Below are positions 1 to 48,904 of a stretch of DNA of 48,904 nucleotides, piece by piece; the first letter of the stretch is position 1; every line of letters starts with the position of its first letter. The DNA lies in NCBI GenBank assembly GCA_002070605.1, contig MWDO01000021.1, forward strand, positions 1-48,904, written 5' to 3'. The notes beneath the pieces were generated by a model. That model saw only the letters and a program-made list of their open reading frames with translations. It did no database searches and was not told where the DNA came from. The translations under genes and the position numbers were made by a program. This DNA is from Spirochaetes bacterium ADurb.Bin133. GTDB lineage: Bacteria > Spirochaetota > GWE2-31-10 > MWDO01.

Positions 1-140
1 TTGGTAAGAAATTAAGGATTGATAAATTGAAAAACGACTTTTTGGATAAAATGACACAACTGTTAAATATCGCCGATCAAAAACAGCTATTATACGCGCT
101 CGTAATCGAAAATTATCCAAAATACGTCTACTATACCTAA
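1..140 (+). CDS. Element-encoded orphan protein, copy A (C-terminal fragment)
   Basis: Only the last 45 codons are inside the window, with the first full codon at position 3 and TAA at 138-140. The translation ends QLLYALVIENYPKYVYYT and matches, nearly residue for residue, the C-termini of the copies ending at 23227 (minus) and 33096 (plus). The stop lies about 15 bp before a right-hand inverted-repeat end (155-176), the arrangement seen in the other gene-bearing elements. I do not recognise the family. No catalytic motif is visible in this part. The gene is cut by the window boundary, so intactness upstream is unknown. Confidence 0.85.
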   Translation, partial: GKKLRIDKLKNDFLDKMTQLLNIADQKQLLYALVIENYPKYVYYT

Positions 141-176
141 AATTATTTTTTATTCTCCAAAAAACCGACGGATTAC
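1..176 (+). mobile_element. TIR element E1, gene-bearing, right part only
   Basis: The right terminal inverted repeat (TCCAAAAAACCGACGGATTAC, ending at 176) follows the copy A gene. The left end is outside the window, so no target duplication can be assessed. The pyrK promoter begins 21 bp beyond the element end. Confidence 0.8.
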
Positions 177-196
177 CGAGTCAAAGTTTATTAAAT

Positions 197-225
197 TTGA
201 CAAACGTCTTTTTTTTATATATACT
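197..225 (+). promoter_or_regulatory. Sigma70-type promoter of pyrKCF
   Basis: TTGACA at 197-202, a 17-bp spacer and TATACT at 220-225 make a near-consensus housekeeping promoter 42 bp before the pyrK ATG. It lies just outside element E1, so the operon does not need the element for transcription. Confidence 0.7.
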
Positions 226-267
226 CCGTTTATCTTAGAATAATATTTTACTTTTTGAATAGATCCT

Positions 268-1095
268 ATGAAGCGTAATAATACGGGGTATATTGTGAAT
301 ATTGACAATAAAATCGAAAAAAGTTACAAATTAGTAGAAATAGCCGGGAATACGGCTCAAAAAACGCTTTATTTTAGGATAGGCAAACGGGATATATCCC
401 CCGGCAACTTTTTTATGCTGAATTACAATTGCGCTCAGAAGCCTTTTTCTGTATCGGGCTATGACGGCGACGTCGTCGGTTTTACAATTCAGGATAGAGG
501 GGAATGTTCTCAAAAAATGATTAACGCTAAAGCCGGCGAGTATTTTGGATTGACCGGACCTCTCGGCAATAATTTTGATCTTTCTAAATCAAAAAACGCT
601 CTATTGATCGGCGGAGGTATCGGTTCGGCGCCTATAAAATTTTTAGCCGAAACGCTTGTTAAAAAAAATATTAATTTTTCAGCGTTTTTTGGAGCGAGAA
701 GCGTCGATTTCTTGAAATATCTCTTTGATTTAGACAAAAAGCGCGATAGGATAAAATATTACACCGACGACGGTACTTACGGAGCTAAAGGCTTTGTAAC
801 CGACGATCTTGACGAAGCGCTTAGGACCGGGAATTTCGACGCGATTTGTTTGTGCGGTCCCGAAAAAATGATGGTTAAAGCTATAGAGATCGTCGGCGGT
901 CGAATCAAGAATATTCAGATATCGATGGAGAGATATATGAAGTGCGGCGTCGGTCTTTGCGGATCGTGCGTTCTCGACGATATTTCGGCGAGAGTTTGCG
1001 AAGACGGGCCGGTGTTTTCATATTTTGACACAATTGTTAATTGTAGAGAGTTTGGAAAATATCATAGAGACGGATTAGGAATAATTGAAAACTAA
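268..1095 (+). CDS. pyrK: Dihydroorotate dehydrogenase electron-transfer subunit PyrK
   Basis: PyrK carries electrons from the dihydroorotate dehydrogenase catalytic subunit PyrD to NAD through FAD and a 2Fe-2S cluster. The 275-aa protein has the ferredoxin-reductase layout: an N-terminal FAD barrel, a nucleotide-binding stretch with LIGGGIGSAPIKFLAE near residue 115, then CLCGPEKMM. A C-terminal cysteine cluster (KCGVGLCGSCVLDD followed by RVCEDGPVF) supplies four Cys for the iron-sulfur centre. Length and motif order fit PyrK (about 260 aa). It overlaps pyrC by 11 bp, so the two are translationally coupled. A pyrD partner is not in the window and may lie elsewhere. The ATG at 268 lacks a strong Shine-Dalgarno, but no better in-frame start is seen before the FAD domain. 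Confidence 0.9.
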   Translation: MKRNNTGYIVNIDNKIEKSYKLVEIAGNTAQKTLYFRIGKRDISPGNFFMLNYNCAQKPFSVSGYDGDVVGFTIQDRGECSQKMINAKAGEYFGLTGPLGNNFDLSKSKNALLIGGGIGSAPIKFLAETLVKKNINFSAFFGARSVDFLKYLFDLDKKRDRIKYYTDDGTYGAKGFVTDDLDEALRTGNFDAICLCGPEKMMVKAIEIVGGRIKNIQISMERYMKCGVGLCGSCVLDDISARVCEDGPVFSYFDTIVNCREFGKYHRDGLGIIEN

Positions 1096-2392
1096 AATAG
1101 CCGTTATCAACGGAAAATATTTTGACGGTAATATTTTCAGGAAAGGGGATATTCTTATCAAGGGCAAAAAAATCTCCAAAATTTGCGACGACAATCGATA
1201 TAAACTCGCCGATCTTGTCGCGGAAAATTATGAAATTATAGACGCTAGAAACTCGCTAATAAGCTACGGTTTTTTTGATCCGCACGTTCATTTCAGATGC
1301 CCCGGCGGCGAGAGCAAAGAGGACTGGATTAGCGGTGTCAACGCCGCGATTAGCGGAGGATACACATATGTGTCAGATATGCCGAACAACTCGCCGCCGG
1401 CGACGCAATACGATATATTAAGGATCAAATCAAAATATCCCAAGAAAATTCCGATAAATTTCGGGCTCTATCTGGGATTGACGGATGAGAATTCCGGTAA
1501 TCTGAAAAAAATAATAAAAAAGATAAAAAAAAATAAAATCCCTTTTCTCGGAATCAAGTGCTACCTCGGATCTACGACGGGGGGGCTTTTAGTTAAAAAT
1601 TACGCTTCGGTAAAAAACGCTCTCGCTACAGAAGAGCTCGTTTTGTTTCATTGCGAAGACGAGGCGACTATTGAGAAATACAAAGAGGTCGTATGTAACG
1701 AAATCAAGGATTACAACGCAAAACGCCCCCCGTCGGCGGAATTGAACGGTTTTAAAAAGATTATCAGAGCCGCGATAAATATACGATATAAAGCTAGGAT
1801 TTATATATGCCACATATCTTCAAAGATATTGCTGAAGGAGATCGCGAAACGCAAACGGGAAGGATTTAACGTTATCGGAGAGGTTACCCCGCACCATCTT
1901 TTTTTTCATCTTTCCAATATCGAAAATTCAAGCGTATATAAAGTTAATCCTCCGATACGAGAAGTCGAAGATGTCGATTATCTCCGAAGAGCGTTTAATA
2001 AAGGATATTTTGATCTTGTCGGGACAGATCACGCTCCGCATTTGCTTTCCGAGAAAAAATCTAATAATCCCCCTTCGGGATTTCCCGGACTTGAGACGGC
2101 GTTTTACGCGTTATATAACTTATACGAAAGGAAACTCCTCAATTTGGGGATGATTTTTAAAATGCTGACAAACGGCTATAAAGTTTTTAATATCAAAAAG
2201 AGAGGGGAGATAAAAAAAGGATACTACGCCGATCTGACTATTATCAGAAAAGAGCCGAATACCTTCGACGGGAAAACCGCTCATACAAAAGCCGGTTTCT
2301 CTCCATGGAATGGATTGCAAACGGGGGTAAAAATAGAAAGCGTTCTGTTAAACGGAAAATTAGTCTACAACGACGGTAAACTATTGTATTAG
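1085..2392 (+). CDS. pyrC: Dihydroorotase (class I)
   Basis: Catalyses ring closure of N-carbamoyl-aspartate to dihydroorotate, the third step of UMP synthesis. The 435-aa amidohydrolase shows the metal ligands of the family: DPHVHF (His67, His69), a GIKCYLG segment whose Lys158 is the likely carboxylated lysine, FHCEDE (His189), ICHIS (His243) and GTDHAPH (Asp315). DMPNN near residue 98 is typical of class I enzymes. The start is TTG at 1085, chosen because AGGA sits 6 bp upstream and the frame overlaps the pyrK stop. The coding sequence contains a perfect ACACATATGTGT palindrome at 1362-1373 that resembles the mobile-element module. It encodes family-conserved residues, so it is probably coincidental. 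Confidence 0.95.
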   Translation: MKTKIAVINGKYFDGNIFRKGDILIKGKKISKICDDNRYKLADLVAENYEIIDARNSLISYGFFDPHVHFRCPGGESKEDWISGVNAAISGGYTYVSDMPNNSPPATQYDILRIKSKYPKKIPINFGLYLGLTDENSGNLKKIIKKIKKNKIPFLGIKCYLGSTTGGLLVKNYASVKNALATEELVLFHCEDEATIEKYKEVVCNEIKDYNAKRPPSAELNGFKKIIRAAINIRYKARIYICHISSKILLKEIAKRKREGFNVIGEVTPHHLFFHLSNIENSSVYKVNPPIREVEDVDYLRRAFNKGYFDLVGTDHAPHLLSEKKSNNPPSGFPGLETAFYALYNLYERKLLNLGMIFKMLTNGYKVFNIKKRGEIKKGYYADLTIIRKEPNTFDGKTAHTKAGFSPWNGLQTGVKIESVLLNGKLVYNDGKLLY

Positions 2393-2404
2393 GAGTAGCT
2401 TGGT

Positions 2405-3232
2405 ATGAACTTTACAGATATGTGTCAAAAAAGATACGAGACGATCAAATCCAATTTGTGCGTCGGGTTTGATCCGGATATTTCAAAGTTCCCCGATAAA
2501 TTTAAGTCTATGACGATAGAGGAGTCGATTTCGCTTTATTTTAGCGAGATAATGTTAAACTTTAGCAAATATATTTATGTTATCAAGCCGAATGTAGCTT
2601 TCTACGAACAATACGGTTTTGAAGGGCTGAAAGCTCTCAAAAATATTATACAGGTATCGAGGGATTTGTCGATACCTGTTATTCTCGACGCGAAAAGAGG
2701 CGATATTGGGAATACCGCCAAAGCCTACGCCTTATCGATTTTTAAGGAGTTTGGCGCCGACGCGGTAACGTTATCTCCTTATCTTGGCGAAGATTCGTTA
2801 ACGCCGTTTTTTGAATATAAAAACAAGGGGTTTTTTATATTAGCCCGGACTTCCAACAAATCGGGCGGAGATTTTCAACTGCAAAAAGTCGGAGATAAGT
2901 ATTTATATATGATAGTCGCGGAGAAGATAGCCGAATGGAATAAAAAGTATTCTCCTTCGATCGGAGCGGTGGCGGGAGCTACAAGCGTCGAGGAGTTAAA
3001 AAATATAGCCGGTTATTTTTCGGCTAATTCCTGTCCGCCTATACTCATACCTGGCGTCGGTTCGCAGGGGGGAGATCTCGCGTCGGTTATCGAAGCGCTT
3101 GACGGTTGCAAATATCCGCGTTATCGGGCTTTTATTAATTCGTCGTCGAAAATTACTTATTCTCATAAAGGCAGAGAGGGTGAAGATTATTTGACCGTCG
3201 TTGAAAATGAGATAAAAAAGATGATAATATAA
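2405..3232 (+). CDS. pyrF: Orotidine 5'-phosphate decarboxylase, type 2
   Basis: Converts OMP to UMP, the last de novo step. The 275-aa TIM barrel carries LCVGFDPD at the N-terminus, where the Asp binds the ribose, and the catalytic DAKRGDIGNTAKAY near residue 98. It also has a GAVAGATS segment and a phosphate-binding LIPGVGSQGGD, all matching the longer type 2 (PyrF_2) group rather than the E. coli type. AGGAG lies 7-11 bp before the ATG. It is 12 bp downstream of pyrC, so pyrK-pyrC-pyrF form one operon from the promoter at 197. Confidence 0.95.
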   Translation: MNFTDMCQKRYETIKSNLCVGFDPDISKFPDKFKSMTIEESISLYFSEIMLNFSKYIYVIKPNVAFYEQYGFEGLKALKNIIQVSRDLSIPVILDAKRGDIGNTAKAYALSIFKEFGADAVTLSPYLGEDSLTPFFEYKNKGFFILARTSNKSGGDFQLQKVGDKYLYMIVAEKIAEWNKKYSPSIGAVAGATSVEELKNIAGYFSANSCPPILIPGVGSQGGDLASVIEALDGCKYPRYRAFINSSSKITYSHKGREGEDYLTVVENEIKKMII

Positions 3233-3310
3233 ATTTATAATGAAATTTATTGCAAAATATTTTAAATAAGTAATAATTATGCGGAGCGAGTTGCGCTCAA
3301 GGAGAGTAGG

Positions 3311-4657
3311 ATGGACTATCTGAGAAATAAAGAGTTATTAAATTTTGATCTAAACGTACGAAACGTAGGGAAAGCGAGTATAGAATCCCCTTTAAAATTA
3401 TCGCGCGTTATGAACGACGACGTGGCTAACTTTGTAACCGACGACGAACGGATTTTGGCGGTAAATACGTTTGACGAGATGAACAAATGGCTAAGTAAAG
3501 AGAAAACGATCCCTTCTTTTGAGAAAGCCGGTCCGAGAAATAAGATATACTTTAAACCGGGGGATACGATATCGGCGGTAGTTACTTGCGGAGGGCTTTG
3601 TCCCGGTCTGAATTCCGTCATCAGAGCCTTAGTATATATGAATTATTACAGATACCGCAACAGGATTACATACGGTATTAAATATGGATACGAGGGATTT
3701 ATAGACAAATACGATCATGCGATAATGAATCTTACTCCCGACGTAGTTGAAAATATACATAAAATCGGAGGGACTATACTGGGAAGTTCCAGGGGAGAGC
3801 AGGACGTTTGCGCGATCGTGGATAAACTTGTAAAACTGAGAGTTAATATTCTGTATACCATAGGGGGCGACGGCACGTTGAGAGGCTCCAAAGCTATTTC
3901 CGACGAGATAAAAAAAAGGAATCTCAAGATAGCGGTTATCAGTATCCCGAAAACTATCGACAACGATATCGCCTATATCGATAAATCGTTCGGCTCCGAA
4001 ACGGCGTTTAGTAAAGCGTGCGACGCGATAGACGCCGCTCACGTTGAAGCGAAAGGGGCGTTCAACGGAATAGGCATAGTAAAAGTTATGGGTAGAAGTT
4101 CCGGGTTTATCGCGGCAAACGCGACGATAGCGTCAAACGACGTTAATTTTTGTCTGATACCTGAAGTCCCGTTTGATCTCGACGGAGAGAAGGGGTTTTT
4201 AAACGCCTTAAAGCAGAGATTGTTAAAATCAAACCACGCCGTAATATTGGTCGCAGAGGGAGCAGGACAGAACTATTTTGAGAATCTTGAAAAGAGATAC
4301 GACGCTTCGGGAAATGAAAAACTTCACGATATAGGATTGTTTTTAAAAGATAAAATAAAGGAGTATCTTGCTAAAGAGAATATTCCGACTTCTATTAAAT
4401 ATATAGATCCGAGTTATATTATAAGATCTACCGAGCCTACTCCCAACGACTCGATATTTTGCCTACAGCTGGCTCAGAGAGCGGTTCACGCGGGAATGGC
4501 CGGCAAGTCCGACATAGTTATAGGTTACTACAACGGCGAGTTTATTCATCTTCCGGTAGAAGTCGCCGTATCCAAAAGAAAAGTTCTTGATCCGGAAGGC
4601 GAAGTGTGGTTATCGGTGCTGGAAGCGACCGGACAACCTATGAGTTTTAAAAACTAA
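3311..4657 (+). CDS. 6-phosphofructokinase, plant/trypanosome (TP0108-like) group
   Basis: Phosphorylates fructose 6-phosphate at C1, in glycolysis or its reversible PPi variant. The 448-aa protein has GGLCPGLNSVIR, GGDGTLRGS, the catalytic PKTIDNDI, and MGRSSGFIAANA. The residue after the conserved Asp of the GGDG motif is Gly, as in ATP enzymes, where PPi enzymes have Asp. The position equivalent to E. coli 124 is Lys (PKTIDND). That Gly/Lys pairing is found in plant and trypanosomatid ATP-dependent enzymes and in TP0108-type proteins. I infer that ATP is the more likely donor, but PPi use cannot be excluded. A good Shine-Dalgarno (AAGGAGAG) precedes ATG 3311. Confidence 0.9.
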   Translation: MDYLRNKELLNFDLNVRNVGKASIESPLKLSRVMNDDVANFVTDDERILAVNTFDEMNKWLSKEKTIPSFEKAGPRNKIYFKPGDTISAVVTCGGLCPGLNSVIRALVYMNYYRYRNRITYGIKYGYEGFIDKYDHAIMNLTPDVVENIHKIGGTILGSSRGEQDVCAIVDKLVKLRVNILYTIGGDGTLRGSKAISDEIKKRNLKIAVISIPKTIDNDIAYIDKSFGSETAFSKACDAIDAAHVEAKGAFNGIGIVKVMGRSSGFIAANATIASNDVNFCLIPEVPFDLDGEKGFLNALKQRLLKSNHAVILVAEGAGQNYFENLEKRYDASGNEKLHDIGLFLKDKIKEYLAKENIPTSIKYIDPSYIIRSTEPTPNDSIFCLQLAQRAVHAGMAGKSDIVIGYYNGEFIHLPVEVAVSKRKVLDPEGEVWLSVLEATGQPMSFKN

Positions 4658-4673
4658 GGATATTATAATAACG

Positions 4674-4703
4674 CCCGCCGGTTGGAAATTTCAAGCCGAC
4701 GGG
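4674..4703 (+). terminator. Stem-loop after the phosphofructokinase gene
   Basis: CCCGCCGGTTG pairs with CAAGCCGACGGG across a short AT loop, with one mismatch and one bulge. No T-run follows, so rho-independent termination is uncertain. The arms resemble the outer tips of the mobile-element inverted repeats (CCCGTCGG), so this could be a relic instead. Confidence 0.4.
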
Positions 4704-4758
4704 ATTTGGATTGCCCCTAAGTTAATCTATATACGATTGTTTTTCAGGCGGAGAGCGT

Positions 4759-5604
4759 ATGAAGGGTATAGTAATTGCGGCGGGTTATGGAACGAGATTT
4801 CTACCCGCGACCAAAACTTTAGCGAAGGAGATGTTTCCGTTGGTGGATACTCCGGCGATTGATTTTATCGTAAGAGAGTTTATTGATTCGGGAATTAATG
4901 AGATACTAATCGTTACGAGCCGAAGGAAAAAGATTCTTGAGGATTACTTCGATAGAGAGATAGAACTCGAAACGATTTTTACTAAAGAAAACGATACGAA
5001 GAAGTTGGCTCAAATAAACAATTGTAACGCTAATATATATTTTGTCAGACAGAGAGAGATGCTGGGGACGGGGCATGCGATTTTAATTTGCAAAGAATTT
5101 GTAGGAAAAGAGAGCTTTGTTATCGCGTATCCCGACGACCTGATTTTTGGAGACGTCCCTCTGTCTAAACAACTGATCGACGTTCACGAGAAGACCGGCG
5201 GGAGCGTTTTGGCCGTTCAAGAGATAGAAGGGGACGTATCGAGATACGGGGTCGTCGGTTGTACGAATTATCAGGATTTTTATAAGGTAACCAAGATCGT
5301 AGAAAAGCCGAAAGCCGGAACAGAACCGAGTAAAATGATCTCGATTGGGAGATACCTTTTTACGTCGGAGCTGATGGACCTGCTTGAAGAAGAGTTTAAA
5401 AACCATCAAAAAGGGGAGTTCTACCATATCGGCTCTATAAATAAGCTGGCCGCATCCGGTAAAATGTTTGCGACAAAATACTCCGGAGATAGAATCGACG
5501 TCGGGGATAAATTGGGATACATAGAGGGTTTTATCAAATACGCGCTGTCGAGAAACGATATAAAAGAGGGAACTCTTGAAATATTGAAGAAATATTCCGT
5601 CTAA
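4759..5604 (+). CDS. galU: UTP-glucose-1-phosphate uridylyltransferase
   Basis: Makes UDP-glucose from UTP and glucose 1-phosphate for envelope polysaccharide and nucleotide-sugar synthesis. The 281-aa protein starts with the nucleotidyltransferase signature AAGYGTRFLPATKTLAKEM. It continues with VRQREMLGTGHAI, the metal-site PDDLIFGD, VEKPKAGTEPS and GEFYHIGSIN, in the order and spacing of bacterial GalU (about 290 aa). The ATG at 4759 is preceded by GGCGGAGAG. It follows the phosphofructokinase by about 100 bp and may be read from the same transcript past the stem-loop at 4674. Confidence 0.93.
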   Translation: MKGIVIAAGYGTRFLPATKTLAKEMFPLVDTPAIDFIVREFIDSGINEILIVTSRRKKILEDYFDREIELETIFTKENDTKKLAQINNCNANIYFVRQREMLGTGHAILICKEFVGKESFVIAYPDDLIFGDVPLSKQLIDVHEKTGGSVLAVQEIEGDVSRYGVVGCTNYQDFYKVTKIVEKPKAGTEPSKMISIGRYLFTSELMDLLEEEFKNHQKGEFYHIGSINKLAASGKMFATKYSGDRIDVGDKLGYIEGFIKYALSRNDIKEGTLEILKKYSV

Positions 5605-5690
5605 ATTTAGCTAATCGTCGTCGCTTTGATTAATAAAGTATTAAGATTGGCTAAATAAGCTCGTTTTCTCAAGAAAAGATACAAATAATT

Positions 5691-5879
5691 GTAATCCGTC
5701 AGTTTTTTGGGGAGACGTAACCCTCGATTTTCCCTCGATTACGCGCCGCGGGACGCGAAATCAAGGGTTTAGTTTCATGCGCCGCATATGTCAATTTTAT
5801 TCTTAACATCATATGTGTCAATTTTTTTGAGACAGACTCGCGTTATTCATTTCCTTACCCCAAAAAACTGACAGGATAC
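5691..5879. mobile_element. TIR element E2, short, with perfect 9-bp target duplication
   Basis: The left end GTAATCCGTCAG (5691-5702) and the right end CTGACAGGATAC (5868-5879) are imperfect inverted repeats, each followed inward by TTTTTTGGGG or its complement. The 9-bp CAAATAATT occurs directly outside both ends, at 5682-5690 and 5880-5888. The element has two CATATG modules (5785 and 5810) and no credible ORF. It accounts for half of the 386-bp gap between galU and the next gene. Confidence 0.9.
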
Positions 5880-5901
5880 CAAATAATTTCAGAAAAAAAA
5901 T

Positions 5902-5930
5902 TTGACTAATTATATTTTTTTAAATATCAT
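5902..5930 (+). promoter_or_regulatory. Probable promoter of the exported protein at 5991
   Basis: TTGACT (5902-5907), 17 bp, TATCAT (5925-5930). A second TATAAT lies at 5963-5968 but has no good -35 partner. The site is just outside element E2. Confidence 0.45.
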
Positions 5931-5990
5931 TTGCGTTTTAGAATTATAAGGTTATACTATTGTATAATACTGTAATTCTAGGAGGAATAT

Positions 5991-6638
5991 ATGAAAAAAT
6001 TCTTAATTTTATTTTGTTTTACGGCTCTTTGCTCTTCCGCTTTTAGCGCGGCGAAAATAGTCGATTTAAGGAGAGTTTTTGATTTTGGTATGATAAAATA
6101 CTACCTTGTAGATTCCGAAGGTTTTAGAGACTACGGTTATTACGAATACAGCAGGTGGCTTTCCGGAGGCGGTTACAATTATACCGTTTATACTCACGAA
6201 GTTAAAGATAAAAGCGTAGCGCCTTATAACGGAAGAGTCGATATGAACAAAGCTCTATATTTTATCAGACAGAATGAAACTTTCTTAGAAATGGGAACCG
6301 GAACTATAATCTCTTTAATTTTTACCGCATGTCTAATACCGGGGATTCCCCTTTTATTGAACGGCGACGACTCTTACGGCGCGTCCGAAGAGAAAGAGGC
6401 GATGTATTATGCGGGAATGGTGTTGACGGTATTTGGGGGGGTAGGCGGTATATTTGCGGCGGTTTTCGGCGTTATTACAATAGTATTTGGAGTTATTGCC
6501 GCGTCGGCAAAAGTTCCTATTATTAGAATGATAAACGGTCAAAGCTCGTCTACCGGCGGGAAGAAGTCGATTCAATGGAGCGCTTTGCTGGAACAGGATC
6601 GGGATTGTTTATATTTTGGTTTGAAAGGGGCTTTATAA
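5991..6638 (+). CDS. Exported protein with membrane segments, unknown function
   Basis: 215 aa, family not recognised. The N-terminus has a basic KK followed by a hydrophobic stretch ending AFSA-AK, a standard signal peptide with cleavage near residue 20. The mature part is rich in Tyr and Gly around 35-60. Two hydrophobic segments follow: residues about 100-125 (IISLIFTACLIPGIPLLL) and about 140-175, very rich in Gly, Val, Phe and Ile. A short polar tail closes the protein. It is probably anchored in the envelope by the two segments. The Shine-Dalgarno AGGAGG 6 bp before ATG is the strongest in the window, suggesting good expression. It sits between two mobile elements (E2 and E3) as a single-gene unit. 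Confidence 0.75.
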   Translation: MKKFLILFCFTALCSSAFSAAKIVDLRRVFDFGMIKYYLVDSEGFRDYGYYEYSRWLSGGGYNYTVYTHEVKDKSVAPYNGRVDMNKALYFIRQNETFLEMGTGTIISLIFTACLIPGIPLLLNGDDSYGASEEKEAMYYAGMVLTVFGGVGGIFAAVFGVITIVFGVIAASAKVPIIRMINGQSSSTGGKKSIQWSALLEQDRDCLYFGLKGAL

Positions 6639-6711
6639 AAATTTGTTTGGTCGTTTCATACCGGGCCGCTACCTTTTTCTTTTTTTAGCAAGGTCGTTGG
6701 GCATTAATTTC

Positions 6712-6933
6712 GCGATTCGTCAGTTTTTTGGGGGATGGGAAATAAATTGACACATATGGATCTATATGCGGCGGCGCTCTCCCCGATAAAAAATTGACAC
6801 ATATGATACGCCGCGTCGCTTCCTGATAAAAGCGGGAATTCCCGTTTTGAATATGCTAAAACACTAAAACTCCTTTCGTACCGGGACCTTATCGAGACTC
6901 GCGCGGCGCTCCCCAAAAAACCGATAGGATTAC
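6712..6933. mobile_element. TIR element E3, short, no target duplication seen
   Basis: The left end GCGATTCGTCAG (6712-6723) and the right end CCGATAGGATTAC (6921-6933) are each bordered inward by the T6G4-type stretch. Inside are two ACACATATG modules (near 6740 and 6799) and a TATATGCGGCGGCGCTC stretch shared with E4, E6 and E7. The 9-bp flanks do not match, so one side has probably been rearranged or has decayed. It fills most of the 354-bp gap between 6638 and 6993. Confidence 0.8.
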
Positions 6934-6953
6934 TTAAAAAAAATATTAAATAT

Positions 6954-6982
6954 TTGACATTTTAAGATTTTTCATTTACTCT
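6954..6982 (+). promoter_or_regulatory. Probable promoter close to the start codon at 6993
   Basis: TTGACA (6954-6959), 17 bp, TACTCT (6977-6982). The ATG is only 10 bp beyond the -10, so the transcript would have almost no leader, and no Shine-Dalgarno is visible. Confidence 0.5.
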
Positions 6983-6992
6983 TTCGCTTATC

Positions 6993-7658
6993 ATGTCAAA
7001 ATTAAAAATATTACTTGCGCTTTTAATAATTTCATCTTCTTACCTTTTCCCTGAGAAATTGTCTTACTTCTGTAGATATACTTCCGATAAAAAAGTTCTT
7101 GATAATCAGCGCATTACCGTCGATAAAAACGCTTATAACGTTGAAATAGATATTTTTCTAAACGGCTCTCTTACTTATAGATCTTCGTACGACGCCGAAC
7201 TCAATCAGTTGAGCGCCCTTCATTATAGTTCAAAAAATACTCCCATATTAAACGTTAATTTTGATAATGTCGCTATGAAAATGAACGTATTAAATCGAAA
7301 AAGTTTTGATATTGAGAAATTCACTCTGGTAAATAATCCTACAATCTTTTATATATTTCAAGAAAAATACCCAAAAACAGTCGGCGATAAGATAATAATG
7401 TATCTTTATCAGACAGATCAAAATATTATTTATCAAATTTACGTAAAAAATCTCGGAATCGAGACTATTTCTCTGGACAATCAAACAATCGATACGATAA
7501 AAGTAGAAATGGGGCTTACCGGTTTTCCCGGAATATTGTGGCCCTTTAAATATCACTATTGGTTTAGCAAAGATTCCAATATGTTCGTCAAATATACAGG
7601 TACGAATACGGAATTAAAAACCGATACGATAGAAGTAAACCGATATATTATAGAGTAA
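6993..7658 (+). CDS. Exported protein, possibly DUF3108-like
   Basis: 221 aa with an N-terminal signal sequence (KLKILLALLIISSSYLFP, cleavage near 20-22). The remainder is rich in beta-type alternating residues and has no catalytic motif I recognise. The layout, with short paired strands, a late WPFKYHYWFSKDSN segment and then a terminal strand, recalls periplasmic DUF3108 proteins. That resemblance is weak and by eye only. It is followed after 27 bp by the lipase-like gene at 7686, also exported, and the two are probably co-transcribed from the promoter at 6954. Confidence 0.65.
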   Translation: MSKLKILLALLIISSSYLFPEKLSYFCRYTSDKKVLDNQRITVDKNAYNVEIDIFLNGSLTYRSSYDAELNQLSALHYSSKNTPILNVNFDNVAMKMNVLNRKSFDIEKFTLVNNPTIFYIFQEKYPKTVGDKIIMYLYQTDQNIIYQIYVKNLGIETISLDNQTIDTIKVEMGLTGFPGILWPFKYHYWFSKDSNMFVKYTGTNTELKTDTIEVNRYIIE

Positions 7659-7685
7659 TAGATTTGGACTTTAATTTGGGGTTTT

Positions 7686-9203
7686 ATGAATAGAATTAAT
7701 AGAATAATAACATTGAAAACTATTTTAACGGCTTTTATTATATTCTCGACAATCGCGCTTTTTCCCAATGAAAACAAGCGGATCGGCGTATATCCTTTCA
7801 TATATATACCGGGAATGTTTGATAACGGCGATCTTCTGAACAAGGATAATCAACTTGTCGTTACGCTAAATAACGAAAACGGCTTTTATTTTAAAAATTA
7901 TTTTTCAAACGATACCGGCGATACGCGACGGTACGGCGAGTATAAGATCGATTGTTCGTCGAATATCGTCGATTCAAAATACGAGAGATTATCCGTCGCG
8001 AATCTTATCGGACCGACGAGAACTAATATCTCTCTCGACTTGATGAGCGATCGCCTTTTCGCCTTCATACGAGGACGAGCGCCGAAATTCCGGTCTTACA
8101 ATGCTCTAATAAATTATAAAGGTAACGATTACGGCGGTTTTTTTGAGATTAATGGAGAGAAAATCTATTTTAAAGGTCTTATCGAAGAAATCTGGGCAAA
8201 ATACGGCAAAAAGGTCTATTACAGAGTTAAGAATAATCGTAACGAGGTTGTTTTAGAACCCAAAAAAGACTCGGCGTTTTACTTAAATGAAAATTACTAT
8301 TTTGAGGACTATAAAGAGATCAAATTTAACGTCGTCGCTCATTCAAGCGGCGGGCTTGCGATCCGGAAATATCTCGGATTATGCGAAAAAGAAAACGCCG
8401 TTATTCATATCAATAGCGTAATCAATCTTAGCGTACCTCAAAAAGGCGCAAGAATGTTATACGATCTAAAAGGCGGTTTTTACAATCTCATAGACGAAAC
8501 TATAAAACGTTTTTACCAAAATATTGATAACGGCGAAATAACTTTTAACGGCAAAGAGGGCGAATTAACTTTCAGTTATAAAGAGTTAGACGAAGAGACT
8601 AATATTAATTGGTTAAAGGGTAATTCCGGTAGAGCCAAATTTCTTAAAGGCGCTATAAGGGATTATATATTATACTTTATTCCGTTCGACGGGCTAAATA
8701 ACTATCTTGGAACCGACCCGGCTTTGTGGGATTTACACCCGTCGCATGCCTTTATAAGAACTTTGAACAAAACGGGAATTCCCAATTCGATTATTCTAAT
8801 AAACTACATGGTTGAAAACGCTTATTCGCCGGCGTTCAAGAATATAGGACAATTTTTGAGACTCGGCAAAAACGACGGCGTAGTCGATATAAACGATACT
8901 TATTTAGACAACGTCCCAAATTTTACAGAACTAAACATAAAAAACGTAACCGTAGAGAAGGCGAATCATATACCGATGCCGTATATAAAACCGCTATTCG
9001 AACTAAGAGAAACCGTTACAAAAAACTACCCGTTTTTGAAGATATTATGCAAAAAGGCAAAAAATAGAGAGGACGGCATCGACAAAGTCCAGGCGGTAAT
9101 ATCGGTAGTTATGAAAGAGATGGGGCTCGAGCTAGACCATTTCTTAAAACATGAGAACTACTCCGTTATAGATTATTTTGCAGACAATCCCGTCGGTTTT
9201 TAG
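7686..9203 (+). CDS. Exported alpha/beta-hydrolase, probable lipase/acylhydrolase
   Basis: 505 aa. The N-terminus (about 1-27) is a hydrophobic signal sequence. YPFIYIPGMFDNG near residue 35 fits the oxyanion-hole strand of lipases. NVVAHSSGGLAIRKYLG is a nucleophile elbow with Ser220, followed by an NLSVPQKGA segment like the T-P-H-x-G region of triacylglycerol lipases. KNDGVVD (Asp397) and ANHIPMP (His428) are in the right order to complete the triad. The insert between residues about 60 and 210 is unassigned. Its substrate is unknown; a lipid or acylated polymer in the envelope or outside is likely. The last 4 bp overlap the end of the convergent gene at 9200. Confidence 0.75.
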   Translation: MNRINRIITLKTILTAFIIFSTIALFPNENKRIGVYPFIYIPGMFDNGDLLNKDNQLVVTLNNENGFYFKNYFSNDTGDTRRYGEYKIDCSSNIVDSKYERLSVANLIGPTRTNISLDLMSDRLFAFIRGRAPKFRSYNALINYKGNDYGGFFEINGEKIYFKGLIEEIWAKYGKKVYYRVKNNRNEVVLEPKKDSAFYLNENYYFEDYKEIKFNVVAHSSGGLAIRKYLGLCEKENAVIHINSVINLSVPQKGARMLYDLKGGFYNLIDETIKRFYQNIDNGEITFNGKEGELTFSYKELDEETNINWLKGNSGRAKFLKGAIRDYILYFIPFDGLNNYLGTDPALWDLHPSHAFIRTLNKTGIPNSIILINYMVENAYSPAFKNIGQFLRLGKNDGVVDINDTYLDNVPNFTELNIKNVTVEKANHIPMPYIKPLFELRETVTKNYPFLKILCKKAKNREDGIDKVQAVISVVMKEMGLELDHFLKHENYSVIDYFADNPVGF

Positions 9204-10192
9204 ATAAAATCGCTATCTATTTTATGATTATCCCCTTTTTCTTCGGTAGTCGAGGTTTTTGTATTTTTAGTCGACTTTCTCTTTTTTGGCGTAGAAGGCG
9301 GCTCTTCGTCTTTTACGCTGTTCCGCGTATCGGTTGGCTCTTCTTTATCTTCGTAGAAAGTTTCTTCGTTTTTACAACAGCCCGAATATTTTTTCAGTTC
9401 GTTTATCAGCTCCTCTTTTTTAGCCAAAATAAAATCTTTTAGTTTAGCAAATTCTATTTTGCCGTCGTCCGCCGCCTTCTCAAATATATCTTTTAACGAA
9501 TCCGCCGACACCGCGCCCTTCTCTTCGGCGTATCTGCGAGCGACTATACCGATCGCGTAACAACCGGCAAAAGCCACCGATGAGTTTATAGCCCACCCTA
9601 AAAAAGGGACAAAGTTGCATAACAATTTTGACGTAAAGCGAAATACAACTCCGGCTCCTAAAGTAGCTCCGGCGGTTTTTAAGAACTCTTTTGCGTCAAA
9701 TTCAAAATCGTACAGACGAAATATCGAGTTAATCATGACGATCTGTAGCGGCGTTAGTATAAAGATGTCCGATACCGGAACAAAAGGTATAAAGCCGACG
9801 GCTCCCGAAATAAGCGAGAAATTTTTGACTATCGTTTCAAATTCGTTAGTTCTGACGGCTTCGTCGTCGTAGATGTCAAAATCGAAGCCCGTTTCAGTCG
9901 ATTTTAGCCCCAATAATTTGGCATATTTTATCATTTTCGCCGAGCTTGCTCCGGCAAACGTATCCATTTCGGATATTGACTTAGCAAGAGCGAAATATTT
10001 TATCCGATCCGGCGAAGAAATATTTTCTATAATTTTACTTAATTTTTCTTCGTCGGCTTCGCCGGCTAATATTTCGTCCAGTTCCGCGTCGGTTGCGATC
10101 TTTAAATTAGTTTTAACATACTCCCTCTGTTTTGCGTTTAAACTTCCGCCAAAAAAAGGATACAATATAACGGTTAAAATATCTTTGTCCAT
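9200..10192 (-). CDS. DUF697-like membrane protein with charged tail
   Basis: 330 aa. Residues about 130-225 match the pattern of the DUF697 family: GFIPFVPVSDIFILTPLQIVMI, then a Gly/Ala-rich GATLGAGVVFR helix, FVPFLGWAINSSVAFAGCYAIG and a short basic stretch. The N-terminal 120 residues are acidic and helical. The C-terminal 70 residues are highly charged and repetitive in Lys, Glu, Thr and Ser, probably disordered. DUF697 domains often accompany GTPases or tellurite/stress membrane proteins, but no GTPase motif is present here. It begins 18 bp downstream of the Clp-like ATPase gene, so the two likely form an operon. Confidence 0.7.
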   Translation of the reverse strand: MDKDILTVILYPFFGGSLNAKQREYVKTNLKIATDAELDEILAGEADEEKLSKIIENISSPDRIKYFALAKSISEMDTFAGASSAKMIKYAKLLGLKSTETGFDFDIYDDEAVRTNEFETIVKNFSLISGAVGFIPFVPVSDIFILTPLQIVMINSIFRLYDFEFDAKEFLKTAGATLGAGVVFRFTSKLLCNFVPFLGWAINSSVAFAGCYAIGIVARRYAEEKGAVSADSLKDIFEKAADDGKIEFAKLKDFILAKKEELINELKKYSGCCKNEETFYEDKEEPTDTRNSVKDEEPPSTPKKRKSTKNTKTSTTEEKGDNHKIDSDFI

Positions 10193-10210
10193 CTTCCGTC
10201 CCCCTTTAAA

Positions 10211-12997
10211 TTAAAATACTTTTACGCCGCCGTTTTCGGCGGTAACGTTTATAATTTTTACGTTTGGTTTCTCAAATAAAAACTTTGATACGGTCGTCAT
10301 AAGTTCTTTCTCAAAAGTCCGCTCGAGATTCCTAACGCCAAATCTCCTATCGTAGCCCGTCTGTAAAATGTGATCTATAAACGTCGTGTCAAATCTGATC
10401 TCTATGCCTCTTTTTTCAAATATTTTTACGGACTTGTTGATTATCAGATTCGTTAAAATATTTTTTGCCACTTTCTCGTCTATATAATTGAAAATAATAA
10501 CCTCGTCGATACGGTTAACAAGTTCGATTGGGAAAATTTCCGTTAATTGTATCTCAGATTTATCGACTTTATTTCCAAAACCGAGCGACGTCTGTTTAAC
10601 TCCGACGGCGTTGCTGGTCATAATTATTGTTACGTTTGAAAAATACGTAGTTCTTCGCTTATTGTCCGTAATTTTACCTTCGTCGAATATCTGAAGAAAT
10701 ATTTTCATAACTTCCGGATGAGCCTTCTCGACTTCGTCCAGCAACAAAACGCACGACGGATTGTTTAATATTTTATCCGCAAAAAACGAGGTCTCCTCGT
10801 GACCGACGTAGCCCGGAGGCGAACCGATCAGTTTGGATACCGAGTGGGGTTCGACAAACTCGGACATATTTAGCGTTATAAGTTTATCTTCGTTGCCGAA
10901 TAAAAATGCGGCTACCATTTTAGCCAAATACGTCTTTCCGACGCCCGTCGGACCCGCGAAGAAAAACACTCCGTCCGGTTGTTCCGGTTTTAGGTCTAAG
11001 CGCTGTTTAGTCATACGTATCATATTTGATATCTTATCGATCGCCTCGTCCTGACCGTAAATCCTCTCTTTCAGATATTTTTCCATTTCCAAAAGACGCT
11101 TGCCTTTATCCTCTTCGGTCTCAATAAATTTCACACCGACAAATTCTCCGACTATGTTCGCTATGGAAGTTTCGTCGACTTCGGTTTTATTATCCAGAGC
11201 GCATCTTGAAAAGGATTTTTCCAAAATATCGATAGCTTTATCCGGAAAAGCTCTATTCTTAATCTCCTCAGCCGATAGGTCGACTATCAACTTCATATTC
11301 TCTTCGGATATCGTTATTTTATAATGTTTCTCCATTTTTGGTTTGAGACCTTTCAGAATCTCGTATGTAGAAAGCGCGTCGAGTTCGTCGATGTCTATCT
11401 TATAAAACCGCCGCTCAAACGCCGGGTCCTTCTGGAAATACTTCTGGTACTCCTCGGTAGTCGTCGCGCCTATGCACCTCAGTTCGCCTCTTGCTAAAGC
11501 CGGCTTGAGTATGTTCGCCGCGTCTAACGAACTATCTGTAGTCTCGCCGGCTCCCAAAACCGTGTGAATTTCATCAATAAACAGGATAATATTGGGATTA
11601 TTGACAGATTCTTCGATAATCTTCGTCAACCGCTTCTCAAAATCGCCTCTATAAGTCGTTCCGGCTATTAATAAGCCCATATTTATCTCGATTATCTCTT
11701 TATCTTTAAAGAAATCGGGAGCGTCCCCTTTTGCGATCTTTTGAGCAAGCCCTTCGACTATCGCGGTTTTTCCGACGCCGGCTTTTCCGACTAAAATGGG
11801 ATTATTCTTCTTTATCTTGTATAAAACTTCAAGAATTGATCTTATCTCCTTATCCCGCCCCTTTACCTCGAATAATTTGCCGTCTTTAGCCATTTTAGTT
11901 ATATTTCTGCCGAATTTCTCGGCATACAACTCTTCCTTTTTCTCAACTTCGTCGGAATTGACGGCGTTATCGCTGTTTGAATGCAATGTAGAAACCGCCG
12001 TTCCTACTCCGAGACTTACGTTTTCGTTGACATGCTTGCATCTGTCTTTATAAGTCGCCGGCTTTAGATCTTTCTCTTTCAAAGGGCGACCGTTTTTTAT
12101 CTCGTCCGCCCGCTCCCTTTCCAACCTCAATTTTTCATCAATAGCCGGCTGATAATTTGGATCGCTTTGAAGAGCTTTCAAATGGGCTTCGTAAGCTTTT
12201 TTATACTCCTCGATTCTGTCAAAAACCAATCCGATATTATAAAGAGAGTATTTATATTCGCTATCAATTTCAAGAGCTTTGGTATAATAATATAGAGAGG
12301 AAAAATAGTCGTTTTCGTCGTAAAATATTATCCCAAGATTATTGTAAGCGGCGTTGTAAGACGGATCGCATTTAAGCGATTTTACCAGAAAAAGCTTTGA
12401 TTTATCGACGTCTCCTCTTTTTTTATATATTTTTGATAAGTTATAATACGGAAATTTGTACATTTCGTTGCTTTTTATAGATCTGACCAGATACTCTTCC
12501 GCTTTATCCAGATCGTCGTTGTCTAAATAATATAGCCCTATCTCGTTCAGAGCGGGGTAGTAATCGTCCTTTATTTTTATAGATTTTAAATACCAATCCA
12601 AAGCTTCAATTTTTTTCGCTTTATCGCTCGGATAAAACTCAAGCAAACTAAGCCCTATGTTGTAATAACTCCAATAATATTGATTGTCAATCTCTATAGC
12701 TTTCTTATAACTTTTTATGGCGGAATCAAAATCCCTCAGATCAAAATATATATTTCCTATATCGTTCCATCCGGTTGCGTTTTCTCCGTTGATGCTAAGA
12801 GCTTTTTCCAAGTATTCGGCCGATTCTTTCAAATTATTTCTTGATTTCTCAATTTTTGATAATTTTTCATAAGATAAATAGTGCTCCTTGTCTTTTTCGA
12901 GAATTTCAAGATAAATTTTTTGAGCGTTATCGTAATCGTTATTGTAAAAAAAATCGTTAGCTTTTTCGTAAAGCGACTGTATATCTTTATCTGACAT
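10211..12997 (-). CDS. TPR-fused ClpA/ClpC-type AAA+ unfoldase
   Basis: 928 aa. Residues about 1-290 are tandem TPR units (repeated A-x-YY-x-KALEID patterns) in place of the usual Clp N-domain. AAA1 has Walker A GKAGVGKT (404-411) and Walker B ILFIDE (471-476). AAA2 has GPTGVGKT (682-689), LLLDE (751-755) and the pore-loop GYVG near 730. No long coiled-coil M-domain separates them, unlike ClpB. In AAA2, S-L-G-F-G at 804-808 sits exactly where ClpA/ClpC carry the IGL/VGF loop that docks on ClpP. I infer a protease unfoldase with TPR-based substrate or adaptor recognition. No clpP or clpS is in the window. Confidence 0.88.
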   Translation of the reverse strand: MSDKDIQSLYEKANDFFYNNDYDNAQKIYLEILEKDKEHYLSYEKLSKIEKSRNNLKESAEYLEKALSINGENATGWNDIGNIYFDLRDFDSAIKSYKKAIEIDNQYYWSYYNIGLSLLEFYPSDKAKKIEALDWYLKSIKIKDDYYPALNEIGLYYLDNDDLDKAEEYLVRSIKSNEMYKFPYYNLSKIYKKRGDVDKSKLFLVKSLKCDPSYNAAYNNLGIIFYDENDYFSSLYYYTKALEIDSEYKYSLYNIGLVFDRIEEYKKAYEAHLKALQSDPNYQPAIDEKLRLERERADEIKNGRPLKEKDLKPATYKDRCKHVNENVSLGVGTAVSTLHSNSDNAVNSDEVEKKEELYAEKFGRNITKMAKDGKLFEVKGRDKEIRSILEVLYKIKKNNPILVGKAGVGKTAIVEGLAQKIAKGDAPDFFKDKEIIEINMGLLIAGTTYRGDFEKRLTKIIEESVNNPNIILFIDEIHTVLGAGETTDSSLDAANILKPALARGELRCIGATTTEEYQKYFQKDPAFERRFYKIDIDELDALSTYEILKGLKPKMEKHYKITISEENMKLIVDLSAEEIKNRAFPDKAIDILEKSFSRCALDNKTEVDETSIANIVGEFVGVKFIETEEDKGKRLLEMEKYLKERIYGQDEAIDKISNMIRMTKQRLDLKPEQPDGVFFFAGPTGVGKTYLAKMVAAFLFGNEDKLITLNMSEFVEPHSVSKLIGSPPGYVGHEETSFFADKILNNPSCVLLLDEVEKAHPEVMKIFLQIFDEGKITDNKRRTTYFSNVTIIMTSNAVGVKQTSLGFGNKVDKSEIQLTEIFPIELVNRIDEVIIFNYIDEKVAKNILTNLIINKSVKIFEKRGIEIRFDTTFIDHILQTGYDRRFGVRNLERTFEKELMTTVSKFLFEKPNVKIINVTAENGGVKVF

Positions 12998-13060
12998 TCT
13001 ATTTCCTTCCGTTTTCCTATATATTAGCGCTAATAAAAATTATTTTCAACAATATTTTAC

Positions 13061-13320
13061 TATATTTGTCAGTTTTTCGGAGGGAAGGAAAATTCGACGC
13101 ATATGCGTCGAATTTATTATCTGGGAACACAGCGCCGCATATAGCTCCATATGTGTCAATTTTCAGCAGGGAGCGGCGCGGCGGATATGTAGCCCATATG
13201 TGTCAAATTTTATCTGGGAGCGACGCGCCGTATATAGCTCCATATGTGTCAATTTTTTTATCGGAGAGCGGCGCGGCGTATAGCTCCATATGTGTCATTT
13301 TTTTTATTCGACGCATATGA
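13061..13320. repeat. Element E4: left TIR end plus tandem ~46-bp CATATG array
   Basis: A left-type end (TATATTTGTCAGTTTTTCGG, 13061-13080) is followed by a perfect 24-bp palindrome centred on GACGCATATGCGTC (13091-13114). Three tandem units then follow, with CATATG at 13148, 13195, 13241 and 13287, a period of 47, 46 and 46 bp. A last module is at 13314. Each unit contains CATATGTGTCAATTTT, a GC-rich GAGCGGCGCGGCG block and GCTCC, which can pair with the GGAGC of the same unit. No matching right end is found. The array runs into the 3' end of the toxin gene. Confidence 0.8.
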
Positions 13321-13635
13321 AGCTTTTAATTTTTTTTTTAATCTCTTACCGACAATTTTATATATTTCTTCTTTATCTCGCTTACCTATACCCCATATCT
13401 CAATAATTTCAAGTAAATGTTCTCTGATTCTATATACAATTCTATACCTTTTTGAATTAAAGTATATCTTATAAAAACCGGTTAGGTCTATATTATATTT
13501 ATTCCCTAATTTTTCGCCTAAATTCGGATTTATCTCTAATTCTTCCAATTTTTTATCGCATAGTATCTTTAAACTACCGTCAAGTTTTTTATAATCTTCC
13601 GCCGCTTCCTTTATGAACTCAATTTTAACGCTCAT
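13258..13635 (-). CDS. RelE/ParE-superfamily toxin, tail altered by repeat
   Basis: 125 aa. IEFIKEAAEDYKKL at the start, LTGFYKIYFNSKRYRIVYRI in the middle and IWGIGKRDKEEIYKIVGKR near the end match RelE/ParE toxins (mRNA interferases or gyrase inhibitors; which one cannot be told). The first 105 residues or so are typical in length. The final ~20 (SYASNKKNDTYG onward) are encoded by element E4 modules, so the native stop codon has been lost and translation now runs into the repeat. The gene overlaps the antitoxin by 11 bp. Activity with the extra tail is unknown. Confidence 0.8.
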   Translation of the reverse strand: MSVKIEFIKEAAEDYKKLDGSLKILCDKKLEELEINPNLGEKLGNKYNIDLTGFYKIYFNSKRYRIVYRIREHLLEIIEIWGIGKRDKEEIYKIVGKRLKKKLKASYASNKKNDTYGAIRRAALR

Positions 13636-13900
13636 TTCTCAAGTCTTCCCACTTAACGTTAGTTTTAGGATTATAATTAGTAATTCTTTTCTCAATAATA
13701 TCATTAATTTCTAATTGCTCGATTATCTCTTCCGCCTTTAATAACATTTCGTATTCGTCTAACGGCAAAATAACAGCTTCCATATTGTTATTTTTTAATA
13801 TGTATAAAGGTTCTCCGCTATTAGAAATATCCCGAATTTGTTTCGTTAACTCTTTTTGAAGTTTTGTTACAGAAATCATCCTTTTAGTTTCTACTAACAT
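13625..13900 (-). CDS. Phd/YefM-family antitoxin
   Basis: 91 aa. ISVTKLQKELTKQIRDISNSGEPLYILKNN and the AVILPLDEYEMLL segment match the Phd/YefM DNA-binding fold, and the acidic C-terminal part would wrap the toxin. It precedes and overlaps the toxin gene, the normal order for this type II pair. A perfect inverted repeat lies 20 bp upstream of its ATG and is the likely site of autorepression. AAGGAG sits before the start codon. Confidence 0.85.
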   Translation of the reverse strand: MLVETKRMISVTKLQKELTKQIRDISNSGEPLYILKNNNMEAVILPLDEYEMLLKAEEIIEQLEINDIIEKRITNYNPKTNVKWEDLRNER

Positions 13901-13920
13901 CGCTTTCTCCTTATAACGCT

Positions 13921-13942
13921 TATTATTATACTTATAATAATA
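13921..13942 (-). promoter_or_regulatory. Perfect inverted repeat, probable operator of the toxin-antitoxin pair
   Basis: TATTATTATA and TATAATAATA are separated by CT, giving a 22-bp perfect dyad. It contains TATAAT-like hexamers, so it can overlap the -10 box. It is placed for autorepression by the antitoxin or the complex. Confidence 0.6.
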
Positions 13943-13997
13943 TGTATAAAATTAGAATTTGTCAAGAGGTATAAGAGCTTATCGAGGAGGACGCGGA

Positions 13998-14066
13998 GGC
14001 TATGAGACCCATATGTGTCAATTTCTATCGGGATGCGCGACGTAACCTCCATATGTGTCATTTTAA
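13998..14066. repeat. Element remnant E5: two CATATG modules, no TIR
   Basis: CATATGTGTCA occurs at 14010 and 14050, separated by a GC-rich spacer of the same kind as in E4. There is no inverted-repeat end on either side. With E4 it brackets the toxin-antitoxin pair. Confidence 0.6.
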
Positions 14067-14134
14067 ATTCAAATTATATTTACAAACCCGAATTTTTATT
14101 ATATTCTGGAATTTATAAAAGGAGATTTATTATT

Positions 14135-14557
14135 ATGAAAGAGAAATTTTTGAACGTATTTTTATTTCTTATTTCTATTACTTTCATAGGACTAGGAATA
14201 ATCTTGATGTTTTTTAGCGATAAAATCTTAATGCTGACGTTCGTTGTAGACGGTATTAATGCTTTTATAGATAACCCCAAAGTAACCGGCTACTTTATGT
14301 CGCTATTCGGATCGATCGTTTTTACATGGGGAATATTTTTCTTCCTTCTTACGGTATTTACCGTTATGGAACTAAAGAACAACAACGTTTACGGGTTTAT
14401 CTTTTGGGGATTCACTTTCTGGATAGCGTCGTCGGGCGTCGTTACTTATCTTCACAAATTCTATTTTATGTTAATAATTCTAGGCGTTTTATACGGAATA
14501 TTATTTCTACCGTACCTTTTTTCGCTCCCGATGAAAGGTTCGTCTACAAAAAATTAG
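14135..14557 (+). CDS. Small four-helix membrane protein, unknown
   Basis: 140 aa from the ATG at 14135, which is preceded by AAAGGAG at good distance. An earlier in-frame GTG at 14015 lies in repeat E5 and has no ribosome site, so I reject it. Four hydrophobic segments are visible: about 7-28, 55-82, 88-108 and 110-130. There is no conserved polar motif that I recognise. It is followed after 9 bp by the DUF2721-type gene, and the two are probably an operon of small inner-membrane proteins. Confidence 0.65.
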   Translation: MKEKFLNVFLFLISITFIGLGIILMFFSDKILMLTFVVDGINAFIDNPKVTGYFMSLFGSIVFTWGIFFFLLTVFTVMELKNNNVYGFIFWGFTFWIASSGVVTYLHKFYFMLIILGVLYGILFLPYLFSLPMKGSSTKN

Positions 14558-14566
14558 GAGAAGTTT

Positions 14567-14974
14567 ATGGAATTCAATCTTACAACCCCGTCGTTATTAT
14601 TCCCGGCAATCTCGCTTCTTATGCTGGCTTTTACAAACAGGTTTATGACCGTCGCCAATCTCGTTAGGGAGCTTCATTCTCAATACAAAGACAAGCCTGA
14701 CGATAAAATACTGACGCAAGTTAAAAACTTAAAGTTAAGATTAAACCTCATTCGAATCATGCAAGCGATAGGAGTGGCAAGTTTATTGTTGTGCGTGGTC
14801 TGTATGTTGGCGTTGTTTAAAAATTACGTCTTTGTTGCGGAGATACTTTTTGCGATCAGTCTCGTACTACTGACCTTATCGCTTGCTCTCTCCATCTGGG
14901 AAATACAAATATCAAACAACGCCTTGAAAGTTATACTCAACGACCTTGCTAGAAAAAAAAAGAAAAAGAGATAA
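14567..14974 (+). CDS. DUF2721-family membrane protein
   Basis: 135 aa. The N-terminal pattern P-S-LLFPAISLLMLAFTNRF then A-NLVREL matches the DUF2721 family of small membrane proteins. Helices lie at about 8-25, 62-86 and 90-118, ending in a lysine-rich tail. Function is unknown in the family. AGGAG precedes the ATG. The stop codon (14972-14974) lies inside the left 9-bp target duplication of element E6, so the insertion left the gene intact. Confidence 0.75.
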   Translation: MEFNLTTPSLLFPAISLLMLAFTNRFMTVANLVRELHSQYKDKPDDKILTQVKNLKLRLNLIRIMQAIGVASLLLCVVCMLALFKNYVFVAEILFAISLVLLTLSLALSIWEIQISNNALKVILNDLARKKKKKR

Positions 14975-14978
14975 CTAT

Positions 14979-15114
14979 GTAACTCGTCGGTTTTTTGGGG
15001 ATTGACATATGTGTCAAAAATAAAAATGGACGCATATGGAGCTATATGCGCCGCGCCGTTCCTCGATAAAAATTGACACATATGCGTCCATTTTCCAAAA
15101 AACCAACGGGATGC
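14979..15114. mobile_element. TIR element E6, short, with perfect 9-bp target duplication
   Basis: The left end is GTAACTCGTCGG (14979-14990) and the right end CCAACGGGATGC (15103-15114). GATAACTAT lies immediately outside both (14970-14978 and 15115-15123). Three CATATG modules are inside, with a GC-rich block between the second and third. There is no ORF of its own. Confidence 0.92.
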
Positions 15115-15160
15115 GATAACTATGTAGAGTATTTAATTTATAAAACCAGGAGAGTAACAG

Positions 15161-17344
15161 ATGTATAGTTTCGACGCGCTAAAAACTTGCCATCCGGATA
15201 TAACGGTAAAAAGATGTTTAGAGATATTCGAAAAATTTAAGTTTGAAGAGAACGGTATAGTTAAATACGAATTCCGAAACGACGAGGAGTTTGGCGTGTG
15301 GGCGGCGAGCCTGTTTAGCGCGCAGGAAAAATTATACGATTATTTTCCGGAGAGTTTCCCTTACCTCAAAGACGCCAAAACGTTTTGGTTCAAAAAAGTT
15401 AGCGGCAAAGGAATATCAAAAACTCAGTGTATAGCAAGCCTGTTTATGGAGTTTTTTGAGCGTCTATCTATAGAATTTAAAATTTACGAAATAACTCCCG
15501 ACAGAATAGTAAAAACTTATTCAGAATACCTCGACGAAATCGAAAAAAACTCAAATGGTTTATTAAAATATATAAAACCGGTATTAGCCGGAAAGAAAGC
15601 GGAAGAAGAATCTTCCTTTATAAAGGTAAAAGATATAAAATCGGGGGAAGAGGTTCTTTTCCCGATCAGATTGCTGTTCTTGAGCTCAAACGGTTATTCG
15701 GCGGGCAACGAAGAAAAGGAGGCGATAGTTCACAGTATATTTGAGTTAGTCGAAAGATATACTCAAACCCTCTTTGTTATCAAGGCTTTGGGCGCGTCCC
15801 GGGAAGATATAAGTTACAAATCGTCGAGACTTTTATACTCCTTCGACGCGAATTTGTCTAACGACGCAGATAGGCTCGATCCGTTTATCGTTTCTATCGA
15901 ATCGATTATCAAATTGTTCCCCGATTTGGAATCGATTATTAACAATATTTCGCAAAATTTCACAAAATTTGAGATAGTCGACGTTTCAGTTGATATAAAC
16001 GGCGTAAAGTTTTACAGTTATATTGTCCGACAAGAAAATAGCGACTACAATTTTAAACTTTTCGCGTCGAGCGGTTGCCACTTTGACCAGAGAATCGCTA
16101 TCGTTAGGGCGTTAACCGAGGCGAGTCAAGGATTTGTCCCTTATGAAAAGTTAAATCAATCGTGGAACGGTTTCCTTTTTACTCGAAAATTCATAGATAA
16201 AGTTTTTTATTCGGATTTGCCGACTCGAGACTTGATAAAAGACGGGAGACGTTTTGAAACGATGGACGACATTTACGAGGAGTGCGTCAAGCCGTTCGAG
16301 TCGGTTCTGGTTTTCGATTGCGCTAACGATCAATTTCAAATTCCGGTATATTCGATCTATATACCTGAATTATATACCAAATCGTTCTTATGGTCGAATA
16401 TTTTTTCTACGACGTCGGTCGGCGATCCGTCGCTAATAAGCGCTTTGGGCGAAAATAATATTCAGAAGATGTACAATTTTTTAACGGAAAAAAGTATATC
16501 CGGTCTGGAATTTTTATATTTCCTTGAAAACTACAATCAACTGGAGGAGGATATTCGCCAAAAAGTTTATTATTTATATTTGGGATTAATTAATGACGAA
16601 AAATTATCGAAACACGCGTTGTCTCAAATAAAAATCGAGGAGGATAAAGAGGAGATCGATAGGATTTTGAATATTACAAATACTACGGAAATATCCGTTA
16701 TCCGTTCTTTCGACGAGCTCGACGGCGACTCGCTCTTAAGTTTTAAAAAACTGTTAGATAAAGAGAACAAATCTAAAGAAGAAACTAGATCGGTAATTGA
16801 AATATTTTGTAAGATCGGAATGTTGGACTATGCGGATTTGATCGCCAAAGAGCGTAATATCGATATAGCCGATATGAAGGAGTCCTTTATCGCGGCTTAT
16901 CAGGAACTCGCCGATTACGCGGAATACAACAATATGTGGAAAAGATATTCAAGCATAATGAATACGCTATATAATGCGACCGGCAAGGAAGATTATTTAT
17001 CCGAATCGACGGCGGCTTTGGAATTGTTTGAGAAAATTCGCAATAAACAGAATAAATTATTACGCTGGGAAGGTTCCGAGCCCCTATTTTTCGGACTAAA
17101 AAAAGGCGCGGATTTTAACGGATTTATTTTATCGGAAATATTTAAAACCGGCGAATACTCTTACGATCTAATTTTTTCGTCGGAAAAAGAGAGAATGAAA
17201 TTTTCGGTCTCTACGGTAAAAAGAAACGATTTTAAAGAATCTACCGAAAACGGATATTATCTCGACTACGCGACCGGATTTTTCGCTTCAAATAAAAAGA
17301 AGTTGGCTAAAGCGTTCGTAGAACTGGTTGAAAACGTCCAATAA
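15161..17344 (+). CDS. YcaO-domain protein
   Basis: 727 aa. KVSGKGISKTQCIASLFMEFFERLS near residue 80-105 is the YcaO signature (G-K-G then a Glu-rich helix with ER). EAIVHSIFELVERY near 190 and VRALTEASQ near 310 are the other ATP/Mg-binding helices. YcaO enzymes activate amide carbonyls with ATP. This one resembles E. coli YcaO, linked to RimO-dependent ribosomal S12 modification, in having a long alpha-helical C-terminal half (about 440-727). No precursor peptide, cyclodehydratase partner or rimO is adjacent, so peptide-natural-product synthesis is unlikely here. AGGAG sits 9 bp before ATG 15161, just beyond element E6. Confidence 0.82.
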   Translation: MYSFDALKTCHPDITVKRCLEIFEKFKFEENGIVKYEFRNDEEFGVWAASLFSAQEKLYDYFPESFPYLKDAKTFWFKKVSGKGISKTQCIASLFMEFFERLSIEFKIYEITPDRIVKTYSEYLDEIEKNSNGLLKYIKPVLAGKKAEEESSFIKVKDIKSGEEVLFPIRLLFLSSNGYSAGNEEKEAIVHSIFELVERYTQTLFVIKALGASREDISYKSSRLLYSFDANLSNDADRLDPFIVSIESIIKLFPDLESIINNISQNFTKFEIVDVSVDINGVKFYSYIVRQENSDYNFKLFASSGCHFDQRIAIVRALTEASQGFVPYEKLNQSWNGFLFTRKFIDKVFYSDLPTRDLIKDGRRFETMDDIYEECVKPFESVLVFDCANDQFQIPVYSIYIPELYTKSFLWSNIFSTTSVGDPSLISALGENNIQKMYNFLTEKSISGLEFLYFLENYNQLEEDIRQKVYYLYLGLINDEKLSKHALSQIKIEEDKEEIDRILNITNTTEISVIRSFDELDGDSLLSFKKLLDKENKSKEETRSVIEIFCKIGMLDYADLIAKERNIDIADMKESFIAAYQELADYAEYNNMWKRYSSIMNTLYNATGKEDYLSESTAALELFEKIRNKQNKLLRWEGSEPLFFGLKKGADFNGFILSEIFKTGEYSYDLIFSSEKERMKFSVSTVKRNDFKESTENGYYLDYATGFFASNKKKLAKAFVELVENVQ

Positions 17345-17381
17345 TTCTTTATATATTTGAGAATTTTTGTTACAATGGTTT

Positions 17382-18020
17382 ATGATTAGATTTACGATAA
17401 TCATCGTTACGGCTTTTCTTGTAAATTTGGCGCTATTTTCCAACGACGATCTTGTAGTATCAAAAATGGCGGATATTTTAATAGAAGAGTATCAAAAATA
17501 CGAAGATAAAACCTTCATGGAAAAATTTGTACTTAAACTCGGAAAAAACGCATATATAGACAGCGTAACAATCTGGAAAAACAACTATAAAAATATCGAC
17601 AATCTCGATATCAAACTGCATAGACAACTTGAAAATAGCGCCAAAATAGTCGATAAACGACTCCCGGCCGACAGCGCAGAGTATTACAGAAATCTATTAA
17701 GAAAACTAACCTATCTGGGATATATGAATTTACAAATGTATTTTAACGCCGTTAAGGATAAAGGATTAACCGCTGAAGAAATATCGATAGAAACGATCGA
17801 CGATTCGGTCTCAAACGCCCAATTTTACAATGAAAAAGTAAAACTATACAACGAAGAGAACGAGATAAAAAATAAAATCAGAGAATTCTACGATCTAAAA
17901 GAGATAAAATATCACATATCGTTTTACGCGTTTGCGTTTAATTTTTTTGACAAAATAAGAAAAGGTATTATCGAAAAAGACATGAAAAAAATGAACGAAA
18001 AGTTGGGAAGGGTAGAATAG
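17382..18020 (+). CDS. Exported helical protein, unknown
   Basis: 212 aa from ATG 17382; a TTG 15 bp upstream is possible but adds only five residues. The first 22 residues form a signal sequence (RFTIIIVTAFLVNLALF then SNDD). The mature protein is predicted almost wholly helical, rich in Lys, Glu, Asn and Tyr, with no known motif. Its stop codon overlaps the GTG start of the RNA methyltransferase by one base, so they are co-transcribed. Confidence 0.65.
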   Translation: MIRFTIIIVTAFLVNLALFSNDDLVVSKMADILIEEYQKYEDKTFMEKFVLKLGKNAYIDSVTIWKNNYKNIDNLDIKLHRQLENSAKIVDKRLPADSAEYYRNLLRKLTYLGYMNLQMYFNAVKDKGLTAEEISIETIDDSVSNAQFYNEKVKLYNEENEIKNKIREFYDLKEIKYHISFYAFAFNFFDKIRKGIIEKDMKKMNEKLGRVE

Positions 18021-19144
18021 TGCCGGAAAACGCATATGTGTCAATATGTCAAAAAGGGTTAGAAGAGGTTTTATCTAAAGAGATCGCCAACGGCGGCGGC
18101 GATATAACCGGCTCTCAGACCTCGACCGTCTTTTTTAACGCCGACAAAAAGAGCTTGTACCGTCTGAATATGTCTCTCCGAACGGCTCTCTCTATATTAA
18201 TGCCGCTCAAAGAGTTTACGGCAAACAACTACGACGAGCTCTATTTTAAAACCCGCAAAATAAACTGGCATAAATTATTCTCCCCGGATAAAAATATTCG
18301 AATCGACGTTAAGGGGAGATCAAGGTCGCTCAATCATTCGCAATTCGCTATGCACCGTATAAAAGACGCGATCTCGGACGCGTTCAAAAAACTAGCAAAC
18401 AACGTCAGACCGAGCGTAGATAAAGAAAACCCCGATATACGCATAGTCGCATATCTAAACGAGAATAAAACTACTATTTATCTGGACAGTTCGGGCGTTC
18501 CTCTGTTTAAAAGGGGTTACAGATTGCCGGGGTACGACGCCCCTATAAAAGAAGACCTTGCGAGCGGTATAATCCTTCTATCCGGCTGGGACGGAAGTAA
18601 AAACTTACTTGATCCTTTTTGCGGCAGCGCCACATTTTTGATAGAAGCCATGATGATTGCTAATAACATTCCGCCTAATCTGGAGAGAAATTTCTCATTC
18701 TTCAACTGGTTTGATTTTGACAAAGAGATTTACGAAAACGAGAAAGCCCTGCTTAAAGAAAAGATTTCGCCAAAACAGATCAAATTGCAGGGATACGAGA
18801 TAGACAAAACCGCCTATATGAAAACGCTGACTTTGCTAAAAAAAAATCCGCTTTTTAAAGATATAAGAGTATTCAACGAAGATTTTAGAAAAAGCAGAGA
18901 AGATTTTAACGATTGGTTCATAATTACCAACCCGCCGTATAACGAAAGAATGAAAGAAGAGGATATAAACGGACTATACAAAGATTTCGGGGATTTCCTC
19001 AAGCAAAAATGTAAAGATTCAACAGCTTACGTTCTTACGGCAAACTTAGAGGCGGCAAAACATTTCGGACTAAGATCCAGTAAAAGAACAATCCTATATA
19101 ACGGAGCGATGGAAGCGCGTCTAATTGAGTTTAAGATGTACTAA
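18020..19144 (+). CDS. rlmL: RlmL-type rRNA N2-guanine methyltransferase (THUMP + MTase)
   Basis: 374 aa. ICQKGLEEVLSKE at the N-terminus and the following ferredoxin-like/THUMP region (about 1-160) bind RNA. The Rossmann methyltransferase follows, with LLDPFCGSATFLIEAM (AdoMet loop, about 195) and the catalytic NPPYNERMK (about 305). This matches the family that makes m2G in 23S rRNA (the E. coli RlmL N-terminal half and YpsC-like proteins). The GTG at 18020 is the only start keeping the family N-terminus. CGCATATGTGTC at 18031-18042 resembles the mobile-element module but encodes family-typical residues. Confidence 0.85.
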   Translation: MPENAYVSICQKGLEEVLSKEIANGGGDITGSQTSTVFFNADKKSLYRLNMSLRTALSILMPLKEFTANNYDELYFKTRKINWHKLFSPDKNIRIDVKGRSRSLNHSQFAMHRIKDAISDAFKKLANNVRPSVDKENPDIRIVAYLNENKTTIYLDSSGVPLFKRGYRLPGYDAPIKEDLASGIILLSGWDGSKNLLDPFCGSATFLIEAMMIANNIPPNLERNFSFFNWFDFDKEIYENEKALLKEKISPKQIKLQGYEIDKTAYMKTLTLLKKNPLFKDIRVFNEDFRKSREDFNDWFIITNPPYNERMKEEDINGLYKDFGDFLKQKCKDSTAYVLTANLEAAKHFGLRSSKRTILYNGAMEARLIEFKMY

Positions 19145-19150
19145 TTATAA

Positions 19151-20152
19151 CTAACGGGATTCTTTCATTTTCTGTCTTTTTATTCGTTCGACGTCGTTTT
19201 TAAACATCCAGTTGGTTTCAAGAGCCTCGATAATTATCTCAAGCTCCTTGATAAACGAAATAATCTGATCGGTCAACGGTTCAAATTGCCCCAAATTTGA
19301 AGTAAGACCTTTGTCAAGTTCTAATAACGATTCGCTCATCTTAACCATAGATTTGTCCACCCCGACAAAAGTCTTTGACATACCGTCCAGCTTCCCGCTC
19401 ATATCGCCCATCTTACCGCTAAGTTCGCTCATCTTCTCGCCCATCTTGTCGAAAGAATCGGTAAGTTTCTCCATCTCCTTCATAGCGTCGGACATTCCAG
19501 CTAAACCAAGAGACATTCCGGCAAATGAATCGTTCATCCCCGTAATAGAATTACTCATAGTCTTTATAGACCTCTGAAAATCGTTCATCGTTATGAGCGA
19601 ACTTATAGCCATATCGTACAACTCCCTAACGGATATCCGCTTGATATCCTCTGTGGAATCAAACAGAGGATTAAGCCCGATTTTATCGACAAATCTCTCT
19701 AAACTGGCGCCGCTGACCAAATCTACAAGTTCCGACGACTCTTCCGAAAGTATTACAGAATTGGGCGGAAGAACTTTATACCTATCAAGTCCCGGAGATA
19801 TGTTGATCTGTTTGTTGCCGATCAAAAGAGGTCTAACAATCTTTGCCACGCTATCCTCTCTGATCTTATCGCTCCACTTCGACCACACCTTAATAGTAAC
19901 TTTAACCCTGTTTTTATCGTCAAGCTCTATCTCTTTTACGTCGCCTATATTCACGCCGTTCAAACTGACGACAGTCCCCGTCTTAATATCGTTGCCATAT
20001 TCGTATAATATATAGTACTTCGTTTTAAAAAAATTTAGCCGCTGTCTAAAAAGCAAAGCAATCACAAAAACTACGACGATCATTACCGCTATGGTAAAGA
20101 AATACCCAACGGCGGTTTCAAAAATAATCTTTCTATTGTCGTTCGACTTCAT
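19151..20152 (-). CDS. MCE/MlaD-family lipid-transport substrate-binding protein
   Basis: 333 aa. One N-terminal membrane anchor (about 14-35) precedes an MCE domain (about 40-120) with GTVVSLNGVNIGDVKEIEL and a later LLIGNKQINISPG, the hallmark of MlaD. Beyond this, residues 190-290 form a helical region of short repeats built on M-x-x-M-S and M-x-K-M (GMSLGLAGMSDAM, KLTDSFDKMGEKM), probably a long coiled tunnel or needle. MlaD works with the permease MlaE and the ATPase MlaF to move phospholipid between membranes. Neither is in the window, so they must be encoded elsewhere. Confidence 0.82.
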   Translation of the reverse strand: MKSNDNRKIIFETAVGYFFTIAVMIVVVFVIALLFRQRLNFFKTKYYILYEYGNDIKTGTVVSLNGVNIGDVKEIELDDKNRVKVTIKVWSKWSDKIREDSVAKIVRPLLIGNKQINISPGLDRYKVLPPNSVILSEESSELVDLVSGASLERFVDKIGLNPLFDSTEDIKRISVRELYDMAISSLITMNDFQRSIKTMSNSITGMNDSFAGMSLGLAGMSDAMKEMEKLTDSFDKMGEKMSELSGKMGDMSGKLDGMSKTFVGVDKSMVKMSESLLELDKGLTSNLGQFEPLTDQIISFIKELEIIIEALETNWMFKNDVERIKRQKMKESR

Positions 20153-20236
20153 AAAACTTCCGGTAAAATTAATATTCTGTAACGCCGATAATAGCGCTAA
20201 ATAAAAATTTTATCAAGAATATTATTCGTAGCTTTT

Positions 20237-20492
20237 GCGCCCCGTCGGTTTTTTGGGGACTCGCCGGAGCCCCATATGTGTCAAAAATAAAATCGACGCA
20301 TATGCTACGCAAGCGCTCTTTGATGAAGAATTGACACATATGGGGCTATACGCGCCGCTGTGTTTCCCGATAAAAATTTGACACATATGTGTCAAATTGT
20401 CCTGCGATATAAAATGACGCATATGCGAGGCGCGGCGCTCCTTAATGAAAAAAAATGACACATATGTCAATCCCAAAAAACTGACGAGTTAT
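20237..20492. mobile_element. TIR element E7, six CATATG modules
   Basis: The left end is GCGCCCCGTCGG (20237-20248) and the right end CTGACGAGTTAT (20481-20492). Six CATATG modules alternate between ACACATATG and ACGCATATG, some in opposite orientation, with the GC-rich CGCGCCGC block between. One module (20389-20396 area) is a near-perfect TTTGACACATATGTGTCAAA dyad. The flanking 9-mers do not match. It ends 1 bp before the stop codon of the thioesterase gene. Confidence 0.82.
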
Positions 20493-20493
20493 C

Positions 20494-20976
20494 TTAAGAC
20501 TTGAGTTTAATCTGTTTGAGGAGTTTTTTTCTTGCGGCGACTCTGATTTCGGCGTTTTTAAACCTTCTTCTTTCGTCTTCGGTCTCCGGTATAAGATCGG
20601 GTATCTTGACGGGCTTTTTGTCTTTACCGAGACCGACAAACGTAAGATAGGCCGTGGTAGATACGCCGCTTTCTCCCGTTATAGGATTCTCTTTTGTTAC
20701 CTGAACGCCGATCTCCATGGAAGTCGTCCCCACAAAATTCACCGACGCTTTGAGAACTACGTGATCTCCGATATTAATCGGAAGTCTAAACGATATTGTG
20801 TCGATGCTTACCATTACCGCTTCGTGTCCGCAATGTCTTTCAGCCGCCATAGCCGCGGCTATATCTATCCAGGACATAATAACGCCGCCAAAGACGGTTC
20901 CATAGTGATTGGCATGCTCAGGCATAACAATATTTCTTGTTTCTACGGAACTGTCTTTGGGATGTTTTGAGATCAT
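20494..20976 (-). CDS. Acyl-CoA thioesterase, YciA/BACH hot-dog family
   Basis: 160 aa. RNIVMPEHANHYGTVFGGVIMSWIDIAAAMAA is the typical acyl-CoA hydrolase start. The active-site helix follows the Asn-His and Gly-Gly positions, and the Asp of SWIDIAAA is the usual catalytic acid. VSIDTISFRLPINIGDHV and AYLTFVGLGKDKKPVKIPDL complete the hot-dog fold. The enzyme hydrolyses acyl-CoA in the cytoplasm to tune the CoA and fatty-acid pools. It ends at the edge of element E7. It is followed upstream, on the same strand, by the PspA-like gene (3 bp apart). Confidence 0.88.
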   Translation of the reverse strand: MISKHPKDSSVETRNIVMPEHANHYGTVFGGVIMSWIDIAAAMAAERHCGHEAVMVSIDTISFRLPINIGDHVVLKASVNFVGTTSMEIGVQVTKENPITGESGVSTTAYLTFVGLGKDKKPVKIPDLIPETEDERRRFKNAEIRVAARKKLLKQIKLKS

Positions 20977-20979
20977 AAA

Positions 20980-21732
20980 TTATATATTTCTCTCTTCGGT
21001 ATTAGCGGTCATTTTTTGTTCTTCCGCCGCTAGCATTTTTGCGAATTCTTCGTCGATATCGCTCCCAGCCGCGAGAAGCTCGTCGTCTATAGCGGACTTG
21101 CTAGTCTGAGAAAGTTCGGTCGAAAGTTTGGCGTTAGCGAGAGCTTTTTTCCTCGCTTCGTCGATCGCTTCGAGCCCTTGCATATTGACGTCCGTCGATA
21201 AACCGGAGAGCAGTTCGTTAAGTTTGGTAATCTGTCTCGAAGAGGTAATATCGGCGACCGCCTGAGCCTCTTGAGATTTTAGCTCCTCGATTCGAGTTTG
21301 CAACATAACAAGTTGACTTTTGTATTTTTCGATATTTGAAGAATTTTGTTCGATAAAAGTTTTATTCAAAGATATACTTTCGGTAGCTTTCTGAAGTTGA
21401 ACGCTAAATTCTTTAAAAAGATCCTGATATTTGACGTCGTTTGTCTCTTTAAATTTCCTTACGGCGCCTATTTTTTTAGTCTCTAACTCTTTCAACTTTT
21501 TATTTAACTCTTCCGTTTCATTCTTCTTTTCTTCGTTAATAGCCATAAGGTTTGCTACGGCGTTTCTAACCGTAGTATGGTTCTTCAACAAATCCTCTCT
21601 GACTTTTCTGAACTGAGCTCTGATCGTCGATTCGTTAGCGGTCAGCATCTTATCGCCGGCGTTGTTTAACGCGCCTTCGCCCAAACCAAAAAGTCTTGCA
21701 AAAAATCTGCCTATAGCTCTAAAAAAACCCAT
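20980..21732 (-). CDS. PspA/IM30-like protein
   Basis: 250 aa. An amphipathic N-terminus (MGFFRAIGRFFARLFGLGEGALN) precedes a long coiled coil covering most of the chain, as in phage-shock protein A and Vipp1/IM30, which bind and stabilise damaged inner membrane. The Glu/Lys-rich heptads run from about 35 to 165, and a flexible tail with acidic and Ala-rich stretches follows. No pspB, pspC or pspF neighbour is present. It lies 3 bp upstream of the thioesterase, so the two are co-transcribed. Confidence 0.75.
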   Translation of the reverse strand: MGFFRAIGRFFARLFGLGEGALNNAGDKMLTANESTIRAQFRKVREDLLKNHTTVRNAVANLMAINEEKKNETEELNKKLKELETKKIGAVRKFKETNDVKYQDLFKEFSVQLQKATESISLNKTFIEQNSSNIEKYKSQLVMLQTRIEELKSQEAQAVADITSSRQITKLNELLSGLSTDVNMQGLEAIDEARKKALANAKLSTELSQTSKSAIDDELLAAGSDIDEEFAKMLAAEEQKMTANTEERNI

Positions 21733-21861
21733 AATATTCCTCCGTTATTTTTAAAATTTTTTTTAACAGTATTCTATAGAGTACTATTAAACCATTAATT
21801 ACGTTATTAGTAAAATAATATTTTAAAAATAATCGATTTTTATTTACTCCAAAAAAATAAA

Positions 21862-23055
21862 TTAATGACGATGTCCGCAACCGGCTCCGGGACAGTTGGA
21901 ACGGCTTAATTTTAAGGAATTATCTATTAATTTTTGTACAAGTTCGTCTTTCGAAATAGAAATATCGCCTTCGTACGCTTTAATATTCTTTAAAGCCAAA
22001 TTTTTAATAGCTCCGTCGCCGATCCCTTTAACTATAACTTTCTCGACTCCTAACTCATTCAACCATTTAGGAATGGATTCGCAATCGTGAGGAGGAGGCG
22101 TAAGTTCTTCGTACTTTGCAATCTTTTTATCTTCAACGGTAAATATACCAAAAAGTTTCGCATGTCCGAAATGTTCGCTTAATTTACCGTTTTCCAGCGG
22201 CATAGCGGCTTTAAAAGTATTTTTACTTCTACATTGCTTGCCAATTTTTACCATAAGTTTTTCCGCTATTTCTGAGAATATTTTACCGCCTTCGGTCTTA
22301 CCGTAATGATAAACGTAAGGCTTGCCTTCGTCTCCGGAATTAACAATGTTCCCGTCGATCGGTATAGAGCCCAAAACTTCGACATTAAAACTTTTCCCGA
22401 CCTTTTCGGCTCCCCCGCTTTTAAAAATATCGACTTTCTCTCCGCATTTAGGACATACAAATCCCGCCATATTCTCTACAATTCCCAAAATCGGAGTCTC
22501 GAGTTTTTTAACGAAATTAATTGATTTTCTCACGTCGAGCAAAGCGACGTCTTGAGGCGTCGTAACTACGACGACTCCTGTAACGTCTCCGATCAGTTGT
22601 ATAACGCTAAGCGGCTCGTCTCCCGTCCCGGGAGGACAATCGACCACTAAGTAGTCGAGTTCGGGCCAATCGATATCTTCCAAAAACTGCCGGATGACGC
22701 CCATTTTCATAGGTCCCCGCCATATTATAGCCTCGTCGGGACTCTCAAGCATCGACGCTATCGATAAGACGAAAAGATTGTGAACGGCTTCAATCGGTCG
22801 AGGTCTTTCTCCCTCCTCTTCAGATACAAGCCGCTTATTATCAATGCCGGTCATTTTGGCAATCGAAGGTCCGTGAATATCGACGTCCATTATGCCTACC
22901 CTACGCCCTTGAAGCGCAAGCGCGTACGCGATATTTACGCTGACGGTGCTCTTTCCTACGCCCCCCTTCCCGCTGATAACCACAATAGTATTCTTGATTT
23001 TTTGCAAATTTTCCATTCTTAACATATCTCTGTTCTGTTCGTCGTTTTGATGCAT
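21862..23055 (-). CDS. mrp: Mrp/NBP35-type P-loop ATPase fused to a NifX-like domain
   Basis: 397 aa from the ATG at 23055, chosen because GGAG precedes it at 5 bp; an upstream TTG at 23094 falls inside the Fur-like box. Residues about 24-265 are an ApbC/Mrp iron-sulfur carrier with VVISGKGGVGKST (deviant Walker A), DVDIHGPSIAK, DCPPGTGDEPLS and the C-P-x-C of FVCPKCGEK for cluster binding. Residues about 285-397 match the dinitrogenase-cofactor (NifX/NafY) fold: MPLENGKLSEHFGHAKLFGI through VEKVIVKGIGDGAIKNL, ending Cys-, Gly- and His-rich (CPGAGCGHRH). The tail may bind metal. The role is delivery or storage of Fe-S or other metal clusters. Confidence 0.88.
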   Translation of the reverse strand: MHQNDEQNRDMLRMENLQKIKNTIVVISGKGGVGKSTVSVNIAYALALQGRRVGIMDVDIHGPSIAKMTGIDNKRLVSEEEGERPRPIEAVHNLFVLSIASMLESPDEAIIWRGPMKMGVIRQFLEDIDWPELDYLVVDCPPGTGDEPLSVIQLIGDVTGVVVVTTPQDVALLDVRKSINFVKKLETPILGIVENMAGFVCPKCGEKVDIFKSGGAEKVGKSFNVEVLGSIPIDGNIVNSGDEGKPYVYHYGKTEGGKIFSEIAEKLMVKIGKQCRSKNTFKAAMPLENGKLSEHFGHAKLFGIFTVEDKKIAKYEELTPPPHDCESIPKWLNELGVEKVIVKGIGDGAIKNLALKNIKAYEGDISISKDELVQKLIDNSLKLSRSNCPGAGCGHRH

Positions 23056-23088
23056 ATTTACTCCGGATTTATATAATTTTTTCGCTAT

Positions 23089-23103
23089 TGACAATCATTA
23101 TCA
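23089..23103 (-). promoter_or_regulatory. Fur-like box upstream of mrp
   Basis: On the minus strand TGATAATGATTGTCA is a 7-1-7 dyad (TGATAAT-n-ATTATCA) with one mismatch, the core of many Fur boxes. It sits about 34 bp before the mrp ATG, so iron-dependent control of this iron-sulfur gene is plausible. This is a motif match by eye. Confidence 0.5.
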
Positions 23104-23189
23104 TTTAGATAACCGCTCAAAATGTATATTATTTTTCAACGTAAGTCTTTTCTATTTACATACATTTTACATTACATACGTTTTACTCC

Positions 23190-23906
23190 ATACCCCGTCG
23201 GTTTTTTGGGGAAATAAAAATTAATTTTAGGTAGAGTAGACGTATTTGGGATAATTTTCGATTACGAGCGCATATAATAGCCGTTTTCGAGCGGTTATAT
23301 TTAACAGTTGTGTCATTTTACCCAAAAAGTCGTTTTTCAATTTATCAACCTTCAATTTCTTACCAACGATCACAAGAAATTCTTCCAACCCGTATTTCAT
23401 AACGCCGTTATAGAAAAACAAGATAATATCGCGAACCGTCGAAGCCATACCGAATTCGTTATACAACGAATGCCATCTTTTTATTTGAAGATAATTCGCC
23501 TCGCTAATCCTGAGGTATTTATCCAGCCTTTTATCGTCGGAGCTATCTATAACGGCGTATTCGGAGCGGCAATTCCCGATTATTCTCTTCATTTTTGGCA
23601 TTTTTTTATTAACGAGGCGAAACATAGTTTCAAATAACTCGCTAAACGTATTAACTTTGAACTCTTTTAGTAGAAAATCTATGACAGTAGTATTCATAGA
23701 TTCTGACACGATAAAATGGAATAGATGTTTTTTGTTTTTCATAAAGTTTTCTCCTTTTTTCTTTGTATATAAATAACAACTAAAAGTAGAAAACTCTTTA
23801 CAAAAATTTGGATATTTTTTAAATAAATGACAAATAATTTACTGATAAAAAATATCTGTCTCATATGTGTCATTTTATTCCCCCGTCCCAAAAAACCGAC
23901 GGGTAA
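23190..23906. mobile_element. TIR element E8, complete gene-bearing copy
   Basis: The left end is ATACCCCGTCGG (23190-23201) and the right end CCGACGGGTAA (ending 23906), each with the inner T6G3-4 tract. The flanks TTTTACTCC (23181-23189) and GTTTACTCC (23907-23915) agree at 8 of 9 positions. Inside are one gene (23227-23742, minus), its conserved leader and one CATATG module (23862) between leader and right end. It is the only complete gene-bearing copy with a target duplication, which shows the gene travels as part of the unit. Confidence 0.9.
23227..23742 (-). CDS. Element-encoded orphan protein, copy B
   Basis: 171 aa, one of four copies. It starts MKNKKHLFHFIVSESMN, is basic and largely helical, and has a conserved centre (DKRLDKYLRISEANYLQIKRWH, then NEFGMASTVRDII). 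The tail is QLLNITARKRLLYALVIENYPKY. No DDE, HUH or serine/tyrosine recombinase motif is visible. The layout of a short strand followed by W/H-x-L-x-x-x-x-G and a helix faintly recalls Leptospira DUF1564 and ribbon-helix-helix proteins, an unproven comparison. It has a strong Shine-Dalgarno (AGGAG). Its stop lies about 25 bp inside the left TIR, and the CATATG module lies beyond its promoter. It differs from copy C at roughly one residue in ten. Confidence 0.88.
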   Translation of the reverse strand: MKNKKHLFHFIVSESMNTTVIDFLLKEFKVNTFSELFETMFRLVNKKMPKMKRIIGNCRSEYAVIDSSDDKRLDKYLRISEANYLQIKRWHSLYNEFGMASTVRDIILFFYNGVMKYGLEEFLVIVGKKLKVDKLKNDFLGKMTQLLNITARKRLLYALVIENYPKYVYST

Positions 23907-23941
23907 GTTTACTCCCAAAATTTAAATATTAATAAAAATAT

Positions 23942-23969
23942 TTGACTTTTAATCAAATGTTGTTAATAC
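23942..23969 (+). promoter_or_regulatory. Probable promoter of the lipoprotein gene at 24001
   Basis: TTGACT (23942-23947), 16 bp, TAATAC (23964-23969). It is outside element E8, 35 bp beyond its right end. Confidence 0.45.
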
Positions 23970-24000
23970 TGCTTGTTATCCGGAGATTTTGGAGTAGGAA

Positions 24001-24957
24001 GTGAAACATTTTTTAGCGTTACTTTTCATATTTTCTTTCATCGGTTGTTCGACTCTGCCCTCCCCTTATAAGTCGGGAAAAACCGGTTGCGTCGCCGGCA
24101 AGATCAGGTTTATAACGAGCAGGCAATTTTGGTCTCTAAAAGACGGGGAGTATAACGACGATATTATTGTAACGGTTCGGAATATTGCTACAAAAAAGAT
24201 GTACTTTAACAACTCTAAAAACGGTTATTACTTCTTCTACAATTTGCCGATCGGAGACTACGAACTTATCAAATGGAGAAAAAAAATCGAACTGCCCGGC
24301 AAAGATATGTCGGTCTATCTGTCCGGAGATAAAATAACGGAAAAATTCTCCGTCTCTCCGGCGTCGTTTACAGTTTTGCGGGAAGTTACCGCTAAAGTCG
24401 CTATACCGAAAGAGTTTTCATATAAAAATCAGGTTTCATATATCTATACCGACGCCGATATTGAAGAGATAAAAGGGGCTTTTACGTCAAATTTTGATAA
24501 AAAAAACCAATATCAAGATTACGAATGGAAATACGGCTCAAAATCGGCTATATCGATAGAAGAGAAAATTCCGGCAAATCAGGCAATTAATAATCTCGTC
24601 TCAATTTCGGATAACGACTACATATCTATGGAAAAACTATACAAATCCGGCGATTTTTATCTTTCTTTCGCTTTTTTTCATCGAATATTAAAAAATCTCC
24701 TGAAAGCTTACTATATTAAAAACGTCGGCGAGAACGTAACGGATACGGACGACCTCAAATCTTTGTCCGACGCTTCCAAATTTGAACAAAGCCCCGACGG
24801 CGCTATACTGTTTATCGATCTGACTTCTCTCAATGAAACGATCAAGACGGGAAGCGCAGACGCCAATTTTAAGAATATTTTTACAAAAGAGTACTTTCAG
24901 GAATATCTAAACAGAGTAGATCAGGTCAGGGACAAACTGAAAAACTTATTGAAATAA
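24001..24957 (+). CDS. Lipoprotein, unknown function
   Basis: 318 aa starting at GTG 24001, with GGAGTAGGAA just upstream. The N-terminus ends in a lipobox (FSFIGC, Cys16), so the mature protein is lipid-anchored, probably at the outer membrane or periplasmic face. Residues about 25-115 look like a beta-sandwich carboxypeptidase-regulatory type domain (VTVRNIATKKMYFNNSKNGYYFFYNLPIGDYEL), in which a loop leads to a Gly-Asp-Tyr-Glu turn. The C-terminal half is helical and charged. No enzyme motif is seen. It is followed after 21 bp by the helicase. Confidence 0.7.
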   Translation: MKHFLALLFIFSFIGCSTLPSPYKSGKTGCVAGKIRFITSRQFWSLKDGEYNDDIIVTVRNIATKKMYFNNSKNGYYFFYNLPIGDYELIKWRKKIELPGKDMSVYLSGDKITEKFSVSPASFTVLREVTAKVAIPKEFSYKNQVSYIYTDADIEEIKGAFTSNFDKKNQYQDYEWKYGSKSAISIEEKIPANQAINNLVSISDNDYISMEKLYKSGDFYLSFAFFHRILKNLLKAYYIKNVGENVTDTDDLKSLSDASKFEQSPDGAILFIDLTSLNETIKTGSADANFKNIFTKEYFQEYLNRVDQVRDKLKNLLK

Positions 24958-24978
24958 TATCCGGACGACGCGCAAAAC

Positions 24979-27063
24979 ATGGAACAGACTATTTACGATA
25001 CGCTTAACGAACGACAATACGAAGCGGTTTTTTCAGACGATAACAATATTCTCATAACCGCCGGAGCCGGAACCGGCAAAACCCGAACAATTGTCGCGCG
25101 TATCATACGCCTCGTTGAGAAAAAAGCCGTCCCGCCTGAAAATATCGTCGCGTTGACGTTTACCAACAAAGCGGCGAAGGAGATGAAAAACAGAGTCGAT
25201 TCGTATTTCGGCGACGATATCGGAGTTACTATTAAGACTTTCCACTCTCTTGGGGCGTATATCCTACGAAACTCCGGCGGCTTCCGCGGTAGAACAGAAC
25301 GCTTCAATATTTACGACGACGACGATTCGCTAAAGATGGTCAAATCGGTTCTTGAGAGAGACGAATACCAAGAGTTGCTCCCTTATGAAGTAAAAAAAGA
25401 TATCGCCCGGTATAAACAGAGCGTTGAAACCGGCGCTATAGCCGGATATGATTTTCAAAATATTTACGACCTATACGATAGCGCTCTCAGGGAGTCCAAC
25501 GCGTTTGATTTTGAGGATCTGATTTTAAAATGCGTCGATCTATTGAGAACAAATCCCGCCGTAAAATCTAAATACGCCGACCGTTTTAGATATATTTTGG
25601 CGGACGAGTATCAAGATACCAACGCAAGCCAGTTTGAATTATTGAAAGCCCTGAGCGGCGCCGATACTCATACGACGGTCGTCGGCGACGAGGATCAGTC
25701 GATATATAAATTCCGCGGCGCGACTATAGAGAATATCCTCAACTTTCAACGGGAGTTTGTTCCCGTAAAGATTATCAAACTTGAGCGTAATTACCGATCG
25801 ACAAAACAGATTCTCGATCTGGCAAATTCCGTTATCAAAAACAACATAGGAAGAATCGATAAAAATCTCTATTCGAAATCGATCGGCGACAAACCGGCTC
25901 TGTCCCAATACGAAGACGAGAACGAAGAGGCAAGCCGTATATGCTCGGCGATTATCGATAAAGCGTTGTCGCTAAAAGATACCGCCATTCTATACAGAAC
26001 AAATTGGCAAGCGCGGGTTTTTGAGACCGTCCTTAGGAGAAAAAGAATTCCTTACGTAGTTTTTGGCGCTCAGCCCTACTTCCAAAGAGAGGAGATAAAA
26101 GACGTTATAGCCGTTTTAAAATGGCTTTTCAATCCGAAAGATAAGATAGCGTTTGAAAGATTTGTCAACAAACCGGCGCGGGGGATAGGTAAAAAAGGAG
26201 TTCTGAAATTTTACGAACTTTCAACAAAATTCGACAACAATCTGCTCGAAACGTTGAAAAACATAGATAGCTTCGCAAAGGAAATAAAAAACTTAGACTC
26301 CTTTTTATTCCTTAAAAATATATTTGAGGAAAGCCCCGCCGTCGCAGATAACAGACTTATCGATAGCGACGTTTCTTCCATAATGAACGATCTGGGACTT
26401 ATAGATTACTATAAAAATTTAGATTCGAAAGACGGCGGGGATAGGATATACAATATCAACGACCTGTCGATATATCTCGCTAAATACGAAGGCGACGTCG
26501 CCGAACTTTTAGAGGAGATTTCGCTCGACGCCAATAAAGCGGGCGAACGACCGCAAAACGCGCTAACGTTATCGACGGTTCACAACGCAAAAGGGCTTGA
26601 GTACGAAAACGTCTTCGTCGCCGGCTTAGAAGAGGAGACGTTCCCGCACCGGAATTCCATCGGCGAATACGACGAAGAGGACGACGTCGACGAGGAGAGA
26701 CGCCTGTTTTACGTCGCGCTAACCAGAGCAAAAAAACGGTTGTTCGTATCTTATTGCTCAAAAAGGAGTCTTTTCGGTTTGACTAAAGTATGCCGGCGCT
26801 CAAGATTCCTCTCCGAAATAGAAGAGGGACTGCTTGAAGAGATACCGCGCGACGATTGCCTAACCGAACAATACGGCGAACCGGAGTATCGGGGTATAAA
26901 AAAAGGGGTTATCGTCAAGCATAAAGATTACGGTTCGGGTAAAATAGTAAATATTCTGAAAAAGAACAATAAACATCTTGCAACAATCGATTTTTACGAC
27001 TATTCTATAATGGAAATGATATTGGAATTTACAAAACTCGAAATCAAGGAGGATACGCTATGA
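24979..27063 (+). CDS. UvrD/PcrA/Rep-family superfamily 1 DNA helicase
   Basis: 694 aa. The SF1A motifs are all visible: Q-motif LNERQYEAV, Walker A ITAGAGTGKT (26-35), ADEYQDTN (II), VVGDEDQSIYKFRGA (III), ERNYRS (IV), STVHNAKGLEYENVF (V) and YVALTRAKKRLFV (VI). The protein unwinds DNA 3' to 5' in repair and replication restart. The C-terminal 60 residues contain a Tudor-like V-K-H-K-x-Y-G-x-G-K-I segment, typical of PcrA/UvrD tails that touch RNA polymerase. I cannot separate pcrA, uvrD and rep by eye. It overlaps the next gene by 4 bp (ATGA). Confidence 0.93.
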   Translation: MEQTIYDTLNERQYEAVFSDDNNILITAGAGTGKTRTIVARIIRLVEKKAVPPENIVALTFTNKAAKEMKNRVDSYFGDDIGVTIKTFHSLGAYILRNSGGFRGRTERFNIYDDDDSLKMVKSVLERDEYQELLPYEVKKDIARYKQSVETGAIAGYDFQNIYDLYDSALRESNAFDFEDLILKCVDLLRTNPAVKSKYADRFRYILADEYQDTNASQFELLKALSGADTHTTVVGDEDQSIYKFRGATIENILNFQREFVPVKIIKLERNYRSTKQILDLANSVIKNNIGRIDKNLYSKSIGDKPALSQYEDENEEASRICSAIIDKALSLKDTAILYRTNWQARVFETVLRRKRIPYVVFGAQPYFQREEIKDVIAVLKWLFNPKDKIAFERFVNKPARGIGKKGVLKFYELSTKFDNNLLETLKNIDSFAKEIKNLDSFLFLKNIFEESPAVADNRLIDSDVSSIMNDLGLIDYYKNLDSKDGGDRIYNINDLSIYLAKYEGDVAELLEEISLDANKAGERPQNALTLSTVHNAKGLEYENVFVAGLEEETFPHRNSIGEYDEEDDVDEERRLFYVALTRAKKRLFVSYCSKRSLFGLTKVCRRSRFLSEIEEGLLEEIPRDDCLTEQYGEPEYRGIKKGVIVKHKDYGSGKIVNILKKNNKHLATIDFYDYSIMEMILEFTKLEIKEDTL

Positions 27064-27956
27064 TAACTATCGAATACAGCTCGATGTGTTTTAACGAGGA
27101 TAATTATAAAGAAAAAATCGACGAAGCTCAAAATTTTTGTTCCAAAGAGGGGTTTCAATTCGGAATACAGATTCACAACTCCATTACTCAACCGCTATAC
27201 GACCGCGTTATTCGGTACAAAGATAGTATCCCGCTATCGGCTCACTCCCCGGTATTTTCAAAACATTTTCTCAATCTGGCGATGGACGACGCCGCTCTAA
27301 TACGAGATACTTTTAACGAAGCTAAAAAACATCTCGAATTTATAGGGGATAAATTATTTTTCTTCCACGGATTCTTTATGGCAAACGAGCCGATAGTTAT
27401 GGATATGAACAACTACCGCAAGGTTATCAGAAAAGGGGTTGGCGAAGATCTCTGTTATAAAGGCTCTTTTATCATGAATCCCGAGCTTTTTGATACGGAT
27501 ATTTTCAATCGTTATAAAGAGACTTTTTCACGAAACTACAAGATGTTGAGAGAGGAAAACAAAGACTTTATAATTTCTCTCGAAAACGACTTTGTGGGTA
27601 TCGGAAGCGGTCTTCAAAGACCTCGAGAGATTCTCGAACTTATTGAAAATTTATACTTCGACATCGGGCATTTCTGGACTTCCTCTCTGCTTCACAAATT
27701 TGATTACTACGAAGCAGCAAGCGAAATAATCCAAAAGAAAAATATTACCGGCTGTCATATACAACGAAGTTTGATAGGCAAAAGCGTCCCTCTTGAAAAA
27801 ATATACGACACGCATTCCCATATCTATCTCGAAAGCGAACAGGACGTTCAAAAAATCGTAAGAATGTTGGCGAATAAAGGGATTGAGAAGTTCACTCTGG
27901 AGATAATCGACGGCGATCTAAAAGATATAGAGACTTTTATCGACTATATATCGTAA
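27060..27956 (+). CDS. Xylose-isomerase-like TIM-barrel protein
   Basis: 298 aa. The pattern matches sugar-phosphate isomerase/AP-endonuclease 2 type barrels: SAHSP, FFHG, SLENDF, FDIGHFW, CHIQRS, and a final EII preceded by KFTL, each at a beta-strand end and supplying His, Glu and Asp ligands for a divalent metal. The substrate is unknown. It is translationally coupled to the helicase, so a link to DNA repair (endonuclease IV-like fold) is possible, but the family more often handles sugars. No extra domain is present. Confidence 0.72.
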   Translation: MITIEYSSMCFNEDNYKEKIDEAQNFCSKEGFQFGIQIHNSITQPLYDRVIRYKDSIPLSAHSPVFSKHFLNLAMDDAALIRDTFNEAKKHLEFIGDKLFFFHGFFMANEPIVMDMNNYRKVIRKGVGEDLCYKGSFIMNPELFDTDIFNRYKETFSRNYKMLREENKDFIISLENDFVGIGSGLQRPREILELIENLYFDIGHFWTSSLLHKFDYYEAASEIIQKKNITGCHIQRSLIGKSVPLEKIYDTHSHIYLESEQDVQKIVRMLANKGIEKFTLEIIDGDLKDIETFIDYIS

Positions 27957-27962
27957 CGTTTA

Positions 27963-28889
27963 TTATTGGATCGATCTCAGAAAACTTAAATACAAACTGT
28001 CCGATACCGATTTGTGAGGACCTTCGGAGCGATCGTAAAAAAAAGCGACGTTGTTTTTCTCAAGTTTATCTACAAAACAGGATATAAACTCTGAAAACCC
28101 CGGATAATCGTTCGCAGCGCTGGATAGGAAAATCAAAGGTTTCTTTACCTTATTGTCGATAATGCAATAAGGATTATAATTATTCCAATTTTTTTCGTCC
28201 TTATACGCCTCTTTTATCCAGTATTGATAAGCGTACATAGACGGATCTCTCAATCCCAGTCCTCTTAGCGAATTCCGGTATTCCTCTTCGTTAAACGGAG
28301 AAAAAGGCATAATAAAAGGGGATATCGCTAAAACGTTTGAGAAAACATCGGGATATTTTAGCGACAACGTCAACGCGTTAAATCCGCCCAACGAGTGCCC
28401 TATCAAATGAATCTTACCGTTACATTTGAGCTCTTTTCTAAAATACGGAACGATCTCGTTTATGAATAGATGTTCCAGATCGGCTTTAAACGGCTCTGGG
28501 GCTTCGTTATATATAACGTAAACAAATCCAAACGATATCGATACGACGGGCAACTCTTTGAGTTGCGGATTTTGCTTCAACAATAAATAATATCGTTTCC
28601 CAAACGACTTCTCGTCTACCCAATCAAGTTCGGTTCTGCCTATACCGTGGAGATAAATAATAAAATCGCAAGGATTGTCGTTTTTTATCACATTTTTTGC
28701 TATAATATACCTTAATTTGATCTTCTCTTCGTCAAATTGTAAAGTTCCTCTGTCATAATTAATAGATTTATCTATTTTACCGGGTCTTAATCCCTCGAGA
28801 AATATCTTCTGGCATGCGGTAAAACAAATTAATATTATGAAGCAAAACGCCGCATCTCTTAAAATATAGTTTAGTCTGCAACCTTTCAA
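27963..28889 (-). CDS. Esterase-type alpha/beta-hydrolase lipoprotein
   Basis: 308 aa. The N-terminus has a hydrophobic stretch ending in a lipobox (FTAC, Cys26). IIYLHGIGRTELDW (about 78-90) is the oxyanion strand, and IHLIGHSLGGFNAL is the nucleophile elbow (Ser166). SSAANDYPG (Asp261) and EGPHKSV (His292) complete a likely triad in S-formylglutathione-hydrolase/esterase-D style order. It is probably an envelope esterase. It lies downstream of and on the same strand as the signalling cluster; the spacing (17 bp) suggests joint transcription with the kinase-like gene. Confidence 0.75.
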   Translation of the reverse strand: MKGCRLNYILRDAAFCFIILICFTACQKIFLEGLRPGKIDKSINYDRGTLQFDEEKIKLRYIIAKNVIKNDNPCDFIIYLHGIGRTELDWVDEKSFGKRYYLLLKQNPQLKELPVVSISFGFVYVIYNEAPEPFKADLEHLFINEIVPYFRKELKCNGKIHLIGHSLGGFNALTLSLKYPDVFSNVLAISPFIMPFSPFNEEEYRNSLRGLGLRDPSMYAYQYWIKEAYKDEKNWNNYNPYCIIDNKVKKPLIFLSSAANDYPGFSEFISCFVDKLEKNNVAFFYDRSEGPHKSVSDSLYLSFLRSIQ

Positions 28890-28905
28890 ATTATCAGCTC
28901 TCTTA

Positions 28906-29373
28906 TCATATTAAACTCTTAACGGCCGTAATAGATAATTTATCGTCGTCTATGCTGTAAGTAATCTCAAATTCCCCCTCGTAAACTATCCTGTATAACC
29001 CCATTTGACTCTTACCGTGTTCCTTTGCATTTAAAATCTCCCGAATTCTTTCTACGTATAGATTGTTTGAGTCCGGCGAGCTCTTTATCTTACCAATCGT
29101 CTCCTCAATGTTTTTTCTATCGTCGGTAGATTTTATATTATTAGTTACAATTATTTTAATAGTCTTATCGTCGTTAATAAATTGCAACTCTATATCCTGA
29201 TTATTATTCTCCGGCGGGCAATATTTAACGGAATTTTCCAATAACTCGCATATAACCATCTCAATCTGATGAAGTAAATTCTCATCCGCGATATTTAGCC
29301 GTTCTTTTATGCTACGTTTAACAAAATCAATACTTTTTGGAGTGGGTCTGATCAAATATTCAAGAGTTTTCAT
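28906..29373 (-). CDS. HATPase-fold kinase/anti-sigma-like protein (SiaB/RsbW-like)
   Basis: 155 aa. MVICELLENSVKY is the N-box of the GHKL ATPase fold (Glu, Asn), IKIIVTNN is the following D-box strand, and GKSQMGLYRI is a G-box-like loop. There is no phosphoacceptor histidine and no membrane segment, so it is a small cytoplasmic protein kinase of the RsbW, SpoIIAB or SiaB kind. Together with the STAS-like gene and the PP2C gene just upstream it forms a partner-switching set. It is separated from the STAS-like gene by the nested mobile element E9. Confidence 0.7.
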   Translation of the reverse strand: MKTLEYLIRPTPKSIDFVKRSIKERLNIADENLLHQIEMVICELLENSVKYCPPENNNQDIELQFINDDKTIKIIVTNNIKSTDDRKNIEETIGKIKSSPDSNNLYVERIREILNAKEHGKSQMGLYRIVYEGEFEITYSIDDDKLSITAVKSLI

Positions 29374-29414
29374 TATCGTCCCCTATTATTAAAAATCATA
29401 ATATTGTCGTCATA

Positions 29415-29642
29415 AAGTCCCGCCGGTTTTTTGGAAATTGACACATATGGTAATCCGTCAGTTTTTTGTGGAATAAAAAATATCTGTTTCATATGTGTCA
29501 ATTTTATTCTTAACATCATATGCGTCGAATTTCTCCCCCTCCCCAAAAAACTGACGAGGTCCCCCCATATGTGTCAATATTTCCCACGACAAAAAATGCC
29601 CTATATGCGTCGAATTTCATATCCCAAAAAACCGACGGGTAC
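29415..29642. mobile_element. TIR element E9 (outer), split by a nested copy
   Basis: The outer ends are AAGTCCCGCCGG (29415-29426) and CCGACGGGTAC (ending 29642). A second complete element occupies 29450-29562. Removing the inner one leaves an outer element of about 115 bp with two or three CATATG-type modules. The outer flanking 9-mers do not match. It lies between the kinase-like and STAS-like genes of one operon. Confidence 0.82.
29450..29562. mobile_element. TIR element E9 (inner), nested insertion
   Basis: The left end is GTAATCCGTCAG (29450-29461) and the right end CTGACGAGGTCC (29551-29562). The immediate flanks ACACATATG and CCCCATATG agree at 7 of 9, consistent with a decayed target duplication in a CATATG module. 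Two modules 27 bp apart lie inside (29490, 29517). One element inside another is direct evidence for transposition. Confidence 0.82.
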
Positions 29643-29661
29643 ATTTTGTACAACTTTATAT

Positions 29662-30051
29662 TTATAGTTTCCACGTCATGTGAGCGTCTTCAACTTGAAA
29701 AAGCCCGTCCTTTGTAACAAACACGTCGAGCGTAGAAAAATTCAGCGCTTGCCATTTAAGATCCCTGTTGTAGATTACTTTAGCTTTTATCTTCTCCTCC
29801 AGCAATTTCTTGATAAAAAATATAATAGAATTCATCGTGGAAGAATTCATATAGACAAGCTGAAAGAAATTAATAACTACCGAGTAATTTAACAATTTTA
29901 ATTCGCTGATAACGTTGTCAAAAAATGGCAACAGGTAAGAATCCGGAGCCAAATCCACGCTTTTACCCTTCCATAAAAGTTCGATAAGCTCCTTATCGTC
30001 CATTTTAATAACCTCAATCGATAAAGTATTTGCCGTAAGATTATCCAACAT
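29662..30051 (-). CDS. STAS-like/SiaC-like partner-switching protein
   Basis: 129 aa. VVINFFQLVYMNSSTMNSIIFFIKKLLEEKIKAKVIY matches the core of STAS/SiaC (DUF1987) proteins: a hydrophobic strand, Y-x-N-S-S phosphorylation turn, helix and next strand. The serine or threonine of NSST would be phosphorylated by the kinase (28906) and dephosphorylated by the PP2C protein (30077). In P. aeruginosa SiaC activates a diguanylate cyclase; no such gene is in the window. It starts 25 bp after the phosphatase gene stop. Confidence 0.68.
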   Translation of the reverse strand: MLDNLTANTLSIEVIKMDDKELIELLWKGKSVDLAPDSYLLPFFDNVISELKLLNYSVVINFFQLVYMNSSTMNSIIFFIKKLLEEKIKAKVIYNRDLKWQALNFSTLDVFVTKDGLFQVEDAHMTWKL

Positions 30052-30076
30052 AATTTTATCCTTATTTTAATATATA

Positions 30077-32206
30077 TTATTCTCTTTTTATCACCAAAAG
30101 AGTAACGTCGTCGGTTTTATCTAAAAAATTTTGAAATTCGCCTAAAATATTGTTTAAAATATCTTTTGACGATAAATTCGAATACTTCAACAAGTAATCC
30201 GGCATAAAGTCGCCAAACATTTTCCCCTCTTCGTTAGCCGCCTCGCTTAATCCGTCCGTATAAAGCAACATAATATCGCCGCCGTTTAGTTTGATCTTAT
30301 ACTCTTTAATATGCTCGGAAATATTTTCCATTATACATAGCCATATACCGTTTGTCTCAATAACTTCGACGGAATTAGTCTCGGCTCTATAAACTAAAAT
30401 ATCGTTATGCTTCCCGCACCCTTTAAAAAGTCCGTCGCCGTATTCCTGCAATATCGACATCGTAATATACATCCTAACGTCGAGTTTCTTGATGCTTTTT
30501 ATTAGAAGAGAATTTAAATCAATAAAAAGATCCTTCAGTTCAATATCGTTATCTTTTGTTACAAGAGAATCAATTATCGTCTGAGCTATCATAGTAATCA
30601 ATCCCGGCGTAACCCCATGACCCGAAACGTCTCCGATAGCTATCATACTTCTTTTACCGTATTCAAATATATCGTAAAAATCCCCGCCGACTTCGTCCGC
30701 GGCGATCATTTTAGCGGATATATCGTAACCCGAAATAACGGGCTTTGCGGGAAGCAAAGATATCTGAATTTTTTTTGCCAACTCCATTTCGCTCCAAAGA
30801 GCTCTATGCGCCATTTGAAGTTTTTCATGAGCGTCTTTTAACTCCCCCGTTCTCTCCTCGACCATCTTCTCAAGATTATAAGTATAGTTTTTAACCTCTT
30901 TAACCATTATATTAAAAGCTTTTGATAAAGTTTTCATTTCATTGTTGGTGGAAACGTCTATAGAAATATCATAGTCTCCCTTAGCGATTTTTAACGAGGC
31001 GTCCGATAAATCCATAATAGGCTTGGTTATCGCCGCGCTAAATATCATACTTATTATCACAACGACGACCATTATAAAAAAAGTAACAATTACGATTATC
31101 GACACTATATCGTAAATCGGTTTAACTATCTGAGCCACAGGATGAAAATATATGAATTTACATAAAGAAGATTTCTCGTAACCTATTACGGTTAAATAAC
31201 GAACATTATTTCGCGTAATATAGTATTTCTTATTTAAAACCTCTTCAATTGTCCCGTTCTCTTCCATCGCCGTTATATTCTCATAAGAAAGACTATTTAA
31301 AATCTCCCGAACCTCTTTTTGGTTAAGTATGCCGGAGTCGGTATTTAGATTCTGGTAATCTTTGAAAGTTAGTTTCTCGTAGGGATCGTTCGGATCGTCG
31401 TCGCCTAAAACATACTGTTTTTTCTCGGCGTTGTATTCGTAATAATCGTCGGCTCCGGGATGGTTTTTAGATAAAACGTTGTCAAATTGATCCAAAATAT
31501 ACAAAGTGCCGTATCTAAGACTATCTATGCCTTCATAAAATTTTGGTATAAAGTCGGCAAACAAAGTTATCAAAATAAATTTGTTAAAAGTTTCTTCTTG
31601 AGAATTTTCCTTATACAACGGAAAGATTATTACCGGCTTCTCTTCGGCTTCTCCAAACGCCTCGTTTTTAAACCTACCAAAAACCATTCTCTCCTTGTTG
31701 TTTTCTTTTAACTTCAGAAATAAAGGATCGTTTAAAAAAAGTTCGGTTTTTGGCGCAATATTGCTAGAAGATACGTAATGCGCTTTATAATCTGTCTTAT
31801 CTAACAGAGACTCTCTATCAAGTTCGTACAAAAAAACCGCCCCTTCGATCCGTTCTTCAACGGTATTTCTCAATCCGCCTCTTACGGTTGCGTCGCCGAC
31901 TATGCTGTTCGACACGGCTCTCTCCTCCGCCATCGAACTATAAGGCGGACTATCGAGACCTTTGACGACCTCCGGAATACCTACCATATTCGACAAAGTC
32001 CGCGCATACTGATTATAAACAAAATTCAAGTTGTTGGATACCTGAACTAAAAGAGTAGAGTAATATTGACGGCTCTGGTTTTCCAGATGAGCAAAAATCC
32101 TGTTTGTTACTATAAAGACAATTATTAACAGAGGAATAATGGCAATAGGAATAATAATAATCAACAATTGCGATCTGATTTTAAATATCCCGTTTTTTTT
32201 ACCCAT
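30077..32206 (-). CDS. Membrane sensor PP2C-type phosphatase (SpoIIE/SiaA-like)
   Basis: 709 aa from the ATG at 32206; an upstream ATG at 32236 is possible. A first membrane segment (about 15-38), an extracytoplasmic sensor region of roughly 330 residues and a second segment (about 370-395) lead into a HAMP domain (PIMDLSDASLKIAKGDYD). A coiled coil and a SpoIIE-type PP2C domain follow, with SAKMIAADEVGGDFYDIF, IAIGDVSGHGV, LLYTDGLSEA and DDVTLLVIKRE supplying the metal aspartates. It dephosphorylates a STAS-type antagonist. It heads a cluster with the STAS-like and kinase-like genes and matches SiaA in architecture. Confidence 0.88.
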   Translation of the reverse strand: MGKKNGIFKIRSQLLIIIIPIAIIPLLIIVFIVTNRIFAHLENQSRQYYSTLLVQVSNNLNFVYNQYARTLSNMVGIPEVVKGLDSPPYSSMAEERAVSNSIVGDATVRGGLRNTVEERIEGAVFLYELDRESLLDKTDYKAHYVSSSNIAPKTELFLNDPLFLKLKENNKERMVFGRFKNEAFGEAEEKPVIIFPLYKENSQEETFNKFILITLFADFIPKFYEGIDSLRYGTLYILDQFDNVLSKNHPGADDYYEYNAEKKQYVLGDDDPNDPYEKLTFKDYQNLNTDSGILNQKEVREILNSLSYENITAMEENGTIEEVLNKKYYITRNNVRYLTVIGYEKSSLCKFIYFHPVAQIVKPIYDIVSIIVIVTFFIMVVVVIISMIFSAAITKPIMDLSDASLKIAKGDYDISIDVSTNNEMKTLSKAFNIMVKEVKNYTYNLEKMVEERTGELKDAHEKLQMAHRALWSEMELAKKIQISLLPAKPVISGYDISAKMIAADEVGGDFYDIFEYGKRSMIAIGDVSGHGVTPGLITMIAQTIIDSLVTKDNDIELKDLFIDLNSLLIKSIKKLDVRMYITMSILQEYGDGLFKGCGKHNDILVYRAETNSVEVIETNGIWLCIMENISEHIKEYKIKLNGGDIMLLYTDGLSEAANEEGKMFGDFMPDYLLKYSNLSSKDILNNILGEFQNFLDKTDDVTLLVIKRE

Positions 32207-32291
32207 CGCCCGAACCTTTGAAAAACAAAAAATCATCTCTACAGTTATAAACTACAATAACTTAAAAGTCAATAAAATAAATTTTTAAACC

Positions 32292-33135
32292 TCGCCCCGT
32301 CGGTTTTTTGGGCGGGAAGAAATTCGACGCATATGGCGTTAAAATTAAAATGACACATATGATGTTGAGAATAATTTGACACATATGGAACGCATACGTT
32401 TCTAGATGAAAAAAAACGCCGCATACGCCTTAAAGCTCCGCAAAAATCTAAATCGACGCATATGTGTCAATTTTTTTAATTAGCAAAATATTTATCATTT
32501 TTTAAAATTTATCCAAATTTTTGTAAAGAGTTTTCACTTTTTAGGTGTTATATATATTAAGAAAAAAAGGAGAAAATTTTATGAAAAACAAAAAACATCT
32601 ATTTCATTTTATAATATCTGAATCTATGAATAAGAATGTCATAGATTTTCTACTAAAAGAGTTCAAAATTAATACGTTCAGCGAGTTATTTGAAACTATG
32701 TTTCGCCTTATTGATAAAAAAATCCCAAAAATGAAGAGAATAGTCGGAAATTGCCGCTCCGAATACGCCGTTATAGATAGCTCCGACGATAAAAGATTGG
32801 ATAAATACCTCAGGATCAGTGAAGCGGACTATCTTCAAATAAAAAGATGGCATTCTTTGTATAACGAATTCGGTATGGCTTCGACGGTTCGGGATATTAT
32901 ACTGTTTTTTTATAACGGCGTTATGAAATATGGATTGGAAGGATTCCTTGAGATTGTTGGGAGGAAATTAAGGAGCGATAGATTGAAAAACGACTTTTTG
33001 GATAAAATGACACAACTGTTAAATATAACCGCTCGAAAACAGCTGTTATACGCCCTCGTAATCGAAAATTATCCCAAATACGTCTACTCTACATAAAATT
33101 ACTACTATTTCCCCCAAAAAAACCCGGCGGGACGC
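32292..33135. mobile_element. TIR element E10, complete gene-bearing copy
   Basis: The left end is TCGCCCCGTCGG (32292-32303) and the right end CCCGGCGGGACGC (ending 33135). Four CATATG modules (near 32332, 32358, 32383 and 32459) lie between the left end and the promoter of the copy C gene. The flanking 9-mers do not match. The stretch 32237-32580 contains nothing but this non-coding part. Confidence 0.85.
32581..33096 (+). CDS. Element-encoded orphan protein, copy C
   Basis: 171 aa from ATG 32581 with AGGAG 9 bp before; an in-frame TTG further upstream lies in the conserved leader and is not used in copies B or D. Compared with copy B it has conservative changes (for example ISESMNKN for VSESMNTT, GRKLRSDRL for GKKLKVDKL). 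The centre KRWHSLYNEFGMASTVRDII is identical. The leader (32505-32580, with TTTGTAAAGAGTTTTC and TATATATT) is shared with copies B and D. Substitutions that leave an open frame in all copies suggest selection on the protein. Function unknown. Confidence 0.88.
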   Translation: MKNKKHLFHFIISESMNKNVIDFLLKEFKINTFSELFETMFRLIDKKIPKMKRIVGNCRSEYAVIDSSDDKRLDKYLRISEADYLQIKRWHSLYNEFGMASTVRDIILFFYNGVMKYGLEGFLEIVGRKLRSDRLKNDFLDKMTQLLNITARKQLLYALVIENYPKYVYST

Positions 33136-33212
33136 TCTGGAATCCGTTATTTTTTATTGCAAATAGGCGATTTTTATATTATAGTTTTTATAACTAGCGA
33201 CGGGAGGGATAT

Positions 33213-34856
33213 ATGTCGGAATACAAGTTTTTCAACAGGTTTTCAAAGAATTTTTTATCGGGCGAATACAATCAGTTTATTTTCTACGGCAACATTTACG
33301 ATATATACAAGAGCGAAGACGAATACTATAACCTTTCGGATTATTTAATAAAAAAGTTGTCCAATACTCGTACTATTATAAAATTTAACATAACAAGCGG
33401 CGTCGATTTTAATTCAAACGCGGATAGGGATTTGTTTATTAAGACGCTTGCTGAAAATCTGACTTTTTTTAGTAATTACGACGATAAAAGAAGCTGGGTT
33501 ATCAAAAATATAGCTCAATCGCGAATTTCAAGTTTAGACGGGCTTAAACTCCTTAAAGAAGCGTTTAAGGTAAGTTCGTCTCCTAAAAAATCTTTCATCA
33601 AACCGTTCGCTTTTTTGATCGAGCATGCCGAAACTTTGGCTCCGGACGTCGAGATTGAGAGAATGTTTGAGTTAGACAGGCAAAAGTTGGTTTTTTTACG
33701 GGAGTGGTTATGCGACGACGAATTTATAAACTCTCACAATATTGCGATTTTTATATCGCAAACGACCTCCGAAATTCACAAATCGTTGGTCAATCTCCCG
33801 TCGATGGACAAGGTTGTGATCGACTATCCCGATTATGAAGAGAGAAAGATTTTCATAGAGGAGCAAATACAAAAGATGGAGATAACTCCGGCTATCTCGT
33901 TAGATAGAGCTACGGACTTGACAGCGGGATTAAATCTAAACGGTATAAGGCATATTTTAGTGCAAAATAAATATACGAAAGAGCCGTTGACCGAAGAGGT
34001 TATACTGTCAAAAACGGAAGAGGTCATAAGGGGAACGATCGGCGATTACATAAAGGTCATCAATCCCGACCACGATTTTTCGGACGTTTACGGCGCGGCA
34101 AAAATAAAAAAAGAGCTTGCGAGACAGGTAAAAATTATCAAACTCAACGATCCGAAGATCATACCGCGCGGGTACTTGATAAGCGGTCGAAACGGCGTCG
34201 GCAAAACTTATATAATGGAAGCGTTCGCCAAAGAACTTGGTTGGCTCTGCATAGAGTTGAAGAATCTGAGACAAAAGTATCTTGGCGAGACGGACGTTAT
34301 ATTTGAACGGGTAAAAACCGTTTTGGAGTCTTTCAAAAACGTTATCGTTTACGTGGACGAGGCGGATACGATGTTCGGCGGCAGGGGCGAGAACGTCCAC
34401 GAAACTGAGAAACGGCTTACCGGCAACTTTATCAAAATGATCGGCGATCCGGCTAATAGAGGAAAAATAATCTGGGTTTTTATTACTTCCAGACCGGATC
34501 TACTACTGCCGGATTTCATACGGAGACTCGAGATAAAATTAGGTTTCTTCAACCCCAAAGGGGACGATAGAAAGGACTTTTTGGCAAATATACTAAACGA
34601 CGCCGATATCAAATACGACGCTCTAAGCGACGCCGAAAAGAAAAAGATCGACGAGGTCTTTAAGGACTTCTCGCCTGCGGAATTCAAGACGCTATCGACT
34701 CAGATAAAGGCGGAAAAGAAACTGACGCAAAAACTCGACCTCGCCGGGGTTATAGAGTTGATGAAGAGGTTTAACCTCAGCATAGGCAGGGAAAAATATC
34801 TTGAACAAGACGAGATCGCCAGAGAGTATTCTACTTACGTCGATTTGATTGAATAG
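33213..34856 (+). CDS. Ycf46/FtsH-like AAA ATPase with degenerate N-terminal half
   Basis: 547 aa. The C-terminal AAA module has Walker A SGRNGVGKT (324-332), Walker B VIVYVDEADT (377-386), FITSRPDLL as sensor 1, and a helical lid. The N-terminal 270 residues (FIFYGNIYD, FAFLIEHAE, IAIFISQTT) look like a second AAA fold that has lost its P-loop, the layout of Ycf46-type ATPases. The substrate is unknown. GGGAGG precedes the ATG. It is monocistronic and converges on the lptD-like gene. Confidence 0.78.
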   Translation: MSEYKFFNRFSKNFLSGEYNQFIFYGNIYDIYKSEDEYYNLSDYLIKKLSNTRTIIKFNITSGVDFNSNADRDLFIKTLAENLTFFSNYDDKRSWVIKNIAQSRISSLDGLKLLKEAFKVSSSPKKSFIKPFAFLIEHAETLAPDVEIERMFELDRQKLVFLREWLCDDEFINSHNIAIFISQTTSEIHKSLVNLPSMDKVVIDYPDYEERKIFIEEQIQKMEITPAISLDRATDLTAGLNLNGIRHILVQNKYTKEPLTEEVILSKTEEVIRGTIGDYIKVINPDHDFSDVYGAAKIKKELARQVKIIKLNDPKIIPRGYLISGRNGVGKTYIMEAFAKELGWLCIELKNLRQKYLGETDVIFERVKTVLESFKNVIVYVDEADTMFGGRGENVHETEKRLTGNFIKMIGDPANRGKIIWVFITSRPDLLLPDFIRRLEIKLGFFNPKGDDRKDFLANILNDADIKYDALSDAEKKKIDEVFKDFSPAEFKTLSTQIKAEKKLTQKLDLAGVIELMKRFNLSIGREKYLEQDEIAREYSTYVDLIE

Positions 34857-34865
34857 GTAGTTTTA

Positions 34866-34975
34866 GTATCCTGTCAGTTTTTTGGGGAATAAAAAATATT
34901 TGTTTCATATGTGTCAATTTTTTTGAGACAGGCTCGCGTTATCCGGTTCCTTCCCCCAAAAAACCGACGGATTAC
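34866..34975. mobile_element. TIR element E11, 110 bp, with perfect 9-bp target duplication
   Basis: The left end is GTATCCTGTCAG (34866-34877) and the right end CCGACGGATTAC (34964-34975). GTAGTTTTA is duplicated at 34857-34865 and 34976-34984. The right duplication contains the stop codon of the lptD-like gene (34982-34984), and the left begins directly after the ATPase stop. There is one CATATG module. The interior is a near copy of part of E2 and, in reverse, of E12. Confidence 0.93.
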
Positions 34976-34981
34976 GTAGTT

Positions 34982-37900
34982 TTATTCTTCCGCCTCGAGA
35001 GAGAGATTTCTGTTTTTCCATTTGCCTTTTTCGTATTTTTCGTCGACTTTGGTTTTATTAAACATCTTCAAAAGTTGATTTTCGCTGTCGATCTTCCAAT
35101 TTACGGCGAAGGTAAAGGTGTTCTCCCAATAAAATCGATTTACGTTATCCGGTTTTTCGGGTTTACCGACATATTGGAATATCAAAGTCCAATCGTGAAG
35201 GTTATGTTCTACGGACACGGCTATCTCTTGCAGATTAAAATTACTTGATTTCCTTTTGTTTATGTCTCCGAAATTAAACGAATTAGCCAGATCTGTAAAA
35301 AAGTCTACTATTCCTTGATCGGAGTAGTATCGATACATTTTTTTATTGACGCTTTTTGTGTGAAAATGGATTTTAGTCTCAAATTCGGTTTTTTCTCCTA
35401 TTATAAGATCCAAACCCAAGTAAAAAGTCAGAGAGTTGTTGGAGTAATATGAAATGTTATATTCTCTCATATACGCGCCTTCGTAATACTGTCTATGTTT
35501 TACGTTAAACTGATAGGAGATAGAAGGATTAATCGTAAGTTTAAAATACGTGAGAAATACAGGTATTTCGGTAATATTGTAACCTAATTGCATCGAACCG
35601 CTGTCCAATTCAAATCCGTATCCCCCATCTTTGAAATCAAAATATTTAAAATTCAACGTTAGCGCGAATATGTCTTTAAATATTTTTAAATTTATCGATT
35701 GGCTGTCGTAATAAAAATCGTTAAATCCGTTCGGAGTACTCCAGTTAATATTTCTATTCCACTTAAAAGTCGAGGCGAGCGATAAGGAGAGCCAGTTTTT
35801 ATCTATTTTATAAGCGAATAAATTGCCGTTAAGCGTAAAGTTGAAAGAGTGCGTCTGCGTCATAACCATAATTTTATACTCGTCGAAGCTCTGTTTATCG
35901 GTCGGAACGGCGACGGTATTGTCGAGCTCTTTGGAAAAAGAAATTCCTAAGGAGTAGCTGATAATCGAGTTAAAAAGCGATATCGAAAAAGATTCGTTTG
36001 GATATATGGCAAACGGATCGGGGTTGTTAGGGTCTCCGTCCCCTTTTGAAAACGAGCCCATATTATCGAGTCTAAAAACTAAAGTGTTTGTAAGAGAAAC
36101 TATGGATATCGAATTGCGGACAAAGGAGTAGTTCATATTAAAAGATATATCTTCAAACATTTTCCTAAAATACTTCGGTCCTTCCCAAAAGTTGGCTCGT
36201 TCGTAAAAAGAGTTTATCTTGTTATTAATGTTCTCTCCGCCGTTTTTGTAGTAGATATAATCTTTCGCTTCGTTAAGAACCTCGGCGTCGTAAGAAACGT
36301 CGGAGCTTTGATCGTTCCATATCAGGTTTTTCATCTCGGACAGTATAGCCGACGGAATAATCCAATTTATTTTCGGACCCACGCTAAAATTCAACGTATG
36401 CGCTCCTCCTTTCGGAAAAACGTTTAGTTTTAGACTAAAATTTGTGTAAAGCGACTCGATTTTCTCATAAGAGACCATATTATCGTAATACGTCGAGTCG
36501 ACCGGCATATATATAGGATTATTTGCGTTTTTTTCGTTTAAAAGGTCAAAATTATATTTTCTTTGCTCGTTATGCTTAAATATTCTGAACTTCATATATG
36601 TGTTTATGCCCGTCCCTTCAAACATAGGCGAACCGAACGCCAAATCGTTTCTTATCGTATCGTCGTAGTAGATCGAAAGTTCCGATATATTTCTATTATT
36701 TTTATCTTTGTTATCCAGATTAGTCTGAATATTATTATTTCTGGTAACTACGTTGGAGACGTTTGAATAAATTTTTTCGAGATACGCTCTATAAATTGTC
36801 ATATCGTCCCAATTCTTTTTGTAATAGACGTTAAAATTGGGATTCATCTGCCAGATTTTACCGCTTGAGCTGTAAGCCTGGAGCCACAGAGAGCCGTTAA
36901 GCGTAAACGTCAAATAATTAGTCAACGTTAGCGACTCGACCGCTTTTGAAGGATCAAACTCGTTAAGAAATATCTCTTCAACCGTATCGTGTTCGGGATG
37001 ATCGTCAGAAACGTCGTCGTTATCGAACATATATTTATTTACCAGATTGTCGCTAAAGTTATAAGTAAGATTAAAATCTATTATATTTAACCCGGTCGAG
37101 CCGGTTACATTTTTAACCGGCGTCATATTGGGAGCGTATATTTTTTCATAGTCGGCTCTGGTTTTTATAGTTTTGTTATCGACGGCGTTTTTTTTATTTT
37201 TTTCCATTTTTACGATTTTACCTTCAAACGCCGGCGAATTGTAATCGTTCTTTATCTCTATTTGCTTAGTAACTACCTTTTTCTTAGATTTTACCGAATA
37301 AAACGGCAACAAATCTCTATAATTTATCTCTTTAGGATCGCCGGAAGCGTCTATCAAGTTAATTTCTACTATCGGCTTATATAGATTGTCTTTGAGCGTA
37401 TCGTCTTTGGTCATAGATTTCTTTTTTTTATCTTCTTTAATCTTCGCGTCGATTTTACCCGGAACTTCTTTGATTGCCTTGAAATTTAACAGCTCGCCTC
37501 TCATACTGAAATTTGCCGACGGAGCGGTAAAACTATAGAGATGGAATCTGTAAGATTTGGGGTCGACGTAAGAGGTAGAGTCGTCGGTATAGACGTCCTT
37601 CTGAAATTCTTTTACGGAAGTTTTAATCATATTAACGTCCGACTCTGCGTTTAGGGAGATACTTGAAATCGGCTTTAAACCGAAGATATCCGGTATTGAT
37701 TTGGGAGAAAAGGCTAATTTTAAAAATGTGTTTGTCGAGCTTTTGCCGGATACCTTCTCGTCGACTTTTGCTGTAAAGACGTCGGCGTTACCGTCGCTTG
37801 AGGATTGGATACCGTACTGAATAGCGTCAAACATAACGTCGATATACGAGAAATATCTGCTTCTGTTGTAAAAATCTCTAAAATAATCGTAGTCTGTAAC

Positions 37901-39334
37901 ATACTCCATTTGGAAAGTATATTTCAGACTCATGAGGTTGGGCGCTATCTGCCCGTCGACAAAGAGCCATTGCGACGTTCTGATGGTTAGAGGGTTAGCG
38001 GCTAAATTAGAGTAGGTATTTGACGAGCCCAAAGTCGAGAATGTCGACGGGTTTTTGTGGAGAGGATTGTAAGGAATATAAACGTCTCCGGCGGTATCTT
38101 TCCATATAAGCCTCGAGAAACCGAAGTCCGACAAAATTGAAAGTTTTACGGGAAAATACTTATCGTCCATTCTTAGAAAAAAATACGAACCGGTATAAAA
38201 TCCAAGATTTGTATAGGCGTCGCCAAATACCCGCAACGAGAGGTCTAGATTCTGAAAATTGGGATATATTTTTGCTTTGGGGTATTTTTTGTAGAAATCG
38301 TATTTATTATAAAAACTGTCTAATTTTTCGTCGATACTTTTCTTGGAAATTCTCATATACGCTTTTTCGGTAGATGGATCGGCGCGGTTTTGAGATACCC
38401 CAAATACGTCTTTTGAGTCTTTTTTTACCTCTTCTTCTTTACCTAAAATGTAATAAGTGGTATTTAAAAACCACCCCTCTCTGCTTCTAAAACCAAAAGA
38501 GGGATTGATATTCAAACTTTTTGGGTGATAGTATATGGGTATATAAAAAAAAGGGATCGGTCCGATATATATAGCGCCGTTTAGTATCCCCCATTCCCCT
38601 TTTTGATTTATCCACATTTTGGATACCGTCAAAGAGTAGTGGGGATTCTCGTTATCGCAGGTGGTCAACTGCCCTTTAGATAAGACGGCGTCGTCGGTAT
38701 CGGTCTGAAGTATCTTCTCCCCTTTAAAAAAAGCGCCGGCGAGTCCCGAATCCCCCCCTTGCAATAGTTTGGTTCGTCCGTCAAAAAGAACGCCTCTGTT
38801 TATCTCAAAATTATAAAAAAAATGCTTGCCGCTGAATTCTAATTCGCTATCCTTAAAGACTACGTTGCCCGTTCCGGTTAGTTCTTTATTCTTAAGATCG
38901 ATAAAAATCTCGTCGGCATGAATCGTTCTCGTTACCGTCTGGTTTTTGTCGTCTTTGCCGTTAAGTACAAGCCGGACTTTCCCGAACAGATGGAGGATTT
39001 CTTCGTTATCTTCCGTAAATTTGGTCATTTTCAGTTCGCCGGCGCGCTCTAATATTATTTTATCGCCCTGTTTAGGGCTTTCTATATTAACGGGGTTGAC
39101 TATTCCAAAATATTTATATAAAGCGGTTCGATATTCGGCGTCGTTATTGAGATTTTTTAATTTCAAAGAATTTGCCATCGATTTTAGATGATTAAAGTCT
39201 GATTTTGCTATATCTTTCGCGATGGAATCAAGCGCGAATTTTTTGGACTTCTCCTTCCAGTCGTCCGAACTGTTGTCGGCGGAGAACGCGCTTATAGTAA
39301 TAGAAATCAGGAATAAAATGAAATATTTTTTCAT
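34982..39334 (-). CDS. lptD: LptD/OstA-type outer-membrane LPS-assembly protein
   Basis: 1450 aa, about twice the E. coli length. A signal peptide (cleavage near 19-20, FSA-D) is followed by an OstA/LptA-like beta-jellyroll (about 70-230) with HADEIFIDLKNKELTGTGNVVF. A segment LSKGQLTTCDNENPHYSLTVSKMWI and IGPIPFFYIPIYYHPKS resembles the conserved LptD stretch, including the Cys. The remainder is a long series of amphipathic beta strands with Asn/Lys-rich loops, ending in aromatic-rich barrel strands. Its job is insertion of lipopolysaccharide into the outer leaflet. The extra length lies in the barrel/loop region, with several low-complexity charged inserts. Confidence 0.85.
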   Translation of the reverse strand: MKKYFILFLISITISAFSADNSSDDWKEKSKKFALDSIAKDIAKSDFNHLKSMANSLKLKNLNNDAEYRTALYKYFGIVNPVNIESPKQGDKIILERAGELKMTKFTEDNEEILHLFGKVRLVLNGKDDKNQTVTRTIHADEIFIDLKNKELTGTGNVVFKDSELEFSGKHFFYNFEINRGVLFDGRTKLLQGGDSGLAGAFFKGEKILQTDTDDAVLSKGQLTTCDNENPHYSLTVSKMWINQKGEWGILNGAIYIGPIPFFYIPIYYHPKSLNINPSFGFRSREGWFLNTTYYILGKEEEVKKDSKDVFGVSQNRADPSTEKAYMRISKKSIDEKLDSFYNKYDFYKKYPKAKIYPNFQNLDLSLRVFGDAYTNLGFYTGSYFFLRMDDKYFPVKLSILSDFGFSRLIWKDTAGDVYIPYNPLHKNPSTFSTLGSSNTYSNLAANPLTIRTSQWLFVDGQIAPNLMSLKYTFQMEYVTDYDYFRDFYNRSRYFSYIDVMFDAIQYGIQSSSDGNADVFTAKVDEKVSGKSSTNTFLKLAFSPKSIPDIFGLKPISSISLNAESDVNMIKTSVKEFQKDVYTDDSTSYVDPKSYRFHLYSFTAPSANFSMRGELLNFKAIKEVPGKIDAKIKEDKKKKSMTKDDTLKDNLYKPIVEINLIDASGDPKEINYRDLLPFYSVKSKKKVVTKQIEIKNDYNSPAFEGKIVKMEKNKKNAVDNKTIKTRADYEKIYAPNMTPVKNVTGSTGLNIIDFNLTYNFSDNLVNKYMFDNDDVSDDHPEHDTVEEIFLNEFDPSKAVESLTLTNYLTFTLNGSLWLQAYSSSGKIWQMNPNFNVYYKKNWDDMTIYRAYLEKIYSNVSNVVTRNNNIQTNLDNKDKNNRNISELSIYYDDTIRNDLAFGSPMFEGTGINTYMKFRIFKHNEQRKYNFDLLNEKNANNPIYMPVDSTYYDNMVSYEKIESLYTNFSLKLNVFPKGGAHTLNFSVGPKINWIIPSAILSEMKNLIWNDQSSDVSYDAEVLNEAKDYIYYKNGGENINNKINSFYERANFWEGPKYFRKMFEDISFNMNYSFVRNSISIVSLTNTLVFRLDNMGSFSKGDGDPNNPDPFAIYPNESFSISLFNSIISYSLGISFSKELDNTVAVPTDKQSFDEYKIMVMTQTHSFNFTLNGNLFAYKIDKNWLSLSLASTFKWNRNINWSTPNGFNDFYYDSQSINLKIFKDIFALTLNFKYFDFKDGGYGFELDSGSMQLGYNITEIPVFLTYFKLTINPSISYQFNVKHRQYYEGAYMREYNISYYSNNSLTFYLGLDLIIGEKTEFETKIHFHTKSVNKKMYRYYSDQGIVDFFTDLANSFNFGDINKRKSSNFNLQEIAVSVEHNLHDWTLIFQYVGKPEKPDNVNRFYWENTFTFAVNWKIDSENQLLKMFNKTKVDEKYEKGKWKNRNLSLEAEE

Positions 39335-39430
39335 AGAAAGGACACATTACTATTTTTTTCAAAAAAAATAAATATATTTCATTTACATATTTCCTTATTT
39401 ACGCTTAATTTAACTTTAATTTTTAATTTA

Positions 39431-39541
39431 GTAATCCGTCAGTTTTTTGGGGTAAGGAAATAGATAACGCGAGTCTGTCTCAAAAAAATTCGACGCATAT
39501 GGAACAAATATTTTTTATTCCCCAAAAAACTGACGGGACGC
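39431..39541. mobile_element. TIR element E12, 111 bp, with perfect 9-bp target duplication
   Basis: The left end is GTAATCCGTCAG (39431-39442) and the right end CTGACGGGACGC (39530-39541). TTTAATTTA is duplicated at 39422-39430 and 39542-39550. It has one CATATG module. Much of the interior is the reverse complement of E11 (GATAACGCGAGTCTGTCTC). It stands between the divergent lptD-like and clostripain-like genes in a 319-bp gap. Confidence 0.93.
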
Positions 39542-39653
39542 TTTAATTTATCAAAAATAAGTTGTAAAATATATATAAATGCGATATTAAGAAGAGTTAG
39601 AATTTGGATTATAATTTGCGAAACGCCGCGTTTTATAAAAAAGTCGAAAATAT

Positions 39654-41210
39654 ATGAAAAGACGAAACCAGCCGGTTTTTTGGAGAGGAGAAATTGACAC
39701 ATATGGGACAAATAAAATGACGCATATGGGACAGATATTTTTAATCAATAAACTATTTGTTATCCTCCAAAAAACCGTCGGGGTACTGAAAAGATTCTAT
39801 TTATTATTGGCAATGTTATTTACCCTCGGATGCTCGCAAATTCCCGTCGTTATCGACTATACTTCTAAATATTGGACGGTAATGGTTTACGCCGCGGCGG
39901 ACTGCGATCTTGAATCCAACTTGTTGATCGACGTCGAGGAGTTGAAAAGAGGAACTAACAATAACGTCAATATCGTCGTATTGATAGACAGGAGCGAAAA
40001 GTACTCCGACGACGCTTCGGTCTTTGGAGAAAATTTTTCGGATACGCGTCTTTATCTGATAATTTCAAAGAGAGCGATTCGTCTCGATGGAAAAGAAGAA
40101 TTCCCGGAAATTACAAGAAACTCAAACTACGAAGCCAATATGGGCGATCCTATTACGTTAAAGAAATTTATAAATTATTGCAAAAAACAGTTCCCCGCCG
40201 ATAACTACGCTCTCGTTATGGGGGGGCACGGCGACGGCGCGAGAAGCCGTTCTACTACGGACGTCTCCAGAGCAATATCGATCGACGAAAACGCCGACGG
40301 TTATGGAAACTCCGACCTTTTATTTATAGGAGAGATAACGGATCATCTTACAAATAAGGAGAGCGTAAACTTGTTAGTTTTGGACGCGTGCTTGATGGGA
40401 ACTATCGAAGTCGCTTATCAATTCAGACCGAATATTAATAAATTCGGAGCGGAATTCCTAGTCGCGTCTCCTCCAAAAATGTGGGGTCCCGGACTAAAAT
40501 ACGACGCTATTTTTTCAAGAATCTCCGAATCGGCTAAAGCCGGTTATTATAGCTCGCAATCGCTTACTCCGCTTGATTTCGGAACTATTATTATCGAAGA
40601 GCAGGCAAAAATTTTTGAAAAGCATTCCAAATACGATTCGGCTCTGTCGCTGTTTGATCTGTCAAAATCCGTAGCGGTAAAAGAGTCGATCGACGATTTA
40701 TCAAAGTCGTTATATTTGTATAAAAATGAATTGGAAAAGATACGGGGAGCATATTACAAATCAGATTTGATACATTATTTTGATTTATATTATTCAAGCG
40801 AATGGCTGGATTGGCCTTATTTCGATCTCTACGACTTATGCTCCAAGATCGCCGAATATCCGGCTTTTCCTGAAAATGTTAAGCGCAAAGCGCTCGACGC
40901 GATGTTAGACATAGACGAGTTTGTCGTCGCCTCGTACGCCGGCGCTTATTACTCCGGTTTTGTTGGCGGCAAAAACGGCGTTTCGATATTTTTCCCGAAC
41001 GGAGCTTTAAACTGGAAGGAACAATACTGGTATAACGCTATCCGTACGCAAGGCGTATTTGGCGGCGGAGAGCATTACGGGGCTCTGGATTGGTGCGCCG
41101 ACGGAGCCGCCGCGGGAAATAATACCGTAGAAAACTGGTTTGAACTTCTGGATAGTTTTTTCGACGAAACAAACGACTCGTCCGGAGGGGTAAACGGCTA
41201 TCAATACTAG
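39654..41210 (+). CDS. Clostripain-family (C11) cysteine peptidase lipoprotein, N-terminus interrupted in frame by E13
   Basis: 518 aa as read from the original ATG at 39654. The peptidase part starts at about 60 with a lipobox (LFTLGC, Cys60), then WTVMVYAAADCDLE, VMGGHGDG (catalytic His192) and LVLDACLMG (catalytic Cys246), the clostripain dyad. The first ATG-AAA-AGA and the CTG-AAA-AGA at 39786 are the two copies of a target duplication around element E13. Without the element the protein would begin MKRFYLLLAMLFTLGC, a normal lipoprotein signal. The insertion adds 44 codons without a stop; ATGs inside the element (39717, 39726) could serve as starts. Whether secretion still works is unknown. 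Confidence 0.85.
   Translation: MKRRNQPVFWRGEIDTYGTNKMTHMGQIFLINKLFVILQKTVGVLKRFYLLLAMLFTLGCSQIPVVIDYTSKYWTVMVYAAADCDLESNLLIDVEELKRGTNNNVNIVVLIDRSEKYSDDASVFGENFSDTRLYLIISKRAIRLDGKEEFPEITRNSNYEANMGDPITLKKFINYCKKQFPADNYALVMGGHGDGARSRSTTDVSRAISIDENADGYGNSDLLFIGEITDHLTNKESVNLLVLDACLMGTIEVAYQFRPNINKFGAEFLVASPPKMWGPGLKYDAIFSRISESAKAGYYSSQSLTPLDFGTIIIEEQAKIFEKHSKYDSALSLFDLSKSVAVKESIDDLSKSLYLYKNELEKIRGAYYKSDLIHYFDLYYSSEWLDWPYFDLYDLCSKIAEYPAFPENVKRKALDAMLDIDEFVVASYAGAYYSGFVGGKNGVSIFFPNGALNWKEQYWYNAIRTQGVFGGGEHYGALDWCADGAAAGNNTVENWFELLDSFFDETNDSSGGVNGYQY
39664..39786. mobile_element. TIR element E13, inserted in frame in the clostripain gene
   Basis: The left end is GAAACCAGCCGG (39664-39675) and the right end CCGTCGGGGTAC (39775-39786). 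The flanks TGAAAAGAC (39655-39663) and TGAAAAGAT (39787-39795) agree at 8 of 9. Two CATATG modules. The stretch ACAGATATTTTTAATCA and the following AT-rich bases match the leader side of gene-bearing E8, so E13 looks like an internal-deletion derivative of it. The added length (132 bp) is a multiple of three. Confidence 0.9.
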
Positions 41211-41232
41211 AAAAACGTTAGCATAAATTATC

Positions 41233-41260
41233 AAGAAGTTTTTCAACGACAAAACTTCTT
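41233..41260 (+). terminator. Perfect 10-bp stem-loop between two genes
   Basis: AAGAAGTTTT and AAAACTTCTT are separated by an 8-base loop, 23 bp after the clostripain stop. No T-run follows directly, so it may be a weak terminator or an mRNA-processing or stability hairpin. Confidence 0.4.
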
Positions 41261-41290
41261 ATATCGTATAATATTTTTTGGAGGACGAAC

Positions 41291-41875
41291 ATGAAACTTT
41301 TAGTAAAAATCGCGGCAATAGTAATCGCGGCAATCGCAATCTTAACGGCGATCCTTTATTTTGTTTACAAAGCAAACGGAGGAGACGTAGAGGTCTCTTT
41401 CAACTACAAAAATATAGAGAGTCTGATTATCGTTTACGAACATCTAAAAGGAGATTACGCTAAGTCGGGTAAAATTATGGACAAACTGCATAAATCTTTA
41501 AAAGAAAACGGCTACGATGCTACAAAGGGCTTTGGGATATATTACGACGATCCGAAGAGCGTCAAGAAATCCGAACTTCGCTCTTTGGTCGGCTGTATCG
41601 TTGATGAAAAATATTATCCGAATTTAAAAGATATTAAATCCAAATTTAAGATGAAAGAAATTCCGCCGTCAAAAGGACTGATTGCGGAGTTTCCATATAA
41701 AAGCCGAATATCGGTATTTATCGGGATGTCCAAAGCCTATCCAAAATTAAATAAATTTTTAACAAATAACAAACTTCAACCCGGACCTGTTATGGAAATT
41801 TATAATATGAAGGATAAAAAAATTCTCTATATATTCCCATACTCTGATATATACGATCTCAGAAGAGGTTACTGA
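41291..41875 (+). CDS. GyrI-like domain protein with N-terminal membrane anchor
   Basis: 194 aa. A single hydrophobic segment (about 5-28, IAAIVIAAIAILTAILYFVY) anchors the protein. The rest fits the GyrI-like ligand-binding fold found in TEX264-type and AraC effector-binding domains: GFGIYYDDPKSVKKSELRSLVGCIV, a central PPSKGLIAEFPYKSRISVFIGM strand pair, and PGPVMEIYNMKDKKI near the end. The ligand is unknown. GGAGGAC precedes ATG 41291. It probably shares a transcript with the clostripain gene 80 bp upstream. Confidence 0.72.
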   Translation: MKLLVKIAAIVIAAIAILTAILYFVYKANGGDVEVSFNYKNIESLIIVYEHLKGDYAKSGKIMDKLHKSLKENGYDATKGFGIYYDDPKSVKKSELRSLVGCIVDEKYYPNLKDIKSKFKMKEIPPSKGLIAEFPYKSRISVFIGMSKAYPKLNKFLTNNKLQPGPVMEIYNMKDKKILYIFPYSDIYDLRRGY

Positions 41876-41920
41876 CGTAGAAAGAAACGGTAAGAGAGCG
41901 GCTCGGTCTTGAAGAAAAAT

Positions 41921-42181
41921 TTTGACGCATATGCGTCGTTGGTTATTATATGCCGCGACAATTGTCGTAAAATCCTACGACGCATATGTGTCAAATTTCT
42001 TATCGAGGAGCGCTGCGCTGCATATGTGTCAATTTTTATGCGACAATTGTCGCGCGTTATCGACGCGTCTCATATGTGTCAAATTTCTCTTTAACATCAT
42101 ATGTGTCATTTTATTTCTTTACCTTTTTGTGTTTTAACGCATATGTGTCAATTTTATTCTTAACATCATATGCGTCGTTCT
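41921..42181. repeat. CATATG module array E16 without TIRs
   Basis: Seven CATATG modules lie at 41928, 41983, 42021, 42071, 42098, 42140 and 42167. Two pairs have the 27-bp spacing also seen in E4 and E9. The first is a perfect GACGCATATGCGTC dyad. A second palindrome, CGACAATTGTCG, occurs at 41956-41967 and 42041-42052. No inverted-repeat end is found on either side. It fills almost all of the 311-bp gap between the GyrI-like gene and the amylase gene. Confidence 0.8.
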
Positions 42182-42186
42182 ATTTT

Positions 42187-43515
42187 CTAGCCGGTTTTAA
42201 TTATTTTTATCCCGTTAGCGGCTACATATACTTCGCTTGCTCTTATCTCTTCATTTGATATAAGTTCTACGGCGCCGTTAAGATTTATCGGGAGTTTTAC
42301 AGTTTTGTCTCCGTCGGAACAGTTGAGACATACGACAATTGTCTCGCCGTCGAAATTTCTTGAAAACGCCAATAGCTCCGTGGATACGTAGATTGTTTTA
42401 TAGTCTCCGTATTTTAGCGCTTTATAGTTTCTCCTAATGTCTGCCAGTCTCTTTATCGAGTTCAATATGCGTCTATCGTTTTCATTAAACATATCGAGCG
42501 ATAGATTAGGTCGCAGTTCTTTGTCGCTGTTTGCGCTTCTTTTTCCTTTTATTCCAAACTCGCTTCCGTAATAAATGGAAGGAACTCCGGGCATCGTAAA
42601 AAGAAGTCCGTAAAGAGCCGATAAATTGCGTTCGTTTTTCAGCGTTTCGGTAATCCTATCCACGTCGTGATTATCCAAAAAATTATAGAGCGTTTTGCCT
42701 TTGCATAATCCGTAATCCCCAAATTGTCTGTTAAGAGAATAGTTTATTTCAAAAAAATTTTTGTCGTTAAAACTCGACCAGAGTCCTTTGTACGCCTCGT
42801 AATTTGTTACAGAATCAAGCCCCGCTTCGTTAATCCATCTTTTATAATCTCCATGGACTACCTCGCCTTTAAGCCAAAAATCCGGCTTTATACTTTTACA
42901 TACTTTGCTTAGGTCGGAAAGAAATCTAAAGTCCATTACGTCCGCCGCGTCGAGGCGCAGACCGTCTATATCAAACTCTTTTATCCACATTCTCACCGCG
43001 TCGAATAAATGCTCGCGGGTATCATGATTATCAAGATTGAATTTTACCAGTTCAAAATGCCCCGCCCATCCTTCGTATGAAAATCCGTCGCGGTAACAAT
43101 TGTCGCAGTTAAATCTAAGATTCTTATACCAATTTTTATAGTTAGAATTTTCGCGGCGGGCTTTAATATCCTTAAATGCGAAGAACTCTCTCGAACTGTG
43201 ATTAAAAACGCCGTCGAGAACGACTTTGACGCCGTTAGCGTGAAATTCTTGAACCGCTCTTTTTAAGGTATCGTTGGTTCCAAGCCGTCTGTCTACTCTA
43301 AAATAATCGATAGTATCGTAGCCGTGAGAAACCGACTCAAATATTGGGGAAAACAAGACGGCGTTAGCTCCCGTTTCTTTAATATGCGGTATCCATTCGA
43401 CCGTTTTCATCAAACGCTCGTTCGGTTCCGAATAAAAATCGTTCCGCTCAGGCGCTCCGCAAAATCCCATAACGTAAATGTGGTAAAATACCGACTCGTT
43501 GATCCAATTATTCAT
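42187..43515 (-). CDS. GH13 alpha-amylase-family glycoside hydrolase
   Basis: 442 aa from the ATG at 43515, which has GGAGG 7 bp upstream; an earlier ATG four codons upstream overlaps that site. The four GH13 regions are present: VVLDGVFNHSS (I), DGLRLDAAD with nucleophile Asp189 (II), LKGEVV with acid/base Glu218 (III) and FLDNHD with Asp284 (IV). GVPSIYYGSEFG follows, and a C-terminal beta domain closes the protein. No signal peptide, so it is cytoplasmic, for alpha-glucan or maltodextrin use. A CxxC (FNCDNC, about 137-140) is unusual and might bind metal. The exact subfamily is not decided. Confidence 0.88.
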   Translation of the reverse strand: MNNWINESVFYHIYVMGFCGAPERNDFYSEPNERLMKTVEWIPHIKETGANAVLFSPIFESVSHGYDTIDYFRVDRRLGTNDTLKRAVQEFHANGVKVVLDGVFNHSSREFFAFKDIKARRENSNYKNWYKNLRFNCDNCYRDGFSYEGWAGHFELVKFNLDNHDTREHLFDAVRMWIKEFDIDGLRLDAADVMDFRFLSDLSKVCKSIKPDFWLKGEVVHGDYKRWINEAGLDSVTNYEAYKGLWSSFNDKNFFEINYSLNRQFGDYGLCKGKTLYNFLDNHDVDRITETLKNERNLSALYGLLFTMPGVPSIYYGSEFGIKGKRSANSDKELRPNLSLDMFNENDRRILNSIKRLADIRRNYKALKYGDYKTIYVSTELLAFSRNFDGETIVVCLNCSDGDKTVKLPINLNGAVELISNEEIRASEVYVAANGIKIIKTG

Positions 43516-43565
43516 ATAAACCTCCAAATTTACGTATACATACCGTTAGGTATATAAAGTCAAGA

Positions 43566-43598
43566 ATATTTTTATTCCCCAAAAAACTGAAGGGATAC
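43566..43598. mobile_element. Solo right end of a TIR element (E14)
   Basis: ATTCCCCAAAAAACTGA followed by AGGGATAC is a right-type end with the preceding TATTTTTATT shared with E12. No left end or CATATG module accompanies it, so it is a truncated remnant between the amylase gene and rlmB. Confidence 0.65.
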
Positions 43599-43665
43599 AT
43601 TTTCTTCTTAAATATTTTCATACTGTTCGATTCGACCGTAACGCTTGTTTTACCGTCGGCGACAG

Positions 43666-44406
43666 TTAAGTCCGCGTAGCTTCGTAGAGAACGACGCCGA
43701 CGCTTACCGAAAGATTTAGCGAATCAAGTTTGCCGTTGGTCGGAATTTTTACGATTTGATCGCAGTTCTTCTTCACAAGCGGGCGTATGCCGCTCCCTTC
43801 TTCGCCGAAAACAAAAGCCGATTTTCCGTCGAATTTCATCTTCGATATATCGGCGCCCTCCCCGCTGGCGGCGTATACCCAGTATCCGTTTTTTTTCAGT
43901 TTTTCAATCGTATTTGAAATGTTGGTAACGTAAACTATTTTCATCTGGAAGACCGCGCCGGCGGATCTTTTTATTACAAGGTCGCTTATCGGCGCGGAGT
44001 TATTTTTAGGAAGTATAACGTACGCGACGCCAAAAAGCAAGGAGGTTCTGATTATAGCGCCGAGATTCCCGACGTCCTTTACTCCGTCGAGTATAACTAT
44101 CGGATCGGTAGATTCGCTTTCGGAAATTTCCGCGTCAAACTCCTCTTCCGTTTTCAGATATGCCGGATTTTTAGAGCCGTCTATTTTTAGCGCAACTCCT
44201 TGAGATATTTTGCTTCCGTAAAATTTATCAAACGTCGCTTTATCGACGTATACGATCTCTATTTTCTGCGCTTCGGCGGCTTTAACAATGTCCTTTATTT
44301 GAAAATCGTTAGCCCCCTTCTGAATATGCAGCGTCCCATTTACTTTGGTCTTAAGAATTTCTCTTACAGGATTGCGACCGTAAACGACGCTAAAGTTTTC
44401 ATCCAT
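43666..44406 (-). CDS. rlmB: 23S rRNA 2'-O-methyltransferase RlmB (TrmH/SpoU family)
   Basis: 246 aa. VVYGRNPVREIL opens the L30e-like RNA-binding domain (1-80). The SPOUT knot carries ILDGVKDVGNLGAIIRTS (motif 1), FVFGEEGSGIRPLV (motif 2) and IPTNGKLDSLNLSVSVGVVLYE (motif 3) for AdoMet binding and catalysis. It methylates the ribose of a 23S rRNA guanosine. Its ATG directly abuts the stop of the Ca-binding-type repeat gene, so both are co-transcribed. Confidence 0.93.
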   Translation of the reverse strand: MDENFSVVYGRNPVREILKTKVNGTLHIQKGANDFQIKDIVKAAEAQKIEIVYVDKATFDKFYGSKISQGVALKIDGSKNPAYLKTEEEFDAEISESESTDPIVILDGVKDVGNLGAIIRTSLLFGVAYVILPKNNSAPISDLVIKRSAGAVFQMKIVYVTNISNTIEKLKKNGYWVYAASGEGADISKMKFDGKSAFVFGEEGSGIRPLVKKNCDQIVKIPTNGKLDSLNLSVSVGVVLYEATRT

Positions 44407-45252
44407 CTACTTCTTCCCGCTTATCTTACCTAAATCAGGATTTTTCTCGACGGTATCGATTTTTCCGTCAAAATTTATATCTTTATCGATCCTAATAAGT
44501 TGTCTTTTATCGTTAGTATACCGCCACTCGTCTACTTTACCGTCAAAATTCGTGTCGTATTTTGCTACGACCTCTTTCATTTTACCTTTTGCGTCGTAAT
44601 TAATATCTATCCACAAATCGATCTTACCGTCGTGATTAGAATCAAATTCTTCCTTAATCGGTTTCTCTGCGACAAGTTGCTTGCCGCGATAAATCATATC
44701 GGTCCAGAAAAACGAATCCATCTTTCCGTCTAAATTTGTATCCTCGCTTTTCTTTTGAATTATCGTCTTATACTGAACTTCTACCATTTCGTTATTCACA
44801 AGTTCTTTCCGGGAAAAAGAGGTTCCGATCGAGTATTCTTCGGTAGATTCGAAAATTCCGTCAAAATCCAGATCAAATTTTGCAAAGGTTTTAAAATCGT
44901 TTTTCTCATTGATAATCATATCAATTTTGCCGTCGTAATTAGAATCGACCGATATTTCTTTATAGAAATCTCTCTTATCGTAAACTATCTTTATCCAAAT
45001 ATCGATCTTACCGTCGCCGTTATAATCCTGTTTCTCCTCGTTTATCCTGTAAACAATATTCTTTTCAGAAACATAAAAACACCCCTCGTCGGCTTTTTTG
45101 TTTCTATTGACGTCTAATAACTCCCAGTTCTTATCCATATCGACGCTAAGCCATCTGTCGGGCTTTCCGTCATTATTAGCGTCCAAAACAAAATCTGCCG
45201 AAAACAGACCTAAACAGCTTAATACAAAAACTAATGTTAAAATTACTCTCAT
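44407..45252 (-). CDS. Exported protein of EF-hand/dockerin-like repeats
   Basis: 281 aa. A signal peptide (LTLVFVLSCLGLFSA) is followed by about nine repeats of D-x-N-x-D-G-K-x-D-x-W (for example DYNGDGKIDIWI, DSNYDGKIDMII, DTNFDGKVDEW), spaced roughly 22-34 residues apart. The Asp/Asn/Gly pattern is that of a calcium-binding EF-hand loop, so the protein should bind several Ca ions in the periplasm or at the surface. No enzyme domain is attached. It ends one base before rlmB starts, with which it seems to share a transcript, although the functions look unrelated. Confidence 0.82.
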   Translation of the reverse strand: MRVILTLVFVLSCLGLFSADFVLDANNDGKPDRWLSVDMDKNWELLDVNRNKKADEGCFYVSEKNIVYRINEEKQDYNGDGKIDIWIKIVYDKRDFYKEISVDSNYDGKIDMIINEKNDFKTFAKFDLDFDGIFESTEEYSIGTSFSRKELVNNEMVEVQYKTIIQKKSEDTNLDGKMDSFFWTDMIYRGKQLVAEKPIKEEFDSNHDGKIDLWIDINYDAKGKMKEVVAKYDTNFDGKVDEWRYTNDKRQLIRIDKDINFDGKIDTVEKNPDLGKISGKK

Positions 45253-45275
45253 TATCTCCCCTTTATATAAATATT

Positions 45276-45686
45276 TTATTGTTTTTCGCTGTATTTATCC
45301 GCTATATCCCTCATCGGTTCGGGTATATCGCAAAAATTGTTGTCTTTCGCCGATACCGACGCGTGTATTGTATAGCCCGAACATATCTCGCCGCCGGTTG
45401 AGTCTACAATCTTATAGCCGATTTTAAAACTAAAATTTTTTATATACTCAAAATATACTTCGACGATAAAATTCTCGTCGTATCTGATCGGTTTTTTATA
45501 ATCGAGACGAGCCGACGATATCGGGAATATTATCCCCTCCTCCTCAACTCTCGAATAAGGGTATCCTTCGCTTTTTACCATATCGATTCTCGCCTCTTCA
45601 AAATAGACCTGATAAACGCTGTTGTGGACGTATCCCATTTTATCGACGTCCTTATATCTGGTAGTAGACCTATATTTATATCTCAT
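45276..45686 (-). CDS. YbgC/FcbC-type acyl-CoA thioesterase
   Basis: 136 aa. TRYKDVDKMGYVHNSVYQVYFEEARIDM is the hot-dog signature of 4-hydroxybenzoyl-CoA thioesterase-like enzymes, with the Asp of KDVDKMG as catalytic acid. The later FSFKIGYKI and CSGYTIHASVS strands complete the fold. It hydrolyses short acyl-CoA. It begins 23 bp upstream of the repeat-protein gene on the same strand, so it probably heads the transcript through rlmB. Confidence 0.85.
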   Translation of the reverse strand: MRYKYRSTTRYKDVDKMGYVHNSVYQVYFEEARIDMVKSEGYPYSRVEEEGIIFPISSARLDYKKPIRYDENFIVEVYFEYIKNFSFKIGYKIVDSTGGEICSGYTIHASVSAKDNNFCDIPEPMRDIADKYSEKQ

Positions 45687-45894
45687 ACTGACTTTTCCCC
45701 TTTATTGCAATTTTAGCGCATACCGCTTAAAAACAAACTAATTTACATTTAGTATATAGTTGAATTTTCGTCGGATCTTACAAACTATATAATTTATAAT
45801 CGACATATTGTCAAAATAACAAATATTTTTTACAATATCGATATAACTATCAACAACTATCGTTACGTAAACGCTATATAACGCCCAAAAACTT

Positions 45895-48162
45895 CTATTT
45901 CTTCAAATATTCGGTAATTTTCTCTATAAGAGTCAATTCGTTTATAGGTTTTGATAAAAAATCGTTAATTCCCGCCTTTTTACATCTATCTATATCTTCC
46001 TCCATTGTATAGCCGGTTAAAGCTATAATAGGTATTGCGGCGTTATTGTCGCCTTCCCTTATGATTTTTGAACAAGTTATGCCGTCCATCTCCGGCATCT
46101 GAATATCCATAAGAATTATATCTATCTTATTTTTATAAAACAATTCCAGAGCTTTTTTACCGTTATTCGCAATTATAACTTTAAATCCCTTCTCCATGAG
46201 AATTTCTCTGAGATAATACAAGTTTATCCCGTTATCTTCAACGGCCATAACTGTAAAATCGCTATAAACAATCTCGTCGACGACGCTTTCCGCTCCGTCG
46301 CTCTCCGATGGAGCGCTAATAATATCCGGAACCTCCAATTCAAGATTTATAGTAAAACAAGTCCCTTCATACTCCTTACTCTCTACCGTAATAGAGCCGT
46401 TCATCGCGTCGATCAGACCTTTTACAATGCTTAATCCCAGCCCGGTTCCGGCAAATTTCTTTCTATACGAACTGTCTATCTGCGAAAACCTCTCAAAAAT
46501 CCGCTCTATTTTATCTTCCGGTATCCCGATTCCCGTATCGCAGACGGTTATTTCAATTTTTTGTCTATTTATATCGACGGAATTCTCATTAACGCCGCCC
46601 GCTTTTTTTACATGCAACCGCGCCCCGCCTTTTTCTGTAAATTTTATTGCGTTATTGACCAAATTTATAACTATTTGGCTGATAAACGTCTCGTCGGTAA
46701 GAAAATTATCCGGCAAATCGTCGTCGTAATCAAAATATAGTTCGATTCCCTTATTGTCTGCCGATATTTTAAACGCTTCGTATAAAGAGCCCAGCAGTTC
46801 TCTAAGATTAACGCTCTTTTTCGTATATATCCTTTTCCCCGACTCGAGTTTAGATATATCCAATATATCGTTTACAATATTTAAAAGAAGATCTCCGGAT
46901 TTTTTCATCATCGCAAGGAATTTCTTTTGGTCTTCGTCAAGATTAGTCTTACTCATCATATTTATCATGCCAAGAATTCCCGTAAGAGGAGTCCGTAATT
47001 CATGATTCATATTTGACAAGAAATTACTCTTCACGACGAGAGCCTTTTCAGCAGTCTCCTTCGACTCTTTCAGCTCCTTATCGATACGCAGTCTATCGGT
47101 AATATCCTGAACAAACGCTATATATTCGTCGTCGCTAATTTTTACCGCATTCACGCTCATATTGCGTAAAGCTCCGTCCGCCCTGACAAATTCAAATTCG
47201 TCGTAAGCGGCTCCGAATTGAGAAAGTTTATAAAAATGATCATAACCGTCGGATTTTGATCGTTCCGATAATATCTGTCCGAATTCGAAATTCTGAAGTT
47301 GTTCGTAAGAATATGCGGTCATGATGCAAGCCGCCTCGTTTACAGATTTCAATTTCTGGTCTCTGGATATGATGAATATTCCGATCGGAGAATTCTCTAT
47401 ATAAGATCTTGATTTTTCTTCGCTTCTTTTAATCTTTATAAAGGACTTATTTAGTTTATCTATCATATTGTTGAACGTCTTTGTCAACTCCCCGATCTCG
47501 TCGTTTGATACAACGGGGATTTTAACGTTTAAGTTATCGTAGAATACTCTCTTTGTCGCGTAAGACAGACGGTTGATCGGATTTATAATCAAACGCGACA
47601 AAATATAAAAGATAAATAGGTCTATCAAAGCTACCGTTAAAATTACGGATACAACGTAAATCAATCTTATCCATAATAAATCGTAAAACAACGATTTGAT
47701 TGAAAATATTATTTTTACCGAACCTACAAGCTCCTCGTTCATGTTAGGCAAAGCTTTATAAAAACAAGGAATGTTTTTTACCAGCCAAAATTTTTCCGAA
47801 ACTTTTAGTCTTATCTTCTCGGGCTCGTTAAACGTACGATTGACAAGTTTACCTTCCAAATCGTAAATTTGGACAGATAATATCTCCAACATCCCCTCTT
47901 CATTGCTTTGAAATTGGATCGTATCTTCCTCTAAGAATAGATACGTATATTTAGCAAGATGGGGAGCGCAAATTTTCGCTATATTCTCGCCAATTCTTTC
48001 GGCGCTTAAGTTATATAAATTTTCAATCGAATTTTCATGATAAGTAATATATACCATACCGGTAACGATTAATATAAAAAACAAAACTATCGATATAATT
48101 ACCAAAAATTTTGAAAAAAGACTTGTCGCGTATTTGTATCTAATTATTTTTTTTATAAACAT
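45895..48162 (-). CDS. Membrane hybrid histidine kinase
   Basis: 755 aa. Two membrane segments (about 18-40 and 165-190) bracket an extracytoplasmic sensor of about 125 residues. A HAMP linker (190-245) is followed by a PAS domain (250-365), HisKA with NMNHELRTPLTGIL (phospho-acceptor His387) and HATPase_c with NLVNNAIKF, DTGIGIP and GTGLGLSIV. A C-terminal receiver has VMAVEDN and MDIQMPEMDG (Asp686). The signal sensed is unknown. No separate response regulator or output gene is adjacent, so phosphate probably passes to a distant partner. It is monocistronic; the gap 45687-45894 shows nothing recognisable. Confidence 0.93.
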   Translation of the reverse strand: MFIKKIIRYKYATSLFSKFLVIISIVLFFILIVTGMVYITYHENSIENLYNLSAERIGENIAKICAPHLAKYTYLFLEEDTIQFQSNEEGMLEILSVQIYDLEGKLVNRTFNEPEKIRLKVSEKFWLVKNIPCFYKALPNMNEELVGSVKIIFSIKSLFYDLLWIRLIYVVSVILTVALIDLFIFYILSRLIINPINRLSYATKRVFYDNLNVKIPVVSNDEIGELTKTFNNMIDKLNKSFIKIKRSEEKSRSYIENSPIGIFIISRDQKLKSVNEAACIMTAYSYEQLQNFEFGQILSERSKSDGYDHFYKLSQFGAAYDEFEFVRADGALRNMSVNAVKISDDEYIAFVQDITDRLRIDKELKESKETAEKALVVKSNFLSNMNHELRTPLTGILGMINMMSKTNLDEDQKKFLAMMKKSGDLLLNIVNDILDISKLESGKRIYTKKSVNLRELLGSLYEAFKISADNKGIELYFDYDDDLPDNFLTDETFISQIVINLVNNAIKFTEKGGARLHVKKAGGVNENSVDINRQKIEITVCDTGIGIPEDKIERIFERFSQIDSSYRKKFAGTGLGLSIVKGLIDAMNGSITVESKEYEGTCFTINLELEVPDIISAPSESDGAESVVDEIVYSDFTVMAVEDNGINLYYLREILMEKGFKVIIANNGKKALELFYKNKIDIILMDIQMPEMDGITCSKIIREGDNNAAIPIIALTGYTMEEDIDRCKKAGINDFLSKPINELTLIEKITEYLKK

Positions 48163-48307
48163 TATTTACTCTCTTTTTTCAGCATATCCGGCGCCACAAC
48201 CGTATCCGTAATAATAATTAATTATTATAGCCCCATCCAAACAATAACCGACAATCTACTGTTTATAAACAATTATTTATAAATAGTAAATCAAAATTGC
48301 CGCAGAA
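48163..48307. other. Intergenic region upstream of the hybrid kinase, before E15
   Basis: AT-rich, with the 16-bp dyad TAATAATTAATTATTA near 48211-48226 and another AT-rich stretch. No gene seen. It probably holds the promoter for the kinase on the minus strand. Confidence 0.4.
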
Positions 48308-48904
48308 GCGCCCCGCTGGCTTCTTGGAGAGAAAAATTTGACGCATATGGTGTTAAGGAGGAAATTCGACGCATATGTTTTTTTGACACATATGCGAGGC
48401 AATGTTCCTCGATAAAAAAATTGACACATATGGAACATTTTTTTAAGTAGTAAATTATTTGTCATTTTCTAAAAATTTATCCAAATTTTTGTAAAGAGTT
48501 TTCTACTTTTAGTTGTTATATATATTAAAGAAAAAGAAAAAGGAGAAAACTTTATGAAAAACAAAAAACATCTATTTCACTTTATAGTATCCGAATCTAT
48601 GAATAAGAACGTCATAGATTTTCTGCTAAAAGAGTTCAAAATTAATACTTTCAGCAAACTGTTTGAGACTATGTTTCGGCTTATTAATAAAAAAATACCA
48701 AAAATGAAAAGGATAATCGGGAATCATAGCTCCGAATACGCCGTTATAGATAATACCGACGATAAAAGGCTGGATAAATACCTCAGGATTAACGAAGCGG
48801 ACTATCTTCAAATAAAAAGATGGCATTCGTTGTATAACGAATTTGGTATGGCTTCGACGGTTCGCGACATTATCTTGTTTTTCTATAACGGCGTTGTAAA
48901 ATAC
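48308..48904 (+). mobile_element. TIR element E15, gene-bearing, left part only
   Basis: The left end is GCGCCCCGCTGG (48308-48319). Four CATATG modules lie between 48340 and 48432, then the conserved leader and copy D gene. The right end is beyond the window. Confidence 0.85.
48554..48904 (+). CDS. Element-encoded orphan protein, copy D (N-terminal 117 residues)
   Basis: The frame is open from ATG 48554 to the last base (117 codons) and ends in the GMASTVRDIILFFYNGVVKY part. The leader and Shine-Dalgarno (AAAGGAGAAAAC) are the same as in copy C. Substitutions such as GNHSSEYA and DNTDDK distinguish it. Aligned with copy C, the window end and the window start (copy A) lie about 25 bp apart in the same gene. 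Confidence 0.87.
   Translation, partial: MKNKKHLFHFIVSESMNKNVIDFLLKEFKINTFSKLFETMFRLINKKIPKMKRIIGNHSSEYAVIDNTDDKRLDKYLRINEADYLQIKRWHSLYNEFGMASTVRDIILFFYNGVVKY

Follow-up and report, generated by a model that had tools for sequence, protein, structure and literature searches.

The locus studied here raises the question of what kind of mobile element has inverted ends of about 20 bp, flanking 9-bp target duplications and, between them, a single gene for a 171-amino-acid protein with no recognisable transposase motif. The 48,904-nucleotide stretch of DNA that was analysed (the window) is contig C21 of a draft genome (2.99 Mb, 103 contigs) from a bacterium of the spirochaete phylum; outside the window, the sequence read consisted of stretches around element copies. 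The comparison genome, G001, belongs to the same genus and aligns to the window at 81-89% DNA identity. We conclude that the genome holds more than 200 small mobile elements. Dozens of them hold an intact gene for a predicted DNA-binding protein in place of a transposase, and the remaining ones carry little beyond apparent binding sites of that protein; a predicted regulator and its putative sites thus appear to have been dispersed together across the genome.

The element ends occur far more often than chance allows. The window contains 23 copies of the 17-bp core CCGTCRGTTTTTTGGGG when up to three mismatches are allowed (0.21 expected from shuffles), and the whole genome contains 450 at up to two (219 forward, 231 reverse); the reversed control has no genome-wide occurrence at up to two mismatches. 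The flanks of 77 terminal inverted repeat (TIR) pairs, from the window and sampled stretches, match at 9 positions lying exactly 5 bp outside the core, with a perfect 9-bp repeat at that offset in 15 of the 77 pairs and in none at the other offsets tested. Therefore, the true element end is GTAAYCCGTCRGTTTTTTGGGG (22 bp) and the target duplication of the family is 9 bp, much as the preliminary description had proposed. It had also put the agreement of the flanks of the element at the center of this study, E8, at 8 of 9 positions; the eight stand, as TTTACTCC is repeated 8/8 directly outside the ends, and the ninth base has been lost or changed. Besides E8, inverted core pairs bound ten further segments of the window, of which one is nested and only one carries the gene; solo cores and cores at contig ends add further insertions, which makes the earlier count of at least a dozen other insertions a fair one (Table 1). 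In a scan of 393 genomes from the phylum, this genome has 128 occurrences of the 22-bp end, G001 has 4, one isolated match lies elsewhere, and the rest have none. The exact 17-mer is also present in seven viral contigs as a single copy in each, which a rough estimate attributes to chance.

Table 1. Coordinates of E8 and of the related features in the window (TSD, target-site duplication).
Feature	Position	Strand	Details
E8, whole element	outer ends 23190-23907		708 bp core to core
E8 left TSD TTTACTCC	23182..23189	.	8/8; 9-bp rule from 77 TIR pairs
E8 end distal to gene start, ATACC + CCGTCGGTTTTTTGGGG	23190..23211	+	0 core mismatches; core 23195-23211
E8 gene P0001, 171 aa, predicted tandem ribbon-helix-helix	23227..23742	-	ATG ORF
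Promoter-like region (TTATATATA + spacer) 5' of gene	23743..23790	-	per-column conservation, 51 copies
One GACACATATG module 5' of ATG, putative operator	23862..23871	-	
E8 end upstream of gene, CTTAC + CCGTCGGTTTTTTGGGA	23886..23907	-	1 core mismatch; core 23886-23902
E8 right TSD TTTACTCC	23908..23915	.	
Gene copy 3' end and right terminal repeat	1..176	+	cut by contig end
Gene-less element	5691..5879	.	2 CATATG; perfect 9-bp TSD CAAATAATT
Gene-less element	6712..6932	.	2 CATATG; TSD no longer present
CATATG/GC-rich module array	13066..13319	.	one degraded terminal repeat
Gene-less element	14979..15114	.	3 CATATG; perfect TSD
Gene-less element	20237..20492	.	6 CATATG
Gene-less element	29415..29643	.	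second element 29450-29562 nested in one CATATG module; absent from G001
Second complete gene-bearing element	32292..33135	+	four CATATG modules; gene 32581-33096
Gene-less element, 110 bp	34866..34975	.	perfect TSD GTAGTTTTA; exact empty site in G001
Gene-less element, 111 bp	39431..39541	.	perfect TSD TTTAATTTA; exact empty site in G001
Gene-less element, 123 bp	39664..39786	.	inside start of ORF 39654-41210; exact empty site in G001
CATATG module array	41917..42176	.	no recognisable terminal repeat pair
Gene-bearing element cut by contig end	48320..48904	+	gene from 48554

Empty alleles, for which the preliminary description had asked, were found in G001. They are exact for three gene-less elements of the window, where the difference in length equals the element plus 9 bp: 125 bp versus 6 bp at 34866-34975 (a difference of 119, or 110+9), 120 bp at 39431-39541 (111+9), and 132 bp at 39664-39786 (123+9). 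At the last site, G001 reads AATATATGAAAAGACGTTATTTATT, and here the element lies between copies of TGAAAAGAC/T. E8 is absent from G001 as well (750 bp versus 28 bp, with about 25 bp around the insertion point diverged), the double element 29415-29643 is also missing there, and the right side of 32292-33135 is not alignable. With ends and target duplication far above chance and no counterpart in G001, E8 is a real insertion.

The gene of E8, P0001, is preceded by the ribosome-binding site AAGGAG just 5' of its ATG. It has 83 matches in its own genome, of which about 55 are near full length, 83-92% identical and free of stops, and a few are decayed or truncated fragments. Outside this genome, homologues were found in two Spirochaetes metagenome bins; G001 has one copy at 82% identity and about ten at 37-46%, and more remote homologues, likewise dispersed, occur in other members of the order. 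One genome from another family of the order (G005) has a dispersed set of its own, about 13 copies with several closely related, and this set (L014, L017, L019, L080) is without these ends and without CATATG modules. Searches for family membership gave nothing convincing in Pfam (E 1), in PHROGs (E 5), in NCBIfam with alignment A2 (best E 0.1), or in the PDB by sequence; Pfam RHH_1/RHH_3 reached an E-value of 0.04 only, in one member. The searches made for an origin in a phage, plasmid, or viral contig returned no protein or DNA match. Leptospira DUF1564 was considered as a possible relative, and a literature search on it found no paper.

The predicted structure is more informative. AlphaFold2, run on 28 aligned homologues (mean pLDDT 78), gives the tandem beta-alpha-alpha units of a ribbon-helix-helix (RHH) protein, with a strand at 5-13 and helices at 14-28 and 33-45, followed by a strand at 72-80, helices at 81-93 and 99-117, and then a helical tail. 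A 24%-identical homologue from another family has the same predicted order at lower confidence (pLDDT 65). In Foldseek searches against the PDB, F-plasmid relaxosome chains came first (probability up to 0.96, E-values about 0.2-1) and viral RHH proteins reached probability 1.0, with E-values that are weak overall (best 0.009). The F-plasmid protein TraY has the RHH dimer fold within one polypeptide (PMC12117103), and these two RHH units in one chain are the best PDB fold match to P0001. However, P0001 has no detectable sequence similarity to TraY, is about 50 residues longer, has a helical C-terminus, and lacks a conjugation context. Consistently across methods, the 171-amino-acid protein is predicted to be a single-chain tandem RHH DNA-binding protein, and the prediction, which contains no catalytic domain, indicates that it is not a transposase.

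Among the most characteristic features of the family is the CATATG module. The window has 60 occurrences of the motif GACRCATATG at up to one mismatch, against 2.65 expected. At least one CATATG is present in 59/59 gene-less TIR pairs from the window and sampled stretches (1.8 expected), and in 49 of the 51 close gene copies the 350 bp upstream contain one, for the most part between -120 and -135, in keeping with the earlier view that the modules are part of the element. The homologues at 35-46% identity, which come from G001 and this genome and have no recognisable terminal repeat pair around the gene, carry CATATG 113-190 bp upstream of the start in 13 of 14 cases, nearly always as GACRCATATG or one base off; homologues in other genera have no such module upstream. 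Because the homologues without ends carry it, the module looks as though it belongs to the gene and is older than the link of the gene with the ends, and it is best read as a putative operator of the gene's own protein. In gene-less pairs, the commonest distance of the first CATATG is 35 bp inward from the core, or 40 bp from the outer end. We considered this spacing as proof of function, and the case was weakened when the eleven elements of about 100 bp turned out to be one related family. CATATG does not vary among these elements, a property that it shares with other six-base windows (it is one of the top 7 of 60), and they could owe the spacing to descent from a single deletion derivative. 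Two TIR pairs of G001 hold no CATATG, indicating that past movement of the ends did not strictly depend on the module. Elements of G001 with these ends and no CATATG lie at L085 1226-1336 and L090 1496-1591, and may be nearer to the element that first carried the ends.

Based on their anatomy, the gene-bearing elements are formally mobile insertion cassettes, with terminal inverted repeats, a target-site duplication, and a passenger gene in place of a transposase. The other elements are MITEs, represented by 59 gene-less elements of 60-336 bp that are short, multi-copy, and without a coding gene and that have TIRs and target duplications. Neither form is an insertion sequence, as the predicted RHH gene is the only one between the ends in the copies read, and the preliminary description was right to see no transposase there. 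The ends of IS231 and the IS4 family resemble the present ones loosely (..ATnCCcrTCAg..) and have a target duplication of similar size, but PF01609, which covers IS4-type transposases, matches nothing in this genome. Nor do PF03050 and PF03400 match anything in this draft genome, which thus yielded no transposase of the IS4/IS231 (DDE_Tnp_1), IS66 (DDE_Tnp_IS66), or IS1 (DDE_Tnp_IS1) type. PF00872 detected two decayed fragments with none of these ends nearby; the two decayed IS256-type transposase fragments of this genome, at L176 1411-1695 and L175 1501-1629, are unlinked to the ends. With these four Pfam models, no transposase with these ends was found in the draft assembly, and no known insertion sequence emerged as their owner, so that this refuting outcome, raised beforehand, did not occur.

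Gene-bearing copies have degraded ends and a perfect target duplication in 0 of 18 cases, and the short gene-less elements of about 100 bp have the freshest ends and duplications. Thus, the gene-bearing form is older, and the latest movement was that of gene-less derivatives, probably in trans. What had been described as a unit is indeed mobile and gene-bearing; the picture of a clean single-gene insertion sequence does not fit these degraded ends and fresh gene-less insertions. The architecture of TIRs plus a 9-bp duplication suggests that a DDE transposase moves the elements in trans, and this enzyme may be extinct, encoded in the unassembled part of the genome, or a member of a family beyond the four modelled. 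We consider it probable that the family is of the non-autonomous mobile-insertion-cassette/MITE kind, consisting of a regulator, its operator, and their derivatives, all moved in trans.

The family overlaps only partially with systems described previously. REP/RAYT systems are high-copy small repeats dispersed by a genome-encoded protein, REPs being short hairpins that are moved by a Y1 HUH protein and make no target duplications. In contrast, the present elements have long TIRs, 9-bp duplications, and no HUH protein within the element, and the duplications argue against membership in that group. Mobile insertion cassettes have inverted repeats, a target duplication, and a passenger gene but no transposase, and are moved in trans (PMC3913671). 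These features are common to MIC231 of Bacillus cereus and mic-qnrD. Whereas known cassettes carry an enzyme or resistance gene, the cargo here is a predicted DNA-binding regulator plus a presumed operator in about 55-80 copies, with numerous operator-only derivatives and no donor insertion sequence found. The Correia/NEMIS elements of Neisseria (about 100-150 bp, with TIRs and no transposase) are like the gene-less elements, and some of them hold a binding site for IHF and are able to affect nearby genes (PMC10969869, PMC2229807). However, Correia elements are bound by a protein encoded elsewhere, whereas the gene-bearing members of this family probably encode their own. The joint cargo of a putative DNA-binding regulator and its presumed operator is therefore unlike the described cases, as are the many operator-only derivatives, the copy number, and the combination of constraint with exchange among copies.

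The gene copies appear to be under selective pressure. For 52 copies, the median pairwise dS is 0.47, with values spread narrowly around it and no close pairs, and dN/dS is 0.12. Orthologues shared by this genome and G001 (one badly aligned gene left out) have a dS of about 0.55-0.82 and a dN/dS of roughly 0.03-0.12; the average divergence between copies is thus below that between the two species. All of the 51 copies tested are constrained (dN/dS 0.12-0.15), each individually below neutrality (51/51), and show no nonsense changes where 8.6 were expected from private synonymous changes; this set was chosen as near-full-length copies, and a few truncated fragments exist besides. Singletons (33 synonymous, 56 non-synonymous) give a ratio of 0.41, compared with 0.15 overall, where most variants are shared, a pattern of mildly deleterious changes being purged.

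How these variants are distributed bears on the history of the copies. At one extreme, four-fold sites are the same in all 51 copies; at the other, two bases are present at near 50:50. Linkage between codons (r2) falls from 0.112 at 1-6 bp to 0.034 at 7-12 bp and 0.02 beyond 50 bp, and thus reaches the background (null 0.020, null maximum 0.028) within about 10 bp. Since variants are common to copies without linkage beyond about 10 bp, sequence exchange between dispersed copies is the best account of what the alignments suggest. Read-scale assembly chimerism is disfavoured, as it would have left longer blocks, and neither clonal descent nor recurrent mutation alone would easily be the source of such a mosaic. 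It is improbable, in our view, that the mosaic arose by independent recurrent mutation on a star-like tree after a single burst: the narrow dS distribution without close pairs and the missing long-range linkage fit that history too, but it does not sit well with the local linkage at 1-6 bp (r2 0.11 versus a null maximum of 0.028), with two-base codon haplotypes that persist with few intermediates (e.g., AAA 27 / GAG 20), or with transversion sites split 25/25 that stand beside four-fold sites invariant in all 51 copies. If copies exchange sequence, pairwise dS is no clock for a burst, and the reading of 0.47 as the date of one ancient burst was withdrawn, as the variants are shared and unlinked.

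We propose the following mechanism. The cargo gene would encode a single-chain tandem RHH DNA-binding protein, and co-conservation suggests that its binding sites are the GACRCATATG modules that precede the promoter of the gene; a gene-bearing element would then be a regulator with its operator, autoregulated, and the gene-less elements would be derivatives that keep ends and operators. A DDE-type transposase not seen in this assembly would move all of them in trans, while gene conversion exchanges sequence between copies and purifying selection keeps them functional, such that the family would work as a single regulator maintained as a population of copies, with its binding sites scattered in the hundreds. 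Least certain is the step in which the protein, bound near an element end, modulates transposition in the manner of IHF, which Tn10 uses to fold its end (PMC2705183); we infer this role by analogy only. Tentatively, then, the DNA-binding protein of the element may act on operator arrays within it, both regulating or helping transposition and seeding the chromosome with a regulator and hundreds of its sites, the approximately 55-80 gene copies forming one freely recombining population in a single genome.

Three other views of the protein have to be weighed against this mechanism. It could be an obligate transposition factor, an element-encoded counterpart of IHF that serves a transposase encoded elsewhere, with gene-plus-operator copies selected since the protein acts near its own ends. 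The presence of CATATG in 59/59 TIR-only elements, with the first one most often 35 bp from the core, points this way, as do the architectural parallel to the part that IHF plays in the Tn10 transpososome (PMC2705183), the IHF sites of Correia elements (PMC2229807), and the predicted likeness to TraY, an accessory factor of a DNA-processing complex. However, the right end of gene-bearing elements has no CATATG nearby, the 35-bp spacing may be inherited, G001 has TIR pairs without CATATG, and the existence of homologues without ends implies that the ancestral job was not transposition. We therefore regard this view as possible but rather doubtful. A similar, minor chance is given to a host-level regulon, in which the protein is a regulator of the genus, host selection keeps copies and operators, and transposition is only the means of spread. 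Here, purifying selection near that of ordinary orthologues (0.12 for the copies, roughly 0.03-0.12 for the orthologues) is as expected, gene copies with degraded ends stay intact while their TIRs decay, and the homologous family is multi-copy in other genera too, without TIRs; yet more than 50 copies of one regulator are hard to explain by host selection, and gene conversion can keep copies intact as well.

It is very unlikely that the 171-amino-acid protein is itself a new kind of transposase, even though it is the product of the sole gene carried by the elements and independent dispersed sets of homologues exist in other genera. In the prediction, two RHH units are accompanied by helices and there is no nuclease fold, the invariant residues (M, H, F, Y, K, H, R, G, G) include no conserved acidic triad, and homologues lack terminal repeats. 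On the same grounds, the proposal in the preliminary description that it is the mobility protein of a new insertion sequence family was not sustained: the protein is predicted to be a tandem RHH without a catalytic domain, and its homologues occur without the ends.

Passenger genes of cassettes are usually viewed as cargo without special selection. Here, dozens of regulator copies are intact and apparently still exchange sequence, and the putative binding site travels both with the gene and alone. If the protein binds CATATG as we infer, this would be a natural bacterial transposon that spreads a transcription factor together with the sites of its regulon. If true, the rise of a new regulon by transposition and the coherence of a high-copy dispersed bacterial gene family would become testable questions; GACACATATG and GACGCATATGCGTC are candidate modules for binding by the predicted protein.

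Some insertions in the window have further features. In the larger arrays, GC-rich units of 46-47 bp (GGCGCGGCG and similar) alternate with CATATG modules (13117-13302, 15025-15085, and 20329-20389). The element at 39664-39786 lies just past the start codon of a clostripain-like gene (39654-41210). The insertion of 132 bp (44 codons) leaves the reading frame open and extends the N-terminus ahead of a lipoprotein-like signal peptide. At 43557-43596, there is a solo element end where G001 (L192 2157-2854) has about 700 bp that, by eye, look like a TetR-type regulator gene, and the element may have caused a deletion at this site.
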